Shown here in pieces: positions 1 through 64,000 of a DNA stretch of 64,000 bases. Source of the stretch: Acidobacteriota bacterium. GTDB taxonomy: Bacteria; Acidobacteriota; Terriglobia; Terriglobales; Acidobacteriaceae. The stretch is taken from the NCBI GenBank assembly GCA_025359885.1, contig JANYDG010000122.1, positions 1-64,000 on the forward strand, given 5' to 3'. Both the position numbers and the translations under genes were made by a program. Position 1 is the stretch's first letter, and the number at the start of each line of letters is the position of its first letter. A model generated the notes under the pieces. The model was not told the origin of the DNA. It was given only the letters and a program-made list of their open reading frames with translations, and did not search any database.

Positions 1-423
1 GCGATCCTCGCTCTCAGCCCGTGTATCCAGGGTCAGGTTCATCATCTTGCGCAGCTCCGCCGGCTCGCTCCCATCCACAGCGAGCGTCAGGGCCTGGCGT
101 AGAAAAGGGTCTTCGATCGTCTTCAAATCTGCATCCAGAGAAACCACACCGGTTCGCCGTGCCTTGTTTGCAAAGCCGACCAGCACCTGAATCATTTTCT
201 TGTTCTGGTCGCGCGGCGTCACAAATACATGGCCCAGCCTGCGAAATGCATCAACGACTGTGCGCAGCGGAAACTGAAGCAGAACTGCGCCCAAGGTCCC
301 GCCAAAGACAATCATCGCTGCCGTCGGCTGCACAATCTGCCCCAGGTTCCCGCCTTCCAGCAGCAGTCCGGCCACAATGCCAAACACCGCCAGCATAACT
401 CCTCCAAAGCTTGCCTTATCCAT
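1..423 (-). CDS. motA: Flagellar motor stator protein MotA (3' end outside window)
   Basis: This is the N-terminal 141 codons of MotA, the proton-channel stator subunit of the flagellar motor in the inner membrane. The frame stays open to the window edge, so the C-terminal part is missing. The visible start MDKASFGGVMLAVFGIVAGL leads into the first membrane segment. It is followed by the typical GGTLGAVLLQFP segment and a cytoplasmic stretch (TPRDQNKKMIQVL, then TGVVSLDADL) that is characteristic of the MotA/TolQ/ExbB family. The ATG follows a purine-rich GAGAGG. It lies 50 bp downstream of flbD on the same strand, so the two are probably co-transcribed. motB would be expected beyond the edge. 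Confidence 0.9.
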   Translation of the reverse strand, partial: MDKASFGGVMLAVFGIVAGLLLEGGNLGQIVQPTAAMIVFGGTLGAVLLQFPLRTVVDAFRRLGHVFVTPRDQNKKMIQVLVGFANKARRTGVVSLDADLKTIEDPFLRQALTLAVDGSEPAELRKMMNLTLDTRAESEDR

Positions 424-473
424 TCCCCAGTCCTCTCCGCTGTCCCAATCTGCCCATCGCCTCACTGCAATCG

Positions 474-833
474 CTAGTTTTGTCCCATCTCGGCTTTACC
501 CCGCGCCGGGTCCACCAGCGCCGGACGATTCTTGCTGATGCCCGCCATCCCATTGCCCGCTCGACCACCCTCCTGGCCCATATCAGGGTTCAGACTCGCC
601 AGCGCAACCAGCCGCGGCAGATCTCCCGCTCCCTTGTCGCGCGCCGCAATCGCTGCCAGCAGCAACGACCGAAACGCCAACACCTTCTCCAGAATCTCAG
701 CACAGCTCTCCCGCACAATCATCTTTTCCCCGGTAATCAACGTCAGCATCGTATCCGGGGAAGACTCAGCCGTCTTGATCAGATCACTGTTCAAGATCAT
801 GACGTTGCCATTCAAACGCGTTACCTCGATCAT
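474..833 (-). CDS. flbD: FlbD family flagellar protein
   Basis: 119 aa. The first 65 residues match the small FlbD family of flagellar operons: MIEVTRLNGNVMILNSDLI, then a segment with the pattern TP(D/T)T..TL.TGEK..VRES. FlbD members are usually about 70-80 aa. This one carries an extra C-terminal tail of about 50 residues rich in Gly, Ala and Arg. Its biochemical role is not established; it is known mainly as a marker of flagellar gene clusters. It precedes motA on the minus strand and diverges from fliC, which confirms the context. Confidence 0.75.
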   Translation of the reverse strand: MIEVTRLNGNVMILNSDLIKTAESSPDTMLTLITGEKMIVRESCAEILEKVLAFRSLLLAAIAARDKGAGDLPRLVALASLNPDMGQEGGRAGNGMAGISKNRPALVDPARGKAEMGQN

Positions 834-858
834 TGCGAAAACCCTCCTGCTTCATTTG

Positions 859-885
859 CTATCGGCAGAATTCGGTAAACGTGAT
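859..885 (-). promoter_or_regulatory. Possible sigma-28 promoter for flbD-motA
   Basis: On the minus strand GCCGATAG (859-866) matches the -10 element of flagellar sigma-28 promoters, about 25 bp upstream of the flbD start. The matching -35 position (882-885, ATCA) is a poor match to TAAA, so only half the promoter is convincing. Confidence 0.3.
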
Positions 886-965
886 AGCTCTCTCCAATAA
901 CCATGTAAAACAGCCACCGGAATCACAAAAATAGGGGTCTCCGTCAGATCCCTCAAACACCCGGC

Positions 966-992
966 TAAAGTCGCAAAGCCCTTCGCCGATAC
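966..992 (+). promoter_or_regulatory. Sigma-28 (FliA) type promoter of fliC
   Basis: TAAA at 966-969, a 15-nt spacer, then GCCGATAC at 985-992. This is one base away from the sigma-28 consensus TAAA-N15-GCCGATAA and has the exact spacing. It implies a leader of about 100 nt before the flagellin ATG at 1103 and late-class flagellar control of fliC. Confidence 0.8.
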
Positions 993-1102
993 ACACACCA
1001 GATGCGGCGGCGGGTTTCCCCCGCGGCTCTGTCGATGTCTCCGGACATACCAGGGCCGCTCGTGACCAATCGCAAATCCACGCATCTCACAGGAGTTACC
1101 CC

Positions 1103-2380
1103 ATGGCTTTGGGCGTACTGAATAACCTTTCCGCACTCTACGCGGAGAACAACCTGAATAGCACCAACAGCAGTCTGCAGGGCGTCCTGCAACAGCTCTC
1201 TTCGGGCTCCAAGATCAACTCGGGCTCCGATGATGCCGCCGGACTGTCGCTGATCAACGGACTTCAGGCCAACTCCACCGCGCTGACTCAATCCGCCACC
1301 AATGCCGCTGAGGGTGTAGGTCTGCTCCAGGTTGCCGATGGTGCTCTCTCGCAAGTGACGAACCTGCTCAACCGTGCCGTTACGCTGGCCACTGAGACCT
1401 CGAACGGTACCCTCAACTCGACCCAGGGGGCTGCGGCCAACCAGGAATATCAGTCGATCCTGTCGGAAATCAACAACATCGGCTCGACCACCACCTACAA
1501 CTCCAACCAGGTCTTTACCGGATCGGCTGCAGGAACCAGCATCTACGTCGGTGACTCCTCGAGCCAGGGCTCGGCCATCGACAACCTGCACTTCGCCTCG
1601 CTCTCCTCAGCCACCGTTGGCGACTCCGGCGGCTCCGTCGTCCAGAGCTCTTCAGGCCAGTTCATTGATCTCTCCAAGGCCGCAGCCAGCGTCCTGACCA
1701 CTGGCGCCCTCGCCGGGGATACCGTCAGCGGCGGCCTCAAGTTCACCATCACCAACGCCGATGGCACCACCCACAACTTCACCACCACGGCAACCACGGT
1801 CTCAGGCCTCGTATCAGAGATCAACAAGGATGGCATCGCCGGCGTAACAGCCAGCCTCACCACCGCAGGCGCTGTCGGCGACCCCGCCGGTGCTACCACA
1901 GCTCTGGCCGACACCGGCATCCTGGTCTCGAATACCAATGCCAGTGTCGCCATTGCCAACGCTGCCGTACTCGATACAACCACCGGTGAAGGCGCAACCG
2001 CTCTCTTCGCTTCCACCAAGTCCACCGAGACCCTCAGCTACCAGATCGGAGCCAACGAACAGTCCACCAACCTCGGCGCAACCGATCTCACCAGCCAGGG
2101 CAACGCGCAGGCCGCCCTGCTCCAGATCAACTCCGCCATCAGCAACGTCGCAGCACAACGCGGATACCTCGGCGCCCAGGTCAATACCCTCAACGCCTTC
2201 TCCTCCGTCGCCACCACCCAGCAGCAGAACGTAACCGGAGCCCAGAACGCAGTTCAGGCCACCGACTATGCCGCTGCAACCACCCAACTCTCCAAATACG
2301 AAATCCTGTCCCAGACCGGCATCTCAGCCCTGGCCCAGGCCAACAGCCTCCAGCAGGAAGTCACCAAGCTGTTGCAGTAA
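1103..2380 (+). CDS. fliC: Flagellin
   Basis: 425 aa; the filament subunit, secreted through the flagellar type III apparatus. The N-terminal D0/D1 helix region is clear (SLQGVLQQLSSGSKINSGSDDAAGLS, then N..EG..LLQ.ADGAL.....L.RA). The C-terminal D1/D0 helices follow the usual pattern (AALLQINSAI, then RGYLGAQVNTL, then ending LQQEVTKLLQ). The centre (about residues 170-330) is a Ser/Thr/Ala-rich variable region expected to be surface exposed. AGGAG lies 9 nt upstream of the ATG. A sigma-28 promoter lies upstream and a strong terminator downstream, so it is probably a single-gene transcript, as usual for flagellin. Confidence 0.95.
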   Translation: MALGVLNNLSALYAENNLNSTNSSLQGVLQQLSSGSKINSGSDDAAGLSLINGLQANSTALTQSATNAAEGVGLLQVADGALSQVTNLLNRAVTLATETSNGTLNSTQGAAANQEYQSILSEINNIGSTTTYNSNQVFTGSAAGTSIYVGDSSSQGSAIDNLHFASLSSATVGDSGGSVVQSSSGQFIDLSKAAASVLTTGALAGDTVSGGLKFTITNADGTTHNFTTTATTVSGLVSEINKDGIAGVTASLTTAGAVGDPAGATTALADTGILVSNTNASVAIANAAVLDTTTGEGATALFASTKSTETLSYQIGANEQSTNLGATDLTSQGNAQAALLQINSAISNVAAQRGYLGAQVNTLNAFSSVATTQQQNVTGAQNAVQATDYAAATTQLSKYEILSQTGISALAQANSLQQEVTKLLQ

Positions 2381-2404
2381 AAACCGACTGCAACCTCAAC
2401 CAGA

Positions 2405-2440
2405 GACGGGGAAGACGGATCGATCACGTCTTCCCCGTTT
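2405..2440 (+). terminator. Rho-independent terminator after fliC
   Basis: A perfect 12-bp stem (ACGGGGAAGACG at 2406-2417 with its complement at 2427-2438), a 9-nt loop, then TTT and a further T run around 2445-2450. Confidence 0.85.
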
Positions 2441-2569
2441 CACGATTTTTCTTCGCCGCAGCTTTTTCAGCGACACCGGGGTTATGTCAGCAATTTTAAA
2501 AGACATTTCTAACGCACCAGCGGCCCGATTTGGCATCTGGACTGCGTTGTTCACCATAACGAGGTTCAG

Positions 2570-3955
2570 ATGGGCACAGTAGGCATTAGCTTCGGTTCAC
2601 CAACTGGCGGCACTGGATTTAACGTGAGCTCAACCGTCAGCCAGATTGTAGCCAATCTCCAGCGCATCGAGAGTCCCTGGAAGACTCAGCTGGGCGCTGC
2701 TCAGGGCCAGGACGCTGCCATTTCCGCCCTCGGCAGCCTGCTTTCAACGCTCTCTACCAATGTCCAGGGGTTAACTGACTTTCAGGGCGTGCTCTCCGGC
2801 AAGCAGGGTTCCAGCTCGGACAACAACGTGCTGACCCTCACCTCTGCCTCCAACACTTCCGTTGCCGGCACCCATTCGATCGTGGTCAATTCTCTCGCCG
2901 CCACCTCGTCCGGCTATCTCGATGCCATCACAAACCCTGCCGACACGCTCTCCGGCTCCATCTCCATTCAGGTCGGGGCAGGTGCCGCACAATCGATTAC
3001 CATCAATTCCACCAACAACACCCTCGCGACTCTCTCAGCTGCCATCAACTCCGGCGGCTACGGGGTGACCGCATCAGTCCTCACCGACACCAATGGCTCG
3101 CGGCTCTCTGTAGTCTCAGCCAGCTCTGGCACCGCCGGCAATCTCACCATCGCCTCTTCGATCTCCGATTCGACCACAAGCACGACTCTGGCTTATCACA
3201 CCGCAACTGTCGGTGCCAACGCCAGCCTGACGGTTGACGGGGTCGGCATCTCGTCTGCCTCAAATACAGTGAGTACCGTCATTCCAGGCATTACCTTTCA
3301 ATTGCTCGCGCCCTCGCCTGTCACCAGTGGCACCGCTGAGCAGGTCCAGGTCCAGATCCTCAATAACAACTCGGCAGTCGTCAGCTCCGTCGGCGTCCTC
3401 GTCACCAACTACAACAACGTCGTCAGCGCCATCAATGCCCAGGAGAAAAACTCCTCGACCGGCACCGCTTCGCCCCTGTTTGGAACCCCCACACTCAACC
3501 TCCTCCAGGAGCAGCTCTTTGGGGCCATCAACTCAACCAACTCCCAGGGCGACATCAAATCGCTGACCCAGCTTGGCATCAGCGTCAACAACGATGGCAC
3601 GCTCACGCTCAACAGCAGCTCCCTCAACAACGAATTGAACAGCGATTACTCCGGCGTCGTCAGCTTCTTCCAAAACAGCGGCAGTTGGGGTACCAGCTTC
3701 TCGACCACCCTCAATAACCTCGGCAATACAGCGGTCAATGGCTCTCTCAGCCTCGCGCTCAAATCCAACAGTTCCATCGAATCCTCCCTCAATCAGAATA
3801 TTTCCAACGAAGAGCGCCTCATCTCAACGCAGCAGATCAGCCTCACACTCGAGCTCACGACCGCCAACGAAATCCTCCAGGCCATCCCTACTAACCTCAA
3901 CGGCGTCAGCGAACTCTATTCCGCCGTCACCGGCTACAGAGCTCCTAGATTCTAG
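2570..3955 (+). CDS. fliD: Flagellar hook-associated protein 2 (filament cap)
   Basis: 461 aa; the filament cap protein that folds flagellin at the tip. The N-terminal FliD_N region is recognisable (SSTVSQIVANLQRIESP, then a coiled helix). The C-terminal FliD_C pattern is also present (LTQLGISVNNDGTLTLNSSSL near 335-355, then S.L...S......QI.N.E.....Q). The middle is Ser/Thr/Asn-rich. AACGAGG precedes the ATG. It lies between fliC and fliS, the usual fliC-fliD-fliS order, and starts about 130 bp after the fliC terminator, so it probably has its own promoter. No clear sigma-28 box was found there. Confidence 0.92.
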   Translation: MGTVGISFGSPTGGTGFNVSSTVSQIVANLQRIESPWKTQLGAAQGQDAAISALGSLLSTLSTNVQGLTDFQGVLSGKQGSSSDNNVLTLTSASNTSVAGTHSIVVNSLAATSSGYLDAITNPADTLSGSISIQVGAGAAQSITINSTNNTLATLSAAINSGGYGVTASVLTDTNGSRLSVVSASSGTAGNLTIASSISDSTTSTTLAYHTATVGANASLTVDGVGISSASNTVSTVIPGITFQLLAPSPVTSGTAEQVQVQILNNNSAVVSSVGVLVTNYNNVVSAINAQEKNSSTGTASPLFGTPTLNLLQEQLFGAINSTNSQGDIKSLTQLGISVNNDGTLTLNSSSLNNELNSDYSGVVSFFQNSGSWGTSFSTTLNNLGNTAVNGSLSLALKSNSSIESSLNQNISNEERLISTQQISLTLELTTANEILQAIPTNLNGVSELYSAVTGYRAPRF

Positions 3956-3969
3956 GCGCGGAGATACTC

Positions 3970-4407
3970 ATGTCCAGTTATCAGCAGCACGCGCTTGACG
4001 GTGCCTCGCCCGTCGATCTGGTCGTCGCGCTCTACGATGGTGTCATCCGATTTCTTTATGCGGCCATTGCCGCCGTCGAGCGTGGAGACGTCAGCGGCCG
4101 CCGAATCGCCGTCAAGCGAGCACTGGCCATCCTTATCCACCTCCAGGCACGACTTCGTATGGATATAGGCGGTCGTCCCGCCCAGGTCCTCAGCGAATTC
4201 TACGCATCCATGTTTGCCCTGATCCTTCAGGCTTCCCTTGGCGCAGACGCCAAACGCTTTGAAGAGGTAATCGGCTGTGTTCGCAGTGTCCGCGATGCCT
4301 GGCGACAGGTCGCCGCCGATCCCACCGTTGGCGCAACCGCTCCCCGCATCTCCCACTTTTCGCAACCCGCGCCGGAAACAGATCAGCCCGCCCGCTGGAC
4401 TGCATGA
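3970..4407 (+). CDS. fliS: Flagellar secretion chaperone FliS
   Basis: 145 aa; the cytosolic chaperone that binds the flagellin C-terminus before export. Family features are LVVALYDGVIRFLYAAIAAVERGD (the LY.G.i.fl..A motif) and a following four-helix-bundle pattern with L..L...G......L..FY......L. The last 30 residues are Pro/Ala-rich and not conserved. It starts 14 nt after the fliD stop with GGCGCGGAG upstream, so it is co-transcribed with fliD. Confidence 0.88.
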   Translation: MSSYQQHALDGASPVDLVVALYDGVIRFLYAAIAAVERGDVSGRRIAVKRALAILIHLQARLRMDIGGRPAQVLSEFYASMFALILQASLGADAKRFEEVIGCVRSVRDAWRQVAADPTVGATAPRISHFSQPAPETDQPARWTA

Positions 4408-4426
4408 CCGCCCCTCGCAACCGCGC

Positions 4427-6193
4427 TTATCTCGTTACAGAGAGCTCTTCCTCCAGCAACTGCTTTTCATGCAGCCCGGCATAGTACCCGCCCTTCGCAA
4501 GCAATTCGTTATGCGTCCCCAGCTCCAGGATTCGCCCCTCCGACAACACTGCAATCTGATCCGCCTCGCGCACCGTCGAGATCCGGTGCGAAATCAAAAT
4601 CGTCGTGCAGTCATTTGCGTACTCCCTTAGACCCTGCAATATCCGCTCTTCTGTATAGGTGTCTACGCTCGCCAGGGCATCATCCAAAATAAGGATGCGC
4701 GGTCGCCTCAACAGTGCGCGTGCAATCGAAGTTCGCTGCTTCTGCCCGCCCGAAAGCGTCACGCCGCGCTCGCCAACCATCGTTTCAAAACCCTGCGGAA
4801 ACTCCTTAAACTCCCGCCGTATATGTGCCGCCTCCGCAGCCTCCAGCATCTCGTCCGCCGTCGCCTCAGGTGCGCCGAAACACAGATTTTCGCGAATCGT
4901 TTCGCTGAAGAGAAACGTCTCCTGCGGCACCACGCCGATATTCGACCGCAGCACCTTCAGCGGATATTCCCGGATCGGCCGCCCATCGACCAACAGTGTG
5001 TTCTCCTGCACATCCAGCAGGCGCGGAATCAGCCCGATCAGCGTCGATTTCCCCGACCCCGTCGGCCCGACTATCGCAAGCGTCGACCCCGCCGGAACCC
5101 GCAGGTTGATGTTCTTCAGCACCTGCGTCTCGCCGTAGCTAAAGCTTAGCCCGCGAAACTCGATCTCTCCCTGCAGCACGGTTCCCTCGGGAATCGTCTT
5201 GTCTGCCCCGGCGTCATCAATCTTCGGTTCGGCCCGTAAAATCTCGTCAATCCGCTTGATGCTCGCCGTTCCGCGCTGGAAAAGATTGATCACCCAGCCA
5301 ACCGCAATGATCGGAAACGTCAGCAGAATCATGTACGTGTTGAACGCGACAAAACTGCCTACATCAATCCTGTGCTGCAAGACCAGCCGTCCGCCCGCCA
5401 GCAGCGTAATCACCAGAGCAACGCCCAGCACAAACTCGAGCGTCGGCCAAAGCATGCCCATCAGTTGAACGAGCCTTAGCGCCCTGCCGATGTACTGCTG
5501 ATTGGCCTTTTCAAAGGAATCAATCTGCGCCTCTTCCCGCGCAAACGCCCTGATCAGTCGCGCCCCGGAAAAATTCTCCTGGGCATGCGAAGTAATCTCT
5601 GAAAAACTCGCCTGAATCCGCTCAAACCGCTCGTGAATCCGTGCCCCGAAGTACTGCACGAGTATCGACGCAATCGGCATCGGTGCCAGCGCCACCAGCG
5701 TCAGCCAGGGCGATATCCGCAGCAGAAAATACAACGCAAATGCCGAAAACAAGATCGTATTCGCGCTGTACATGATCGCCGGCCCCAGCAACTGGCGCAC
5801 CGCGTTCAAGTCGTTGGTCAGCCGGGCCATGATGTCGCCCGTCCGGTTTCGCTGATAGTACCCCGAATCCTGCCGCTCCAGTTGTTTGAACAGGTCATTG
5901 CGCAGGTCAAACTCAATCTCCCGCGAAATGCCGATCAGGATCCAGCGCGAGGCATATAAAAACACGCCCTTCAGCAGCGCCACACCCACCAGCAGACCTG
6001 CATAAAACAGAATCTTCTGCCGCATCGCGATCGAGTCCAGACCCAGCCGGTTCAGATCATTGACTGCCGCTTCAATCACCTTGGGGAACAGCACCCAGAT
6101 CGCATTGGTCGCCGTCAGGGCCAGCGTGCCCCACAGGTACCCCCAGCGGTACCGAGCCATGTACCGGAACAGCGGCTTCAAATCTCGCAACAT
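4427..6193 (-). CDS. ABC exporter, fused membrane and ATPase domains (MsbA/MdlB-like)
   Basis: 588 aa; a half-transporter expected to work as a homodimer or with a partner in the inner membrane. Residues 1-320 form a six-helix ABC membrane domain. Residues 345-588 form the ATPase: Walker A GPTGSGKST near 375, Q-loop VPQETFLFSETIRENL, signature LSGGQKQRTSIARAL, Walker B ILILDDALASVD and H-loop ILISHRIST. All catalytic motifs are intact. The substrate cannot be read from the sequence; lipid or drug export is the usual role of this family. It ends 19 nt from the convergent fliS. Confidence 0.9.
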   Translation of the reverse strand: MLRDLKPLFRYMARYRWGYLWGTLALTATNAIWVLFPKVIEAAVNDLNRLGLDSIAMRQKILFYAGLLVGVALLKGVFLYASRWILIGISREIEFDLRNDLFKQLERQDSGYYQRNRTGDIMARLTNDLNAVRQLLGPAIMYSANTILFSAFALYFLLRISPWLTLVALAPMPIASILVQYFGARIHERFERIQASFSEITSHAQENFSGARLIRAFAREEAQIDSFEKANQQYIGRALRLVQLMGMLWPTLEFVLGVALVITLLAGGRLVLQHRIDVGSFVAFNTYMILLTFPIIAVGWVINLFQRGTASIKRIDEILRAEPKIDDAGADKTIPEGTVLQGEIEFRGLSFSYGETQVLKNINLRVPAGSTLAIVGPTGSGKSTLIGLIPRLLDVQENTLLVDGRPIREYPLKVLRSNIGVVPQETFLFSETIRENLCFGAPEATADEMLEAAEAAHIRREFKEFPQGFETMVGERGVTLSGGQKQRTSIARALLRRPRILILDDALASVDTYTEERILQGLREYANDCTTILISHRISTVREADQIAVLSEGRILELGTHNELLAKGGYYAGLHEKQLLEEELSVTR

Positions 6194-6443
6194 GTCTTAA
6201 TTGTACTGGTCAACTTTCCTCGTGCGTCGCCTCGCTCCGGGTAGGGAAGAAGTCATAGGTCAACTCCATCAGGCGGCCGCGCCTGTAAGTCTGCCGACCC
6301 TCGCAGAATAGGGCTTTCAAAAATGGGCCGCATTGCTCAGTCACCGGGCCTCGGAAAACCTGAAAATCCGCTTTGGACGCATCATGTAACTTTGTGAGGC
6401 GCGCAGCATCATAAACAAAAGAGCGAAAGTAGCCTGAACAGTC
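6194..6443. other. Intergenic region between ABC exporter and msrB
   Basis: A 250-bp divergent gap. A minus-strand open frame (6210 to about 6430) has plausible protein composition and ends 16 nt before the exporter ATG, but it has no convincing start and continues antisense into msrB. No gene is called. Confidence 0.4.
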
Positions 6444-7058
6444 ATGTTTGAAACCAATATCAGCCAAGACCCACGAAACCACGACTCGCGCAAAATCACC
6501 CGCCGCGTCTTCTTCGCCAGCGGAACTGCAGCCATCGTCACGGCCGGCGCTGCATGGCTTTTCAGAACGCCCGGCATCGAAGCCAGCGCCACAATTCATG
6601 GCACGCCCGGCCAGGTTATTATTGTCAACTTCAGCCCTGACGGTGCCCGCCTCAGCGTCGAGATGCTTCCTAAAATAGTCAAAACCGACGGCGAATGGTA
6701 TCGCCAACTCGGCGCGAACTCATTTGGCATCGTCCGCCAGGCAGACACTGAAATGCCTTTCTCCGGCATCACCTGGAAGGAGCACGCCCCCGGCCTCTAC
6801 CGCTGCCTGTGCTGCGAAACCGCGCTCTTCAGTTCAAAGACAAAGTTTGAATCCGGCACCGGATGGCCCAGCTTCTGGGCACCTATCGCTACAGAAAATA
6901 TCGTGGAAAAGCCTGACCTCTCCCTGGGCGTCGAACGAACAGAGGTGCAATGCGCACGCTGTGAAGCTCACCTCGGCCACGTCTTCTCTGATGGTCCACA
7001 GCCCACCGGCCTGCGCTACTGTATGAATTCGGCCTCAATGCATTTCGTCAAAACCTAG
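6444..7058 (+). CDS. msrB: Peptide-methionine (R)-S-oxide reductase, Tat-exported
   Basis: 204 aa. MsrB reduces methionine-R-sulfoxide in oxidised proteins. The N-terminus carries a twin-arginine signal (ITRRVFFASG near 17-26, then a hydrophobic stretch), so this copy probably acts in the periplasm. The MsrB domain spans about 70-204: zinc-binding CLCC and CARC pairs, the GTGWPSF motif and the catalytic Cys in RYCMNSASMHF (Cys193). Cytosolic MsrB is about 140 aa; the extra length here is the signal and a linker. There is no fused MsrA. The reducing partner is not encoded nearby. Confidence 0.9.
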   Translation: MFETNISQDPRNHDSRKITRRVFFASGTAAIVTAGAAWLFRTPGIEASATIHGTPGQVIIVNFSPDGARLSVEMLPKIVKTDGEWYRQLGANSFGIVRQADTEMPFSGITWKEHAPGLYRCLCCETALFSSKTKFESGTGWPSFWAPIATENIVEKPDLSLGVERTEVQCARCEAHLGHVFSDGPQPTGLRYCMNSASMHFVKT

Positions 7059-7065
7059 GTCAGAT

Positions 7066-7662
7066 TTACGGGTAAAGTCGCGACCTCGCCCATCCATCCC
7101 CATCCCGCGTGAACAGAAAGCGGTCATGCAGCCGGTGTGCTCCATCCATCCAGAACTCAATTCGCTCTGCCCGTACACAATACCCACGCCAGTACTCGGG
7201 TCTCGGAATCATCCCTGGGTGCGCCTCGCCGAACTCCAGCCAGCGCGCCTCGAGTTCCGCGCGGTTGGCAAGCACCCGACTCTGCTCTGAAACCGCCGCA
7301 CCAATTTGGCTGGCCCGTGATCGGCTGTGAAAGTACCTGTCGCTCGCCTCCGTCGAAAGCTCCGTCACCGCGCCCTCCACACGAACCTGGCGGCGCAGCG
7401 ACTTCCAGTGAAAGCACAGCGCCGCCCGCGGATTCCCAGCCAACTGCTCACCCTTCCGGCTTGAAGCGTTCGTGAAAAAACAGAATCGCTCCTCCCCAAC
7501 GGGCTTCGCCAGCACCATCCTCACCGTCGGCCAGCCGTCCGCCGTCGTCGTTGCCAGCGCTACTGCGTTGGGGTCGTTCGGCTCGCTCTTTTGAGCCTCA
7601 GCAAACCACGCATCAAACAGTTCAATTGGGTCTTCTGCCTCGACAACTCGCCCTGCACTCAT
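7066..7662 (-). CDS. pdxH: Pyridoxamine 5'-phosphate oxidase
   Basis: 198 aa, usual family length. It oxidises pyridoxine- or pyridoxamine-5'-phosphate to pyridoxal phosphate using FMN. Characteristic stretches are A.ALATTTADGWPTVRMVLAK, F.TN.SSRKG..L..NP.AAL.F.W..L.RQVR.EG, the SRASQIGA segment and RP.YW.GY.V...RIEFW, and the C-terminus ending in R.RLYP. It is convergent with msrB (7 nt between stops). Confidence 0.93.
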   Translation of the reverse strand: MSAGRVVEAEDPIELFDAWFAEAQKSEPNDPNAVALATTTADGWPTVRMVLAKPVGEERFCFFTNASSRKGEQLAGNPRAALCFHWKSLRRQVRVEGAVTELSTEASDRYFHSRSRASQIGAAVSEQSRVLANRAELEARWLEFGEAHPGMIPRPEYWRGYCVRAERIEFWMDGAHRLHDRFLFTRDGDGWARSRLYP

Positions 7663-7740
7663 CTCAAAATTCTAACCGCCAAAACGCTGCTCCATGGTCC
7701 CCAGTCCATCCAAATATTGGCCCTGCGATAAACTTGGGAG

Positions 7741-8151
7741 ATGTATACCCGTATCGACCGTGCTCATAGGGCCATTCCCGTCATCCTCGGAGTCCTGACC
7801 CTCCTCTGTGGCACCCTGGCCCTCGCCTGGGATGTTTATCCGGCGCTCTTTTCACCAGCCGCTCACATCTTCTTTGCTACCGCGGCCCTGGCGCTCATCG
7901 CCATCGCCTATCTCATCTATCAGACCGTGCACCGTCCCACCAGACAGGAGTGGCTCAAGGCCATCCTGCTCGCCATCGCCTTCCTCTTCTGGGCGGCCAA
8001 TCAGTTCTGGCCAAACCCACAGCAGGCCACCCTCTTCAATGACATCGCCATCGCGCTCTTCGTCCTTGATGTTTTCCTCGTGATGGTCGGCTGGCCTGCC
8101 ACTTCCCCTGACGAATCCTTTGCCGAAACCTACGTCGAACCCGAAAAATAG
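7741..8151 (+). CDS. Small four-helix membrane protein, function unknown
   Basis: 136 aa with four predicted membrane helices (about 13-32, 40-61, 72-91 and 99-117) and a short acidic C-terminal tail. No family or catalytic motif was recognised. The ATG follows TTGGGAG. It diverges from pdxH and appears to be a lone gene. Confidence 0.6.
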   Translation: MYTRIDRAHRAIPVILGVLTLLCGTLALAWDVYPALFSPAAHIFFATAALALIAIAYLIYQTVHRPTRQEWLKAILLAIAFLFWAANQFWPNPQQATLFNDIAIALFVLDVFLVMVGWPATSPDESFAETYVEPEK

Positions 8152-8260
8152 CGGACAGGCCGCCGTTCCGCAAACCAGAGCGGGCGGAAGATTCAGCGTG
8201 ACACCACCTGAATCAACCGCCCGTCATTAACGCTGGCCTTGAATTACAACAGAACTTTGC

Positions 8261-10837
8261 CTACTCTCGTACCCGCAACTCCTGCGTCCCCGCCAAATCT
8301 GGCAAGACAATATGGAGCGCGTGTGTAGCCGCATCGTACCGTGTCTTTAAGGTTTCCGTTGCCCCTGAAACCGTCGCCACAGCGCGCGGTGAGTTCCACC
8401 CAAATACTACGACTTCCATCGTCTTCCACCACGGAGTGTAACTCCCGGTGCGCGCTCCAAACTCCACGCTGAGCTCGCGGCCCTGCACCTGGCAGCTAAA
8501 CGACTGCCGCAAAAACTCGCCTTTCTCAAATTTGAACGTGTGCCCGTCGTCCAGATAAAGCGATCCGCCGCACTTTGAGCCCGCCTTGGCCCCTTTGTCC
8601 GTCCAGTCCGGATACACCCGCAGCTCCAGCGGTCCCTGCGGAGTTTCATCCGTACTCTGCACCAGCGGCTGCATTGGCACCACGCTGCCCGCCTTCACAA
8701 ATACCGGCAGCGTGTCGAGCCCGGGGTGAATCACCACCGGCGGCGGAAACTTGCTCAGCGATTCGCCAGCAGCAATCGTGTTTGAAATCTCCACAATCGA
8801 CGGCTGTCCCGGCGACCGCTCCGCTTTCGCACCCGTCCAGAAGTCATACCACTCGCCCTCGGGATACGCCACCGTGTACCCCTCTGGCATCTCCCCAAAC
8901 GGCGGCGGCGCCACCAGCAGGCTTGCCCCAAACATGAATTCCGTATCCACTCCGTCAAAATCATTGGGAAATTCCAGAAACAGCGGCCTGACCATCGGCA
9001 ATCCCGTCCGATGCGCCTCCTCCGCCAGCGTGTAAATGTAGGGCAAAAGCCGGTAGCGCGTCTCAATATACCGTCGACGAATTGCCTCCTGTTCCGGGCC
9101 ATGCGCCCAGACTTCCTGCGGCATCGAACCAATCGTCGAATGGTCACGATACATCGGGTTGAATGCGCCGACCTCAATCCACCGCGTCAGCAAATCGGGA
9201 GCAGCCGACCCGCCAAATCATCCAATATCGTCCCCCACCATCGAAATTCCGCTCAGGCCCAAATTCAGCAGCATCTGCGTTCCCAGCCGCAGTTGGCTCC
9301 AGGTTGAGGAGTTATCTCCCGTCCACGTAAACCCAAACCGCTGGCCGCCCGCGTAGGTAGCCCGCGTCAGCACAAACGGCCGTTCATCCGGTCGCAGCTT
9401 GAACAGCCCCTCAAACGTGGCCCGCTCGTTCTGCATCCCAACGATGTTGTGAATCTCGGCATGCGTCGCCGTGCGCGAAGCAAACCCCGGTTCCTCAATC
9501 CGGTGAATGTTGTCGAGAGGCATCGTCATCCCCGGCCCGTCAAACACCGACGGCTCGTTCATGTCATTCCAGAATCCCGAAACCCCATCCTTCACAAACT
9601 CCGCATACAGCCCGCCCCACCACTTGCGAGTCTCGGCCCTCGTAAAGTCCGGGAAGACCGCCGGCCCCGGCCACACTGTACCCACAAACTCGCTTCCGTC
9701 TGCTCGTTTTACAAAGTGGTCGCCGGCATGTCCTGTCTCGTAGGGCATGTATCCTTGCCCGGCCACATGCGCCACATGCAGATCGGTAATCGTCACCAGG
9801 TGCAGATGCTCCTTTTTCAGGTCTGACACCAGCCCAGGAAAACCCGGAAAATTCACCGGGTCTACCGTAAACGGCCGGTTCCGGTACTGGTAATCAATGT
9901 CCAAATAGACTGCGTCCGCGGGAATCCGGTCTGCCCGCAGTTTGTCCGCCACGACCCGCAGCATCGACTCAGGCGTGTAGCTGTACCTCGATTGCTGAAA
10001 GCCCAGTGCCCACATCGGCGGCATCGGTGGCGTGCCCGTCAGATAAGCGTAGCCCTCCACCACCTGCTTCGGCGTCGGTCCGTAGATCACGTAGTAGTTC
10101 AGCGGCCCGCCCTCCGCGCCAAATGAAAAACTTTCCCGGGATTGCTTGCCAAAATCAAACCAGGTACGGAAAGTGTTGTCGAGAAAGAGGCCATAGCTGC
10201 GCCCTCCGGTCATGCCCAGGAAAAAGGGGATGCTTTTGTAAAACGGATCGCCAGCCTCCTCCACCCCATGGTCGCGGTTCCATAACTCGTAGGCTTGGCC
10301 GCGCCGGTCAAATGTACCGGTCTTGTCGCCCAGACCGTAGAAATGCTCGTCCCCCGGCATCTGTTTGTGCACCGTGAATCCGCCATTCCGGAATTCAGCG
10401 GGATTGTCGAGCGCGTCGTTGCAGATATGGTTGCCGTTCAAATCCAGAACGAGGATGCGCAGTGGATTCCGCTCCACACGCACCTCGACCGCCGTCGTTT
10501 TGAAGCCAACAAATCCGGGGTCTTCCGTTGCTTTCACGTCGACTGACTGCTCCCTCGGCCCGGAAAGGACGGCCCAGGAAGCATCCTCTGGGAGCGTTTC
10601 GCCGGGGGCAATCCTCACCCGCACAATATCGTCGCGAAGGGCTGTAATGCGAATCGTGACCAGGCCCGACTGAACTCCCGCCTGCACTGCGATCCCATCC
10701 CGCAACGGCTTTGAAGCCGTGACCTCTTCGACGGCGATACGCGACGGAGAGGCGGCGGCGGCCAAATCCGAATAGGCTCCGACGACGAGCAAAAAGCACA
10801 AAAGGGCAGGGAAGCGACGGGTAGCCAAGGGTTTCAT
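8261..10837 (-). pseudogene. GH31 alpha-glucosidase interrupted by an in-frame TGA
   Basis: An 859-codon frame for a secreted family 31 glycoside hydrolase, broken only by TGA at 9218-9220 (codon 540). Upstream are a signal peptide (ALLCFLLVVGAYSDLAAA), a galactose-mutarotase-like N-domain and the (beta/alpha)8 barrel with the nucleophile in WNDMNEPS (Asp425) and the acid/base in TGDNSS (Asp508). Downstream, in the same frame, are LLTRWIEVGAFNPMYRDH and the C-terminal beta domains. The family normally has GADIGGF at the break; here it reads GDDIG-stop-FGG, so one GGA-to-TGA change explains it. The truncated product would lack the last barrel strands. A sequencing error or readthrough cannot be excluded. 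Confidence 0.85.
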
Positions 10838-10960
10838 CAGTTGCCTTTCAAAACGTCAAATCATATCAAGTTCAACGCTTCGCGCCTATAGAAATTCCTC
10901 AATGCAATCCACGCCATCGTTGGCCAGAGTCATTTCTATGCCGTTTTATTCACCAGGAAA

Positions 10961-10997
10961 AAGCGCGCGCTCAGACGATCAGTCCGGGCGCGCGCTT
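10961..10997 (-). terminator. Rho-independent terminator after the secreted hypothetical gene
   Basis: A 10-bp GC-rich stem (10961-10970 with 10988-10997). On the minus strand it is followed by TTTTT, 24 nt past the stop at 11021. Confidence 0.8.
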
Positions 10998-11020
10998 CTT
11001 TTCTCATTAGGCTTCGGTTC

Positions 11021-12124
11021 CTACCGTTGCAACAGCTTATACCCGGCAGGCACTTCAAAATGAGAAGCATCAATCGGCGCTCCAGAAAAATTCGACGACT
11101 TGCTCTGCGACTCCATCAGAATCGCGCTCGTCGTCGGCTTGCCGCCTGCATCTCCGCCCGGGGGCGGCGTATCCTGCTCCTTCTTCTTTCCAAATCCGCC
11201 CAGCCCAAAGTGGCTCGACAGTGCCCCCGCCAACCCCTGCTTGGCCATGTCGCCCCCGCTTGGCGCGTTCCCGGCGCTGTCTGGCGGTAGCGGCGCCTCT
11301 GAGGCCGCAGGCAGCGGCTTGCCGTCGGTCGTCGTGCCCATCCGCATCACCGTCATCACCGGAACGCCCTTCAGTTTCTGCATCTCCTTGACCATGTCCG
11401 CCATGCCCTGCGCCGCGCCCGGATTTGCCGCAAACATACCGCTCATATCCATGCCGCCGCCAGCTCGCGAACCCATACTTCCCATCTTCGTCGCCATCCG
11501 CATATAAAACGCGCTGACCTCCGCATACCCCGGGATCTCCGGCACCATCCACATATCGTTCGTGATGGCCATCGTCCCCGTCTGCTGGCTCTTCTTGTCG
11601 GTAGCGTTCATCATCATCGTCATGATCGCTTCCTTCGTCGCCAGACCGCTCACCTGCTTCTCCACACCCGTCTGACGAACGTGCACTTCGTAGTTCATCT
11701 GAACCTTATCCGCATCCGGATCGGCCTTGGGCGCAGGATGCGCAGCCTGCTGCTTTTCTGCGTCTTTCTGGGCCTTTGCCATCTGGTCCCGCATCTGTTG
11801 AAAAGTCTCAACCGAATAGGTCCGCTTCTCGTTGTCGATCTGCGTAATCGTCTCCTTGTCCAGATCGATAATCTCAGTCGTGTCAGCCGAAACCCGGGCC
11901 AACCGATTGTCTTTCAGATAGATGGTCGTGATTACCGGCTCGCCCATCTTGCGCGCCCGCGAACTGAAGGCACCCGCCATCTTCATCATGCTCAACATCG
12001 AGCCGCCAGTCACCTGCGTTGACTCCTGGTAGCTGAAGTCCGCAAAAAGGGAAGTGGGCGCGGCCAATGCCAGCGCGAGTACTGTCAATTTCTGTGCATG
12101 AGCGAAACGCATCGAATACCTCAA
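11021..12124 (-). CDS. Secreted Met-rich protein, function unknown
   Basis: 367 aa with a Sec signal peptide (KLTVLALALAAPTSLFA). The mature part begins with a beta-rich domain (YLKDNRLARV, then IDLDKETITQIDNEKRTY), resembling outer-membrane-associated proteins that track lipoprotein or metal stress, but no family was firmly recognised. The centre is unusually rich in Met and Gly (MTMMMNATD, MGSMGSRAGGGMDMSGM). This is followed by a Pro/Gly-rich low-complexity stretch (about 280-330) and a short conserved-looking end (FEVPAGYKLL). It is a single gene with its own terminator. The Met clusters could bind metal, but that is only a guess. Confidence 0.6.
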   Translation of the reverse strand: MRYSMRFAHAQKLTVLALALAAPTSLFADFSYQESTQVTGGSMLSMMKMAGAFSSRARKMGEPVITTIYLKDNRLARVSADTTEIIDLDKETITQIDNEKRTYSVETFQQMRDQMAKAQKDAEKQQAAHPAPKADPDADKVQMNYEVHVRQTGVEKQVSGLATKEAIMTMMMNATDKKSQQTGTMAITNDMWMVPEIPGYAEVSAFYMRMATKMGSMGSRAGGGMDMSGMFAANPGAAQGMADMVKEMQKLKGVPVMTVMRMGTTTDGKPLPAASEAPLPPDSAGNAPSGGDMAKQGLAGALSSHFGLGGFGKKKEQDTPPPGGDAGGKPTTSAILMESQSKSSNFSGAPIDASHFEVPAGYKLLQR

Positions 12125-12274
12125 ACTCTAACGGGGGATTGGACTCCGGATGGCGTCTTGCAGTGGCTGAAACGCAACCCGGCCTGAGTCTAATTACCCT
12201 GACTCGCTAAGTCAAAAGGAATCAACCAAGTCACCTGTTTCAAGGTTTCAGACTGGCAAGGGGCGAACCACGCA

Positions 12275-14713
12275 TTACGTCGGTGTCCGCAAAAGTAGAT
12301 ACCCGCCCGTAAGCCCAAACAGAATATCCGGCGACCAGGCTGCCACCGCCGATGGCAGATAATTGACACTCCCCATCGCATCAAACAACCCGGCAATCAC
12401 CCAATATCCCAGCCCAATCCCAATCGCCGCCGCCACCCCGGTCAGCGAACCGCGCCGCCCCATCGACAGCGCAAACGGTATCGCCAGCACCGCCATCACG
12501 ATCGTCACCATCGGGTACGCCAGCTTGTCATACAACTGCACCCGCAGCCGAATCGTGTCAAACCCGCTCTGTTGCAGGTCGCTAATATACCGCTGCAACT
12601 GCCCAAAATTCATCTCCTGCGACTGCAGGCTCTCCTTCTTGAAGTACCCCGGCTCCTCGTGCACCTCCGCAAAGCTCGCCTGCTGAAACTCCCGGAAGCC
12701 CGTCACATTCGCCCCCTGCATCGTCCGTTCCCAGCCATTCTCAAAGCTCCACATCCGCTGCCGCGCATCCCACACTGCCCGCCCCGCAAAAATACGCTTC
12801 GAAAGCGAAAACGTCACCGGGTCAAACTCAAACAGGCTCAGGTTCGCAAACGCATTCTGGTCCGGGTCAAAGAACTGGTAGTAGAAAATCCGCCCCGGCT
12901 CCCCCGCCCTTTGTTGCCCGAAAATCCACTTCTGGTCAGGATTCAAGGTCGTCTGCGCCGGCCGCCCCTTGATAATGTTCCGCAGCGCCTCCTGCTTGCG
13001 ATTCGCCTGCGGCAGGTAGTATTGGTCAAAGGCAAACAGCCCCCCCGCCAAAATCCCCGAAATCACCAGCACCGGAATCACCAGCCGGTAGATGCTGATC
13101 CCCGTCGCCTTCATCGCAATCAGCTCGCTCGACCGGTTCAGAACCCCAAACGTCACCAGCACCCCAATCAGCACTCCCAACGGAGTCATCTGGTACAGCA
13201 TCCTCGGCGCCAGATTGAGCAGGTACGCCCCAATCGTCGTCACCCCGGGATGGTTCCGCCAGATATCCGGTACCAGCTCAAAATACGTAAACACCAGCAT
13301 CAACAGCACCAGCCCCAGCAGGACCATCAAAAACGTCTGCATGAACTCCCGCAGCACATACTCATCCAAAATCAGCGGAAACCCCCTCCGCTTGAATCGA
13401 TGAAACGTATGCGTCAGCGGAGGATGAAACCGCCGCCGCCACCGCTCCTTCGCCGCCGTCTGCCAGCCCTTCTCCGCACTGCGCTCCGCCTCCAGGCGCA
13501 TCTCTTCCTCGGTCAATGCGCGCGCCGTCGGCCGCCGCGTAAACCAGCCCGTAATCGCGCTTAGCACCTGGCCCCCGCTCGCCATCTGGCTCAGCAAAAA
13601 CAAGCCAGCCGCGGCAAACATCACATTCGCCAGCCAAACCCCCGCCACCGCCGGCAGCCGCCCCTGCTTTGCCCACGCAATCCCAAAATTCGACAGCACG
13701 TAATACACCAGCACCAGCAAAATCGTAAAAATAAATCCGCTGCTCTTACCTCCGCGCCGCGAAGCAGTCCCCAGCGGCACCCCAATCAGCATCAGCACCA
13801 GGCACGCCACCGGGAAAGCCAGCCGCCGGTTCAGCTCAATCAGGTAGTGCTTTCCCGCCGCATCCCCCGGCTTCGCCTCTTCAATCTTCTGCCACAGTTG
13901 CCGGTTCCCCATCGCAAAGATCGGCGTGTCCATCCGACCCAGGTGAATGTCGCTCTGCGGATTAAACGCCAGCGGCCGATCCGTCGTCGCAAACGTAGAA
14001 ATGTTGTACTGCCCCGCTTGGCTGGAGATTCCAGTCCCGCCATCCCGCCCCGATTCATGTTCTGCCCCGTTGCGCAGCCGGATCAGCAGCCCCTGTCCCC
14101 GGTTCTCCCCCACATCCTCCGCCACCGTCGCAGATTCCGCCGTCGTGATTCGCGGCGCCGTCGGGTCGCTCACGTCGGCAATGAAAAGCTGCCGCCAGTT
14201 TGAAACCCCCGTCCCAGCGCGCACATCCTGCACATAAATAACCGTGTTTTTGAAGTCCTCATAGAACACCCGCGGCTGAATCTCAAACGACGCCTGCGAA
14301 GTCTCCAGCTCCCGCTGCATATCCAAAATCGCCTGATTCGCCCGCGGCGCAACATACAGCGAATTCACCAGCCCCAGCCCCGTCCCGATAAACGCCACCA
14401 CCGACGCCACTCTGACGAAATACCAGATGCCAAACCCCGACGACCGCATCGCCGTAATCTCAGAGTCCGCAGCCAGCCGGCTCAGTCCCAGCAGCACCCC
14501 CACCAGCACCGCCATCGGAATCGTGACCAGGAACGTGTTCGGCAGCGTAAACAGAAAAATCTGCGCCACAGCCACCAGGCTGGAACTGTTCCGGACCACC
14601 ATCTCCAGAATGTGCCCCAGGTCCTTCATGAACAAAATAAACGTAAACAGCGCACACCCAATCAACGAGTGCGAAGCAATCTCCCCGAAAATGTACCGAC
14701 TAAGAATCTTCAC
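12275..14713 (-). CDS. LPS export permease, LptF-LptG fusion
   Basis: 812 aa, about twice the length of LptF or LptG. Two complete YjgP/YjgQ permease units are visible. The first starts MKILSRYIFGEIASHSL and has the SEITAMRSSG motif near 90. The second starts near residue 450 (DEYVLREFMQTFLMVLLG) with the SSELIAMKATGIS motif. Each unit has three N-terminal helices, a periplasmic jelly-roll-like domain (with PDQ..IF..... in the second) and three C-terminal helices. LptF and LptG with LptB form the inner-membrane ABC complex that drives LPS to the outer membrane. A one-chain heterodimer is the simplest reading. The ATG is used; no lptB lies nearby. Confidence 0.9.
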   Translation of the reverse strand: MKILSRYIFGEIASHSLIGCALFTFILFMKDLGHILEMVVRNSSSLVAVAQIFLFTLPNTFLVTIPMAVLVGVLLGLSRLAADSEITAMRSSGFGIWYFVRVASVVAFIGTGLGLVNSLYVAPRANQAILDMQRELETSQASFEIQPRVFYEDFKNTVIYVQDVRAGTGVSNWRQLFIADVSDPTAPRITTAESATVAEDVGENRGQGLLIRLRNGAEHESGRDGGTGISSQAGQYNISTFATTDRPLAFNPQSDIHLGRMDTPIFAMGNRQLWQKIEEAKPGDAAGKHYLIELNRRLAFPVACLVLMLIGVPLGTASRRGGKSSGFIFTILLVLVYYVLSNFGIAWAKQGRLPAVAGVWLANVMFAAAGLFLLSQMASGGQVLSAITGWFTRRPTARALTEEEMRLEAERSAEKGWQTAAKERWRRRFHPPLTHTFHRFKRRGFPLILDEYVLREFMQTFLMVLLGLVLLMLVFTYFELVPDIWRNHPGVTTIGAYLLNLAPRMLYQMTPLGVLIGVLVTFGVLNRSSELIAMKATGISIYRLVIPVLVISGILAGGLFAFDQYYLPQANRKQEALRNIIKGRPAQTTLNPDQKWIFGQQRAGEPGRIFYYQFFDPDQNAFANLSLFEFDPVTFSLSKRIFAGRAVWDARQRMWSFENGWERTMQGANVTGFREFQQASFAEVHEEPGYFKKESLQSQEMNFGQLQRYISDLQQSGFDTIRLRVQLYDKLAYPMVTIVMAVLAIPFALSMGRRGSLTGVAAAIGIGLGYWVIAGLFDAMGSVNYLPSAVAAWSPDILFGLTGGYLLLRTPT

Positions 14714-14871
14714 AAATAAGAGCCTGCAGTGAGTCTACAGCCCCACCCCAAACCCCATATTCTCCACCCCCGAATAAACTGACTCGTCATCCTGAACGCA
14801 GTGAATGACCTGCTCTTGCTTAGCTCGTGCCGTTGCTTTGCTCGTGCCGTTGCCCTTGCCTTTTTTGGGTC

Positions 14872-14970
14872 GTCATTCCCGCAGGGAATCTGCTGTCGCC
14901 CAGATCTGAAACGAACCACGGAGGGTGCCCCCGGCGGGTGCCCCCGGTCCCTGGCCTTTGGGGACCGGGG
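14872..14970 (+). repeat. Composite palindromic intergenic repeat, copy 1
   Basis: GTCATTCCC-GCA-GGGAATCTGC (a hairpin), then two copies of GGGTGCCCCC separated by a few bases, then GGTCCC-N8-GGGGACC (a second hairpin). The same order recurs inverted at 26240-26317. Confidence 0.7.
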
Positions 14971-15159
14971 ATTCCGAAACGATGTCAGGCGGCTCGAACC
15001 CTGCCGATAATTACCCTCGATCAGCGCACAATCGAAATACCAACAGCTTCAACCAGGCCGTTGCCCCTGTTTTTTCATCCTCAGCAGGTCTATGCTGTAG
15101 CCGTCGGCAACTTGGCTGCAAAACATCGCAATCTGCAATAATGATCAAAAAAAACAAGT

Positions 15160-15180
15160 CCCCCCCCTCCCCCCCCCTCC
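15160..15180. repeat. Poly-C tract (C8-T-C9-T-CC)
   Basis: Two long C homopolymers split by a single T, following a run of A. Such tracts are prone to slippage. It lies about 180 bp upstream of the GT4 start codon. Confidence 0.85.
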
Positions 15181-15353
15181 ATTATTTTCAAAAGCTTCCT
15201 GTAATTAAGTGGTAAACACCCATGGGTTCCATAACCTGCGGCTCAGCTCGCGAGCTCAGGCCCGCGTCAGCGTCGCATCCACTTCGAAACGCACCAAGGT
15301 ATGATGATCCAATTCGAGAGCAGCCTTCTTTCGCTGCGCTCGCCAAGGCTCTC

Positions 15354-16463
15354 GTGCGCATTCTTTATCTGTTAACTTCGCTCGGCATCGGCGGCGCTGA
15401 ACGGCAAGTCCTCGATCTTGCCGACCGTATGGCCGCGCGCGGACACACAGTTGCCGTCATCTCCCTCAAGCACGTCGATGAGGAGTGCCCAACAAGGCTT
15501 CCCGTACTCCGCCTCAACCTCGCTAAAACCCCCAAAGGCATTCTCCGCGGCCTTCGCTTCGCTCTCTCCTTCACGCAGACTTTCCGCCCCGACATCCTCC
15601 ATAGCCACACATTTCCCGCGAATCTCTTCACCCGCATCCTTGGCCGCGTAATGCGCGCCTATGGCTCAACTCCGACAATCCTCAACACCATCCACAACGT
15701 CTATGAAGGCGGTTGGCAGCGAATGCTTCTCTACCGCCTCACAGACCCGCTCGTCCAGTCCGTTACCGCCGTCAGCAGTGCTGCAGCTGACCGGTTTATC
15801 CAACTCCACGCCGTTCCAGCCCGCAAGATGACGATCATCACCAACGGCATCGACACATCCCAATTCGCCTCAGACTCTGCCCGGCGCAAGCGCCTGCGCC
15901 GCGCCTTGCAGCCCACTGAAACCTTCCTCTGGCTCGCACTCGGTCGCCTCGTTCCTGCCAAGGACTATCCCAACCTCTTCCGTGCCTTCGCGCTGGTTCA
16001 GTCCAAACACTCCGAAGCCAAACTCTGGATCGGCGGCGAAGGCGATCCCTCGCAATACGCCGATCTGGCTGGCGAAGGCGTCCACTTCCTCGGCCTCCGC
16101 CACGACGTTGCCGACCTGCTCGAAACCGCAGATGCCTTCGTCCTCGCCTCCGCCTGGGAAGGTATGCCTCTCGCCCTCGGCGAATCCATGTCCATGGAGA
16201 AGCCCTTCGTCGCCACCGATGTCGGCGGAGTCCGTGAGTTGGCCGGCGAAACCGGATCGCTCGTCCCGGCAAACAGGAGCGAGGCTCTTGCCGCCGCCAT
16301 GCTTCAGCTCATGGCCACATCCCGCAGCGACCGTCGCTTCATGGGTCGGGCCGCACGCAGCCGTATTGAGCACCACTTCTCAATGAATGCCAAAGCCGAA
16401 GAATGGGCAAGCTACTACGCCAAACACACCCGCGCAAGCAGCTCTGCCGAGCCTTCCGCATGA
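15354..16463 (+). CDS. Glycosyltransferase family 4 (GT-B fold)
   Basis: 369 aa from the GTG at 15354, chosen because VRILYLLTSLGIGGAERQ is the typical GT4 start; an ATG at 15222 in the same frame would add 44 atypical residues. It transfers an activated sugar, probably in envelope polysaccharide synthesis. The N-domain has GGAERQVLDLA, HSHTFPAN and NTIHN. The C-domain has ITNGID, LGRLVPAKDYPNL, IGGEGD and the nucleotide-sugar motif EGMPLALGESMSMEKPFVATDVGG (EX7E-like), so it should be active. Donor and acceptor are unknown. Its stop overlaps the next ATG by 4 bp (ATGA), implying translational coupling. Confidence 0.87.
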   Translation: MRILYLLTSLGIGGAERQVLDLADRMAARGHTVAVISLKHVDEECPTRLPVLRLNLAKTPKGILRGLRFALSFTQTFRPDILHSHTFPANLFTRILGRVMRAYGSTPTILNTIHNVYEGGWQRMLLYRLTDPLVQSVTAVSSAAADRFIQLHAVPARKMTIITNGIDTSQFASDSARRKRLRRALQPTETFLWLALGRLVPAKDYPNLFRAFALVQSKHSEAKLWIGGEGDPSQYADLAGEGVHFLGLRHDVADLLETADAFVLASAWEGMPLALGESMSMEKPFVATDVGGVRELAGETGSLVPANRSEALAAAMLQLMATSRSDRRFMGRAARSRIEHHFSMNAKAEEWASYYAKHTRASSSAEPSA

Positions 16464-17863
16464 CTCGCCCCAGGCTGCTCGCGCCCATACTCGTCGCCGC
16501 TGCCCTGCGTCTCGGCCTGCTCGCGTCCAGTTATTTGCGCACCGGCACCGCGATCCTCACCCAGGGAGATACGGAGAGCTACCTTGCTCCCGCCCGCAGT
16601 CTTTTCTTCCACGCCGCCTTTGCCACCAATGGTCACCCCGAGATCGACCGCACTCCCGGCTATCCAATCTTTGCAATGCTCTCAGGAATGGCCTGCAACA
16701 TCATCCCGCTCAACGTGCTGCTCACCGCTCTTGCCCAGATTGCGCTGTCGCTGGCGACGATTTGGCTCGTCAGTCGCATCACCGACCGCTGCTTTCCCCG
16801 GCAAAACGCCTGGCTCATCGCCGCCTGGCTCTTTGCCGTTGAGCCGCTGTCCGTTGTGATGAGTATCCGCCTCATGCCTGAGACGCTCTTTGTCTTCCTG
16901 CTTGCGGCTGTTCTTCACTGCCTGCTGGCGTTTCTCGCCACGGGCAGACTTCAAATGCTCGCTGCCTCAGGATTGCTTCTTGCCGCTGCTACCTTCGTGC
17001 GTCCCGTCGGCTACTACCTTGTTATCTGCCTTGCTGCAGCGTTGGTCTTTATCCCTCACAAGCAGTCGGGCCATCGCTGGAAGGCTCCAGCACTCCTGCT
17101 TCTCGTGGTCATTCCCTGTTTCGCAGCCTGGCAACTCCGCAACTTCCACGAAACCGGATACTCCGGCTTCAGCGCCATCGTCGAGAAGAATCTCTACTTC
17201 TACCAGGCCGCCGAAGTTGCCGCCGAATCAGTGCATACCTCGTTTGGCATCGAACAGCAGCGTCGTGGCTATCCTGACGAAGCCGCTTATCTCGCCGCTC
17301 ATCCCGACCAGGCCTTGTGGAGCCAGACCCAACGCCTGGCATGGATGCGCACGCAGGCCATGCAAGAGCTCGCACTTCACCGCGGTACCTACCTCCGCTC
17401 GCACTTTCGGGGAGTCGCAGTTGTCGCCTTCACGCCTGCCGTCGCCGAGTCGCTCCAACTGCTTAAACTGGCTCCGACGAACGGTGGAATGCCCAGGCGG
17501 CTCGTCAATGAAAGCTTGATGACCTCAATTGCAGGGATTGCCAAATCGAAACCGGGAGTCCTCATCTACATGGGGCTCCTGGAACTATTCCTCATCCTGC
17601 TTTACGGAATGGCGCTCTTTGGTCTTTTGCGAGGGAAAGCAGGTGCGGTCGCCAAAGTCACACTGGTCGGCTGTATCTTCTATTTCCTGCTTATCTCCGG
17701 CGGTGCTCAGGCAGTCGGTCGATACCGGCTGCCAGTCATGCCAGAGGTCTGTGTTCTGGCCGCAGGCGGATTTGCCACTCTCCGTCGCCGCGGCCATAAA
17801 GGTGCTGCCCTAGAAGCTGAAGTTCGCCTGCAGGAAAATTCTTCGCACCGCCGAACCCTGTGA
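16460..17863 (+). CDS. Multi-spanning GT-C type glycosyltransferase (GT39/ArnT-like)
   Basis: 467 aa from the ATG at 16460. About ten hydrophobic helices and the early luminal loop GDTESYLAPAR....H.EIDRTPGYP, where the acidic residue and RTPGYP pattern resemble the catalytic loop of polyprenol-dependent GT-C enzymes. The membrane enzyme would use lipid-linked sugars on the periplasmic side. It is coupled to the GT4 gene. Its last 54 bp overlap the 3' end of the convergent TonB receptor gene (17810-17863), and both frames look real there. Confidence 0.75.
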   Translation: MTRPRLLAPILVAAALRLGLLASSYLRTGTAILTQGDTESYLAPARSLFFHAAFATNGHPEIDRTPGYPIFAMLSGMACNIIPLNVLLTALAQIALSLATIWLVSRITDRCFPRQNAWLIAAWLFAVEPLSVVMSIRLMPETLFVFLLAAVLHCLLAFLATGRLQMLAASGLLLAAATFVRPVGYYLVICLAAALVFIPHKQSGHRWKAPALLLLVVIPCFAAWQLRNFHETGYSGFSAIVEKNLYFYQAAEVAAESVHTSFGIEQQRRGYPDEAAYLAAHPDQALWSQTQRLAWMRTQAMQELALHRGTYLRSHFRGVAVVAFTPAVAESLQLLKLAPTNGGMPRRLVNESLMTSIAGIAKSKPGVLIYMGLLELFLILLYGMALFGLLRGKAGAVAKVTLVGCIFYFLLISGGAQAVGRYRLPVMPEVCVLAAGGFATLRRRGHKGAALEAEVRLQENSSHRRTL

Positions 17864-20773
17864 AAAGATCTGCCCGGCGAGTCCGGTTGATTTGCCAAAG
17901 CGTGAACTGCCTGCCGTGCCAATCGGCGTTCCGTAGTCATGGTTGTTGAACAGGTTGAGGGCCTGCACGCTGAAGTTCAGGTTGTACTTGCGCCCTGTAC
18001 TCGTGGGCCCAAACATTCCACCGGGCCCGCCGCGTCCACCGCCGCCGCCAAAGCCGCCCGGACCAAAGCCGCCGCCGGGTCCCCCTGGACCGCGACCACC
18101 GCCTTGGGGACCACCGCCCGGAGGCCCTCCACCCTGATTCCCGTTTGGATCAGCCTTCAAAAGCTTCGGTCCAATCCCAAATGCCCGGCTGATGCGCAGA
18201 TTGACTGCGACCGCCGCCGGACCATTCCCTGCGTTGTAGGCAATCAGTTTTTCGCCAGCTACAGGGTTTGTATCGAGGCAGCCGTATGAAGTCGAAACGA
18301 ACTGGCCTGATCCGGTTGAGCAATCTGCAGCCGCAGCCAGGCCTGGCCGATCGTTAAAGTACGAGTCTCCATTCAAATCCGTCCCGGTCGTAATGTTGAA
18401 AGGCTTGCCAGACTGTGCAATCAGAAACGGATTGAAGCGAATCCCCCAGGGTGCCGTGTAGTTGCCGATGAGGAACAGGCTGTTGCGCGAGACAAATCCC
18501 GCTCGTCCGAAGTCTTTACCAATATTGCTGGAATCAGAAACCGCGCCACCGCCAGCACCATCGGTCTTGGCAAAGCTCAGCGTGTAGAACCCGAAAACGT
18601 TAAAGCTCTGGCTAAACTTCACGTTGGTATTCAGGATCAACTGATCCTGCTTGAAGACTCCCTCAGGTGTGTACTGGTACACATTTCCCCGCGTGCTGTC
18701 ATAGTTCGTCAGATAGGGCGCATTGGCGTTGATTTGAACCATCTGATGCACACCGGTGGAGTGCAGATAGGTCAACGTCGCTGTCTGTGCCTTGGTGACC
18801 TGCCGTTCAATGCTCGCGCCAAACTGCTGTGTGTAGGGCGACCTGTAGTTTCCAGCTACCTGGTATGCCGAGCGCGAAGCACTGTTACCGGTGCCGCATG
18901 AGCTGAGGTTGAATTGCGTAAAACTCGCATTGAAGCAAGCCGCCGTTGGGCTGGCAATCGTATATTGGCTTTGAATTGAGGCACGATTGATGGTGAGAAA
19001 ATTATTGACGCCCATGCGGTCGTAGAAGATGCCATAGCCGGCCCGGAGTACTGTTTTTGCCTGCTTGCTCTTGCTGCCGTCTACCGCCCAGGCCATCGAA
19101 ACCCGCGGCGCAAAGTCGCTGTGGTCCCCAACATGATTTTGTGTCTCCCAGCGAAGACCGCCGGAGAGGGTAAGCCGAGGGCTGAACTTCCAGTCGTCCT
19201 GGACAAACAAGGCTGCATCAAATGCGTTGGCCAGTGCGTTCTGCGCGCCGATTGCATAGGTTAATTGGCTCGCCTTGGCAGCCGCACTTTCATTGTCCAC
19301 GCCCTTGATTGCATTTTGCACAGCGAGTCCAAAATGACTCTTGTCGGCAAAGGTAAACGAGCCGTTGAATCCGGCGTCGGCTGCGTTCGCATCGCGGCTG
19401 TCACGAAGCCGCGTGCCAAACTTCAGCGCATGTTTGCCGAGTGACATTGTGGTCAGATTCTGGAACTCCAGGCGGTCATTGTGCTCATGACTTGCCTGTT
19501 CCGAGCTGCCTCCGCCTGAGAAGTCCCCCGTCACGTTCAACGTTGGCGCAGTGCTTTTGGGCGTTGTCGACGAAATTGACCGGTCGTACTGGAACCGCGT
19601 TTCATTGACGATGCGATCGTTGATGATCTGTGTATCGCTGATCTGAACATTGTGATCCGTCGTCGTACCGTCGTTGGATTGTGTTGGGAGCTGTGTGGAA
19701 TTCAGGTCGCCTGTTTCACTATCCCGATAGAACTGATATCGCACCGTCAGCGTGTTCTTTGCGCCGATTTGCAGATCGAATCGAGGCGATACGTTGGTCC
19801 TTCCATGAGGATTTGAGAGGCTTCCGCTGAAGCCGGCATCGGAACACACGCCCAGCGCGTTACAGGAGGTGTTGTAGATGATCTCGTTGTTGGTCGTCCG
19901 ATGTTCCGCCGAGATGAAGAATGAAGCCTTTTTACCGAGTGAACCGTTCAATGTGCCGTTGTACTGATAGCTGTAATAGGGCGGTACTGTCGTTTTTGCG
20001 AACGGCGTACCTGTGTTGAATGAGCTGTCGTTGCCCTGAATCATGAACTGCCCATGCAACTGGTCTGTGCCCGGCTTGGTCAGGATTTCGATACGCCCAA
20101 ACCCGAGCCGGTCATACTCTGCCGAGTAGGGATTCTGATTGACTCGAATTTCGCGAATCGAAGACTTCGGAGGCAATTGCCCGCCCGTAAAGCCGTCGAT
20201 ATAGATCTGTCCGCCATTGGGCCCTGCAGAAGGGCCAGCCAAAGCTGACAGTTCGTTTGATAGCTCGTCGGGATCGTCCGACAGAGCGTCGAGATCCTTT
20301 CCTTTGATCACCATGCTGTTGCCGTTGGCGTCCGCTTCAACATTGATGCTGGGGGATTCATCGGTGACCACGACGTTTTGCTGGGCTGTTTCAATGGCCA
20401 TCGCGATGTCAACGCGCTTTATTTGTCCTGCGCTCAAGGTCAAGGCCTGCGATGCAAAAGGCGCAAATCCGTCTGAGATCGCGGTCACGGTATAACTGCC
20501 AGCGGCCAGATTATGCACTTCGTAGGAACCGGAGGTGTCTGCAATGGCCGAGGCAATGGTCTGCCCCTTGAGATTGCTGATGGTAATCTGCGTCCCAGGA
20601 ATCAGCGCTCCTGAAGGGTCAGTAATTTTCCCGCGAATTGTGGCCTGCGTGACAGGCTGGGTTGTCGGGTTGGCCACGACGACCGCCGTCGACGGTGTTT
20701 GCGCGATTCCTATCCCTGCTGCTAAAAACAAGGCAATCGAAACTGGAAGTAAGTAGAACAATTTTGAGTACAC
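17810..20773 (-). CDS. TonB-dependent receptor, Oar-like with carboxypeptidase-regulatory-like domain
   Basis: 987 aa from the GTG at 20773, preferred because GGGGGA sits 6 nt upstream; a TTG 27 bp further out has no such site. Order: signal peptide (LPVSIALFLAAGIGIAQ); an Ig-like regulatory domain (about 40-125: ATIRGKITDPSGALIPG, then SYEVHNLAAGSYTV); a plug (about 135-250, with QIYIDGFTGGQLPPKSSIREIRVNQ); and a 22-strand-type outer-membrane barrel ending in Phe (QANFSF). A Gly/Pro-rich insertion of about 55 residues (near 875-930) interrupts the last strands. Such receptors import oligosaccharides or peptides in Acidobacteriota and Bacteroidota; the ligand is unknown. It probably forms an operon with the upstream gene, 42 bp away. 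Confidence 0.87.
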   Translation of the reverse strand: MYSKLFYLLPVSIALFLAAGIGIAQTPSTAVVVANPTTQPVTQATIRGKITDPSGALIPGTQITISNLKGQTIASAIADTSGSYEVHNLAAGSYTVTAISDGFAPFASQALTLSAGQIKRVDIAMAIETAQQNVVVTDESPSINVEADANGNSMVIKGKDLDALSDDPDELSNELSALAGPSAGPNGGQIYIDGFTGGQLPPKSSIREIRVNQNPYSAEYDRLGFGRIEILTKPGTDQLHGQFMIQGNDSSFNTGTPFAKTTVPPYYSYQYNGTLNGSLGKKASFFISAEHRTTNNEIIYNTSCNALGVCSDAGFSGSLSNPHGRTNVSPRFDLQIGAKNTLTVRYQFYRDSETGDLNSTQLPTQSNDGTTTDHNVQISDTQIINDRIVNETRFQYDRSISSTTPKSTAPTLNVTGDFSGGGSSEQASHEHNDRLEFQNLTTMSLGKHALKFGTRLRDSRDANAADAGFNGSFTFADKSHFGLAVQNAIKGVDNESAAAKASQLTYAIGAQNALANAFDAALFVQDDWKFSPRLTLSGGLRWETQNHVGDHSDFAPRVSMAWAVDGSKSKQAKTVLRAGYGIFYDRMGVNNFLTINRASIQSQYTIASPTAACFNASFTQFNLSSCGTGNSASRSAYQVAGNYRSPYTQQFGASIERQVTKAQTATLTYLHSTGVHQMVQINANAPYLTNYDSTRGNVYQYTPEGVFKQDQLILNTNVKFSQSFNVFGFYTLSFAKTDGAGGGAVSDSSNIGKDFGRAGFVSRNSLFLIGNYTAPWGIRFNPFLIAQSGKPFNITTGTDLNGDSYFNDRPGLAAAADCSTGSGQFVSTSYGCLDTNPVAGEKLIAYNAGNGPAAVAVNLRISRAFGIGPKLLKADPNGNQGGGPPGGGPQGGGRGPGGPGGGFGPGGFGGGGGRGGPGGMFGPTSTGRKYNLNFSVQALNLFNNHDYGTPIGTAGSSRFGKSTGLAGQIFSQGSAVRRIFLQANFSF

Positions 20774-20815
20774 GTATCCCCCATCGAGTTGTAAGTGCAA
20801 GTGACAAGGCCGAGA

Positions 20816-22123
20816 TTATTGAGCAGCTTCAGCGCCGCCGGAACTCATATTCCAGTTGGACAGAAGCATGTTTTGAGTTGAGGAAGGCGACTGCAGGAGC
20901 GGTTCCACACCCGCGAGCAGGGTAATCGCGGTCACATCCGCAGCACCCTGCGTAGATACCAGCATCACCGCATCGCCTTTTTGAAGATCTGCCAGATGGA
21001 TGGCCGGAGCACGGCTCAGCATCTGTTGTGGATCGCCCCCACCATTGCGCGCCCCAGCCTGCCAACCACCGTTGGCTGCGCCATTTGCTGCTGCCGGCGG
21101 GCCATTGGGAGAACCGTTCGGCGAACCGCCGGGCGCTCCGTTCCAGGTACGAGGTGTGCCGCCCGGGGCTTGTCCCTGGCCAGCCATGCTCGCCGCATTT
21201 CCAGCCATCTCTGGCTTTCCACCGGCTGCTGGGTTTGCGGGAGTCGCCGCGTCCGCCGGCTTGGCTGAGGCAGCCAGCATCCTTGCCATCATTTCTGGAA
21301 GCTTGCGCATTTGTACTTCTGCGCCAATGTGCACGGTTACCGGCTGCTTGGTCGTAAGGTCCTTGACCACTAAAGTCATTCCTGTGACATTGACCGAAAT
21401 AACCGTTCCGCTGATATTGCGAAAGCTACCCGAGATCACGTCTTCCGCCGCTAATTCGCTGCCATCTTCAGACTTCATGCCCCGAGCCCGCAACTGGTCC
21501 CCGGCCTGAATGACCTCAAGCGGGGCCGGCTTTGCCAGGTCAAAGCTGACTGAGTCATTGGCATAGCGGCGCAATACTGTAGCAGGGGTGGTATGCAGAG
21601 TAATGGTCCTGGCCGTGGGACCCGCACCAGTGGTGATGACCACGATACCGGTCCCGGCATTCACGCTTTTAACCAGCCCGCCTATGCCCCGCTTTTGCCA
21701 GTCTTCGCGGTCGCGCTGCTGCTTTTGCGCGACATCCGCCTGAGGGATCGCAATGATCGAAATTGCGAGGACCGGATCACTTGTGCGGTCAGGGGCTAGC
21801 CGTACCAATACCCGATCACCGATGGCTAGATCCTTGAACTCAATCGATGCCGCCTTGCTCAAATCCTTTTCGCCGGGGGCAATGCGCTGCATCTTGATGC
21901 CATCGGGTACGGTAACCTTGCGTTCGCCATCTCCATCTGTTTTTACCGTGACCTGGCCGGTACCCACTGCAGTGATGGTTCCAACCAATCGGCTTGCATT
22001 GAGAGTTGAAGCGGAGGCAGGCGGCTGTGCCTGGCTGAAAATCGGCGCGGCAACTGCAGCGAAAACCAAAGGCAGCAGGACGGCATGCAACCCGCGCGTC
22101 GATCTGATTGCAAATGACTTCAT
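20816..22123 (-). CDS. Exported repeat-domain protein with DUF5666-like segments
   Basis: 435 aa with a signal peptide (HAVLLPLVFAAVAAPIFSQA). Three small beta-barrel-like repeats share the pattern GTI..V..G..TVKT....V.V......(R/K): about 45-110 (LVGTITAVGTGQVTVKTDGD), 145-215 (IGGLVKSVNAGTGIVVITT) and 235-280 (ISGTVISVNVTGMTLVVKD). They resemble DUF5666 domains. A Pro/Gly/Asn/Ala-rich linker (about 295-375) leads to a fourth partial segment. No enzyme motif is present. Lying immediately upstream of a TonB receptor, it could be a periplasmic partner, but that is inferred only from position. Confidence 0.6.
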   Translation of the reverse strand: MKSFAIRSTRGLHAVLLPLVFAAVAAPIFSQAQPPASASTLNASRLVGTITAVGTGQVTVKTDGDGERKVTVPDGIKMQRIAPGEKDLSKAASIEFKDLAIGDRVLVRLAPDRTSDPVLAISIIAIPQADVAQKQQRDREDWQKRGIGGLVKSVNAGTGIVVITTGAGPTARTITLHTTPATVLRRYANDSVSFDLAKPAPLEVIQAGDQLRARGMKSEDGSELAAEDVISGSFRNISGTVISVNVTGMTLVVKDLTTKQPVTVHIGAEVQMRKLPEMMARMLAASAKPADAATPANPAAGGKPEMAGNAASMAGQGQAPGGTPRTWNGAPGGSPNGSPNGPPAAANGAANGGWQAGARNGGGDPQQMLSRAPAIHLADLQKGDAVMLVSTQGAADVTAITLLAGVEPLLQSPSSTQNMLLSNWNMSSGGAEAAQ

Positions 22124-22275
22124 GTATATTCCCTGTTCTTTCTTCAGGCCAAAGTAGTTCGCCCTGTGCCATTAGCTTTAGGCGATGCCAGGACTGGTTT
22201 CATCCGAGTAGACGAGGGGGGCAGGGGAAAGTTTACGAATGATTTGTAACGAATTCTTGCAGAATGAGTCTCACT

Positions 22276-23811
22276 TCAATTCATTTGCCAATGGGCTGTG
22301 CGTAAGAACGCAAAGCTGCCCGAGGGGCTGACGCCAACTTCGCTGAGCCGTTGACTGTGGACGAGGATTGAATCCTGGTACCAGAGGTCGTATGCAGGCA
22401 GTTCCTGGGCAAGGATGGACTGGGCCTGCGCGTAGGCGATCGCTCTTTGGGATTGATCTGTCGATTGACTGGCTTCGTCGAGCAACTGATCGAGTGTAGG
22501 GTTTCGGTAGCGACCTCGGTTTGCACCTTTGGGCGGGATGCGGCTTGAACTGAAGGCGTAACCAAAGATGTCTGGCTGTTCATTGCCGCCTACCCAGCGG
22601 AGGGCGTAGATCTGAAAGGATCCGCGCGTCAGGTCCTGCATGAATGTTGCCGGTTCATAACTGCGGATTTCAAGCGCAATTCCTACCTGGGCCAGCTGTT
22701 GCTGCAAGGTCGCCGCCAACAGCCGTGTGCCATCATCGGTGCTCGTTTTCATGGTCAGATGCATTCTAAAGCCATCTTTTTCAGACAAATAGCCAGCCTC
22801 GTCAAGCAGTTGACGGGAACGCGCAGGATTGAATTCATAACGGGCCACATTGCCGGAGTATGCCCAGTGCTGTTCCGGCAAAAGGCTGTAAGCCGGCTTT
22901 GCCCGGTTCGCCAGAAGGGTTTTCAGAATCAAGTCGCGGTCGATGGCCCAGGCGATTGCCTGGCGAACCCGGACGTCGCGCAGAATCGGATCGGTGGTGT
23001 TGAAGCCGAGATACTGCACTTGTGTCCCGCCGACGCTTTGAACGATGAGCTGTTTTTCTGCCATCAGCACGGGCAGCATGTCTGCCGGGATCGAATTGCT
23101 TGTAACGTCGGCCGAGCCTTTGCGCAGCTCCAGAGCACGCGTGGTTGCATCGGGCACTACTGCAAAGCGGACGCGGGGGATGGCGTTGGTACCCGCAGTT
23201 CCTTCCCAGTTCAGCGGATTACGCTCGATCACTACCTCCTTATCCGTCTCCTGGCTGACGAACCGGAACGCGCCGGAGCCGACCGGATGGCGGCTAAAAT
23301 CACGACCGCTCCCCTCGGGCACAATGCCCATTGCCCCCGTAGACAGGTTGGTCAGTAAGAAATTGTCGGGGTGCTTCAGGTGCATGACCACTGTTGCCTG
23401 GTCTGGCGCTTCAACCTGAGCTATTGCTGCGTAACTGCCTGATTTTGCGGTAATTACTGTTCCGTCACGCATGGAGTTGACGGTCCAAAGAACGTCGTGG
23501 GAGGTTAAGGTGCGGCCATCGCTGAAGTGGACTCCGGTCTTTAAATGGAAGATCAACGTGAGTGGGTCCGGCTGTTCCCAACGCTCGGCGATGCCGGGCT
23601 CCACCCGAAAGTTGGCGTTGCGGACGACGAGGCCGTCAAAAAGCAGCTCGTCGATGTGCTGCGACTGCGCGTCCAGGCCTATTCGCGGGTCAAGGTTAGT
23701 TGGGCCGGATTCTATGAGGAAAACAACTTCCGGTCGCGTGGAGTGGCTTTGACGGCAGCTCGTCAGGCCTATGCAAGTTATTAGAAATAAGAGGGTTATG
23801 TGTCTAGGCAT
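22276..23811 (-). CDS. Family 5 solute-binding lipoprotein (oligopeptide/muropeptide type)
   Basis: 511 aa. It has a lipoprotein signal with lipobox LTSC, then the SBP_bac_5 fold: ESGPTNLDPRIGLDAQS, L.FHL..GVHFSDG..LT..DVLWTVNSM, and later RQAIAWAIDRDLILKTLL. It has the usual length for a dipeptide/oligopeptide-binding protein. Its ATG overlaps the anmK stop by 8 bp, so it is translated from the nagZ-anmK mRNA. In E. coli the related MppA binds murein tripeptide, so muropeptide capture is a reasonable hypothesis. No permease or ATPase genes accompany it in the window. Confidence 0.85.
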   Translation of the reverse strand: MPRHITLLFLITCIGLTSCRQSHSTRPEVVFLIESGPTNLDPRIGLDAQSQHIDELLFDGLVVRNANFRVEPGIAERWEQPDPLTLIFHLKTGVHFSDGRTLTSHDVLWTVNSMRDGTVITAKSGSYAAIAQVEAPDQATVVMHLKHPDNFLLTNLSTGAMGIVPEGSGRDFSRHPVGSGAFRFVSQETDKEVVIERNPLNWEGTAGTNAIPRVRFAVVPDATTRALELRKGSADVTSNSIPADMLPVLMAEKQLIVQSVGGTQVQYLGFNTTDPILRDVRVRQAIAWAIDRDLILKTLLANRAKPAYSLLPEQHWAYSGNVARYEFNPARSRQLLDEAGYLSEKDGFRMHLTMKTSTDDGTRLLAATLQQQLAQVGIALEIRSYEPATFMQDLTRGSFQIYALRWVGGNEQPDIFGYAFSSSRIPPKGANRGRYRNPTLDQLLDEASQSTDQSQRAIAYAQAQSILAQELPAYDLWYQDSILVHSQRLSEVGVSPSGSFAFLRTAHWQMN

Positions 23812-24961
23812 AGGTCACCTGGCCGAGAATCGCAGGGCAGGTGGCACCGGTGGCTGAGGGCAGGTTTCCCGGTCTGCGGTGCCAGGTCTGCCACGCCAGA
23901 AGGGCAAAGGCTGCGGCCTCTTTGGCCTCGGCGGGCAGGCCAAACTGGTCGCTCGTAGTGACCACACAGCCCAGCGGCTTGAGGCGCTCGGTTAGTTCGC
24001 TCATCAGCTTGTGGTTGCGAGCGCCGCCGCCGGAGACGATGTAGTCCGCTTTTGCCGGACCCATTAAAGGATGCGCAAACCGTTGAAATGAAAGGGCTAT
24101 GGTAGCTGCGGTGAGGGCTGTGGCGGTGGCGATGGCGTCTTCTTTGGATCGGCTGACGGTGCGACACGCGGTTAGAAAGTTTGCGGCGAACTCGCGGCCA
24201 AACTGCTCGCGTCCGGCCGCGCGGGGTGGAATCTTGTTGAAGAAGTTGTGCCTAAGTGATTGATTCAGAACATCTTCAAGAATTATTCCTGCTGCTGCCC
24301 GAGTGCCGTCTGCGTCGAAGGGCTCTTTGAAAAGCGTCATCATCAGGGCGTCGATCACCATGTTGCCGGGGCCGTTGTCGAAGGCAAGTATCTCATTTGG
24401 TTGGGCTTGTGGGGGGATGGCGGTGAGGTTGGCGATGCCACCGATGTTTTGCAGGACGCGGCCACGTTTGGGGTGCCGGAAGAGGACGAAGTCGAGCAGT
24501 GGGACGAGCGGGGCGCCCTGGCCGCCCGCGACGATGTCGGCTGGACGGAAGTTGGAGACGACTGGAATGCCCAATGCGCCGGCCAGGAGGGCGGGTTCGC
24601 CGAGTTGCCATGTGCAGCTAAAGCGTTTGCCTGCATAGGTTTGCGGAGATGCCTGGTGGTAGATGGTCTGGCCATGGCAGCCGATTAGATCGACCTTTTC
24701 GGGGTGAAGTGCGAGGGTTTCACGGACGGCGTCTGCGTAGGCGAGGCCGAGACGCCAGTTGAGGCGGGCGAGTTCAGCGGTGGAGGTATTTTGGGCGTTC
24801 ATGGCGGCGAGGACGGCTTTGCGGAGGGTTGGTGCAAAGGGAAATGACTCATGCGCAAGGAGTTGCAGCTTTGGGTAGTCCGAGCCTGTGGCTGAAATGC
24901 GGGTGAAGGCGACGTCGATTCCGTCGGCGGATGTGCCACTCATGATGCCGGCCACGATCAT
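23804..24961 (-). CDS. anmK: Anhydro-N-acetylmuramic acid kinase
   Basis: 385 aa from the ATG at 24961 (GGTGGA just upstream); a TTG at 24982 would add seven residues. AnmK opens and phosphorylates 1,6-anhydro-MurNAc from cell-wall turnover to MurNAc-6-phosphate. Key features are GIMSGTSADGIDVAF (ATP phosphate loop), GCHGQTIYH, FDNGPGNMVIDAL and SGGGARNHKLM. It lies between nagZ and the solute-binding lipoprotein gene, which supports a cell-wall recycling role. A murQ etherase is not present in the window. Confidence 0.93.
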   Translation of the reverse strand: MIVAGIMSGTSADGIDVAFTRISATGSDYPKLQLLAHESFPFAPTLRKAVLAAMNAQNTSTAELARLNWRLGLAYADAVRETLALHPEKVDLIGCHGQTIYHQASPQTYAGKRFSCTWQLGEPALLAGALGIPVVSNFRPADIVAGGQGAPLVPLLDFVLFRHPKRGRVLQNIGGIANLTAIPPQAQPNEILAFDNGPGNMVIDALMMTLFKEPFDADGTRAAAGIILEDVLNQSLRHNFFNKIPPRAAGREQFGREFAANFLTACRTVSRSKEDAIATATALTAATIALSFQRFAHPLMGPAKADYIVSGGGARNHKLMSELTERLKPLGCVVTTSDQFGLPAEAKEAAAFALLAWQTWHRRPGNLPSATGATCPAILGQVTYA

Positions 24962-25136
24962 TGATTCCACCTGGGATTCCAAGAAGGATTCCTCCGTGCG
25001 AGGGAATTTTTATCGATTTTGAGGTTGGGCGAAGTGCTTTGGATGCAGTCGCAAAGCGCAATCGACGATGAATGGAGCGCAATGTCTGGAGAACAAAGTG
25101 CAGTCTTTGCTGTTCGGATTGCAATCAGGTTTATGC

Positions 25137-26216
25137 TCACGGCATTTTCTTTTCGAAGGTCGCTCGAAAGCGGAGGACCCGTTCCTGGAGGGCGGCGAAT
25201 TGTGTGATCGAAAGCGCGCGTGAGGGGGGGCTGGCGAAGCGGAGCTTTCGGAGGCGGCGTCCGGTCGCAGCTCGATCAAGGAGCAGTTTGCGGAAGCTGG
25301 CTGACCGTTCGGCTTGATGGAGAAGCGATTCGAAGGCACGGAGGATGATTTCCGGGCTGTGGCAGATTTCGACGATATGGATGCCAGCACGGACGGCGAG
25401 GATTGCCGCTTCTTCGATGGGAGCGAATCTGAGGATGCCGCCCATCTCCATGTCGTCGGAAAAAATCAACCCCTTGTAGCCGAGGCGTTTCTGGAGGACG
25501 GTGGTGATCCAGAAAGCGGAGGCGGTGGCGGGGAGGTTTTTGCTGCGGGTGAGGGGGTAGGTGGCGTGGTTGACCATGACCATGGGGAGCTCGCGGACGA
25601 GGGCGCGGTAGGGGGCGAGGTCTTCGGTGGAGAGTTGTTTCCAGGTGCGGGGGATGGCTGGGGTCTCGAGGTGGGAGTCGAGAGTGCCGCCGCCGAGGCC
25701 GGGGAAGTGCTTGCCGCAACCGACTACATTGTGAGCGGCGAGTGAGGCGAGGAAGTTGCGGACGTAGGTGGTGACTTGTTCCGGGTTGGGCGAGGCGGTG
25801 CGGGTACCCATGACGCTGGCGGAGGCCGGAAGCCCGAGATCGAGGACAGGTGCCAGGGTGGTGTTGAAGCCGAAGGCGAGAGTTTCGCGGGCGATGAGGT
25901 CGCCGTGCTGGCGCATGAGCCTGGGGTTGCCGGTTTGCGCAACAGCCTGGGCGGAGGGCATGGGGGCGAGGGCGTCGCGAAGCCGGTCCACAGTACCGCC
26001 CTCGATGTCGACGCAACGGAGGTGGTGTGGAGCGCAAAGCTGGGTGGCATCGGCGAGGAGGGCGCGGGTTTGGGTGGCGTCCGCGATGTTGCGGCGGAAG
26101 AGAATGATGCCGGAGGGTTGGACGAGTTTGAGCCACGCGCGTTCGAGGGGGGTGAGTTCGGGGCCGGAGAGGCCGACGACCAGGAGTGATCCGGCGGCTT
26201 GACGGAGTGTGGTCAT
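25137..26216 (-). CDS. nagZ: Beta-N-acetylhexosaminidase NagZ (GH3)
   Basis: 359 aa; GH3 enzymes of this type cleave GlcNAc from anhydro-muropeptides in the cytosol. Diagnostic features are GIILFRRNI, CVDIEGGTVDRL, the KHFPGLGGGTLDSHLETP loop (carrying the conserved His of the NagZ His/Asp dyad), VMVNHATYP and the nucleophile region FSDDMEMG. The C-terminal 40 residues are basic and not conserved. There is no signal peptide, which fits a recycling role. It is followed by anmK 155 bp downstream on the same strand. Confidence 0.9.
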   Translation of the reverse strand: MTTLRQAAGSLLVVGLSGPELTPLERAWLKLVQPSGIILFRRNIADATQTRALLADATQLCAPHHLRCVDIEGGTVDRLRDALAPMPSAQAVAQTGNPRLMRQHGDLIARETLAFGFNTTLAPVLDLGLPASASVMGTRTASPNPEQVTTYVRNFLASLAAHNVVGCGKHFPGLGGGTLDSHLETPAIPRTWKQLSTEDLAPYRALVRELPMVMVNHATYPLTRSKNLPATASAFWITTVLQKRLGYKGLIFSDDMEMGGILRFAPIEEAAILAVRAGIHIVEICHSPEIILRAFESLLHQAERSASFRKLLLDRAATGRRLRKLRFASPPSRALSITQFAALQERVLRFRATFEKKMP

Positions 26217-26239
26217 GGCCGGGGTCCTGCTTTCATCGC

Positions 26240-26317
26240 CCAGGTCCCGGAGGCGGGACCTGGGGCACCCGAATTGGTAGGCGAGGGCAGAAAGAGATTC
26301 CCTGCTGAGGGAATGAC
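26240..26317 (-). repeat. Composite palindromic intergenic repeat, copy 2 (inverted)
   Basis: Read on the minus strand: GTCATTCCCT-CAGC-AGGGAATCT (hairpin 26297-26314), then GGGTGCCCCAGG, then a hairpin CAGGTCCC/GGGACCTG (26241-26262). The element order is the same as in the copy at 14872-14970. It lies between mutS and nagZ. Confidence 0.7.
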
Positions 26318-26346
26318 AACCAAGAAAGCGAGTTTTGAAGTTGGGG

Positions 26347-29094
26347 TCATGATATGTTGAGCTCCTGCTTGAGTTCTTCGAGGAGGTTGAGGGCCTGGAG
26401 CGGAGTGAGGGAGTTAATGTCGGTTTCGGCGATGCGGTCTACGATGCGTTGGGAGAGGGGGGTGAAGATCGTCATCTGAATGGGCTCTGCCGTGTCGAGT
26501 TGGGCTTCGGCCTGGACGCTGCGTCGCTCCTGTTTCTCGTGCTGGCGGAGGACGTGGCGGGCGCGGTCTAGAACTGCCTTTGGTAGTCCTGCGAGCCTGG
26601 CGACTTCAATGCCGTAGCTTTTTGAGGCAGCGCCAGGCTCGATCGAGTGGAGGAAGATGATGCCGGAGTTGGTCTCTTTGACGGCGACGCGGAGGTTGAG
26701 GACGCGGGGGAGTTTTTCGGCGAGGAGGGTGAGTTCGTGGTAGTGGGTGGCGAAGAGAGTGCGGGCACCGATTTCAGCATGAAGGAATTCGACGGCGGCC
26801 CAGGCGAGGGAGAGGCCGTCGAAGGTGGCGGTGCCTCGGCCCATTTCGTCGAGCAGGACGAGGGATCGGCTGGTGGCGGTATTGAGGATGGTGGCGGTCT
26901 CGGTCATCTCAACCATGAAAGTGGAGCGGCCGCGGGCGACGTTGTCGCTGGCTCCGATGCGGGTGTAGATGCGGTCGACGAGGCCGTAGCGCATTTTGGC
27001 GGCGGGGACGAAGCAGCCCATCTGGGCCATGAGGACGAGCATGGCGGCCTGGCGGAGGTAGGTGCTTTTGCCGCCCATGTTGGGGCCGGTGATGAGGAGG
27101 AGGCTGGGATCGGGGCTGGTGGTTTCGGGCAGAGTGGTGTCGTTTCCGTGGAGATAGAGGCTGTTGGGGATGAAGCGGGTGGTGCCTGACTCTCCCATCC
27201 AGTTTTCGATGACGGGATGGCGGGCGGCGACGGCTTCGAGGACCGATTCATTGACAAGTTCAGGGCGGACATAGCTGCGAATGGAGGCGAGGTGCGCGAA
27301 TCCGGCAAGGAGGTCAGCCTCTGCGACGGCGGTTGAGGTGCGGCGGATGCGGCTGGCAGCCTCTAAAACGCTGTGGCGGAGTTGGCTGAATAGCTGTTTT
27401 TCGATTTCGATGGCGCGGTCGTGGGCGGTGAGGACTTTGATCTCATATTGCTTGAGTTCGGGGGTGGTGAAGCGTTCGGCGTTGACGAGGGTTTGCTTGC
27501 GTTCGTAGTCGGCGGGGGCGTTGGCGAGGTTGGATTTGCTGATTTCGATGTAGTAGCCGAAGACGGAGTTGTAGCGGACTTTGAGGGAGCCGATGCCGGT
27601 GCGCTGGCGCTCACGCTCTTCGATGGCGGCGATGGATTGGCGGCCGGTGGAGCTGATCTGGCGCAGTTCGTCGAGCTCGGGGGAGATGCCGGGGGCGATG
27701 ACGCCACCGTCGGCGAGGGTGACGGGCGGTTCGGTGGCGAGGGTGCAAGCGATGATGGTGGCGATGTCGGTGAGGGGGTCGAGGCGCTGGGTCAATTCGC
27801 GCCAGAGCGGGGCGGTCAGGGCTGCAAGGGCTCGGTATAGCCCGGGGAGTTTGTCGAGGCTGGCGGCGAGGGCGGCTACGTCGCGGGGGCTGGCGGAGTC
27901 GAGGGAGAGCCTGGAGAGGAGGCGTTCGAGGTCGTGGATGCCGGAGAAGGCTTTGCGGAGGTCTTCGCGGCGGAGCAGGTCGTGGTGAGCCTCGGCGACG
28001 GCATCGTAGCGGGCGTGGATGGCGGTTGCGTCATATAGAGGTCGAAGGATGGTGGCGCGGAGAAGGCGCTTGCCCATGGGGGTCTGGCTGTAGTCGAGAG
28101 CGTGGAAGAGGGTGGCGCGGGATTCCTGGCCGCCGGTTCCCATTCCGCCCAATGGCTCGACGAGTTCCAGGTTGCGGATGGTGACGGGGTCGAGGTGAAG
28201 GCTGGTGGCGTGTTCGACGAAGCGGAGGGAATCCAGGTGGAGGGCATCAAGTTTTTGCGTGGATTGGACGTAGTGGAGGATGACGCCAGCGGCGATGGCG
28301 GCTGCTGGGTGTCCCTGGAGACCAAAGCCTTCGAGCGAATGGACGCCGAGTTTGCGCTGGAGGAGGGGGACGGCGTAGTCGCGGGCGAAGACCCATTCAT
28401 CGATACGGGTGCGGGTGGTGAGGCGGTCGGCGGCCTGACTAAAGGCGCGTTCGATTTCGGAGGCGAAATCAGTTGGGGCGGCGGAGGAGAGGAGAAGTTC
28501 GCTGGGCTGGGCTTTGAGGAGTTCATCGAGAGCCTGGTTGAGGGCGGTGGGGCCAGAGAACTCGGCGGCGCGGAATTCTCCTGTCGATAAGTCGAGGAGA
28601 GCGATGGCCGCAGTTTCGCGTTCCTCATGAAGGGCGGCGAGAAAGTTGTTTTGCGATTGATCGAGGTTGGAGTCGAGTGCGGTGCCGGGGGTAAGGACGC
28701 GAGTGACTTCGCGGCGGACGATCTTTTTGGTGAGTTTGGGGTCTTCCATCTGTTCGCAGATGGCAATGCGGAAGCCTTTGCGGAGGAGGCGCTGGAGGTA
28801 GCCCTCGGCGGCGTGGTAGGGGACGCCGCACATGGGGATGGCGCGCTCGCGGTCGCGGGCGGTGAGGGTGATCTGGAGTTCTCGGGCGGCGGTGATGGCG
28901 TCGTCGTAGAAGAGCTCGTAGAAGTCGCCCATGCGGAAGAAGAGGAGGGTGCCGGGGTTTTCGCTTTTGGCCGAGGTCCATTGGCGCATGAATGGCGTCA
29001 AAGAATCGTCTGGGCCGGGAATCGATTTGGAGACCGGCGGCGCGGCGGCCGGGTCTGGCAGGAGCGAATCGGCAGTGGGAGAAGGGACGGGCAC
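26347..29094 (-). CDS. mutS: DNA mismatch repair protein MutS
   Basis: 915 aa, slightly longer than the usual 850-880. It recognises mismatches as a dimer and recruits MutL. Domains: mismatch-binding domain with FFRMGDFYELFYDDA (the Phe-x-Glu wedge region, about 50-65), connector, lever/clamp and the ABC-type ATPase with Walker A GPNMGGKST (starting at Gly670) and Walker B/signature SLVLLDEMGRGTATFDGLSLAWA. The short C-terminal tail ends ALNLLEELKQEL, the usual MutS C-terminal helix. The N-terminal 30 residues are Pro-rich extra sequence. Confidence 0.96.
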   Translation of the reverse strand: MPVPSPTADSLLPDPAAAPPVSKSIPGPDDSLTPFMRQWTSAKSENPGTLLFFRMGDFYELFYDDAITAARELQITLTARDRERAIPMCGVPYHAAEGYLQRLLRKGFRIAICEQMEDPKLTKKIVRREVTRVLTPGTALDSNLDQSQNNFLAALHEERETAAIALLDLSTGEFRAAEFSGPTALNQALDELLKAQPSELLLSSAAPTDFASEIERAFSQAADRLTTRTRIDEWVFARDYAVPLLQRKLGVHSLEGFGLQGHPAAAIAAGVILHYVQSTQKLDALHLDSLRFVEHATSLHLDPVTIRNLELVEPLGGMGTGGQESRATLFHALDYSQTPMGKRLLRATILRPLYDATAIHARYDAVAEAHHDLLRREDLRKAFSGIHDLERLLSRLSLDSASPRDVAALAASLDKLPGLYRALAALTAPLWRELTQRLDPLTDIATIIACTLATEPPVTLADGGVIAPGISPELDELRQISSTGRQSIAAIEERERQRTGIGSLKVRYNSVFGYYIEISKSNLANAPADYERKQTLVNAERFTTPELKQYEIKVLTAHDRAIEIEKQLFSQLRHSVLEAASRIRRTSTAVAEADLLAGFAHLASIRSYVRPELVNESVLEAVAARHPVIENWMGESGTTRFIPNSLYLHGNDTTLPETTSPDPSLLLITGPNMGGKSTYLRQAAMLVLMAQMGCFVPAAKMRYGLVDRIYTRIGASDNVARGRSTFMVEMTETATILNTATSRSLVLLDEMGRGTATFDGLSLAWAAVEFLHAEIGARTLFATHYHELTLLAEKLPRVLNLRVAVKETNSGIIFLHSIEPGAASKSYGIEVARLAGLPKAVLDRARHVLRQHEKQERRSVQAEAQLDTAEPIQMTIFTPLSQRIVDRIAETDINSLTPLQALNLLEELKQELNIS

Positions 29095-29182
29095 GGTTGC
29101 TTTTCAGCTTATCGTATTGGCTTGAATTGGGGCTTGTTGAGGGGGTGCCACGGTCGGAGAACCGGGTATGGAGCGGAGTCGT

Positions 29183-29198
29183 GGTGACGAGCGTCACA
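29183..29198. promoter_or_regulatory. CRP/FNR-like palindrome between mutS and the hem operon
   Basis: GGTGA-CGAGCG-TCACA matches 9 of 10 positions of the half-site pattern TGTGA-N6-TCACA. A TATACT (29200-29205) follows at once and could be the -10 of the plus-strand hem operon, so a factor bound here would overlap the core promoter. Confidence 0.35.
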
Positions 29199-29235
29199 GT
29201 ATACTTTGGGGTTAGCGGTTAGTTTAGGACAAACC

Positions 29236-30084
29236 ATGTATCTAGTGTGGCTACGAGTTGCGGCAGTGTTGTACGCGGTGGCGAGTCTGACTTCGCTGCC
29301 CGCGGTGTTGTACGCATTTCCGCGAGGCCGGCGGGCATGTTTGCCGCTGGCGGGGCTGGGATTTCTGTTTCATCTGGTTTCTGTGACGGAGATGCTGGGC
29401 TTGGCACATCACTGGGTTCCGGTGGGCTATGGCGAAGTGGAGTCGTTGCTGGGGCTGGTGATTGCGGGGTTGTTCCTGGCGATTGGCGGGTTGTACGGGA
29501 CGGTTTCGTTTGGGGTGTTTGCGTTGCCTGCGTCGTTTTTGCTGGTTTTTGTGCCAGCGCTAGGTGCGGGGCGGTACACGTTTCCTTCGGCTGGGGTGAG
29601 GGTGGGCTGGCTGGTGGTCCATATTGCGTTTTTGCTGGCGGCATATGCTTCGCTAGCGTTCAGCATGGTGGCGAGTTTTCTGTACCTGGTGCAGGAGCGG
29701 CGGTTGAAGAGTCGGTTTTTGGTGGCGGCGACTGCCGGCAGTGGCGGGGGGCAAGCTGGTTTTCTTGACAGGCTGCCGCCTCTGGATACTTTGGAGCGCA
29801 TTGCGCATGCGACGCTGCTGTTTGGGTTTCCGTGCATGACGCTGGGGTTGCTGGTGGGATCGCTGCTGGCGCAGGAAAGTGTGGGGCCGGCGTATTTTTT
29901 TGATGCGAAGGTGTTGCTGTCGTTTGCGATGTGGATTTTGTATGTGGTGCTCTTGTATATCCGGCGGAGTGCCGGGTTGCGGGGGCGGAGGGCCGCTTAT
30001 CTTTCGAGTGGCGTGTTTGTGGTGATGCTGATTGTGATTGCGGCCAACCGGCTTAGCCAGGTACACAGGTTTCCCGCGCCATGA
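29236..30084 (+). CDS. HemX/CcsA-like cytochrome c assembly membrane protein
   Basis: 282 aa from the ATG at 29236 (AGGAC upstream); an upstream start at 29206 would add ten residues. Eight hydrophobic helices and the CcsA/ResC-type core with the Trp-rich loop reduced to H-W-VPVGYGE, plus conserved His residues (FHLVS, VVHIAFL). Family members handle heme in cytochrome c biogenesis; HemX versions precede hemA and may modulate GluTR level. Its stop overlaps the hemA ATG by 4 bp, so a link to heme synthesis is strong. Confidence 0.8.
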   Translation: MYLVWLRVAAVLYAVASLTSLPAVLYAFPRGRRACLPLAGLGFLFHLVSVTEMLGLAHHWVPVGYGEVESLLGLVIAGLFLAIGGLYGTVSFGVFALPASFLLVFVPALGAGRYTFPSAGVRVGWLVVHIAFLLAAYASLAFSMVASFLYLVQERRLKSRFLVAATAGSGGGQAGFLDRLPPLDTLERIAHATLLFGFPCMTLGLLVGSLLAQESVGPAYFFDAKVLLSFAMWILYVVLLYIRRSAGLRGRRAAYLSSGVFVVMLIVIAANRLSQVHRFPAP

Positions 30085-31445
30085 GCTTGATACTGCTTGG
30101 CATCAATCACAAGACGGCACCGATTGAACTGCGGGAGCGGGTGGCGATTCCGCGCGAGTTGCTGGCGGGGGCGGCGCGGTCGCTGACGTGTGTTTCAGGG
30201 GTGAACGAGGCGATGATTCTGTCCACGTGCAACCGGGTGGAGATATTGACGGCGGTGGATTCGGGACAGGTTGATATTGCGGGATTTTTGCATAAACATC
30301 TGTCGATCGAGCCAGCGCTGCTGAAGCCGCACTTGTACGAATACAGGGATCGGGAAGCGATCCGGCACTTGTTCAGGGTGGCGGCGAGCCTGGACTCGAT
30401 GGTGGTTGGAGAGCCGCAGATTCTGGGGCAGGTGAAGGACGCTTATACGGTAGCGCGGGATGCGGGCACGGTGCTGGGGCAACTGGAGCCGCTGCTGCAA
30501 TCTGCGTTTGCTGCGGCGAAAAAGGTACGGTCGGAGACGGAGATTGGTTCGACGACGGTTTCAATCGCTTCAGTGGCGGTGGATCTGGCGCAGAAGATTT
30601 TCGGATCGCTTTCGGGGAAGAAGATTTTCCTGGTGGGTGCGGGGAAGATGAGCGAGTTGGCGGCGCGGCATTTGATCCGTCATGGGGCGGGAACGATTTT
30701 TGTGACCAACCGGACCGAGGAGCGGGCGGTTCGGATGGCGGAGCGGTTTTCGGGGTCTGCTGCGCCGAAGGTGATTCCGTGGGACCAGATGCGGATGGCG
30801 GCGAGCCAGGCGGACATTGTGATTACTTCAACGGGATCGCCGGAGCCGATATTTCGAAAAGAAGACGGGCAGGCGTTTCTGCAGCGGCGGAAGAACAAGC
30901 CGATGTTCTTCATTGATATTGCCGTACCGCGGGACGTGGACCCGGAGATGAACCGGTTGGAAGGGATATTCCTTTACGACATTGATGATTTGCAGTCTGT
31001 GGCTGCTTCTCACCTGGCGGAGCGGCACCGTGAGGCGGCAGATGCGGAGGCGATGATTGCGGCCGAGGTGGAGCGTTACGACCAGAAGCTGAGGGCGGTA
31101 AACGTGGCACCGGTGATTGTGGGGCTGCAACAGCGGGCTGAGGAACTGCGATTGACGGAGCTGCGCCGGGTGCAGGCTCGCCTTGGTTCGATGACAGCGG
31201 AGCAGGCGGCGGCGGTGGAGGCGATGACGCGGTCGCTGGTGAACAAGTTTTTACATCCGCCAATGCAGGCGCTGAAGCAGGCGGCACGCGATGGGGATTT
31301 TGCACGGATTGAGTCGATTCGCGAGAGCTATGACCTGGGACCAGAGACTGTGGTGACGCCGCCGGAGTGGGCTGGAGCTGCGAGGGAAGTTTCCAATGAA
31401 GAAGCGGTTGTGCTGACGGGCGGAGTTGAGAAGGGACGATTGTGA
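30081..31445 (+). CDS. hemA: Glutamyl-tRNA reductase
   Basis: 454 aa. It makes glutamate-1-semialdehyde from Glu-tRNA with NADPH, the first committed step of C5-pathway tetrapyrrole synthesis. GLGxNHKTAP-type start (LLGINHKTAPIELRER), catalytic Cys50 in LSTCNRVE, the SxDSMVxGEPQILGQVKDAY segment, an NADPH-binding Rossmann domain (FLVGAGKMSELAARHL) and a C-terminal dimerisation helix. The stop overlaps the hemC start region (TGATG). Confidence 0.96.
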   Translation: MSLILLGINHKTAPIELRERVAIPRELLAGAARSLTCVSGVNEAMILSTCNRVEILTAVDSGQVDIAGFLHKHLSIEPALLKPHLYEYRDREAIRHLFRVAASLDSMVVGEPQILGQVKDAYTVARDAGTVLGQLEPLLQSAFAAAKKVRSETEIGSTTVSIASVAVDLAQKIFGSLSGKKIFLVGAGKMSELAARHLIRHGAGTIFVTNRTEERAVRMAERFSGSAAPKVIPWDQMRMAASQADIVITSTGSPEPIFRKEDGQAFLQRRKNKPMFFIDIAVPRDVDPEMNRLEGIFLYDIDDLQSVAASHLAERHREAADAEAMIAAEVERYDQKLRAVNVAPVIVGLQQRAEELRLTELRRVQARLGSMTAEQAAAVEAMTRSLVNKFLHPPMQALKQAARDGDFARIESIRESYDLGPETVVTPPEWAGAAREVSNEEAVVLTGGVEKGRL

Positions 31446-32368
31446 TGAGTAATGGGCCCATTCGTATTGGATCTCGGGGTTCGCAACTGGCAATGTGGCA
31501 GGCGCATCATATAGCGCTGCTGCTGCGAGGCCAGGGGCATGGAGTCGAGATTGAAGTGATCAAGACGACCGGAGACCGGCTGCAGGAAGTGACGTTTGCG
31601 CAGGTGGGGACGAAGGGCATGTTCACGCTGGAGATTGAGCAGGCACTTGCGGATGGCCGGATCGATCTGGCGGTGCACAGCCTGAAGGATTTGCCGACTG
31701 AACTGCCCGCGGGATTTGTGCTGGGCGCGGTGCCGCTGCGCGCAGATGCGCGGGATGTGCTGGTTTCGAAGAATTTTGTCGGTCTGAATGAGCTGCCGCC
31801 GGGCGCGCGGGTGGGTACGAGCAGCCTGCGTCGCAGGTCGCAGTTGCGGCATTTGCGGCCGGATCTGGAGTTTGTCGAGTTTCGGGGGAATGTGGACACG
31901 CGTCTGCGCAAGCTGGGCGAGGGCCAGGTGGAGGCGATTGTGTTGGCGGCGGCTGGTTTGGACCGGCTTGGCATGACGGAGTGGGTGCGGGAGCGCCTCG
32001 ATGCTGAGGTTGTTTGCCCGGCCGCAGGGCAAGGCGCGCTGGGGATTGAGATTCGCAAAGGGGACGAAGAGATGGCAGAGGCGGTTTCTTTCCTGGAGGA
32101 TTGCGGGACTCGATTTGCGGTGACCGCGGAGCGCGAGGCCTTGGCGGCGCTTGGTGGCGGATGTCAGGTGCCGATTGGCATGCACTGCAGGGCGCTTGCG
32201 GGCGGGCAGAATTTCTCGATATTGGGGGTTGTTGCAGATCCTGAAGGAAACCGTGTGGTGCGGAGTGCCGCGATTGGCAACGATGCGGTAACCTTGGGGC
32301 AGGCACTGGCAGCGGATCTGCTGCACCAGGGAGCCGGGGAACTGTTTGCAGGAATCGGGATCGGTTGA
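31445..32368 (+). CDS. hemC: Hydroxymethylbilane synthase (porphobilinogen deaminase)
   Basis: 307 aa from the ATG at 31445 (a GTG directly before it is also possible). It polymerises four porphobilinogens to hydroxymethylbilane. RIGSRGSQLAMWQA start, DLAVHSLKDLPTEL, the arginine-rich GTSSLRRRSQL and the dipyrromethane-cofactor Cys240 in GGGCQVPIG. Its stop overlaps the alternative hemD start. Confidence 0.96.
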   Translation: MSNGPIRIGSRGSQLAMWQAHHIALLLRGQGHGVEIEVIKTTGDRLQEVTFAQVGTKGMFTLEIEQALADGRIDLAVHSLKDLPTELPAGFVLGAVPLRADARDVLVSKNFVGLNELPPGARVGTSSLRRRSQLRHLRPDLEFVEFRGNVDTRLRKLGEGQVEAIVLAAAGLDRLGMTEWVRERLDAEVVCPAAGQGALGIEIRKGDEEMAEAVSFLEDCGTRFAVTAEREALAALGGGCQVPIGMHCRALAGGQNFSILGVVADPEGNRVVRSAAIGNDAVTLGQALAADLLHQGAGELFAGIGIG

Positions 32369-32379
32369 GTGAAGTTGTG

Positions 32380-33240
32380 ATGGGGCAGGGATTGTCGTCG
32401 GAAGCTTCTGGTGGAGTTGGCTCGGGGCCGCTTCAGGGCAAGCGGGTTTTGGTGACGCGGGCATTGCAACAGGCGGGCAAGCTGAGCGATGGATTGAGCG
32501 ATCTGGGCGCGATACCAGTGGAAGTGCCAGTGCTGGAGATATTGCCGCCGGATTCGTATGAGCCGCTGGATGCGGCACTGCGCAAGATCGACAACTTCCA
32601 GTGGCTGATTCTCACCAGCGCCAACACGGTGAAGGCGATGGCTGCGCGCTGCAAGGTGCTGGGCGTGGAGTTTATGGACGCCGAGCATGTGAAGGTGGCT
32701 GCGGTGGGTTCGGCGACGGCTGAGGCGGCGCGGAAGGCTGGTTTTCGCGTGACGGTGGTGCCGGATGCGTACAACTCCGAGGGCCTGGTGGCTTCTCTGC
32801 GCGAGGCTGCGGTGGGTGAAGCGCTCGGCGGCAAGCGGGTATTGCTGGCGCGGGCCAAGGTAGCGCGGGACGTGATTCCTGAAGAGCTGAAGCGCTTTGG
32901 AGCGCTGATGACGGTAGTGGATGCGTACCAGACGGGGTTGCCGGAGGGAGCGCAGGAGCTGCTGGTTGCGGCGCTGGGCGAAGGCGTCGATGCGGCTACA
33001 TTCACTTCGTCGTCGAGTGTGCGGAATCTGGCTGAGGTGGCGCGGGAGTCCGGGGTTGATTTTCCGCTTACGGGAGCTGCTGGGGCAGTGCCGGGGTTTT
33101 CGATTGGGCCGGTGACTTCGGCGACCATGCGAGAGTTTGGCTGGGCGCCGGCTGGCGAGGCTGCGGTTTCGGATATTCCGGCGTTGATTGCGGCGGTGGT
33201 TGAGGGACTAGGGACTAGGGACGAAGGGGATAGGGAGTAG
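32380..33240 (+). CDS. hemD: Uroporphyrinogen-III synthase
   Basis: 286 aa from the ATG at 32380; a TTG at 32365 overlapping the hemC stop would add five residues and cannot be excluded. HemD closes and inverts ring D of hydroxymethylbilane. Two alpha/beta lobes: GKRVLVTRALQQAGKLSDGL at the N-terminus, then WLILTSANTVKAM, and in the second lobe KRVLLARAKVARDVIPEELKRFGA...VDAYQT and a FTSSSSVRNL motif. The last residues (GLGTRDEGDRE) are encoded by an intergenic-type repeat that runs into the gene end. Confidence 0.88.
   Translation: MGQGLSSEASGGVGSGPLQGKRVLVTRALQQAGKLSDGLSDLGAIPVEVPVLEILPPDSYEPLDAALRKIDNFQWLILTSANTVKAMAARCKVLGVEFMDAEHVKVAAVGSATAEAARKAGFRVTVVPDAYNSEGLVASLREAAVGEALGGKRVLLARAKVARDVIPEELKRFGALMTVVDAYQTGLPEGAQELLVAALGEGVDAATFTSSSSVRNLAEVARESGVDFPLTGAAGAVPGFSIGPVTSATMREFGWAPAGEAAVSDIPALIAAVVEGLGTRDEGDRE
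33203..33240 (+). repeat. (C)TAGGGAC microrepeat overlapping the hemD 3' end
   Basis: GGGACTA-GGGACTA-GGGACGAAGGGGATAGGGAG: short tandem units. CTAGGGACGA(A/G)GG is shared with the intergenic repeat at 35639-35730. It encodes the last residues of HemD. Confidence 0.6.
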
Positions 33241-33256
33241 AGACGAGTGGGAAGCG

Positions 33257-33280
33257 GATCCTTTGCTTTGCTCAGGATGA
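33257..33280 (+). repeat. GATCCTT..GCTCAGGATGA intergenic element
   Basis: GGATCCTTTGCTTTGCTCAGGATGA, with ATCCT/AGGAT arms. A related sequence occurs at 44659-44682 and a fragment at 14787-14800. Confidence 0.5.
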
Positions 33281-33329
33281 CAAGGCATCCGTCATAGGAT
33301 GGAAAGGCGCCCCGACCAGAACGACAACT

Positions 33330-33836
33330 TTATTTTGTCCAGAAGTTTTTGTGGACTTCGGCGGCCTCTTCTTCGATGAAGGGGCCGTTTACTTTTGTGT
33401 GACGTTGGCCTCGGGCGAAGACTTCGCGGCAGGGTAGGCGGAGGGTGGAGTTCGCTTCATGACTGCCGGTGAGGCTGTAGAGGGCTGATTCGGAGAGGGC
33501 GTAGATGACGCGGCCGATGCCGGTCCAATAGATGGCTCCGGCGCACATGGCGCAGGGTTCGGTGCTGGTGTAGAGGGTGGCGGTGCTGAGCTGCGCGGGT
33601 GTGAATTGACGTCCGACGAGGGAGCAGGCGAGGCGTTCGGCGTGCTGTGTGGGGTCGCCTTTGGGTGGGACGGCGTTGTTGCGGGCGGTGACGAGGATCT
33701 GGCCGCTGGCGTTGACTACGAGTGCGCCGAAAGGGTGAGCGCCGTGGTTGCGGGCGGCGGCGGCGAGCGAGATGGCCTGGCGGAGGAAGGCGAGGTCGTG
33801 GTCGGTCAGGGGTTGGGCGAGCGATTCTTGAGTCAT
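33330..33836 (-). CDS. Nucleoside/guanine deaminase of the cytidine deaminase fold
   Basis: 168 aa. Zinc site HAE (in DPTQHAERLA) and PCAMC (in YTSTEPCAMCAGAIYW), the signature of the CDA superfamily. HPFGALVV and the aromatic C-terminal tail (HKNFW) resemble bacterial guanine deaminases (GuaD-like) more than TadA, which is usually about 150 aa and lacks that tail. The substrate is therefore uncertain between guanine and another base. It follows nth on the minus strand after 24 bp, a possible operon. Confidence 0.8.
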   Translation of the reverse strand: MTQESLAQPLTDHDLAFLRQAISLAAAARNHGAHPFGALVVNASGQILVTARNNAVPPKGDPTQHAERLACSLVGRQFTPAQLSTATLYTSTEPCAMCAGAIYWTGIGRVIYALSESALYSLTGSHEANSTLRLPCREVFARGQRHTKVNGPFIEEEAAEVHKNFWTK

Positions 33837-33860
33837 TTCGATCCTGTCGTGCGGACTCGG

Positions 33861-34595
33861 TTATGAGTGCCAGGTTTTGTCCGGGGCGTGGCAGAGGGCT
33901 TCGAGGGGGCATTGGTGGCACTTGGGTTTGCGGGCTTCGCAGAGGGAGCGGCCGTGGTGGATGAGCTGATGAGAGAGCTTGATCCAGTGGTCGCGGGGGA
34001 TGATTTGCATCAGCTCCTGCTCGACTTTGGGTGCGGAGTCGGATTTGGCGAGGCCGAGGCGGCGGGCGAGGCGGTAGACGTGGGTGTCAACGACGATGCC
34101 TTCTGCGAGGCCGAAACATACTCCCAAGACGACGGAGGCGGTTTTACGGGCTGCGCCGGGGACGGTGATGAGCTCGTCAAGAGTCTGGGGGACTTGGCCG
34201 GAGAATTTTTCAGTGATGACGCGGCCGGCGCCCTGGATGGATTTGGCCTTGTTGTGGAAGAAGCCAGTGGTGCGGATGAGCGCTTCCAGCGCTTCTAGCG
34301 GGGCTTCGCCCATTGCTTTCGGCGTTGGGAATGCGGCGAAGAGGGCGGGGGTGACCATGTTGACGCGGGCGTCGGTGCACTGGGCGCTGAGGATGGTGGC
34401 GACGAGGAGTTCCCAGGGGGAGGAGTGGGTGAGGGCGCACTCGGGGTCAGGGTAGTGTTCGTCAAGGGTGCGGAGGATCTGGGCGACGCGGTCTGGGGCG
34501 GTCTGGCGCTTGGCGGGCTTGCGGTTTTCGTTGGTGATGGCCGGCTTTGCGGGGCGCTTTTTGGGGGCGGACTTTTTTGCGGCTTTGGGGGGCAT
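33861..34595 (-). CDS. nth: Endonuclease III
   Basis: 244 aa from the ATG at 34595. The open frame extends 38 codons further upstream with a hydrophobic, unlikely sequence. Nth removes oxidised pyrimidines and nicks abasic sites. HhH motif VPGAARKTA with the catalytic Lys, VDTHVYRLARRLG with the catalytic Asp, and the 4Fe-4S cluster C-x6-C-x2-C-x5-C at the C-terminus are intact. The first 37 residues are a Lys/Ala/Pro-rich histone-like tail (PPKAAKKSAPKKRPAKP) not found in the E. coli enzyme. Confidence 0.93.
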   Translation of the reverse strand: MPPKAAKKSAPKKRPAKPAITNENRKPAKRQTAPDRVAQILRTLDEHYPDPECALTHSSPWELLVATILSAQCTDARVNMVTPALFAAFPTPKAMGEAPLEALEALIRTTGFFHNKAKSIQGAGRVITEKFSGQVPQTLDELITVPGAARKTASVVLGVCFGLAEGIVVDTHVYRLARRLGLAKSDSAPKVEQELMQIIPRDHWIKLSHQLIHHGRSLCEARKPKCHQCPLEALCHAPDKTWHS

Positions 34596-34689
34596 GGGCT
34601 TATTGTTCCATGTTGCTGGGGCTGGTGGGGAGCAGAATCCCTGCAGGAAGGTCAGCGGGAAAAACAAGAGCAACGACAGGCGGACTGTT

Positions 34690-34740
34690 GCGGCTCCCAC
34701 CCGTGACACGATGAGACTGTGTCAAGGATGGGGCACCCGG
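34690..34740 (-). repeat. GGGTGCCCC-hairpin intergenic repeat, copy 3
   Basis: On the minus strand GGGTGCCCCATCC, then TGACAC-N9-GTGTCA (34704-34724) as a hairpin. It shares the GGGTGCCCCA core plus adjacent hairpin with the copies at 14872-14970 and 26240-26317. A degenerate palindrome (AATCCCTGCAGG) lies 60 bp away. Confidence 0.5.
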
Positions 34741-34787
34741 CGATCAGGCTACTTCAAGGGTGGGAAACCCAGCATCGGAAGGCATTG

Positions 34788-35615
34788 TTATCCAAGTGAA
34801 CCAGTGAGCCAGTTGGGGAGATTTTCGAGGGGGAGGCGGAGGCCTACGTAGAAGCTGCCGAAGAGGGCGTAGCGGGCGCTTACTTCGTCGAAGCGCATCT
34901 CGTAGATGAGGCGTTTGAAGGTGACGGGATCCTGGGCGAAGAGGTCGACGCCCCACTCCCAGTCGTCTAAACCGATTGAGCCTGAGATTATCTGGCGGAC
35001 ATCTTCGGCGTAGCGGCGGCCGATCATGCCGTGAAGGTGCATCATGCGCTGGCGGTCGGCCATGGTTTCGGTGTACCAGTTGACTTCTTCGCCGCGCTTG
35101 CGGTCCATGGGGTAGAAGCAGGCGTAGGGTGCGTCGGGAATTGTCGGGTAGATGCGGCTGGCCATGGCGGTGGCCTGGCGGGCGAGGGTTTCCTGAATGC
35201 CGGCGTTCCACTCGGGCGAGTGGGGCACGATGTCGCGAGCAGCGAGGGCGGAGTAGGTTTTGGCGGTGGATTCGTAGAGGCCGAGCTCGACGACGGAGAG
35301 GTAGCTGTAGGTTGGGGTGAGGAAATCGTGGAGTTCGGTCTGAGCGAGGAAGAGTTCGACCTGATTGAGGTCTTTGAAGGTGTCGCGCAGGTGGATGAAC
35401 ATGAGGTCGCCTTTGTGGCCGAGCAGGGAATAGAGGACGGACTGCTGTTTGGCTTCGGGGCCGGAGATGGCTTGGATTTTGGCGAGGGCCGCGACGGCGA
35501 TGCGCTGCTGTTCGGCGGCGGAGAGTGCGCGCCAGGCCTTCCAGTTGAAGGTGAAGAGCTGGTGGAGCATGCTGGAGCCTTCGATAGTGAGCGGGACTGC
35601 TGGGGTTTCAGACAT
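34788..35615 (-). CDS. hemQ: Coproheme decarboxylase HemQ (chlorite dismutase family)
   Basis: 275 aa. HemQ (ChdC) converts Fe-coproporphyrin III to heme b with peroxide in the coproporphyrin-dependent route. The family pattern is clear: HLRDTFKDL, YSYLSVVELGLYE, CFYPMDRKRGEEVNWY (the Tyr region), HGMIGRRYAEDVRQIISGSIGLDDWEWGVDLFA and the C-terminal YEMRFDEVSARYALFGSFYVG. The nearness to hemACD suggests this bacterium finishes heme by the coproporphyrin route; the other late enzymes are outside the window. Confidence 0.92.
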   Translation of the reverse strand: MSETPAVPLTIEGSSMLHQLFTFNWKAWRALSAAEQQRIAVAALAKIQAISGPEAKQQSVLYSLLGHKGDLMFIHLRDTFKDLNQVELFLAQTELHDFLTPTYSYLSVVELGLYESTAKTYSALAARDIVPHSPEWNAGIQETLARQATAMASRIYPTIPDAPYACFYPMDRKRGEEVNWYTETMADRQRMMHLHGMIGRRYAEDVRQIISGSIGLDDWEWGVDLFAQDPVTFKRLIYEMRFDEVSARYALFGSFYVGLRLPLENLPNWLTGSLG

Positions 35616-35638
35616 GGATTAAGCCTCGTGGATAGTTT

Positions 35639-35730
35639 ACAGGGGTCAGGGGTCAAAAACTAAGGGCCAGGGGTCAGGGGTCAAAGGCTAGGGGTCAGGG
35701 GTCAGGGGTCAAAGGCTAGGGACGAGGGAG
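35639..35730 (+). repeat. Tandem CAGGGGT heptamer repeat
   Basis: Several imperfect copies of (T)CAGGGGT with AAAGGCTA spacers, ending CTAGGGACGAGGG. It lies between hemQ and the DedA gene, and its final unit is shared with 33203-33240. Confidence 0.75.
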
Positions 35731-35762
35731 ACGCGCAAATTGGACGTTTATACTAATTAGCT

Positions 35763-36401
35763 GTGACCGAACATATTGTTGCCAGCCTGGTTAAGTTTGT
35801 CATTTGGGTGATTTCGAGCACTGGATATGCCGGTGTTGGGTTGTTGATGGCGATTGAATCCGCCTGCATACCGCTGCCCTCTGAGATCATCATGCCGTTT
35901 GCGGGATACCTGGTGTTCAAGGGCCAGTTCAACCTGTTGCTGGTGGCTACGGCCGGTGCGCTGGGGTGCAATCTTGGCTCAGTGGTGGCGTATTGGGTGG
36001 GCGCGATTGGCGGACGGCCATTGGTGCTGCGCTACGGGCGATATGTGTTGATGAGCCCCAGGGACCTGGACCGGATGACCCATTTTTTTGAGAAGCACGG
36101 GTCGATCACGGTGCTGGTGGGGCGGTTGCTGCCGGTGGTGCGCACGTTTATTGCGCTGCCTGCGGGGATTGCGCGGATGCCGCAGTTGCGGTTTCACATT
36201 TACACGTTTATCGGGTCGTGGCCTTTCTGCTATGCGCTGGCGTATGCCGGGGCGAAGCTGGGGGAAAGCTGGGACGATCCACACTCGCCATTTCACACGA
36301 TTTTCCATCGATTCCACACCGTAGTGGAGGTGGCAGTGGTGGCGGCTCTGGTCTGGTTTGTGTGGTCGCATTGGAAGCATCGGAATGAGGAAGCGGTTTA
36401 G
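35763..36401 (+). CDS. DedA family membrane protein
   Basis: 212 aa from a GTG. DedA/VTT proteins act as phospholipid scramblases or transporters of polyprenyl-phosphate lipids. E-SACIPLPSE (the conserved acidic/Pro motif), GYLV, G.....YWVGAIGGRP, then FEKHG....L.GRLLPVVRTFIALPAGIARM, which carries the functional arginines. Four to five membrane segments and a charged tail. It precedes the inositol-phosphate synthase gene by 79 bp on the same strand. Confidence 0.88.
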   Translation: MTEHIVASLVKFVIWVISSTGYAGVGLLMAIESACIPLPSEIIMPFAGYLVFKGQFNLLLVATAGALGCNLGSVVAYWVGAIGGRPLVLRYGRYVLMSPRDLDRMTHFFEKHGSITVLVGRLLPVVRTFIALPAGIARMPQLRFHIYTFIGSWPFCYALAYAGAKLGESWDDPHSPFHTIFHRFHTVVEVAVVAALVWFVWSHWKHRNEEAV

Positions 36402-36480
36402 GTATCAGGGTTCAGGGATCGGGCAATTTTGAATTGGATTTTTAAGCAGTAAGTACAACATTGGGAAGGTTAGGTTAGCG

Positions 36481-37818
36481 ATGTCAAACGAAGTGGAAGT
36501 TGGCGGCAAGGCTGCTGCGATTGCGCCCGCGAAGGGCAAGCTTGGAGTGATGATAGTGGGCATGGGAGCCGTCGCTACGACGCTGATTGCGGGCGTGGAG
36601 GCGGTTCGGCGCGGGGTGGCGAAGCCGATCGGTTCGCTGACGCAAATGGGGACGATTCGGCTGGGGAAGCGGACGGATGGGAATTCGCCCCTGATCAGGG
36701 ACTTTGTGCCGCTCGCTGACCTGAACGATGTGGTGTTTACGGGCTGGGATATTTTTGAGGACAACGTGTACGAGGCTGCCAGCCATGCGAAGGTGCTGGA
36801 CCACGATCAATTGATGCAGATCAAGCCTTATCTGGAAGCTATCAAGCCGATGCCGGCGGTGTTTGACAACCACTATGTGAAGCGGCTGCACGGGACGCAC
36901 GTGAAGGTGGGCAAGCACAAGTGCGACCTGGCGATGCAGGTGATTGCCGACATTGAGGCGTTCCGGGCGACGGTGGACCGGGTGGTAGTGCTGTGGGCGG
37001 GGTCGACGGAAATTTTCCTGGAGCCGACGGCAGTCCATGCTTCGATAGAGGCCTTTGAAAAAGGGATGGTCGCAAATGACCCCGCGATTGCGCCTTCGCA
37101 GATTTATGCGTATGCGGCGCTGAAGCTGGGGGTTCCGTTTGCCAATGGTGCGCCGAATCTGACGGTGGATTTGCCGGTGATGGTGGAGCTTTCGAAGAAA
37201 TACGGCGCGCCGATTACCGGCAAGGATTTCAAAACGGGACAGACGTTTTTGAAGACGGTGCTGGCACCGGCCTTCAAAGCGCGGATGCTGGGCGTGGCGG
37301 GGTGGTACTCGACGAACATTCTGGGTAACCGGGATGGCGAGGTGCTGGACGACCCGGAGAGTTTCAAGACGAAGGAAGAGTCGAAGCTGGGGGTGCTTGA
37401 CTTTATCCTGCAGCCGGAGCTTTACCCTGACCTGTATAAGGACCTGTATCACAAGGTGCGGATCAACTACTATCCACCGCGCGGGGACAACAAGGAAGGC
37501 TGGGATAACATTGATATTTTTGGCTGGCTGGGTTATCCGATGCAGATCAAGGTGGATTTCCTGTGCCGGGATTCGATTCTGGCTGCGCCGATTGCGCTGG
37601 ACCTGGTGCTGTTTCTCGACCTTGCCAAGCGGACGCCGCAGTTGGCGAATATCGGCATTCAGGAGTGGCTGAGCTTTTATTGGAAGAGCCCGCAGACTGC
37701 TCCGGGGCTGTATCCGGAGCATGACTTGTTTATTCAGTTGATGAAGCTGAAGAACACGCTGCGGCACATCATGGGCGAGGATTTGATTACGCACCTGGGG
37801 CTGGAGTATTACGACTAA
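36481..37818 (+). CDS. ino1: myo-Inositol-1-phosphate synthase
   Basis: 445 aa. It cyclises glucose-6-phosphate to inositol-3-phosphate using NAD. NAD site GMGAVATTLIAGVEA near 27-40, WDI..D, LPVMVELSKKYGAPITGKDFKTGQTFLKT with the active-site Lys region, GWYSTNILGNRDGEVL and KVRINYYPPRGDNKEGWDNIDIFGW. It points to inositol-containing lipids or compatible solutes. A terminator follows, so the unit is DedA-ino1 or ino1 alone. Confidence 0.94.
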   Translation: MSNEVEVGGKAAAIAPAKGKLGVMIVGMGAVATTLIAGVEAVRRGVAKPIGSLTQMGTIRLGKRTDGNSPLIRDFVPLADLNDVVFTGWDIFEDNVYEAASHAKVLDHDQLMQIKPYLEAIKPMPAVFDNHYVKRLHGTHVKVGKHKCDLAMQVIADIEAFRATVDRVVVLWAGSTEIFLEPTAVHASIEAFEKGMVANDPAIAPSQIYAYAALKLGVPFANGAPNLTVDLPVMVELSKKYGAPITGKDFKTGQTFLKTVLAPAFKARMLGVAGWYSTNILGNRDGEVLDDPESFKTKEESKLGVLDFILQPELYPDLYKDLYHKVRINYYPPRGDNKEGWDNIDIFGWLGYPMQIKVDFLCRDSILAAPIALDLVLFLDLAKRTPQLANIGIQEWLSFYWKSPQTAPGLYPEHDLFIQLMKLKNTLRHIMGEDLITHLGLEYYD

Positions 37819-37863
37819 GGCATCTGCCATGCAGGCAGACGCCTCCCGTTGGTCGGCCAACGT

Positions 37864-37896
37864 AAAACGCCTCATCCGGAGTGGGTGGGGCGTTTT
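37864..37896 (+). terminator. Rho-independent terminator after ino1
   Basis: A 14-bp stem (37864-37877 with 37883-37896, including G-T pairs) with a 5-nt loop. The 3' arm ends GGGGCGTTTT. Confidence 0.8.
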
Positions 37897-37976
37897 GATG
37901 TCGTGAAAACGGCAGTGCCTCATCGGTTAGGCTGAGGAAGGTCTGTTAGGTGTCCAGTTTATCAGGAGGATGGGTG

Positions 37977-38651
37977 ATGAGTGAGTTTGTGACGTTGAAG
38001 ACGGCGGATGGATTTGAGATTGGCGCGTATGTGGCGCGGCCTGAGGGCGAACCGATTGGCGGGCTGGTGGTGGTGCAGGAGATTTTTGGGGTGAATGCGC
38101 ATATTCGAGCGGTGGCGGATGGGTATGCGAAGGACGGGTTTCTGGTGGTGGCTCCGGCGATGTTTGATCGCTTTGAGAAGGGTGTGGAATTGGGCTATGA
38201 CGCCGAGGGCTGGAAGGCGGCGATGGGGTTTGCGGGGCGGCTGAATCCTGGGGATTCGCTGCACGATGTGGCTGCTGCGGTGGAATATGCCGCAACGGAG
38301 TCGGGCGAAAAAGTCGGCGTGGTGGGGTATTGCTTTGGCGGGTCGATGGCGTGGCTGGCGGCGACGCGGCTGAAGGTGGCGGCGGCAGTTGGATACTATG
38401 GCGGGATGATTGGGAAGTTTGCGACGGAGAAGCCGACAGCTCCGGTGATGCTGCATTTTGGCGCGCTGGATGAGCATATTCCTGCTGCGGTGGGGAAAGC
38501 GTTGAAGGCGGCGAATCCTGAGGCCGAGGTTTATTCGTACGAGGCGGGGCATGCTTTCAATCGTGATGCGGACCCAAAGGCTTATGTGGCGGAGGCTGCG
38601 GAGCTGGCGCGGACGCGGTCGGTCGAGTTTTTGAAGAAGCATCTAGTCTAG
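37977..38651 (+). CDS. Dienelactone hydrolase family alpha/beta hydrolase
   Basis: 224 aa from the ATG at 37977 with AGGAGGA upstream; an earlier ATG at 37950 lacks one. Catalytic Cys in the nucleophile elbow GYCFGGS, Asp in GALDEHIP and His in AGHAFNR form the DLH triad. VVVQEIFGVNAHIR near the N-terminus is typical. It probably hydrolyses a lactone or ester; the substrate is unknown. Confidence 0.9.
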   Translation: MSEFVTLKTADGFEIGAYVARPEGEPIGGLVVVQEIFGVNAHIRAVADGYAKDGFLVVAPAMFDRFEKGVELGYDAEGWKAAMGFAGRLNPGDSLHDVAAAVEYAATESGEKVGVVGYCFGGSMAWLAATRLKVAAAVGYYGGMIGKFATEKPTAPVMLHFGALDEHIPAAVGKALKAANPEAEVYSYEAGHAFNRDADPKAYVAEAAELARTRSVEFLKKHLV

Positions 38652-38673
38652 CGTGCGTGACTTTGTAAGTCGG

Positions 38674-38701
38674 AAGGCCCTGTCTGTTCGGATGGGGCCT
38701 T
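38674..38701 (+). terminator. Possible terminator after the hydrolase
   Basis: AAGGCCC paired with GGGCCTT across a 14-nt loop, followed by a weak T run, 22 nt after the stop. Confidence 0.45.
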
Positions 38702-38955
38702 TGCTTTGCGGTGGACTGACTGCTTGCGTTGCAAACTTGGGTTGTGCCTGGCATGGAGTTTTCTGTTTTTCAACTGGGTGCGACAATCGTGCCAGGAGTC
38801 TATCGAGGGCTGGCAGGTCGGAGGGCCATGCGTGGAGGAATCTGCCGAAAAAAGGCAATTCGTTGATTTTGCTTTCGAAGAGGCGCAAATCCTTGCGGAT
38901 AGCGTTTTTATCCCCTCTCGCATTACACTCGTAAGTTTTTGAAGGCGAGGGGTTT
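38702..38955. other. Intergenic region, no gene seen
   Basis: Part of a 304-bp gap between the hydrolase and the broken GT39 gene. Short open frames exist on both strands but none has family signals. Confidence 0.5.
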
Positions 38956-39403
38956 ATGCATCGATTGAAAATGCCCGTGTGGTTTCTTGCGGGCGCGCTA
39001 ATCCTCCTGCAGATGATCCTGGTGGCGGTCATTGTTCATGGTGAGTCGCTTACCTTCGATGAGGCCGGCCAAATTTTTGCCAGCTACATGATGTGGCATA
39101 GCGGCGACTACGGACTTAATCCGGAGCATCCGCCGCTGGTGAAGCTGGTGGCGACGCTGCCCCTGCTGCAGGAGAAGCTTTGGGTGCCTACCTTGAAACA
39201 GCGGTGGTTCAAGTCAGAGGCGTACCGGGATGGCCGCGAATTCATGGAACAGAATGACGACCCTGGGAGACGCCCAGACGGCTTTAGGCGACAAGAGCAG
39301 TGCGCGAGCCGGGTATGAATTGGCTCTGGCGGCTGCGCATCGACTGGAAGCTGACGCGCAGCCGCTGTATGTGCCGGATTTAGAGCAGAAGCTGCATTCG
39401 TGA
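38956..39403 (+). pseudogene. Internally deleted GT39/TPR membrane glycosyltransferase
   Basis: Residues 1-99 (38956 to about 39252) are the intact start of a polyprenol-dependent mannosyltransferase-like protein: a first membrane helix, then LTFDEAGQIFASYMMW....NPEHPPLVKL with the luminal acidic motif. Right after REFMEQND the reading jumps by one base, and the remaining sequence (39254-39403, MTTLGDAQTALGDKSSARAG...) reads as the last part of a TPR helix pair. The family is usually over 500 aa with a C-terminal TPR region, so the middle has been deleted and the join is out of frame. Confidence 0.75.
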
Positions 39404-39589
39404 CGACGGCCTGGCATGAGGCGTGACCAGATTTGGGGTACGCCGGTCAGGAAAAGCTATAAAAGACTGCTAAAAAGCTATCGATACAAAGTATCCCGCC
39501 TTAAGCACGAGGAGACTGTGTTGAAGGTGGGGGCACCCTGGGCGGCGTTTTTGAAGAAGAATCAGATTCAAGGGAGGGCAAACCAGGAT

Positions 39590-40003
39590 TCAGAGGCCGA
39601 GGAGGGGGAGGCTTTCGGCTTTGGCGGCATGACGCAGGTCCTGGTCGAGGGTAGCGAGGGGGAGCTTGAGGCGGAGGGCTAGTTCGAGGTAGGTGGCGTC
39701 GTAGACGGTAAGTTTGTGGCGGTCTGCAAGGGCGATTGTTCTGCCCCATGCTTGTGTACCAGTCTCTGAGTCGCAATCAATTGGAAGTTGGGTAAGCCAC
39801 GCCAGGATTTCGCTTTTCTCGATTCGATCTAAACGACCTCTCTTCACACTCATGGAGAGGGAATTTGCGACTTAAAGTTTCCATAATTGAGGAACCTTAG
39901 CGGTCTGTATTGCGGTGTGGCGAAAAACCTCTTCGATAACCGGGGTGGATTGGTCAGGAAAGACTCGCGCTATGGTAGCGGAGCTATCGAGGACCAAACT
40001 CAT
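39590..40003 (-). pseudogene. vapC: VapC PIN-domain toxin with a nonsense codon
   Basis: A 138-codon frame reading MSLVLDSSATIARVF..., then VPQLWKL, a TAA at 39872-39874 (codon 44), then VANSLSMSVKRGRLD and the C-terminal PIN half with LTVYDATYLELALR and LATLDQDLR. In PIN toxins that stop position is the conserved active-site Glu (W-x-x-E-V-A-N). A single GAA-to-TAA change restores the frame. VapC toxins are RNases. Translation restart at the ATG at 39853 would make only the second half, without the first Asp. Confidence 0.85.
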
Positions 40004-40251
40004 TTGCGGCCCTCATCTCGATAAGCCTTCCATTCTTCCCAGACGAAAGGTCCTCTTTTGGCTTTCCTGGCCATGGCACTGATTTCGTCCAGTGCTTTCA
40101 AGGCTTGATCAATGTCATGCGAGGGGATATCGGGGACGAGGCGGGCGAACGGCTTTCCGTGGCGGGTGATGCGGACCTCTTCGCCTCTTTCGACGCGGTC
40201 GAGCAGGGAGCCGAGTTTGTTTTTTGCTTCGAATGCACCGACTTCGATCAT
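40000..40251 (-). CDS. vapB: Phd/YefM family antitoxin (VapB)
   Basis: 83 aa. The N-terminal Phd fold MIEVGAFEAKNKLGSLLDRVERGEEVRITRHGKPFARLVP is complete, and the C-terminal tail (WEEWKAYRDEGRK) is the toxin-binding part. Its stop overlaps the vapC start by 4 bp. It looks intact, while its toxin does not. Confidence 0.88.
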   Translation of the reverse strand: MIEVGAFEAKNKLGSLLDRVERGEEVRITRHGKPFARLVPDIPSHDIDQALKALDEISAMARKAKRGPFVWEEWKAYRDEGRK

Positions 40252-40276
40252 GATTGACGTTCTTGAACAGACCAGC

Positions 40277-42586
40277 TTAAGCCAGCTTGACATCTTCCTC
40301 GTGATCTTGTGCGGGCGGGGGTGGGGGCAGACGGCGGACTGTGAGGACGGTGATGTCGTCTTCCTGCCCGAAGTCTTTTGCTGCTTCGGCGATGAAGAAG
40401 GCGGATTGGCCGCTGAGGTTGTGGACGCGTTCAAAGCCGAAGAGTTCACCGTTGGGCTTGCGAGCCTCGGCGACGCCGTCCGACATCATGAGTAGGCGGT
40501 CGCCCGGGTGGAGATAGAGGCGGGTCTCGTCGTACTCGATGTTGCCGATGACGCCGAGGGGCAGGCCGCCGGGGAGAACGACTTCCTGGCTGTTGAGGTA
40601 GGGTGGAGGGTGCCCGGCGGAGGCGACGGTGAGTTCGCCGTTTGCAGAGAAGTAAGCGGCCTGACAGGTGGTGAGGCTGGAGCTGCCGACGAGGACTTCG
40701 TTGAGGGCAGAGAGCAGCTTGCCGGGGTCGGTTTGCGGCGAGCGGCGGAGTGCGCCCATAAGCATGGAGACGTTCATGGCGGCCTGGAGGCCGTGGCCAG
40801 CGACATCGCCGATTACGACGAGGAGTCCTCCGTCGCCGGTGGCGTTGATGTGGAAGAAGTCGCCGCCTACTTCGTTGGCGGGGGTGTAGATGGTGTCGAC
40901 GTGGAAGCCGGGGGTTTTGGGTGATTCGCGAGGAATCATCAGTTCCTGGACGCTGCGGGCGGCGGCGAGTTCATTGGAGGCGCGTTCTCGCTCGCGGTGG
41001 ATACGCTGAAAGCGGACGAAGATGATGAGGATGATGACGAAGATGCCGGCGAAATCGGCGACTGCGGAGAAGTGGATGGGAACAGGTCCGGCCTGGAAAG
41101 TGAGGGGCGACTGTACGGGTCCGGTTCCCATCCAACTGGTGGTCGCGGTAACGGAAGCCAGCTCAACCATGCCGACGATGCTCAGGAGCAGGGGGACGAG
41201 GAGCAAAGCTGCTTCAAAATTACGCTTGATCGTGGCTGCGGTAAGGGTGATGCCGGTAAACACGATCCACCCCAACACCCAGATGGTCGCGAAGAGTCCG
41301 GAAACGACGAATCCGATGGCGATGGCATCGCTTTGGTGGATGGAGTACAACAGGGGTCCGAAAGTAAGCAACAGGGGAGCAGAAAAGCGCAGGGCGAGGA
41401 GGTACCAGCGGCGGCGCAGGGCCAGGAACGAGACGAGGAATTCGAAGTAAAAATAGCCGGAGATGAGCAGAAACTGGATGACCAAGGCACCCATGCTGAC
41501 TGTTTCGAGATTGGCGGTGGTGCCGACAATATCAAAAAAAGCGAGGGGGGCGACGGTGATGAGATGGAGACCGAGCCAGAGGTATTCGCGACGATCTCTC
41601 TGGGTGTAGAAGAGGGCGAGGAGGAAAAAGCCGAGGAGGAATTTGATGCAGGCGTCGACGAGGGCGGGGAGGCGCTCAAAGAGGACGGCATGTTCCCAGA
41701 GGTGGAGGTGATCGCGCAGGTCGTCGCCGCTGCCGAGCAGGAAGGTGCGGTTGGCGAAGAAGCCGGTGTAGGCGTCGAGACCGAAAGGGACGAAGGGGAT
41801 GCGAACCGCGACGACGAGTGAGGTCTGTTCGGCAGGAATGTCGATGGGGTAGATACGGGAGATCTGCTGGAAGGCTTCTGGGTTCTTGCCGTTGGGACCC
41901 TCTGGGTTGATCAATTTTCCGTTGGCGAAAAGGTCGAGGCCGACGGTCTGGTTATTGATGGCGATCTGCGAATTGCGGGTGACAGGGAGTCGGACATAGA
42001 TTGCCAGTGGTCCATGTTGCGGGGGGAGCTGGATGCGTATTCGGAACCAGGCGAAGGGGCGACTGTGCGGCTGACGGCGCTTTTCGGAGTTGGCATTGGG
42101 GTCGTTTGTCGGCCGAGGTTGGTCGGCATTTTGTTCGGTGTGGGCTTCGTCGAGCTCGGCGAGCGCTTCTTTGGCGTCGCGAATAGGCCAGGCAGAGTCG
42201 TCGAAATCGGGTTTGGCAGGATCGTTGGAGTGGGCGATGCCGAGGCGCCAGTTGCGGTCAAGAACGATGGGTGCGCCGAGCGCGGAGGCATCGAATACGA
42301 CGGACTGGCCCACTTTTGGAATTTCGCCGGTGGGGGGATGTATTTTGGCGCGGGGAAAAAGGAAGTCACCGGGAGGGCGCTGATGGTCGTCGGGGCGCGT
42401 GCCAGCGGGCGGTGCAGCGGGGTTGGTAGTCGGGCTGGCTGGTGGCTTTTGGGCGATTGAGGGAGCGCTACAAAAGATGGCTGCAAGGGCGAGAATGGAC
42501 AAGGCCGCCAGGGACCCCTTGCGGGGGACGAGAGGGAGAAGGCGTGCGATTTTCTGGTTCCGACGCGAGCGTATTTGTAAAGGCAT
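40277..42586 (-). CDS. Membrane-anchored PP2C-type serine phosphatase (SpoIIE/RsbU-like)
   Basis: 769 aa from the ATG at 42586 (GGAGGG upstream). Order: hydrophobic N-terminus; a periplasmic galactose-binding-like domain (DFDDSAWP, then WFRIRIQLP); seven membrane helices (about 300-510); a coiled linker (HRERERASNELAAARSVQE); and a cytosolic PP2C domain with EVGGDFF, GDVAGHG, AGHPPP, SDGVAEA and DDITVL, all metal ligands present. Such proteins dephosphorylate anti-sigma antagonists in partner-switching. No STAS or HPK gene is adjacent, so the target is unknown. Confidence 0.87.
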   Translation of the reverse strand: MPLQIRSRRNQKIARLLPLVPRKGSLAALSILALAAIFCSAPSIAQKPPASPTTNPAAPPAGTRPDDHQRPPGDFLFPRAKIHPPTGEIPKVGQSVVFDASALGAPIVLDRNWRLGIAHSNDPAKPDFDDSAWPIRDAKEALAELDEAHTEQNADQPRPTNDPNANSEKRRQPHSRPFAWFRIRIQLPPQHGPLAIYVRLPVTRNSQIAINNQTVGLDLFANGKLINPEGPNGKNPEAFQQISRIYPIDIPAEQTSLVVAVRIPFVPFGLDAYTGFFANRTFLLGSGDDLRDHLHLWEHAVLFERLPALVDACIKFLLGFFLLALFYTQRDRREYLWLGLHLITVAPLAFFDIVGTTANLETVSMGALVIQFLLISGYFYFEFLVSFLALRRRWYLLALRFSAPLLLTFGPLLYSIHQSDAIAIGFVVSGLFATIWVLGWIVFTGITLTAATIKRNFEAALLLVPLLLSIVGMVELASVTATTSWMGTGPVQSPLTFQAGPVPIHFSAVADFAGIFVIILIIFVRFQRIHRERERASNELAAARSVQELMIPRESPKTPGFHVDTIYTPANEVGGDFFHINATGDGGLLVVIGDVAGHGLQAAMNVSMLMGALRRSPQTDPGKLLSALNEVLVGSSSLTTCQAAYFSANGELTVASAGHPPPYLNSQEVVLPGGLPLGVIGNIEYDETRLYLHPGDRLLMMSDGVAEARKPNGELFGFERVHNLSGQSAFFIAEAAKDFGQEDDITVLTVRRLPPPPPAQDHEEDVKLA

Positions 42587-42785
42587 CGTGCCCTCCACTG
42601 TATCGTAGACGGGCGGTAGTTCCAATGGGGAATGATGGGTGTGCCGATGGTGATTTGCGATCTGGTTTGTGTATTGGATGGACATATATCGAGATGGACG
42701 AGGAAATCGGGTTGGCGGGTACTCACGAAAGGGCGCATACTGGCGTCTAACGCGTCAGGTCGGTTTGTCGCTGGAGGTTTCGGTT

Positions 42786-44135
42786 ATGCGAGATGTGTTG
42801 AATGGAATGCGGGCGGGTGTCTGGATGACGGCGTTGATGTTGGCCGCTCCGTTGACGTTGGGAGTGCCGGTGTTGGCGCAGACGGGACAGGCGACGGCGG
42901 GGTCGGGTACAACCGCAGCAGACAAGACTTCGGCAGACAAGGGAAGCGCTGAAGCGGGGAATGAGTCTGGCAAGGCAGCGGATCAAACGGATCAAAGGGA
43001 TCAAAGGGATCAAGCAGTTCAAGCGAATCAACCGGAGCTGAAGACCAAGACAAAGGCTGAGGCGAAGGCGGATAGCAAAGCTGAAAGCAAGGCGCAGGCC
43101 GAGGCCAAGGCTGCAGCGGCTGCCCAAACGCCGATTGTGCTGGTGGAGCCGGGTAGCCAGAAAGTTGACGTGAGGAAGGGCAGTGTTGATGACGTGGATG
43201 CAGTAGGGAACCGCGACATTGGCGCACGCGGGATAGGGAACTGGTATTCAACGGACTACGAGATTCGGCTTGGCCGGAGCTATGCGGCGGAGATTGAGAA
43301 GAGTACCAAGTTTATCAACGACCCGGTCATTACGGAGTATGTGAACCGGATTGGGCAGAACCTGGTGAAGAATTCCGATGCCAAGGTGCCGTTCACAATC
43401 AAGGTTATCGATTCGGATGAGATCAACGCGATGGCGCTGCCGGGCGGCTTTTTTTATGTCAATTCAGGGTTGATTTTGAATGCGGATGAAGAGGCGGAAC
43501 TGGCGGGCGTGATGGCGCATGAGATTGCCCACGTGGCGGCGCATCATGCAGCGCGACAGATGACGCGGTCTAACTACGCGCAGATTGGAATGGTGCCGCT
43601 GATCTTCATCGGCGGGTGGACGGGATACGGACTTTACGAAGCTGCATCAATCGGGATTCCGCTGACGTTTTTGCATTTTTCGAGGGAGTTTGAGGCGCAG
43701 GCGGACTACCTGGGAGTGCAGTACATGTACCGTGCGGGGTATGATCCGCAGGCGTTTATCAGCTTCTTCGAAAAGATTCAGGCGCTTGAAAAGCGGAAGC
43801 CGGGGACGCTTTCGCGGGCATTTGCTGACCATCCGCAGACGCCAGACAGGATAGGCCATTCTCAGGACGAGATTGCGCGCATCTTGCCGGCGAAGGATGA
43901 GTACACGGTGACGACGTCGGAGTTTGACGACATCAAGGCGCGGCTGGCGCGGATCGAAAACAAGCGGCGGTTGACGGATTCGAAGGACAAGAATCGGCCT
44001 TCGCTGCGGAAGGCGAGTGCTTCAAAGGATGGCAAGACGGCAGATGACAAGACGGCGCAGCAGACGGACCCGAATGCGAATCCGGATGATAAGCCGACGC
44101 TGCACCGGCGAGAGGACAACAACAACAATAATTGA
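42786..44135 (+). CDS. M48 family metalloprotease, exported
   Basis: 449 aa from the ATG at 42786 (GGAGG upstream). Signal peptide (MTALMLAAPLTLGVPVLAQ); a low-complexity linker of DQ-repeats (DQTDQRDQRDQAVQ) and a Lys/Ala/Glu-rich helix (about 80-115); then the M48 domain with HEIAH (His245) and the second zinc ligand in SREFEAQADYLG; then a charged tail ending in five Asn. BepA-like periplasmic chaperone-protease function at the outer membrane is the nearest known role, but the TPR region of BepA is absent. Confidence 0.86.
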   Translation: MRDVLNGMRAGVWMTALMLAAPLTLGVPVLAQTGQATAGSGTTAADKTSADKGSAEAGNESGKAADQTDQRDQRDQAVQANQPELKTKTKAEAKADSKAESKAQAEAKAAAAAQTPIVLVEPGSQKVDVRKGSVDDVDAVGNRDIGARGIGNWYSTDYEIRLGRSYAAEIEKSTKFINDPVITEYVNRIGQNLVKNSDAKVPFTIKVIDSDEINAMALPGGFFYVNSGLILNADEEAELAGVMAHEIAHVAAHHAARQMTRSNYAQIGMVPLIFIGGWTGYGLYEAASIGIPLTFLHFSREFEAQADYLGVQYMYRAGYDPQAFISFFEKIQALEKRKPGTLSRAFADHPQTPDRIGHSQDEIARILPAKDEYTVTTSEFDDIKARLARIENKRRLTDSKDKNRPSLRKASASKDGKTADDKTAQQTDPNANPDDKPTLHRREDNNNNN

Positions 44136-44170
44136 CCGACAACAAGCTTTGAGACAGGCGAGTGCCAAGG

Positions 44171-44201
44171 TGCCGGGAATCGATCCCGGCATCTTTTATT
44201 T
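44171..44201 (+). terminator. Rho-independent terminator after the M48 gene
   Basis: An 8-bp perfect stem TGCCGGGA/TCCCGGCA (44171-44178, 44184-44191) with a 5-nt loop, then TCTTTTATTTT. Confidence 0.85.
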
Positions 44202-44316
44202 TGGCGCGCAGGGTCCGGGCGCTTCAATTATTCTAGTGCGAGACAATCGAGGGTCGTATGCCGGGCGTGTTGTCGTGTTCCGGCTGGAAACTCTGCGATG
44301 ATGTAGCGACGCGCTT

Positions 44317-44631
44317 ATGAAAAAGATACTGATCCTTGCGGCCGCATTTCTGTTTATTGTGTTGCTGACGAATCTAGCGAACCGCGTTCCGGCAGATGGT
44401 GCGATGGGAACGTCTTTCAGTCTGAAGGCACAGAAGGTTGTGGCTTGTTCGTCGAAAGAGATTGTGCTGGTGGATGGTCACCAGAAGGCGACGCGTCTGG
44501 ACAAGGACGAGAGTTGGCCGGATTGCTCGTCATTTCAGAGCAACCAGGTGCAGGACTTCTACCTTTCGCGGGGAGAGAAGACGCATTTTCTGGGATTTGA
44601 GAAGACGGTGTGGTGGCGGAAGGCGATGTAG
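44317..44631 (+). CDS. Small exported or membrane-anchored protein, unknown
   Basis: 104 aa with one N-terminal hydrophobic segment (KKILILAAAFLFIVLLTNLA), which is either a signal or an anchor, and a short mixed alpha/beta domain with two Cys (VACSSKE, WPDCSS) that could form a disulfide. No family was recognised. It lies between two terminators, so it is transcribed alone. Confidence 0.55.
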   Translation: MKKILILAAAFLFIVLLTNLANRVPADGAMGTSFSLKAQKVVACSSKEIVLVDGHQKATRLDKDESWPDCSSFQSNQVQDFYLSRGEKTHFLGFEKTVWWRKAM

Positions 44632-44690
44632 GGAAAGCAAGTGTGAGTGTAAAAAGCTGATCCTTCGCTGAGCTCAGGGTGAAGAGGGAA

Positions 44691-44718
44691 GGCTGCTGAG
44701 GGATCAGCAGCCGTTTTT
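44691..44718. terminator. Bidirectional terminator hairpin
   Basis: GGCTGCTGA/TCAGCAGCC, 9-bp stem with GGGA loop, then GTTTTT on the plus strand. Its 3' arm overlaps the stop codon of the convergent anti-sigma gene. Confidence 0.75.
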
Positions 44719-44940
44719 GCAGCGGGCCATGATGGCGGCGCGGAGTCGGTCGCGGACGGAGTTGGGGAGTTCGTAGACCTGGTGGGAGCGGTAGATTTCA
44801 ATGGTTTTGCGGGTGGTGTTGAGGGTGACTTCGCAGTGTTCGCAGCCGCTGAGGTGTTCCCGGATCTGGGAACGGGTTTCCACCGACACGGAGTCGTCAA
44901 TCAAGTCGTCAAGCAGGGCCAAAAACTCAGAGCAGGTCAC
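44704..44940 (-). CDS. Zinc-finger anti-sigma factor (ZAS type)
   Basis: 78 aa. A short helical protein with HLSGCEHC, the H-x3-C-x2-C zinc motif of ZAS anti-sigma domains, after a conserved Cys near the N-terminus (MTCSEFL). No membrane helix follows, so it is soluble. It overlaps the upstream sigma gene by 4 bp, the usual coupled sigma/anti-sigma arrangement, and probably inhibits it. Confidence 0.8.
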   Translation of the reverse strand: MTCSEFLALLDDLIDDSVSVETRSQIREHLSGCEHCEVTLNTTRKTIEIYRSHQVYELPNSVRDRLRAAIMARCKNGC

Positions 44941-45560
44941 TTCTCACCAGCCTTCTTCATACGGAAGTATCGGCTGAGGCGTTCGCGGAGTTGAAGCCGT
45001 GCACGCAGGAGCCGTGATTTGACAGCGGGTACGCTTAAACCGAGTGATTCCGCTGTTTCTTCCGTTGAAAGTCCTTCTACGTCTCGCAACTGGAAAACGA
45101 CCCTGAACCCGAGTGGCAATCCCTGGATCGTTTTACGCAGGATTTCGGCTAGTTCTGCCTGGCCGTAATTCTGTTCCGGATTGGGACTCCAGTCGGCAAG
45201 ATCGCGCGGGACGCTGCCTTCATCAGTCTCAATATCCTCATCAATCGACACCATCTTCCCGGTACGCCGCTTGCGCAGCCGCATGAGGGATTCGTTAACC
45301 GCGATGCGGACCAGCCAGGTGTAGAACTTGCTGTTTCCCTGGAACTGGTCGAGCTTCTCGTAGGCTTTGAGAAACGCGTCCTGGACTACGTCCTGCGCGT
45401 CTTCTCGATTTTGCGTAATGTGCTGCGCAATGCGGAAGATTTGCCGGTCGTACTTATTGACGAGCGTTTCAAAGGCCTGAACGTCTCCGGTCCGCGCACT
45501 GGCAACCAGTGCAACATCGGGATGCTGTTCGTTCTCTCCTGTTACTTGGATGGTCGCCAT
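44937..45560 (-). CDS. ECF RNA polymerase sigma factor
   Basis: 207 aa from the ATG at 45560, which fits the family start best; a start at 45629 would add 23 atypical residues, and neither has a strong ribosome site. Sigma region 2 (FETLVNKYDRQIFRIAQHITQNREDAQDVVQDAFLKAYEKLDQF) and region 4 (GLPLGFRVVFQLRDVEGLSTEETAESLGLSVPAVKSRLLRARLQL) are complete. RpoE-like group. Its anti-sigma follows at once. Confidence 0.9.
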   Translation of the reverse strand: MATIQVTGENEQHPDVALVASARTGDVQAFETLVNKYDRQIFRIAQHITQNREDAQDVVQDAFLKAYEKLDQFQGNSKFYTWLVRIAVNESLMRLRKRRTGKMVSIDEDIETDEGSVPRDLADWSPNPEQNYGQAELAEILRKTIQGLPLGFRVVFQLRDVEGLSTEETAESLGLSVPAVKSRLLRARLQLRERLSRYFRMKKAGEK

Positions 45561-45769
45561 TGAAGTAAGTTGCGAAAAATCCGCTGCCTTTCCGCTGCCT
45601 GAGGATGGAGGGTGCCAAGCCGCCATCAAGCCTTAGTGTACCGGACAGGAATGGAGGTGACCAAGTGGCGGCGGGAAAGTCTGAGATGACATGGACTGCG
45701 GGTTTACGGCGATGGTTCAGATCTGAGGCAAGGTGCGCGGAAGAGAGTGAATCGGCTTAGAGTGATGGT

Positions 45770-48175
45770 ATGAAGCAGTCTCGAAAAAAATCGGCGTTGG
45801 GGATGATCTGGCAGCGGACGCTGGTGTTGACGGCGGCGGCGCTGCTGCTGGGTGGAATTGCAGTGGGCACGGCGCTGGCGAGCGTTGCGAAGCACCACGC
45901 GAAAGCGAGTAGCAGCAGGTCGCATCAAGCCGTCGGTAAGGCTCGGAAGTCTCATGGGAACCGGGCGCAACGGTCAGCGAAGCTGCGGCAGGCTTTTGTG
46001 GCTTCGACGGAGCTGCGGCCGATGGCGCAGCAGTTGGCGGCGGTGCGGACTGCGGCGGCGTATGCAGGCGTGGCGGCCTATGCGCGGCAGCACCAGGGGG
46101 AGGCTGCTGCTGCGGCCTATCTGGCGCTGGGTCATGCGTATCTGTTGGATAACCGTTTTGGCGAGGCGGCGACGAATCTGCGCCAGGCGCAGGTGGCGGG
46201 GGATGCGCTGGCGGACTATGCGGAGTTTCTGGGGGCGAAAGCGCAGCATGACGGCGGCAACAACCAGGCGGCAGAGGCGCTGCTGAAGGATTTTTCTGAG
46301 CGGAATCCTGACAGCATTTTTGTTTTGCAGGTGCCGGAGCTGGAGGCGCAGGTGTTGCTGGGCATGAACGACGTGGCCGGTGCGCGGCGGGTGTTGGCTG
46401 CGACTCCTGAGGCGGCGGGCCGTTCGGGGTACCAGCTTGCCCTGGCCGAGGTGAGCCAGGCACAGGGATCCAACGAGGAAGCAGGGAGGTTATACAAGCA
46501 TGTGCTGCTGACGTGGCCGCTGACCTTTGAGGCGACGACGGCGCGGTCGCGATTGACGGCGCTTGGGTTGGAATCGACGATGACAGCGGCCGAGGTACGA
46601 AGCCTGGGCGACGCGTACTACAACGGCGGGCGCTATGAGGAGGCTTCAGAGCAATATCATGCGCTGGCGCGGCAGAGCGGGTCAGACCTGGCGCAGCGTA
46701 ACGGGTACGCGGTGGCGGCGGCTGCTTGTGATTTGAAGCTGAAGCGGCTGACGCGGGAGCAGGCCGAAGCGCTGGCTCCGACGACAGACGAGAATGGGGC
46801 GCGGCGGCTCTACCTGCTGATGGAACTGGCGCGGAACCGGGACGATCTAGAGGGGCAATCAGCGTATGTTGACCTCCTCAGGACGAGCTTTCCGCATAGC
46901 CAATGGCTCTCAGAGGCGCTGTTTTCAAGCGGTAACATGTACATGCTGCGCAAGGACTATCCGAGAGCGGTGACTTACTACTCGGAGCTGGCACGGAACT
47001 TTCCGCAGAACACGAATGCTGCTGCGGCGCACTGGCGGGCGGGTTGGTGGTCATACCGACAGGGTCTGTATCCGCAGGCGGCACAGATTTTCGAGGAACA
47101 GATCAAGCAGTATCCAGGTGCCAAGGAGACGGTGAGTGCGCTTTACTGGCGGGCGCGGATGTATGAGCAGCAGGATCACCAGCCAGGGATGGCTGCGGCG
47201 CATTACCGGACGCTGATTGCAGCCTACGGGCACTTTTTCTATGCCCAGATGGCGCGAGAACGGTTGGTAGCTTTGGGAGATGCTGCGCCTATGACTTCAA
47301 CTGCATCTGTGCTGGGGCTTGACAAGTATGTGCCGGCGACGATTCCCAAGCTGGATGCAAGTTTCCCTGAGGGCGACCCGCACCTGGTGAAAGCGCATCT
47401 GCTGGTGAATGCCGGTTTGAGCGAGTATGTGCCACAGGAGATTGCGGCGGCTCCAGGTTCGGGGTCGTGGAGCGGGATTGCTGAGGCAAAGATTTATGCG
47501 TCGTATGGGGAGACTTACAGGGCGATGCGAGTGCTGAAGCGGGCACTGCCTTTTGCGGCTTCGGCGCCGATCAAGTCGATTCCGCTGGCGTACTGGCGGA
47601 TTCTGTTCCCGGAAAGCTACTGGGAGACGATTGTTGCGGAATCCAAAAAGAACGGTCTGGACCCTTACCTGGTGGCTTCGCTAATCCGGCAGGAATCGGA
47701 GTTTAATCCATCGGCAATTTCGCGGGCGAATGCGTATGGGCTTATGCAGATGCTGCCGTCTGTTGGGCGGCAGATGGCGCGGGAAGAGGGCCTGGGTTCG
47801 ATTGAGCCACGGCAACTTCTGGACCCGATTCTGAATATTCGGCTGGGAACGCGGTACCTCAAACAGACGCTGGACAAGTTTGGCGGGGTGGCAGAGTACG
47901 CGTTGGCGGCTTATAACGCCGGCGATAGTCGCGTGACCGATTGGCAGGCAGCTGGGCCGTATCAAGGGATTGACGAGTTTGTAGAGTCGATTCCGTTCAC
48001 CGAGACTCGAGAGTATGTGCAGGCTATCGTGCGCAACCAGGACATTTACCGAGGCATTGACCAGTATGCGCAGAGCGCGCAGGGGAGCCAGCGGGCTGCA
48101 GGTGATGGAGTGCAGACAGTGGGGGCACACGGGAAGATGGCGCAGGCGACTCAAGTGCTTTCGTTAGCCCAATAA
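45770..48175 (+). CDS. Slt70-type lytic murein transglycosylase with TPR region
   Basis: 801 aa. N-terminal membrane segment (TLVLTAAALLLGGIAVGTAL) after a basic stretch, then a long helical TPR-like superhelix (about 85-600) and a C-terminal SLT domain with the catalytic Glu642 in IRQESEFNPSAIS, AYGLMQMLPSVG, ILNIRLGTRYL and LAAYNAGD. It cleaves glycan strands to anhydro-muropeptides, the substrates of the nagZ-anmK pathway encoded in this window. Confidence 0.9.
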   Translation: MKQSRKKSALGMIWQRTLVLTAAALLLGGIAVGTALASVAKHHAKASSSRSHQAVGKARKSHGNRAQRSAKLRQAFVASTELRPMAQQLAAVRTAAAYAGVAAYARQHQGEAAAAAYLALGHAYLLDNRFGEAATNLRQAQVAGDALADYAEFLGAKAQHDGGNNQAAEALLKDFSERNPDSIFVLQVPELEAQVLLGMNDVAGARRVLAATPEAAGRSGYQLALAEVSQAQGSNEEAGRLYKHVLLTWPLTFEATTARSRLTALGLESTMTAAEVRSLGDAYYNGGRYEEASEQYHALARQSGSDLAQRNGYAVAAAACDLKLKRLTREQAEALAPTTDENGARRLYLLMELARNRDDLEGQSAYVDLLRTSFPHSQWLSEALFSSGNMYMLRKDYPRAVTYYSELARNFPQNTNAAAAHWRAGWWSYRQGLYPQAAQIFEEQIKQYPGAKETVSALYWRARMYEQQDHQPGMAAAHYRTLIAAYGHFFYAQMARERLVALGDAAPMTSTASVLGLDKYVPATIPKLDASFPEGDPHLVKAHLLVNAGLSEYVPQEIAAAPGSGSWSGIAEAKIYASYGETYRAMRVLKRALPFAASAPIKSIPLAYWRILFPESYWETIVAESKKNGLDPYLVASLIRQESEFNPSAISRANAYGLMQMLPSVGRQMAREEGLGSIEPRQLLDPILNIRLGTRYLKQTLDKFGGVAEYALAAYNAGDSRVTDWQAAGPYQGIDEFVESIPFTETREYVQAIVRNQDIYRGIDQYAQSAQGSQRAAGDGVQTVGAHGKMAQATQVLSLAQ

Positions 48176-48408
48176 TCGACAGGAGGCGTGGAGCCCGTTG
48201 CGCTGCGGTTGCTGATTAGATTTTTCACAGGATTGTGATTGACGAAACGGGCTGCACAGGAAAGACTGACTGTACTCACACGTTTTGCGATGATTTGAAG
48301 CGGCTTCACAAGGACACACGTTCCACTTCACGGTTTGCTGCGGACCACCCAAGGAAGCGGCTTACGTAACGGCCGCGACCCTGTCGAACTTACCCAATGG
48401 AGGGCAGG

Positions 48409-48672
48409 ATGACAGCTGAGTTGCAGTTCCTCGAAGCATGGATTCCCGAAAAGATGGAGCCGGGTACGGTCTTTCTGCTTGAAGGCCCGAACTCGCTGGG
48501 GCACGGAAACAACCCATTTGTCGCGGTGCTGGCTTGCCCGGGATGCGGAACGGTGGGGTTGATTACGCGGCGACAGTTGCACGGATTTGAAACCATGATC
48601 TGCGGTGGCGAGGTGTGCTCTGCGGAATATGGATTTGATGGGGATAGCATCCGTTATCGTGCATCGCAATAG
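48409..48672 (+). CDS. Small protein with a CxxC pair, unknown
   Basis: 87 aa from the ATG at 48409 (GGAGG upstream; an ATG at 48397 is also possible). Contains CPGC and a second pair (ICGGEVC), which could form a zinc ribbon, in a mostly beta-predicted chain ending YRASQ. No family was recognised. Confidence 0.55.
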   Translation: MTAELQFLEAWIPEKMEPGTVFLLEGPNSLGHGNNPFVAVLACPGCGTVGLITRRQLHGFETMICGGEVCSAEYGFDGDSIRYRASQ

Positions 48673-48788
48673 GCAGGATTCGGAAAAGTGGGCTCCTCGT
48701 CGGCAGCTATATTTTCCTGCCGGGCGTGCTCTCCGTTAGCATGGAGGAAGTGGTTGCTCGTTTTATGAAGAGCAGCTGGTGATATGTC

Positions 48789-48875
48789 GCCCGGATGGTG
48801 AAATCGGCAGACACAGCGGACTTAAAATCCGCAGACCGCAAGGTCGTGGGGGTTCAAGTCCCCCTCCGGGCACCA
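48789..48875 (+). tRNA. tRNA-Leu (anticodon TAA)
   Basis: 87 nt including an encoded CCA. Acceptor stem GCCCGGA/TCCGGGC, D-arm with GGTGAAATCGGCAGAC, anticodon stem-loop GCGGACTTAAAATCCGC giving TAA, a long variable arm and the T-arm GGGGGTTCAAGTCCCCC. Confidence 0.96.
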
Positions 48876-49295
48876 AAAGAGACTTATTCCGGCTGATGGG
48901 TGAGCCGGCCCGCCAATGGGTCGGAGATGGCTTAGTTAGAGCGACTTTTCTCGAAAACGGGACACGCACAGTGGGTGAGCCCATTGGAATCAAGGGTTAT
49001 GATTCTTTGAGGAGCTGTAGGCAACTCCCCGGTTTCCTTGCGAACAGCAACGTCGGGAGGGATCAGGTTTGCACCATTTGCTGTAACGGCCCAAGGGGTG
49101 GGGTGGTTGCGGGCTTCAAACGCTACTGGATGGATAACGGACTGATTGCGATGGACTAGGGCGCAATACAGAGGAGAGGGCGGGAGGAGGAATCCCGAAG
49201 AAAAGCGTAAAAAGGCTTGCGAATCCTTGCGATTTCGGGATATACAGGGTTTGACGGCCGGGTGCGTGGCTGCGATGGTTTGTGGAGATAGACAG
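48876..49295. other. 420-bp gap downstream of tRNA-Leu
   Basis: No gene is supported. Holds an 8-bp inverted repeat ATCCCGAA/TTCGGGAT (about 49192-49240). No copy of the tRNA 3' end was seen here, so there is no sign of an integrated element boundary. Confidence 0.5.
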
Positions 49296-49565
49296 ATGCG
49301 AGTAGCTGCGAAGACGAATTTACTGGTGCCCGAGATTCGCGAAGTGATGGATATACGACAGGCTTCGGATTACCTTGGGATTTCGTCGGATACGCTTTAT
49401 AAATATGCTTCGGAAGCGTTTGTGCCTGCGTTCAAGCTGGGGAATCGTTGGCGGTTCAAGCGGTCGCGACTCGATGAGTGGATGGATCGCCAGTCGGATG
49501 CGGTGACTGCTGTTGCGGAATCCGAAGCGGGGGGGAAGAAGAAGCCGGTTCGTGGGGAATATTAG
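49296..49565 (+). CDS. Excisionase-type helix-turn-helix DNA-binding protein
   Basis: 89 aa from the ATG at 49296 (GGAGA upstream). The winged-helix HTH_17 domain reads MDIRQASDYLGISSDTLYKYASEAFVPAFKLGNRWRFKRSRLDEWM, as in excisionases and MerR-like small regulators. The tail is basic (GGKKKPV). It lies downstream of a tRNA, a common place for such genes in mobile elements, but no integrase or att repeat was found, so it may be a chromosomal regulator. Confidence 0.78.
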   Translation: MRVAAKTNLLVPEIREVMDIRQASDYLGISSDTLYKYASEAFVPAFKLGNRWRFKRSRLDEWMDRQSDAVTAVAESEAGGKKKPVRGEY

Positions 49566-49712
49566 ACGAACTCTGTTGAAATTGCTCGTATATCCGGTAT
49601 CGAGGCGCTGATCGGTACTTCAGAGTTAACGAGTTCCGTAGAAGATGAGTTGGTTGTTACCTGCGATCCGACAATAAGTCAGGTCCGGTCTTTTTCTTAT
49701 AGTGTTATAGTC

Positions 49713-49982
49713 ATGGTTGATCCTTACAAACCGTTTCGCATTCCTTTGTTGATCGTTACGGGAGTGCTCAGTCTCCTTGTGTCTGCATGGGGAGCTTTTG
49801 CTGGACTTTGGGGAGGTGGAGGTAGCTCAATGGCAGAATCTGTGTTCTGGTTCTTGCCTGCAATGAGTCTTCCAGTATTTCTGGTCTCCTTTATGTTTAG
49901 ACGCGTTGCTCTGGGCTGCGCATGTTTGATTGCATTTGGAACATTCGCTGCGCTTTTATCGGCCACACCAAGCATGCACTAA
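49713..49982 (+). CDS. Small membrane protein, unknown
   Basis: 89 aa with three hydrophobic helices (about 10-32, 42-60 and 65-83), a glycine-rich loop (GLWGGGGSS) and a short positively charged turn (FRRVA). No family was recognised. It lacks a clear ribosome site. Confidence 0.4.
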   Translation: MVDPYKPFRIPLLIVTGVLSLLVSAWGAFAGLWGGGGSSMAESVFWFLPAMSLPVFLVSFMFRRVALGCACLIAFGTFAALLSATPSMH

Positions 49983-50139
49983 CATGACCACACCCTTAAT
50001 CCTTTGACGCTCGCGATTGGTTTGCTGGCGGTCATGTTTGGAAGTTGGGCCGACCCTTCGATACTGCCGGTATGCCTCTACTTCCTTTGAATCGTGGCTC
50101 CTTCTCGGAATCCACCCCAAGCGTGATATACCTAACCGG

Positions 50140-51267
50140 ATGAATTGTTCGAAGCGAGTAGCGGGGTTGCGGCGGCGGATGAGTTCGCTGGCTGCTGGTT
50201 TGGCGGATGGTCAGGCCTTGACTGGCCTTTTGGTGACGCATCTGCCGGATGTGCGGTACTTGTGTGGATTTACGGGTTCGAGCGGGGCGCTTGCGGTAAC
50301 CCGGCGTGGCTTGCGGCTCTTCACCGACGGCCGGTATACGGGGCAGGCAGCAGAGGAAGTGGCAGCGGCAGGTTCTGGCGCGAAGGTGGAGATTGTGCCC
50401 GCAGCGGCGGCTGTAGCGGCGGTGCAGTGGCTCGCTGTGCAGGCGGGTGAGAGTGGGAGCATCGCCTTTGATTCGGCTCATACCACTGTCGCGGAACTGG
50501 AGCGGTGGAAGTTGGCGTTGCCGGTGAAGCTGCGTCGGAAGCTGCTGGTGGGCGTGGCTGGGCCCGTGGAGCCGCTGCGGTGGATCAAGGATGAAGATGA
50601 GATTGCGGTGATTGCGGAGGCGGCGCGACTGGGCTGCGACCTCTTCAACCACATGCTGGGCTTTATCGAGCCGGGCCTTACGGAGACGGCAGTTGCCGCT
50701 GAACTCGAGTACCGGGCGCGGTTGAAAGGCGCTGAAGGCATGTCGTTTGAGACGATTGTGGCGGCGGGGGTGCGGTCAGCCCTGCCTCACGGCCGGGCGA
50801 CCGGGGTGCGGCTGCCGAAGCGGGGGTTTGTGACGCTGGATTTCGGTGTTATTCTCAAGGGTTACTGCTCAGATATGACGAGGACTGTCTGCCTGGGCAA
50901 GCCGACGGCGCGAGAGCGACAGGTATACGAAGCGGTGCTGGAGGCGCAGTTGGCCGGTGTGGCGGCGGTGGCCGCTGGCGTGGAAACCGGTGCTGTGGAC
51001 GAGGCAGCGAGGTCAGTACTGCGGCAGGCGGGTATGGCTGAGGCATTTAGCCATTCTACGGGGCATGGGGTTGGGAATGAGATTCACGAAGGACCGCGGA
51101 TCGGGGCGGGGCAGAAGGAGAAGCTGGCACCGGGCATGGTGGTTACGATTGAGCCCGGGGTGTATTTTGCCGGTGAGTTTGGGGTTCGGATTGAGGACAT
51201 GGTTGTGGTGAGGCGCGGGGGCGGGGATGTGCTGACGGATTCACCCAAGGCGCTGATTTTGTTATAG
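50140..51267 (+). CDS. M24 family Xaa-Pro aminopeptidase
   Basis: 375 aa from the ATG at 50140; the frame extends 41 codons further upstream with atypical residues. It releases N-terminal residues next to proline. N-terminal creatinase-like domain ([30 protein letters not shown]) and a pita-bread catalytic domain with metal ligands in LDFG....[10 protein letters not shown] (two Asp), [16 protein letters not shown] (His), [10 protein letters not shown] (Glu) and VRIEDMVVV (Glu). It sits 90 bp before accB on the same strand, often seen in bacteria (pepP/efp/acc neighbourhoods). Confidence 0.9.
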
Positions 51268-51357
51268 GTTGGTGGTTTTCAAGAGTTGAGGCAGGAAGTT
51301 TGGGAAGCCTGAAGCAAGTATCATCAGTGGAAGTGGTTTGGGAGAAGCGATCAAGAT

Positions 51358-51891
51358 ATGAAGCCAGACGGAATTGATGAGTTAAAAGAGCTGATTGCTT
51401 TTTTGCGAGAGAATGAGATTGCCGAGTTTGACCTGGATCGGGGCGATCTGAAGGTTCGGCTGAAGTTTGCTTCGGCAGTAGTGCAGGCTGCCCCGGCAGC
51501 TTCAAGTGGAATGGATATGGTTGCTCTTGCCCGGCTGCTGAGCGTCGGGGGCGGGGCAACATTACAGCCTGCGGCAGGTACCGTTGCGTTGCCAGCCGCT
51601 GCTGCCGCGATTGGCGGACCTGTGGCGGAGTCGGCAGCGGCTGAAGAGGTGCTGCACATTCTGAAGTCGCCGATTGTGGGGACGTTTTATGAATCGCCTT
51701 CGCCAGGGTCTTCTGCGTTTGTGTCGACGGGAGACCGGATCGACAAGGGGCAGGTGGTGTGCATTGTGGAAGCGATGAAGCTGATGAACGAGATTGAGGC
51801 CGATATGTCGGGCGAAATCGTGAAGCGGCTTGTAACCAACGGCCAGGCAGTTGAATATGGCCAACCTTTGTTTGCGATTCGGGTTGCATAA
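51358..51891 (+). CDS. accB: Biotin carboxyl carrier protein of acetyl-CoA carboxylase
   Basis: 177 aa. N-terminal helix for AccC contact (ELIAFLRENEIAEFDL), an Ala/Gly-rich linker (about 55-95) and the C-terminal biotinyl domain with EAMKLMNEI, the Lys that receives biotin, and SPIVGTFYESPSPG. First gene of accBC; the accC start follows directly. Confidence 0.95.
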   Translation: MKPDGIDELKELIAFLRENEIAEFDLDRGDLKVRLKFASAVVQAAPAASSGMDMVALARLLSVGGGATLQPAAGTVALPAAAAAIGGPVAESAAAEEVLHILKSPIVGTFYESPSPGSSAFVSTGDRIDKGQVVCIVEAMKLMNEIEADMSGEIVKRLVTNGQAVEYGQPLFAIRVA

Positions 51892-51897
51892 TTGGCG

Positions 51898-53244
51898 ATG
51901 CTACGGAAAGTATTGATAGCAAATCGCGGCGAGATCGCGCTGCGAGTGATAAGTGCGTGCCGTGAACTGGGCATTCAGACGGTAGCCGTGTACTCAGAAG
52001 CGGACCGGAACAGTTTGCATGTGCGTTTTGCAGATGAGGCGGTTTGTATTGGTCCGCCACGTCCGGGGGATAGCTATCTCAACGTTCCGGCAGTTATTTC
52101 TGCGGCAGAGATTACGAATGTAGACGCTATTCATCCCGGGTATGGACTGCTGAGCGAGAATGCAAACTTCGCTGAGGTTTGCCGGGTATCGAATATCAAG
52201 TTCATTGGACCGCCGCCGGAAGTGACTCGCCTGATGGGCGAGAAGGAGAAGGCGCGACAGGCGATGAAGAAGGCCAATGTGCCAATTCTGCCTGGTTCTG
52301 ACGGTGTGGTTGCGGATGTTGAGGATGCGCTCAGATGGGCGGATCAGGTAGGGTATCCGGTCATCCTCAAGGCCAAGGCCGGCGGCGGCGGTCGTGGTAT
52401 GCGCATTGTGCGGACGGCCGAAGAGCTTCCGAATCTGTACCATGCGGCTTCGAGCGAGGCTACGAATGCGTTTGGCAACGGCGAGCTGTACATGGAGAAA
52501 TTCATCGAGCGGCCGCGCCATATCGAGTTTCAGATCCTCGCGGATGAGCATGGTAGTGTTGAGGTGCTTTTTGAGCGGGAATGCTCAATCCAGCGACGGC
52601 ACCAAAAGCTGATCGAGGAAGCGCCTAGTCTGCAGGTTACTCCGGAAATTCGGGCACATCTAAGTGCGACGCTGAAGCGCTGCCTGACCGAGATTGGTTA
52701 TCAGAACGCGGGAACGATCGAGTTCCTGATGGATGAAGACGGGTCAATCTACTTCATCGAGATGAATACGCGCATTCAGGTGGAGCATCCGGTCACCGAA
52801 GCTATTACGGGTGTGGATCTGGTCAAGGCGCAGTTACGGATTGCTTCTGGGGAGCGGTTGGACGAGATACTACCGAAGGATATCCAGATTCGCGGGCATG
52901 CGATTGAGTGCCGCATCAATGCGGAGCATCCCCATAAGTTTACCCCGAGCGCAGGCAAGATCACGGCGTTTAACGTCCCGGGCGGCAATGGAGTCAGGGT
53001 GGATACGGCGCAGTACGCTGAGGGTGTTGTGCCTCCCTATTATGACTCGCTGATCGCCAAGCTCATCGTTCACGGCAAGGATCGCGAAGAGGCAATTGCG
53101 CGTATGGAGCGGGCGCTCGGGATGTTTGTTGTCGAGGGAATCGAGACATCGATTCCGCTGCACCAAGACATTTTCAAGGACGCTGAGTTTCGCGCTGGGG
53201 ACTTTGATACGAAGTTTATGGAGAGATTTTTGGCACGGAGGTGA
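51898..53244 (+). CDS. accC: Biotin carboxylase subunit of acetyl-CoA carboxylase
   Basis: 448 aa from the ATG at 51898; a TTG at 51892 is also open. It carboxylates biotin on AccB using ATP and bicarbonate. [18 protein letters not shown] start, ATP-grasp core [41 protein letters not shown] and CRINAE. Only 6 bp after accB: the two are co-translated. AccAD is not in the window. Confidence 0.97.
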
Positions 53245-53247
53245 TAA

Positions 53248-55017
53248 GTGCGCATTAGCTCAATACGATACTCTCGGATGGCGCTGGCGGTGGGAATGCT
53301 GGCGCCATTGCTCTTTGTGGTCACGTTGGCTGGACAGATTCCGCTGTTGGTAACTCCTGGATTCGCTTCAGTGCATACGGGGGCGAGTTTCAAGTTCACG
53401 GCGTCGTATGCAGGGGCTTCGAATGCTGCACTGGTGTGGCAGGTGAACGGGGTTGCTGGTGGCAACGCTGTGGTGGGATTGGTGAGTGCAGAGGGGGAAT
53501 ACCGGGCTCCTGCTTCAGTACCGGCAGGGACGGTTGTGACGCTGCGCGTAATTGCGCCGGGAGCGGATGCAATGGAAGTGCCAGTTGCGGTAACTTCAGG
53601 GCTATCTTTGTATGTTTCCACGAAGGGTAAGGATACGAATTCGGGAACTCTTGCGCTGCCGTGGCGAACGATACAGCATGCGGCAGACACGGCGATTGCG
53701 GGTGACACGGTTTATGTGCGCGGCGGGACGTATCACGAGTCAGTGAACTTCAAGCATTCAGGTTCGGCGACAGCCGGATCGATTGTGTTTCAGAGTTACC
53801 CGAAGGAGTTGGCAGTCGTCGATGGAACCGGGGTACCTTGCTGCGGTGATTCGATTCAAGGCCTGTTTAATTTACAGGGAAGTTTCAGCTACGTGGTTTT
53901 GGAGGGGTTTACGATCCAGAATTATTCGAGCCGAAATATTACCAACGAGCCTGCGGCGATCTATGTGACGGGGTCTGGCAGCTACCTGCGTATTCTCAAT
54001 AATATTGTGCATGGCATTACGGAGACCGCTGGGTCGCAGGGGAATGCACATGGAATTGGATTTTATGGAACTTCAACTGTGCCATTGAGCAACCTCTATG
54101 TGAGCGGCAATGTGATTTATGGCTTGAAGACGGGCAATAGTGAGGTCGTGGTTTTTGATGGGAATATCAATGGATTCTCCGTCACGGGGAATGTGATCCA
54201 TGACAATGACAACATTGCGATCGATGCGACGGGTTTTTATCAGGTTGGGCCGAGTGGACGGGATCAGGTGCACAACGGGCTGATTGCGCTGAACACGGTC
54301 TATAACATCACAAGTTTGAAGAACCCGGCGTACAACGGCTACGGGGCTGATGGTATCTACTGTGATGGTTGCGCGCATGTTGTGATCGAGCGGAACCTCG
54401 TGTTCAATTGCGACCTGAATATCGAGGCGGCGAGCGAGACGCGTGGGCATGATGCTAGTTATGTAACGATTAGAAATAATGTGGTGTACGGCGGAAATCT
54501 GGCGGGGATTTCAATTGGGGGGTATTCGAGCGACCGCGGGGGGAGTGACCATGTGACGATTGTCAATAACACGCTTTGGAATAACAATCGGGCTAACCAG
54601 GGAGGGGACTTTCAGATACAGTTTCACGCGACGAGCAATGTATTTGAGAACAACATCGTATTTGCAGGGACTCAAGGTGTGATGGTGAACGGGCTGACCA
54701 ATTCGACGGCTGCGCCTGTGGTGGCTGACTATAACACTTACTTTACGACGGCTACGCCTCAATGGTGGTATGAGGGCGTGATGCACACGACTTTCGCTTC
54801 GTATCAGACGGCTTCGGGACAGGATAAACATTCACACTTTGTGAATCCTGGAATGGTGAGCGTGAAAGTTCCTTATAGCTTTGATTTGCTGGCAAGTTCT
54901 CTGGCACGTGGGGCGGGTAGTGTGAGCCTGGGCGCGGCAGTTTACGGCACGCTCGATTTTGCCGGGAATGCGCGGACATCGGGTAGTGCCATTAATGCAG
55001 GAGCCTATCAAAAATAA
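53248..55017 (+). CDS. Secreted right-handed beta-helix protein
   Basis: 589 aa from a GTG (GGAGGTGATAA upstream, directly after the accC stop). Signal peptide (LAVGMLAPLLFVVTLAG), an Ig-like domain (about 35-115), then LYVSTKGKDTNSGTLALPWRTIQHAADTAIAGDTVYVRGGTYHE, the start of DUF1565/PbH1-type beta helices, and a series of short repeats with GN.I.G and N.V...N patterns to the C-terminus. Polysaccharide lyase or hydrolase folds look like this, but no catalytic set could be assigned. Its coupling to accBC is positional. Confidence 0.8.
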   Translation: MRISSIRYSRMALAVGMLAPLLFVVTLAGQIPLLVTPGFASVHTGASFKFTASYAGASNAALVWQVNGVAGGNAVVGLVSAEGEYRAPASVPAGTVVTLRVIAPGADAMEVPVAVTSGLSLYVSTKGKDTNSGTLALPWRTIQHAADTAIAGDTVYVRGGTYHESVNFKHSGSATAGSIVFQSYPKELAVVDGTGVPCCGDSIQGLFNLQGSFSYVVLEGFTIQNYSSRNITNEPAAIYVTGSGSYLRILNNIVHGITETAGSQGNAHGIGFYGTSTVPLSNLYVSGNVIYGLKTGNSEVVVFDGNINGFSVTGNVIHDNDNIAIDATGFYQVGPSGRDQVHNGLIALNTVYNITSLKNPAYNGYGADGIYCDGCAHVVIERNLVFNCDLNIEAASETRGHDASYVTIRNNVVYGGNLAGISIGGYSSDRGGSDHVTIVNNTLWNNNRANQGGDFQIQFHATSNVFENNIVFAGTQGVMVNGLTNSTAAPVVADYNTYFTTATPQWWYEGVMHTTFASYQTASGQDKHSHFVNPGMVSVKVPYSFDLLASSLARGAGSVSLGAAVYGTLDFAGNARTSGSAINAGAYQK

Positions 55018-55107
55018 GTAAAACGTAAGTCAGTAAAACGCACGGCAATTAGGCCTATCTGAAGACTAACCCGCCAGTACCGGGGGCACTGATGGGGCAG
55101 TCTACTC

Positions 55108-56502
55108 TTATCTCTCGGCCTTCAGCATCGGCGATGGGGTGGTGGGTTTGGGGGCATTGGGGCTAGCTTGAGCGTAGAGGTAGTCGCCGAGTGCTTCGAT
55201 CTCCTCGTTGGTGCCGGTCAGCGGCGGCATGAATTTACGGTATGCGAGGTCAGCCTTGTATTCATGGAGCATGGTCAAGAGACTGCCGACGGACTGACGG
55301 TCGCGGTTGGCGAGCAGCTTATTGAGGGCGCGGTAGCCGGTGAGGGTGTGGCACGCGCCGCATTGGCCGCGGTACATGGCTTCGCCTTGCGCCCAGTGGG
55401 CACTGGTGCCCTGGTTAAGCCACAGGGAGTGCTCAAGGTAGCCGTTCTGGTTGCGGCCCGCAACCTCTGAGACTCGGAGGCCATTTGAATACATGTGTCG
55501 GCCAATGACAAAGGGTTTGCGGAGCATTTCGCGGGCTTGTTCGCCGGTGCCGGTGGCCATGAGGGCGAGGATCACGATGGCGGAGGCATGGGCAAGGGTG
55601 AAGTCCTTTGGATTTTTGTACGCCAGGTAGTAGGTGACGACAATGATGGTGGCCGAAGTGATGATCATGACCAGGGCAAGGCGGGTGACCTGGGAGAAGG
55701 TTCCGGAGCCGATGGTGGAGATGCCGAGGGTGAGCAGGGCGCGCTGCGAGGCGGGCACCGTGAGCAGGTACCAGAGCAAAGTGAGCGGCATCAGGACGAA
55801 GGAGGGAACGAGCCAACGGGTGGTCCAGCGCAGGTAGCTGGCTTTAAGGGCGGGCTGCTTGTCGCTGTCAATCCGGCTGCCGGTTACGAGGGCCCAGACT
55901 CCGGCGAGTGAAATGCAGACCAGGGTCCGCATGAGCAGGCTTGGCCAGTAGGTGGGATTGAAGAAGGCGTTCCAGAATTTGCTTGCTTCTGCGCCAGTGC
56001 CGGCTACTGCAAGCCAGGTGTCACCGGGAGTGAGCATGAAGGTGAGGATGCCATTGATGATGATCAGAGTGCAGACCGACGAGCCTGCATAAAGCCAGCC
56101 GACGGCTAGGTGGAGCTTGGCGGGGATGCGATCCCAGGTGTAGTAGTAGACGGCGATGGTGGTGAGTTCAATGAGGAAGAAGACCCACTCCATGGCCCAG
56201 CCAAAGACGAAGTTATGGATGAGTGTGCTGGTGGCCTCGGGCTGAGTGAGGCCGATGGCAAACCAGATGCCCACGCCGCTCACCGTGCCGAAGACACCGG
56301 TAATGAGCAGAAAGAAGCGTGAATGAGCCTTGAGCTGGGCCATCCAGTCGGTTCGACCCTCGAGCAGGGCTTTGCGCTCGGCCATGGGGAGCCAGAGGCC
56401 TCCTCCGACAGCGAATTGCGAGATCATGACGTGAAAGATCGCGATGATGGCAATGACTGAGCTACTGCCGAGGAACGGGACTTCCCAAAATGGGTAATTC
56501 AT
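55108..56502 (-). CDS. bd-oxidase-like membrane subunit with C-terminal cytochrome c domain
   Basis: 464 aa. About eight membrane helices with CydA-like features: His24 followed by x4-Q-x3-GG (FHVMISQFAVGGG), EWVFFLIE, the LTFMLTP turn. The segment where CydA has its second axial His reads PSLLMRTLVC, with no His, so heme binding differs. A cytochrome c domain follows with C-x-x-C-H (Cys381-His385) and a likely Met ligand in KFMPPLTG. Last gene of the four-gene operon, 16 bp after the cytochrome b gene. It may take electrons from the Rieske/b module, or donate them. Whether it reduces oxygen is unknown. Confidence 0.75.
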   Translation of the reverse strand: MNYPFWEVPFLGSSSVIAIIAIFHVMISQFAVGGGLWLPMAERKALLEGRTDWMAQLKAHSRFFLLITGVFGTVSGVGIWFAIGLTQPEATSTLIHNFVFGWAMEWVFFLIELTTIAVYYYTWDRIPAKLHLAVGWLYAGSSVCTLIIINGILTFMLTPGDTWLAVAGTGAEASKFWNAFFNPTYWPSLLMRTLVCISLAGVWALVTGSRIDSDKQPALKASYLRWTTRWLVPSFVLMPLTLLWYLLTVPASQRALLTLGISTIGSGTFSQVTRLALVMIITSATIIVVTYYLAYKNPKDFTLAHASAIVILALMATGTGEQAREMLRKPFVIGRHMYSNGLRVSEVAGRNQNGYLEHSLWLNQGTSAHWAQGEAMYRGQCGACHTLTGYRALNKLLANRDRQSVGSLLTMLHEYKADLAYRKFMPPLTGTNEEIEALGDYLYAQASPNAPKPTTPSPMLKAER

Positions 56503-56517
56503 TGCAATTCTCCAGAG

Positions 56518-57597
56518 TTAGCGAATGCCCCAGTAGCCGAGGGCGGTGGTGACGAGCAGAGCGGTGACGGCGAAGAGGCCGAAGTAGTGTGCGATGCGTC
56601 CGCGGGCACTGGCTTTGTTTTCGCCGTCGTAAAGGGGAATGACCACCCAGAGCGCGAGGCCAACGGTAAAGAGCAGGATGCCGACAACTTCGCCGGTGGC
56701 TCCCGGAAGCCAGTTGCCGAGAATCTTGAGCATGTGAAATGGAGCCATGAAGTACCACTCGGGATGGATGCCGGCGGGTGCGGGTGAGAGGGCGTCGGCT
56801 TGCTTGCCCAGATCCCATGGATAGACCGAGGCCAGCAGCGCGAGCACATTCAAGGAAATGAGCCACATGGCGAGGTCTTTTTGGAAGAAGTTTGGGAAGA
56901 AGGGGATGCTCTTGCGCGCGGAGGCAGGTTTGGCTAGTTCGCTGGGTGGCAGGGCGTTGCCGTGCTTTTGCACGAGATACAGATGGAGACCGAGCAGGGG
57001 CAGGAAAAGCAGGGGGAGTACGACGACGTGGAGGGCAAAGAAACGCTGCACTGTGAACTCGCTGACGTCAGGGCCGCCACGGAGGATGGTAGCGGTGAAG
57101 GGTCCGAGGAACGGGAGTGAAGCGGGAATCTGTAGACCAACCTTGGTAGCGAAGTAGCTGAGCTCGTCCATGGGAAGGAGATAGCCGCTGAATCCGAAGA
57201 GGGCACCGAGGAACAGGAGGGCGATGCCGGTGAACCAGCCGATTTCCCGGGGCTTGCGGTAGGCCTTCATGAAGTAAACAGAGAACATGTGAACCAGGAT
57301 GGCAAAGATGAAGAGGTTCGCTGACCATGAATGCGCCGAACGGATGAGCCAGCCAAAGTGCATCACATAGGTGATTTGACGGACGCTCTCGAAGGCTTCT
57401 GCGCCGGGGCGGTAGTAGACCAGCAGCAGGATGCCGGTGAATACCTGGATGAGGAAGAGGAAGAGGGAGATGCCGCCCCAGTAGTACCAGAAAGACTGCT
57501 TATGGGTGGGAACGGTCTTGTGCTGGGCAAAGGCGATGATTTCAGTGAGGCCGAGTCTTTCGTCGAGCCAATTGTAGAGGTATGCAACCATGGACAT
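56518..57597 (-). CDS. Cytochrome b, b6 and subunit IV parts in one chain
   Basis: 359 aa. The N-terminal half is cytochrome b6-like: four helices with paired His ligands (YVMHFGWLIRSAHSWSANLF, then RFFALHVVVLPLLFLPLLGLHLYLVQKHG) and quinol-site segment GYLLPMDELSYFATKVG. The C-terminal part is like subunit IV with PAGIHPEWYFMAPFHML, the PEWY quinol-oxidation loop. It oxidises quinol with the Rieske protein encoded next to it. It begins MSMVAYLYNWLDERLGLTEI, the usual start of this family. Confidence 0.9.
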   Translation of the reverse strand: MSMVAYLYNWLDERLGLTEIIAFAQHKTVPTHKQSFWYYWGGISLFLFLIQVFTGILLLVYYRPGAEAFESVRQITYVMHFGWLIRSAHSWSANLFIFAILVHMFSVYFMKAYRKPREIGWFTGIALLFLGALFGFSGYLLPMDELSYFATKVGLQIPASLPFLGPFTATILRGGPDVSEFTVQRFFALHVVVLPLLFLPLLGLHLYLVQKHGNALPPSELAKPASARKSIPFFPNFFQKDLAMWLISLNVLALLASVYPWDLGKQADALSPAPAGIHPEWYFMAPFHMLKILGNWLPGATGEVVGILLFTVGLALWVVIPLYDGENKASARGRIAHYFGLFAVTALLVTTALGYWGIR

Positions 57598-57621
57598 TTT
57601 CCTTTCCGGCAGGGCGGCGAA

Positions 57622-58131
57622 TCAGGCTCGTGAGACGGTGACGCTGTCAACGGCGACGTTGACTTTGAAGGCTTTCAGTGGCTGAGGAGGTGGGCCGCTG
57701 ACGTTTTTGCCGGTGTGTGGGTCGTAGACTCCGCCGTGACATGCGCAGTGAATGCGGTTCATTTGGGGCTCAAACTGGACAGTGCAGCCGAGGTGGGTGC
57801 AGACGGCGCTGAACGCGACCCAGGAGCCGTCTGCGCCATGAATGAGCATGGCCGGGGAACTGCCGAACTTGAACATCAAAGCCGAAGCAGCAGGCAGCTT
57901 GTGCGCATCTTTGAGCGTGACTTCGCTCACCGCGGTTTGGTTGGCCGCCATCTCTGCGGGTGAGGCGAGGTAGCGGTAGATGGGGTAGGCCATGGCTCCG
58001 ATGTAGCATAGGCCAGCCGCCGCGGCGACACCCATAAATGCGCGGCGTGTGGGCGTGCTTTCGTTGTCTTGTTCTGTTTGCGGGAGGATTTCGTGTTGCG
58101 AAAGATGGGGCTGAAACGGGGTGTCACTCAT
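57622..58131 (-). CDS. Rieske iron-sulfur protein
   Basis: 169 aa with a Tat-type membrane anchor (TPTRRAFMGVAAAAGLCYIGAMAYPIY) and a 2Fe-2S Rieske fold: CTHLGC and CACHGG, with the disulfide Cys in each box and GPPPQPLKAF. It carries electrons from the quinol site of the cytochrome b to a c-type heme, probably the one in the bd-like subunit. It is spaced 24 bp from the cytochrome b gene. Confidence 0.92.
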   Translation of the reverse strand: MSDTPFQPHLSQHEILPQTEQDNESTPTRRAFMGVAAAAGLCYIGAMAYPIYRYLASPAEMAANQTAVSEVTLKDAHKLPAASALMFKFGSSPAMLIHGADGSWVAFSAVCTHLGCTVQFEPQMNRIHCACHGGVYDPHTGKNVSGPPPQPLKAFKVNVAVDSVTVSRA

Positions 58132-58133
58132 GG

Positions 58134-59273
58134 TTAAAGGGCGCTCCCTTGGGCGGAAATTGCGGCGGTGGGTGCCTCGGCGATGGGGGTAGCGCGGGCG
58201 ACGACGGAGATGAGCCAGCCGACGACGCCAAGTCCCACGACAAAGAGAACCAGGAAAATGCTGACGACACTCCAGTTGGTCACGACGGTACGTGCCCAGA
58301 CGTCATAGCCCTTGCTGAGCAGGGTCAGGTCGCGAATTCCGTCGCGGTAGAGGGTCATGCAAGCGACGGAAAGGAACGCAAGTACCGGTGCAAGCCAACT
58401 GACAATTGCGCTGGTCGGCTTGGCGAAAGCGGCAAAGGCGGTGAAGAGAACGATGATGGCTGCGAGTGCGATCCAGCCGAATCCTGCGATTTTGTAGAGC
58501 AGATGACTGCTGAGACCGGTCTGGACGATGCTCGGCTGGGCTCTGTAGACAAGGTTGGCGGTTACAATCTGCAGGATGGCGGCGATGGCGGCAATACGCC
58601 CGCCGAGGGAAGAGAGGAATTTGCCTTCTGTAGCGGTAAAGGTGTGGCGACCGGCGAGATAAATCAACCAGAGGCCTGCCGCAACGAAACCTCCTGCAAG
58701 GAAAAACAGGAAGCGGGGGCTGGTTGTTGGGTCGCCAGTGGGCAGGTGCGTTCCGAGCGGAGAGACGGAGTACATCTGTTGCCAGACTTCTGGGCGGAGC
58801 ATGAGGGTCATGTTGCTGGTGTAGATGTGGGCGATGCCACCGACACCAATCCATGCGCCCAGGCCCATCCACCAGACATTGCGACCTTTTTCGAGACCTG
58901 CAGAGAACTGATAGAGCAGCCAGTAGATGAGGATGAGCGCGGGAACGACGGCGATCCACCACGCACCCATCACAACGCTACTGGTGTAGATAGCGCGGCC
59001 GTAGAGAACCTGGGCAAAGAGCAACGGGGGAACGCCAAGGTTGATCACATAGGTCATGACGACTGTGAGGCGGCGGGCAATAGCGTTGGCCGCTGTCCGA
59101 GATTCTGGCGAGCGGCCGAGCAGATTGAGCAGAACGGCGATGAGCAGGCCACCGATGAGCATCTGCATAGCCACAAAATGCAGCGAAAGAGTAACGATGT
59201 GTAGCAGCTTGAAGAGCCAGATCGGGGCGGGGAGTGGAATTGGGTCTACAGCGGGAAAGCCATTCATCAGCAC
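58134..59273 (-). CDS. Second bd-oxidase-like membrane protein (no heme c)
   Basis: 379 aa, about nine membrane helices. No family name could be given directly, but it shares with the cytochrome-c-carrying subunit the pattern H-x4-Q-x3-GG (here His31: HFVAMQMLIGG), and T-x-M-L-x-P followed by a Trp (MTLMLRPEVW), at corresponding positions, so the two look like divergent paralogues. First gene of the operon; its stop lies 2 bp before the Rieske start. Confidence 0.65.
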   Translation of the reverse strand: MLMNGFPAVDPIPLPAPIWLFKLLHIVTLSLHFVAMQMLIGGLLIAVLLNLLGRSPESRTAANAIARRLTVVMTYVINLGVPPLLFAQVLYGRAIYTSSVVMGAWWIAVVPALILIYWLLYQFSAGLEKGRNVWWMGLGAWIGVGGIAHIYTSNMTLMLRPEVWQQMYSVSPLGTHLPTGDPTTSPRFLFFLAGGFVAAGLWLIYLAGRHTFTATEGKFLSSLGGRIAAIAAILQIVTANLVYRAQPSIVQTGLSSHLLYKIAGFGWIALAAIIVLFTAFAAFAKPTSAIVSWLAPVLAFLSVACMTLYRDGIRDLTLLSKGYDVWARTVVTNWSVVSIFLVLFVVGLGVVGWLISVVARATPIAEAPTAAISAQGSAL

Positions 59274-59508
59274 AGGTCCTCTTCGGCAACAGGTGGTCAG
59301 ATCACGTGACGCAGGTAATTTCTTAACTTGATGCTATGGTGCGGTGCGCTGAGATGGGTGTGATGCAAGTCACGGAAGCACCTGGTAGGACGTGAGCGGG
59401 ATTTTTTTCGGGAATGGTGAAACGAGGTGGGGTGGCGGCTCACTACTTCATTGGATGTCGTGAGGATCGCGATTTCCGAGTGAAGTGGAAGTACGGAAAG
59501 GAATTGCT
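59274..59508. other. Divergent intergenic region with palindromes
   Basis: 234 bp between the respiratory operon and the 731-aa protein gene. Holds TCACGTGA (59302-59309) and a CRP/FNR-like site; probably carries both promoters, though no clear -35/-10 pair was found. Confidence 0.5.
59359..59374. promoter_or_regulatory. CRP/FNR-like palindrome in the divergent region
   Basis: TGTGA-TGCAAG-TCACG, nine of ten half-site positions. A CRP/FNR-family factor would be a natural regulator for the respiratory operon. Confidence 0.4.
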
Positions 59509-61704
59509 ATGCCCTCCCCCAAACAAATCAAAGTGGCAAAGGCCACCGAGTCGACAAAGGAGCACATCTCCTTTGCCAAGTTGTCACCTGAACTGGCGCG
59601 GCACAATTTTCATGCGCTGCTGGTCGCCAATCCCAACTATTTCGGCAATCTGAAGGAAAGCGGATTTCAGTCGGTGCTGAAGATTACCGGGGATACGAAC
59701 TACGAGAGCCTGGGCTGTGTTGGGTATAACCCACAGTTGAAGCAGTTGCGGGCGACGATCAACATCAAGCAGGATGGCGGGTATTCGGGCGACCTGTGTA
59801 CAGGTGGTTCGGATGAGTATGTGCGCTTTTTCCTGTCATTTGACAGCGGGGTGAGCTGGCAGGACCAGGGCATGCAGGCAGTGAACGTCTTTGACGTTGC
59901 CGGACCGAAGCCTCTTGAGTACGCGGTAACGCTGGGGATCAACCCTGCGGAGGAGTTCTGTTTTGTGGAGAACCTGCCGCTGGTACGGGCGATTCTGAGT
60001 TGGAATGCGCCGCCGCCAGCAGGCCAGCCGAACTGGACCCCGATCTGGGGCGATGTGCTGGATGCAAGGATTCAAATTGAGGGATTCGAGTTTATTCTGC
60101 TGAGCACGTTGCTGGCCGAGGCAAAGCTTCATTTGCCAGAGCAGTTCTTAAAGGCGATTGACCTGGGTCAGCCGGTGAAGGCAGCGCAAGCCAAGGCCCT
60201 GAGCCCGGTAGATCTGCATCATCTTTATGCGGAGACGAAGGTGCCGCAGCACCGGTATCTGGCACCGCTGCTGGCTTCAACGACGGGTTCGTCTTCGGCA
60301 GCTGCGAAGGCAGCGCACCTGCACCAGTCCCATGCAAAGGCCGTGACGAGCTTTGGCGGGATTGCCAATATCAATGTCGCGAAGCTGGTGGAAGAATGGT
60401 TGAATACCAGCGGCAATACCAGCTTTGAAGAGATTGACTGCGTCGGCCTGGATCCGAACTCAAGCCAGCTTGTGGGTGTGTTGCGGGTGAAACAGAGCGG
60501 CGGCTATTCGGGTGCGCCGTGCACGCCTGGTAGCCAGGAATTTGTGGCTTTCTGGGTGGATTGGGGCACCGGTTTTCAGTTTGCCGGGACTACATCGGTA
60601 ACGGTGCATGACTTCAGCGCGGTGCCGTCGGGCGGGCTTGAGTACAACGTGTTTTTGCCGGTGGACCTGCTTTCGCACGCGCAGCCCTGTTACGACGGGC
60701 CGAAGACAGCAATAGTAAGGGCTGTGCTGAGCTGGAATACTCCCCCATCGACAACCGACCCGTTCGCCCCAGTGGTGTGGGGTAATGCGACGGAAGGTCT
60801 GATCCTGGTGCCACCGGGCCCGGTGATCGGCAATGGGCAGCAGGTGCCGGTTCTGAGCGCAGTCGGCGACATTGAGGTGTCGAAGATTGGTGGCGATGGC
60901 CGAATTACGAGTGCAAACGCGATTACGACAGGCGCGCACTTTGCAGATGCTCCATTTGGCGGGCGGGTGACGCTGGCGGGGGCGATTTCCAATCCTACGC
61001 CGGGACTGAAGTATCGCGTGATGAAGGCTCCGCACGGCAGTGGCACGTTTTCGCCTGTGGCGAATGAGCCGCTCGGACTGACGCTGGTCATTAATGACTT
61101 CAATGGCGTGAGCTGGACGCAAACGGACCTGACGCTGCATGCGGATGCAGACGGGTATTACGTGTACCAGGCGAGCTCGGTGAACCATTTTGTCGAGGGC
61201 CAGTTGCTGGGCGAGTGGTACACGACGGGGGCTGACAGCGGCAACGCCTTTGACCTGCGGGTTGACCTGAGCGTGGATGGGAATCCGGCACACGACATTC
61301 AAAGCGACATAGTGGTTGTGCTGGTGAATAACGAGACCCCGACGGCAACGCTGACGCCGACGTTTGGCGAATGCGGGAAGGTCGCTCCAGGAGCGGTGAT
61401 TTCGGGTGTGTTCACGGCAACGGCGACCGACTTTGGGTCGTTCGGGTTTACTATCCTGCCGCCCGGACCTGCGCATGGGGTGTTGCCGACGCCTGCTGGC
61501 GGAAGCTCGACCTGGTTGGGCGGTGCAATTTCTGACCCCGGCGTGGTGGTTGCTTCGTTCTCACTGGATACGACTGGAATGGATGCCTGTGGCTACTCGC
61601 TGACGCTGGGCGTGTGGGACCGGACAAACGTCAACAGTGGTCAGACGAACAATTATCACCAGGACTCAGTCGGGTTCTGCCTGGATAACGTGTTCGCTGG
61701 TTAA
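59509..61704 (+). CDS. Large cytosolic protein with an internal duplication, unknown
   Basis: 731 aa from the ATG at 59509; a start at 59485 would add 8 residues. No signal peptide. Residues about 66-190 and 307-433 are repeats of one domain: C-V-G-x-(N/D)-P, K-Q-x-G-G-Y-S-G-x-x-C-T, L-S-W-N-x-P-P and W-G occur in both, with three Cys at matching positions (70, 97, 151 and 311, 338, 394). The linker (200-290) is Ala/Lys/His-rich. The C-terminal part (about 440-731) is beta-sandwich-like with aromatic and Gly-rich turns. No enzyme motif. It starts the operon carrying the sigma factor and is followed by a hairpin. Confidence 0.75.
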   Translation: MPSPKQIKVAKATESTKEHISFAKLSPELARHNFHALLVANPNYFGNLKESGFQSVLKITGDTNYESLGCVGYNPQLKQLRATINIKQDGGYSGDLCTGGSDEYVRFFLSFDSGVSWQDQGMQAVNVFDVAGPKPLEYAVTLGINPAEEFCFVENLPLVRAILSWNAPPPAGQPNWTPIWGDVLDARIQIEGFEFILLSTLLAEAKLHLPEQFLKAIDLGQPVKAAQAKALSPVDLHHLYAETKVPQHRYLAPLLASTTGSSSAAAKAAHLHQSHAKAVTSFGGIANINVAKLVEEWLNTSGNTSFEEIDCVGLDPNSSQLVGVLRVKQSGGYSGAPCTPGSQEFVAFWVDWGTGFQFAGTTSVTVHDFSAVPSGGLEYNVFLPVDLLSHAQPCYDGPKTAIVRAVLSWNTPPSTTDPFAPVVWGNATEGLILVPPGPVIGNGQQVPVLSAVGDIEVSKIGGDGRITSANAITTGAHFADAPFGGRVTLAGAISNPTPGLKYRVMKAPHGSGTFSPVANEPLGLTLVINDFNGVSWTQTDLTLHADADGYYVYQASSVNHFVEGQLLGEWYTTGADSGNAFDLRVDLSVDGNPAHDIQSDIVVVLVNNETPTATLTPTFGECGKVAPGAVISGVFTATATDFGSFGFTILPPGPAHGVLPTPAGGSSTWLGGAISDPGVVVASFSLDTTGMDACGYSLTLGVWDRTNVNSGQTNNYHQDSVGFCLDNVFAG

Positions 61705-61724
61705 AAACTCTCTCCCCCAGAGCG

Positions 61725-61768
61725 GACGGGAATTGCTCACGCCAGAAGCGGCGAAGGCAAGTCCCGTC
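61725..61768 (+). terminator. Stem-loop after the duplicated-domain gene
   Basis: GACGGGA/TCCCGTC arms extended by TTGC/GCAA, with an inner CGCC/GGCG hairpin, followed by GGAATTTT. It could end or attenuate transcription before the next gene. Confidence 0.55.
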
Positions 61769-61820
61769 TGGAATTTTCCGTGATGGATCCAGGAGCCTCG
61801 GTTGAGGCTGATGGGAATGA

Positions 61821-62174
61821 ATGATGAACGACGGTGAGACGATCTGGAGGTTTTGCCTGGCAACGCTGGCGGTTTGGCGGGTCAGCCATTTGCTGGCGGA
61901 AGAAGACGGGCCTTGGGATCTGATTTTGAAGGTCCGGGGTTGGCTGGGGTCGAGCATATTGGGGCGTCTGATGGATTGCTTTTACTGCCTGAGCATGTGG
62001 GTCAGCCTGCCACTGGCGGTTTGGGTAAGCCGGATAAGGGAAGGCGGCAGTTGGATTGGCTCTTTAGTTGTCTGGCTGGCAGTGTCCGGTGGCGCCTGTC
62101 TGCTGGAGCGGTTGACGATTGTGCCGGAAGCTGGAGTAATAACGGCCGAAATTGAAAGCTTGGAAGGGGATTGA
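61821..62174 (+). CDS. DUF1360-like small membrane protein
   Basis: 117 aa. DUF1360-type features: FCLATLAVWRVSHLLAEEDGPWDLILKVR near the N-terminus, CFYCLSMWV (a C-x2-C pair) and two membrane segments. Family function is unknown. Its stop is 2 bp before the next ATG. Confidence 0.7.
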   Translation: MMNDGETIWRFCLATLAVWRVSHLLAEEDGPWDLILKVRGWLGSSILGRLMDCFYCLSMWVSLPLAVWVSRIREGGSWIGSLVVWLAVSGGACLLERLTIVPEAGVITAEIESLEGD

Positions 62175-62176
62175 CG

Positions 62177-62404
62177 ATGTGCTGCGGACAGAGGAGACGT
62201 GCATTGAAGATGAGCGGAGAACAGGATGAAAGCGGCGGCGAGAGCCTGGTAAAGCTGCTGTACTATGGGCATGCTCCGGTGCATATTCGCGGGCCGGTGA
62301 CGGGGCGACTGTACCAGTTTTCGCGGGAACAGACGACTCAGGCGGTCGATGCGCGTGATGCTGTCTCGATGCTTCGGACGCGGCTTTTCAGGCAAACGCG
62401 ATGA
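62177..62404 (+). CDS. 75-residue protein starting MCCGQ, unknown
   Basis: A short basic protein beginning with adjacent Cys (MCCGQRRR), then a beta-rich core YYGHAPVHIRGPVTGRLYQFS and VDARDAVSML near the end. No family was recognised. Its stop overlaps the sigma factor ATG by 4 bp, and its start follows the DUF1360-like stop by 2 bp, so the three are translationally linked. Confidence 0.6.
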   Translation: MCCGQRRRALKMSGEQDESGGESLVKLLYYGHAPVHIRGPVTGRLYQFSREQTTQAVDARDAVSMLRTRLFRQTR

Positions 62405-63240
62405 GCGCGGGTGTGGGTTTGGCAATGCCGGTGCAGCGCGGTGCTGGCGTAGCTGGAGGATCCCGGCGGGTGAGGCTGGCCGTGTGCGAGCGTCGGGTAC
62501 CGACAGCCTTTCGACCGCAGGAACTGGTGCTTGAGACAGGGCCGGAGAACGGGCTGGAGAGCGGGTTAGAGAACCTTCCTGATACGGGGGCGAAAGATGC
62601 TGCGATACTATACGAGCGTTCACGCAGAGCGTCGGAGCATGGGTTGGAATTTCATTCATTTGATGCGGGTTATATTGACCGCCTGAGTGCTGGGCATCGG
62701 GAAACGCAAGAGCATTTCGTGCGCTACTTTACCGCGCTGATTGAGATGAAGCTGCGGTCAAAGCTGCGGTCTCCCCAGGCAGTTGAGGACGTGTGCCAGG
62801 AGACATTTGCGCGGGTGCTCAAGGCGGTGCGGCAGCCGGGAACGGTGCGCCAGCCAGAGCGGTTTGGCGCGTTCGTCAACACGGTTTGCAACCATGTGCT
62901 GCATGAGCATTATCGATTTGCGGCGCGCGGCGATTCACTGGACGACGAGGGGCAGCCCGAATTGCCTTCAAAAGCACCGGATGCCTTGCAGGCGGTGGCT
63001 TCGGCAGAGATGAAAGAAAAGGTCGGAGAGATTATGCGGCATATGCCGGAGCGTGACCGGAAGCTCTTGTACGGGGTTTTTTTTGAGGATCAGGACCGGG
63101 ATGAACTATGCGCACAGCTTCGCGTGAACCGGGTGTATCTGCGCACGCTGCTGCTGCGAGCGAAGCTGGAGTTCAAGGGGGAGTACCTGAAGAGGTACGG
63201 GGACCAGCGACCTTTTGGCATGAAGGGGCAGGAAGTTTGA
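62401..63240 (+). CDS. ECF sigma factor with long N-terminal extension
   Basis: 279 aa. An atypical N-terminal extension of about 90 residues (with ENGLESGLENL) precedes sigma region 2 (HFVRYFTALIEMKLRSKLRSPQAVEDVCQETFARVLKAVR). The C-terminal part is region 4 (HMPERDRKLLYGVFFEDQDRDELCAQLRVNRVYLRTLLLRAKLEF). It starts inside the CCGQ gene end (ATGA), and an anti-sigma gene follows. Confidence 0.85.
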   Translation: MSAGVGLAMPVQRGAGVAGGSRRVRLAVCERRVPTAFRPQELVLETGPENGLESGLENLPDTGAKDAAILYERSRRASEHGLEFHSFDAGYIDRLSAGHRETQEHFVRYFTALIEMKLRSKLRSPQAVEDVCQETFARVLKAVRQPGTVRQPERFGAFVNTVCNHVLHEHYRFAARGDSLDDEGQPELPSKAPDALQAVASAEMKEKVGEIMRHMPERDRKLLYGVFFEDQDRDELCAQLRVNRVYLRTLLLRAKLEFKGEYLKRYGDQRPFGMKGQEV

Positions 63241-63300
63241 AACGAATTGGAGCGGCGCGCCACTATCAGAGGAAGCGCATGACTGCGTGGGGTTGAGACG

Positions 63301-64000
63301 ATGGATCATAGTGAAGCAGTAAAGGCGATGGTGGTCGAGCGGTATCTGCTGGACGAGCTGCTGCCTAATGAGCGCGAGGCATTTGAAGAGCATTTTTTTG
63401 ATTGCTCAGAGTGTGCGATGGATTTGCGTGCGGCAGCAGCGTTTGTCGATGAAGCACGAGTGCAGTTGCCGGCGATGATGGCGGCGGAAGTGAGAACCCC
63501 GGTGGAGTCGGCGAAGGTCGCCAGGACGGCCTGGTGGCGGTCACTGTTTGCCACTCCCATGGTGATGGGACCGGTGTTTGCGGCGCTGCTGGTGATGGTG
63601 GGATATCAGAATTTTGTGGTGGTTCCGGAATTAAGGACTGAAGCGCGTGAACCTCGGATGATGCCTCTTATCGGTCTGAATGGAGAGGCACGGGGTGCCG
63701 CGAAGGTGATTGCGGTAGATCCAAAAGCTGGGGCAGCTTTGGCTGTGGATTTTCCCGAGCAGACAGGTTACTCTTCTTTCGCATTTGATTTGTATGATCC
63801 GGCGGGTAAAGCGGCGTGGAGCCATAGTGTGCTTGCGGCCCGGGATGGAGCCCCGAATGGAGACAATGATGCCGCGGGCGCAGGACGGTTGATGTTGCAG
63901 ATTCCGGCGGAAGGGTTGCGCGAAGGGGCGTATACACTTGCGGTTTCAGGAGTTGGCGCGCAGGGCGAACGGACGCCGCTTGAAAAGTATGGGTTTGAGA
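63301..64000 (+). CDS. Membrane anti-sigma factor with zinc finger (3' end outside window)
   Basis: 233 codons visible. Begins MDHSEAVKAMVVERYLLDELL; zf-HC2 zinc motif H-x3-C-x2-C in HFFDCSEC (near 40), then one membrane helix (TPMVMGPVFAALLVMVGYQ, near 85-105) and a periplasmic domain with beta-rich sequence (DFPEQTGYSSFAFDLYDP) that is open at the window edge. It probably binds the sigma factor encoded 60 bp upstream and senses an envelope signal. Confidence 0.82.
   Translation, partial: MDHSEAVKAMVVERYLLDELLPNEREAFEEHFFDCSECAMDLRAAAAFVDEARVQLPAMMAAEVRTPVESAKVARTAWWRSLFATPMVMGPVFAALLVMVGYQNFVVVPELRTEAREPRMMPLIGLNGEARGAAKVIAVDPKAGAALAVDFPEQTGYSSFAFDLYDPAGKAAWSHSVLAARDGAPNGDNDAAGAGRLMLQIPAEGLREGAYTLAVSGVGAQGERTPLEKYGFE

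Follow-up and report, generated by a model that had tools for sequence, protein, structure and literature searches.

A single in-frame TGA interrupts a GH31 alpha-glucosidase-type gene in a draft Acidobacteriota genome

Structure of the interrupted GH31 gene

The window analysed here is a stretch of 64,000 nucleotides from a draft Acidobacteriota genome. Its minus strand carries a GH31 gene at 8261-10837 (Table 1). The region forms a single frame with one internal stop only, a TGA in the minus-strand context GAC GAT ATT GGA TGA TTT GGC GGG, and the uninterrupted frame of a GH31 gene is not found. The two parts lie in the same frame and GH31 Pfam models match both of them. Each half gives Pfam matches above the cut-off, and together these cover the GH31 barrel and C-terminal domains.

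The first half matches Gal_mutarotas_2 and positions 1-263 of the GH31 TIM-barrel profile. The second half continues the same barrel model at positions 268-328 and then matches the GH31 C-terminal domain and DUF5110. Because consecutive stretches of one barrel model lie on either side of the stop, this is one interrupted gene rather than two neighbours. The original prediction of a lone in-frame TGA splitting a GH31 gene is thereby confirmed. A probable signal peptide was read by eye in the first half. The active-site residues that had been placed before the stop were also found there, Asp425 within WNDMNEP and Asp508 within TGDNSS. By motif they are predicted to be the catalytic nucleophile and acid/base, and the available text of PMC3499471 agrees on the DMNE signature around the GH31 nucleophile and on the roles of the two Asp residues. 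Two further GH31 genes in the genome (C55 and C32) are open and more distant, at 28-29% identity.

Table 1. Coordinates of the interrupted gene and neighbouring features in the window
Feature	Position	Strand	Remark
In-frame TGA, codon 540	9218..9220	-	Relatives have Gly at this position
GH31 first half, 539 codons	9221..10837	-	N-terminal mutarotase-like domain, most of the TIM barrel, Asp425 and Asp508
GH31 second half, 318 codons and normal stop	8261..9217	-	TIM barrel end, GH31 C-terminal domain, DUF5110
LptF/LptG-type permease	12278..14713	-	97% identical to G012
ABC transporter	4430..6193	-	96% identical to G012
Flagellin, FliD and FliS genes	1103..4407	+	Clustered
365-aa frame	11027..12121	-	80% identity in G012; no Pfam match

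Codon 540 in related genes

All 15 genomes searched within the genus, including that of the window, contain a GH31 match, and 80 loci came from a wider search of genome contigs, with titles mostly of Acidobacteriota, plus Proteobacteria and others. Of 105 loci in total, all but L016 cover codon 540; of these 104, the window itself accounts for two (TGA) and other loci for 102. A Gly codon is present in all 102 non-self rows (GGC in 49, GGA in 30, GGG in 12 and GGT in 11) and a stop in none, as expected from the earlier suggestion that the family has Gly here; these rows are not independent, as the pairs L003/L022, L004/L023, L005/L024 and L006/L025 each represent one gene, entered twice by construction, and some genome contig records, such as L005 and L039, seem to be repeats of genus genomes. 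The contig search may omit records of the window's own genome, so no conclusion about conspecifics follows from finding the stop nowhere else. A stop kept in orthologues, which would mark conserved programmed readthrough, was thus found in none of the non-self rows. A single change converts GGA to TGA, and two are needed from the GGG of the closest relative, G012.

The nearest relative and the gene neighbourhood

G012 belongs to the same genus and carries an intact GH31 orthologue on its contig 2 (locus L022), with 87.5% protein identity and the same gene order. The two genes share all three GH31 regions. However, the G012 gene is one unbroken frame with a Gly codon where the window has TGA. 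Nine G012 genes match the window at an identity of at least 60%, and an internal stop occurs only in the GH31 gene and in none of the other eight. Two stops were counted in the GH31 comparison, in which the G012 query began at an upstream start (alignment from 10876). The second of these must precede the window's ATG, because 8261-10837 holds one internal stop only.

Colinearity between G012 and the window extends over about 3312-14972. It stops on G012 contig 2 at about position 15000 of the window, and beyond about 15 kb the ORFs of the contig 2 stretch 40000-119999 have no match in the window. The flagellin, FliD and FliS genes adjoin the GH31 neighbourhood, and their order in G012 is identical. 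A second split gene at 1-2380 was considered and rejected, as the G012 ORF is over-long and the flagellin start is the ATG at 1103. The LptF/LptG-type permease and the ABC transporter are well above most genes between or beside them (80-87%) in identity to G012.

Selection on the two halves

Comparison of the GH31 gene with its G012 orthologue gave a dN/dS of 0.082 before the stop (535 codons) and 0.095 after it (318 codons). A comparison with G014 was dropped because its dS value for the second half (-1) indicated saturation. Amino-acid changes were polarised with four outgroup sequences. Before the stop, 18 fell on the window branch and 21 on the G012 branch, with 25 unpolarised; the corresponding numbers after the stop were 13, 10 and 15. 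The gene therefore shows no excess of amino-acid change on the window branch relative to G012, nor was a second lesion found in that comparison. Only four indel columns separate the two genes, all near the N-terminus, and the sequence around the stop aligns normally.

These counts allow the gene to have been free of constraint for no more than about 4% of the branch (3.8-4.5% according to the dS used; one-sided 95% bound, 31 vs 31), a rough bound given a dS of 0.7-0.9 and distant outgroups. Judged from the substitution pattern, both halves still look selected. Selected halves, the lack of excess change and the lack of a second lesion imply that the stop is either very young or a consensus error. 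Presence of the stop in one genome only, together with little decay, is the pattern of a recent pseudogene. The pattern of selection in the second half does not speak for readthrough, since it is expected under mutation, error and readthrough alike.

Decoding machinery

SelA was not found in the genome search, every SelB match in the genome fell below the cut-off, and the sole tRNA-Sec match above the cut-off was identified by ARAGORN as tRNA-Ser(tga). Insertion of selenocysteine at the UGA is unsupported on these grounds, in a genome with a completeness of 94.79%. A UCA anticodon is absent from all 39 tRNA matches (ARAGORN named 37 of them, and two partial ones, inspected by eye, read TGG and GAC), which leaves a suppressor tRNA unsupported; at this completeness, a missed tRNA gene is possible.

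The tRNA-Trp is normal with a 5-bp anticodon stem. According to the available text of PMC13092985, a tRNA-Trp with a 4-bp anticodon stem allows UGA to be read as Trp. The stem in the window's genome differs in being 5 bp long, and that mechanism is thus not indicated. RF2 is present in the genome, and TGA terminates 69 of 198 ORFs of at least 300 aa in the window and 400 kb of the same genome. With TGA in use as a stop, RF2 kept, no UCA anticodon among the tRNA matches and a tRNA-Trp stem of 5 bp, genome-wide reassignment of UGA is unsupported.

Interpretation of the stop

The TGA is most likely an ordinary isolated nonsense codon, produced by mutation or by a base-call error. Our preferred explanation, to which we assign a probability of roughly 0.6, is that a GH31 alpha-glucosidase-type gene, functional until very recently, took a single nonsense substitution at a conserved Gly codon. 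That the base itself is real is something we infer. Translation would end after residue 539, within the TIM barrel, and the product would lack the barrel end and the C-terminal domains. To judge from the domains lost, such a truncated product is probably non-functional. The assembly is, however, a draft of 125 contigs in which nothing shows the base to be real, and an intact gene with one wrong base in the assembly would be expected to show the same selection on its second half.

The assembly may instead be wrong at this base, through a base-call, damage or consensus error, with the organism's gene intact; this possibility has to be taken seriously. A single base is affected in one genome only, no second lesion accompanies it, both halves are under intact selection, the assembly is a draft, and the other eight matched genes have no internal stop. 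The site itself nevertheless gives no positive sign of error, and its flanking sequence aligns normally. Real mutation is preferred to error by judgement only, as the analyses here fit both. Recent loss and sequencing error, both raised in the original prediction, are favoured by a stop confined to one genome, by the selected halves and by the lack of other lesions. Its third option does not fare as well, since neither the machinery searches nor the conservation of the stop support programmed readthrough or recoding.

Readthrough of the UGA at a low or programmed level, yielding some full-length enzyme, is improbable, though some leakage at a low level may occur. The second half looks selected, and the available text of PMC7918605 names UGA as the stop that leaks in E. 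coli and B. subtilis. Yet the stop is not conserved, special decoding machinery was not found in the genome searches, and the residue inserted would replace a Gly that is conserved in all rows. Here UGA is also followed by U, which is not known to be the leakiest context. More doubtful still is a version in which readthrough is efficient enough to be useful, with one gene giving both a short and a complete exported glycosidase at a tuned ratio that would be confined to this lineage. The least credible proposal is a two-chain enzyme whose halves would be translated independently, the second after re-initiation, and then assemble: PDB 7xoi is a GH31 alpha-glucosidase of N- and C-terminal polypeptides and a 310-aa frame with a TTG start lies closely after the stop (9193-8261), but the first chain of 7xoi matches the query up to residue 434 and the second from residue 460, placing the junction elsewhere, whereas the cut here falls inside the barrel at a conserved Gly and none of the relatives in the 102 non-self rows is split at the site.

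The window's stop belongs among the cases described in the available text of PMC7918605. There, in-frame stops in bacterial genes are reported as widespread and mostly short-lived, and many are argued to be tolerated. The likeness lies in a gene of low dN/dS that carries one in-frame stop. The survey, however, kept stops common to at least two species to avoid artefacts, and the window's stop is in a single genome. A substantial fraction of raw cases is expected to be artefacts in the same text.

In itself the case matters little; it illustrates that a premature stop in a draft genome can mimic recoding. That impression is dispelled by examining a close relative, selection along the branch and the decoding machinery. 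If the nonsense substitution is real, one GH31 enzyme, probably an exported one, was recently lost from this strain; the two distant GH31 genes remain open.

Other in-gene stops in the genome

Across 464 kb, made up of the window and another 400 kb of its genome, a scan by codon statistics picked out 68 candidate in-gene stops; an earlier, differently filtered scan had given 45. The scan is a weak control rather than a pseudogene count, as antisense frames were also picked up. Homology tests covered the window's own stop and a few others, and the remaining 62 of the 68 were called by codon statistics only. Several of the top candidates, inspected by eye, resemble the end of a gene behind which a new start lies in frame. 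The halves of five unclear candidates were run separately against Pfam. None of the five had one family on both sides of the stop, and three had a Pfam match of any kind in at least one half.

Follow-up and report, generated by a model that had tools for sequence, protein, structure and literature searches.

A probable protease-linked ECF sigma switch with an interchangeable output module in Acidobacteriota

Introduction

Soils commonly contain Acidobacteriota, a phylum with few elucidated signalling systems. The DNA analysed here (the window) is a stretch of 64,000 nucleotides from an Acidobacteriota bacterium of the family Acidobacteriaceae (assembly GCA_025359885.1, contig JANYDG010000122.1, positions 1 to 64,000). 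At its distal end, a gene encoding a 731 amino-acid (731-aa) protein is followed by genes for a DUF1360 membrane protein, a small CCGQ protein, an ECF sigma factor and an anti-sigma factor. A first interpretation of this DNA (the sequence-only reading) took these five genes for a dedicated system with its own sigma factor. Does the sigma/anti-sigma pair belong to the 731-aa protein, or is this protein one client of a wider switch?

Organization of the locus and its protein families

The five genes are found with the positions and spacing first reported (Table 1): the CCGQ gene starts 2 bp after the DUF1360 gene and overlaps the sigma gene by 4 bp. The limits assigned to the system were too narrow, as the window ends inside the anti-sigma gene and the contig (86.8 kb) runs on with two further genes, encoding a 280-residue protein (p280) and then a TPR-CHAT protease.

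Table 1. Promoter motifs and genes of the locus, in contig coordinates.
Feature	Position	Strand	Evidence and remarks
P1, TGAAACG-N16-CACTA	59418..59445	+	exact match; 63 bp 5' of the 731-aa gene
731-aa protein	59509..61704	+	ORF; internal duplication
DUF1360 small membrane protein	61821..62174	+	PF07098, 23 bits (cut-off 21)
CCGQ (MCCGQ) protein, 75 aa	62177..62404	+	family A3, conserved in relatives
ECF sigma factor	62401..63240	+	Sigma70_r2 and TIGR02937 over cut-off
P2, TGAAACG-N16-CACTA	63238..63265	+	exact match; 35 bp 5' of the anti-sigma gene
Anti-sigma factor	63301..64000 in the window, end at contig position 64017	+	zf-HC2, HxxxCxxC, one membrane helix
p280 (280 aa)	64175-65017, same contig, beyond the window		no family match
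TPR-CHAT protease	longest ORF 64774-67518, same contig, beyond the window		CHAT, 163 bits

The 731-aa protein harbors an internal duplication, residues about 32-190 matching residues 272-434 with 33% identity over 165 residues (E 1e-18). Together with the Cys residues that correspond between the copies (C70/C97/C151 and C311/C338/C394, invariant in ten homologues), this self-match confirms the duplicated three-Cys domain proposed earlier. To the two trios then counted, a third must be added that had been overlooked: C622, C694 and C724, located in the C-terminal beta-rich region and also invariant in ten homologues. No signal peptide or membrane segment is seen in the protein and, among its homologues, a hydrophobic segment occurs only in one weak partial relative in genome G124. 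Pfam and NCBIfam searches do not place it in any family, and a PDB sequence search returned no significant match; the GEVED domain (PF20009) is not a feature of this family, the cyanobacterial homologue alone giving a weak match of 17.4 bits, for a cut-off of 24.4. The predicted structure is beta-rich, with low confidence (pLDDT 53, pTM 0.30). Foldseek matches of this model to alpha-2-macroglobulin and complement have a TM score of about 0.1; they indicate a tandem beta-sandwich only and were left unused. Relatives of the 731-aa protein were not found on plasmids, phages or viral contigs, nor were relatives of p280 on plasmids or viral contigs, hence carriage by such elements is unsupported.

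The small membrane protein belongs to the DUF1360 family, as its score exceeds the cut-off. A phage link of the CCGQ protein, considered from sequence resemblance, was rejected: a single match was obtained at E 0.9, without any PHROG. The sigma factor is assigned to the ECF type (regions 2 and 4) on the basis of region 2 (26.1 bits, cut-off 24) and of the ECF superfamily model TIGR02937, region 4_2 remaining below its cut-off (16.5 vs 25.7). The anti-sigma factor scores exactly at the zf-HC2 cut-off (22.2 bits); it displays an N-terminal HxxxCxxC zinc motif, a single membrane helix at residues 82-100 and a C-terminal part predicted to be periplasmic, and is thus of the zinc-motif type. The motif is conserved across the anti-sigma factors of related loci, and the helix is present in most of them. 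To note, the window contains a second zf-HC2 anti-sigma-like match (44833-44934, minus strand), unrelated to this operon.

The CHAT protein possesses an intact His/Cys dyad, conserved in all aligned members. Most members exhibit an N-terminal hydrophobic segment and are predicted to face the periplasm. A lipobox is not universal, and the members closest to that of the window have the hydrophobic segment only; at the hydropathy threshold applied, this segment was not detected in the longest CHAT ORF of the locus itself. The predicted structure of p280 is beta-rich, again with low confidence (pLDDT 44). PDB sequence searches gave nothing significant for p280 or the anti-sigma factor and only TPR proteins for CHAT, and PADLOC returned TPR-level matches only.

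Distribution of the two modules

A scan of bacterial genomes identified eight loci, six acidobacterial and two cyanobacterial. The complete order (731-aa protein, DUF1360, CCGQ, sigma, anti-sigma, p280, CHAT) is preserved in L011 and L012, and in L010 up to the contig end, while L009 has all the genes except a recognisable DUF1360. In L014 and L015 the first gene is shortened and partly decayed; the former (L014:7815-14129) is a decaying copy of the locus, in which the Cys residues of the first protein are lost and CHAT is split in two frames. The sequence-only reading was to fall if 731-aa homologues never occurred beside the other genes, and the neighbourhood search finds them adjoining DUF1360, CCGQ and sigma genes in other genomes.

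Profile searches of 297 Acidobacteriota genomes give a different picture of what is constant. The 731-aa profile has matches in seven of them, four being long, and the p280 profile in 16. In every p280 neighbourhood examined, CHAT and anti-sigma genes adjoin p280, and so does the sigma gene, except in G212, where it is located elsewhere in the genome, and in G316, where the contig ends. Only two of the 16 p280 genomes, that of the window and G228, encode a full-length 731-aa homologue, and the majority of the cassettes lack this gene. Conversely, G024 and G092 possess the 731-aa gene while no p280 was found in them, and the cyanobacterial homologues adjoin unrelated genes. The homologue of G092 lies on a short contig (L066) beside a PLD-like protein and a patatin-like phospholipase, with no cassette gene.

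Two genomes illustrate how the parts separate. In G010, the 731-aa/DUF1360/CCGQ trio is carried by contig 2 and the cassette by contig 4. In the near relative G011, the same chromosomal place harbors CCGQ and the cassette, without the 731-aa and DUF1360 genes; a one-mismatch P1 there nearly abuts the spacer that trails the 731-aa gene in the window, a junction as expected for clean loss or gain of cargo behind a promoter.

Across Acidobacteriota, the conserved core is therefore the four-gene cassette of sigma, anti-sigma, p280 and TPR-CHAT (module A), to which the 731-aa/DUF1360/CCGQ trio (module B) is an add-on. The sigma pair cannot be held as a property of the 731-aa protein: it belongs to this wider cassette, mostly devoid of the 731-aa gene, and in several genomes the 731-aa gene is located apart from the cassette, some of these genomes having no detected one. 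Of the dedicated system first proposed, what stands is a sigma/anti-sigma pair proper to the operon, with matching promoters; the specificity of this pair for the 731-aa protein does not.

A promoter motif shared by both modules

The two modules have in common an ECF-type promoter motif, TGAAACG-N16-CAC(T/C)A, with T as the usual next base (26 sites). It was found by reading the upstream regions of the loci, and genome-wide counts were made afterwards. In the 4.2 Mb genome of the window, the exact CACTA form occurs only at P1 and P2. One-mismatch matches number eight in this genome, against 36 for the reversed control (up to one mismatch), and are treated as chance. A counterpart of P2 precedes the anti-sigma gene in many relatives, including other families of the phylum (L063, L065).

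The motif (0-1 mismatch) lies upstream of the 731-aa gene in ten of ten loci with a cassette in the genome or contig, a set with two shortened homologues and the unlinked copies of G010 and G036. It is absent from all four loci where no cassette was found (the two cyanobacteria, scored from their flanks only, G024 and G092), which gives a Fisher p of 0.001, an optimistic value for the loci used in motif discovery. Exact sites amount to 56 in 18 other cassette genomes (16 for the reversed pattern) and to two in seven non-cassette genomes (four for the reversed pattern). The sigma upstream regions of module-B loci mostly lack the motif, which implies that the sigma factor depends there on read-through from P1.

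The occurrence of the motif before homologous genes, unlinked 731-aa copies included, and its absence where no cassette was found make it very probable that both modules are under the control of the sigma factor through this promoter. A shared promoter and a shared candidate regulon are well supported by comparative genomics.

Other outputs behind the motif

In other genomes, exact sites precede sigma, anti-sigma and 731-aa genes, as well as a CCGQ-like gene (G005). In genus g40, an exact site is located 5' of an MliC-type lysozyme inhibitor (PF09864, 3.7e-10), beside the cassette or the sigma gene. Exact sites also precede the gene of a large secreted protein matching Sortilin-Vps10 in G212 and that of a similar protein in G312. 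In G010, an exact site lies 5' of TssB in a type VI secretion operon (T6SS_VipA, 1e-58); in both G001 and the window's genome, tssB has a two-mismatch motif 18-19 bp before the start codon, a distance as in G010. The tssB gene of the window's genome lies outside the window (G000:C15:49869-50378), with CGAAACG-N16-CACAA 19 bp before its start codon. Type VI secretion is rare here (5 of 28 genomes), and the association of its presence with that of the 731-aa gene (Fisher p 0.05) was not relied on.

In G001 (L139:6335-8857), an exact motif is followed by genes for a very Lys/Glu-rich protein, a 250-aa protein and a RimK-like ATP-grasp protein; G010 has a similar exact-motif cluster (L134:4877-7397), its ATP-grasp protein being judged by sequence similarity. 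These may be peptide-modification clusters. Many exact sites in some genomes, for example G312, precede unrelated genes, and some lie inside genes; such sites are predicted by the control and are probably due to chance. Elsewhere in the window's own genome (L025, G000:C66:4979-8758), another TPR-CHAT gene is followed by a small Cys-x-x-Cys anti-sigma-like gene and a secreted protein, possibly a similar CHAT-sigma arrangement.

Proposed mechanism and alternatives

The locus is better described as a protease-linked ECF switch whose output module is interchangeable; the sequence-only reading misplaced both the boundary and the centre of the system. On balance, we favor a two-module stress switch in which module A is the CHAT-linked sigma switch and module B one interchangeable output. 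The anti-sigma factor is predicted to inhibit the sigma factor, as expected from its family, its zinc motif keeping the latter at the inner membrane. An envelope insult would activate the TPR-CHAT protease which, facing the periplasm, would cleave the anti-sigma factor within its periplasmic part and free the sigma factor. The freed sigma factor would then read the TGAAACG-N16-CAC(T/C)A promoters, P1 raising the whole operon and P2 raising anti-sigma, p280 and CHAT. The 731-aa protein may act as a cytosolic multi-domain beta-sandwich effector or scaffold, and module B would be one of several species-dependent outputs, others being the MliC-type inhibitor and, in one species, the type VI operon. 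The presence of lysozyme-inhibitor and secretion outputs points to an envelope insult as the putative trigger, and the switch probably responds to envelope attack. Several observations speak against this scheme: the motif-free sigma upstream regions of most module-B loci, the patchy occurrence of the CHAT lipobox, the rarity of type VI secretion together with the two mismatches in its promoter in the window's genome, and the exact sites that precede unrelated genes.

Alternatively, CHAT-TPR and p280 might be outputs and not sensors, CHAT being a periplasmic protease that attacks foreign or damaged proteins and p280 its partner or substrate, and the sigma factor being freed by a site-1/site-2 protease pathway encoded elsewhere. 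Both genes are indeed downstream of P2, and would be sigma-induced, and the transmembrane anti-sigma layout is that used by RseA/DegS-type pathways. However, CHAT is constantly linked to sigma and anti-sigma genes in distant Acidobacteriota while the outputs vary, which suggests a core regulatory role and leaves this alternative rather unlikely. That module B is an unrelated gene set landed beside the cassette, in an operon without functional meaning, would fit its patchy distribution, the cyanobacterial copies next to unrelated genes and the cassette-free G024 and G092, but is improbable given the promoter before every copy in cassette genomes, even unlinked ones, and the company of DUF1360 and CCGQ that the 731-aa gene keeps in G010.

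Comparison with known systems

In the literature searched, a collection with few subscription papers, no description of the present combination was found; what is new here is the ECF-type promoter common to the 731-aa and anti-sigma genes. This promoter makes the regulon of the two-module switch directly testable, and the orphan 731-aa, CCGQ, p280 and DUF1360 families gain a common regulatory setting.

Three known systems offer parallels. In ECF54, an ECF sigma factor has CHAT or subtilase neighbours and proteolytic control has been proposed, without an anti-sigma factor (PMC8999054). The CHAT protein in the genetic context of the sigma factor is a common trait, whereas the present system always includes a membrane anti-sigma factor, its gene being found beside p280 in all cassettes examined. 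A parallel with RseA/DegS-type pathways is named in PMC10028731. As in RpoE/RseA/DegS, the ECF sigma factor would be held by a single-pass anti-sigma factor and released by a periplasm-facing protease, but the candidate protease is TPR-CHAT instead of DegS, and the promoter sequence and outputs differ.

In the Craspase accessory circuit, too, a TPR-CHAT protease is encoded alongside an ECF sigma factor and its inhibitor, and relief of the sigma inhibition by TPR-CHAT has been demonstrated experimentally for Csx29/Csx30/CASP-sigma (PMC10028731). The differences are threefold: in place of Csx30, the inhibitor here is an anti-sigma factor of the single-pass, zinc-motif type; no Cas7-11 effector or Csx30 was seen by inspection among the neighbouring ORFs of the window contig and its relatives, and the loci examined contain no CRISPR effector; and an N-terminal hydrophobic segment distinguishes CHAT here, for which export is predicted. 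A tentative, bolder reading would make the locus a membrane-bound counterpart of Craspase, CHAT sensing envelope attack and cutting the anti-sigma factor, and the sigma factor driving species-specific counter-attack outputs (the 731-aa module, the lysozyme inhibitor and type VI secretion) via the shared promoter. If the pairing of TPR-CHAT with an anti-sigma factor holds true, CHAT-triggered sigma release would be a general design and not a peculiarity of CRISPR systems.
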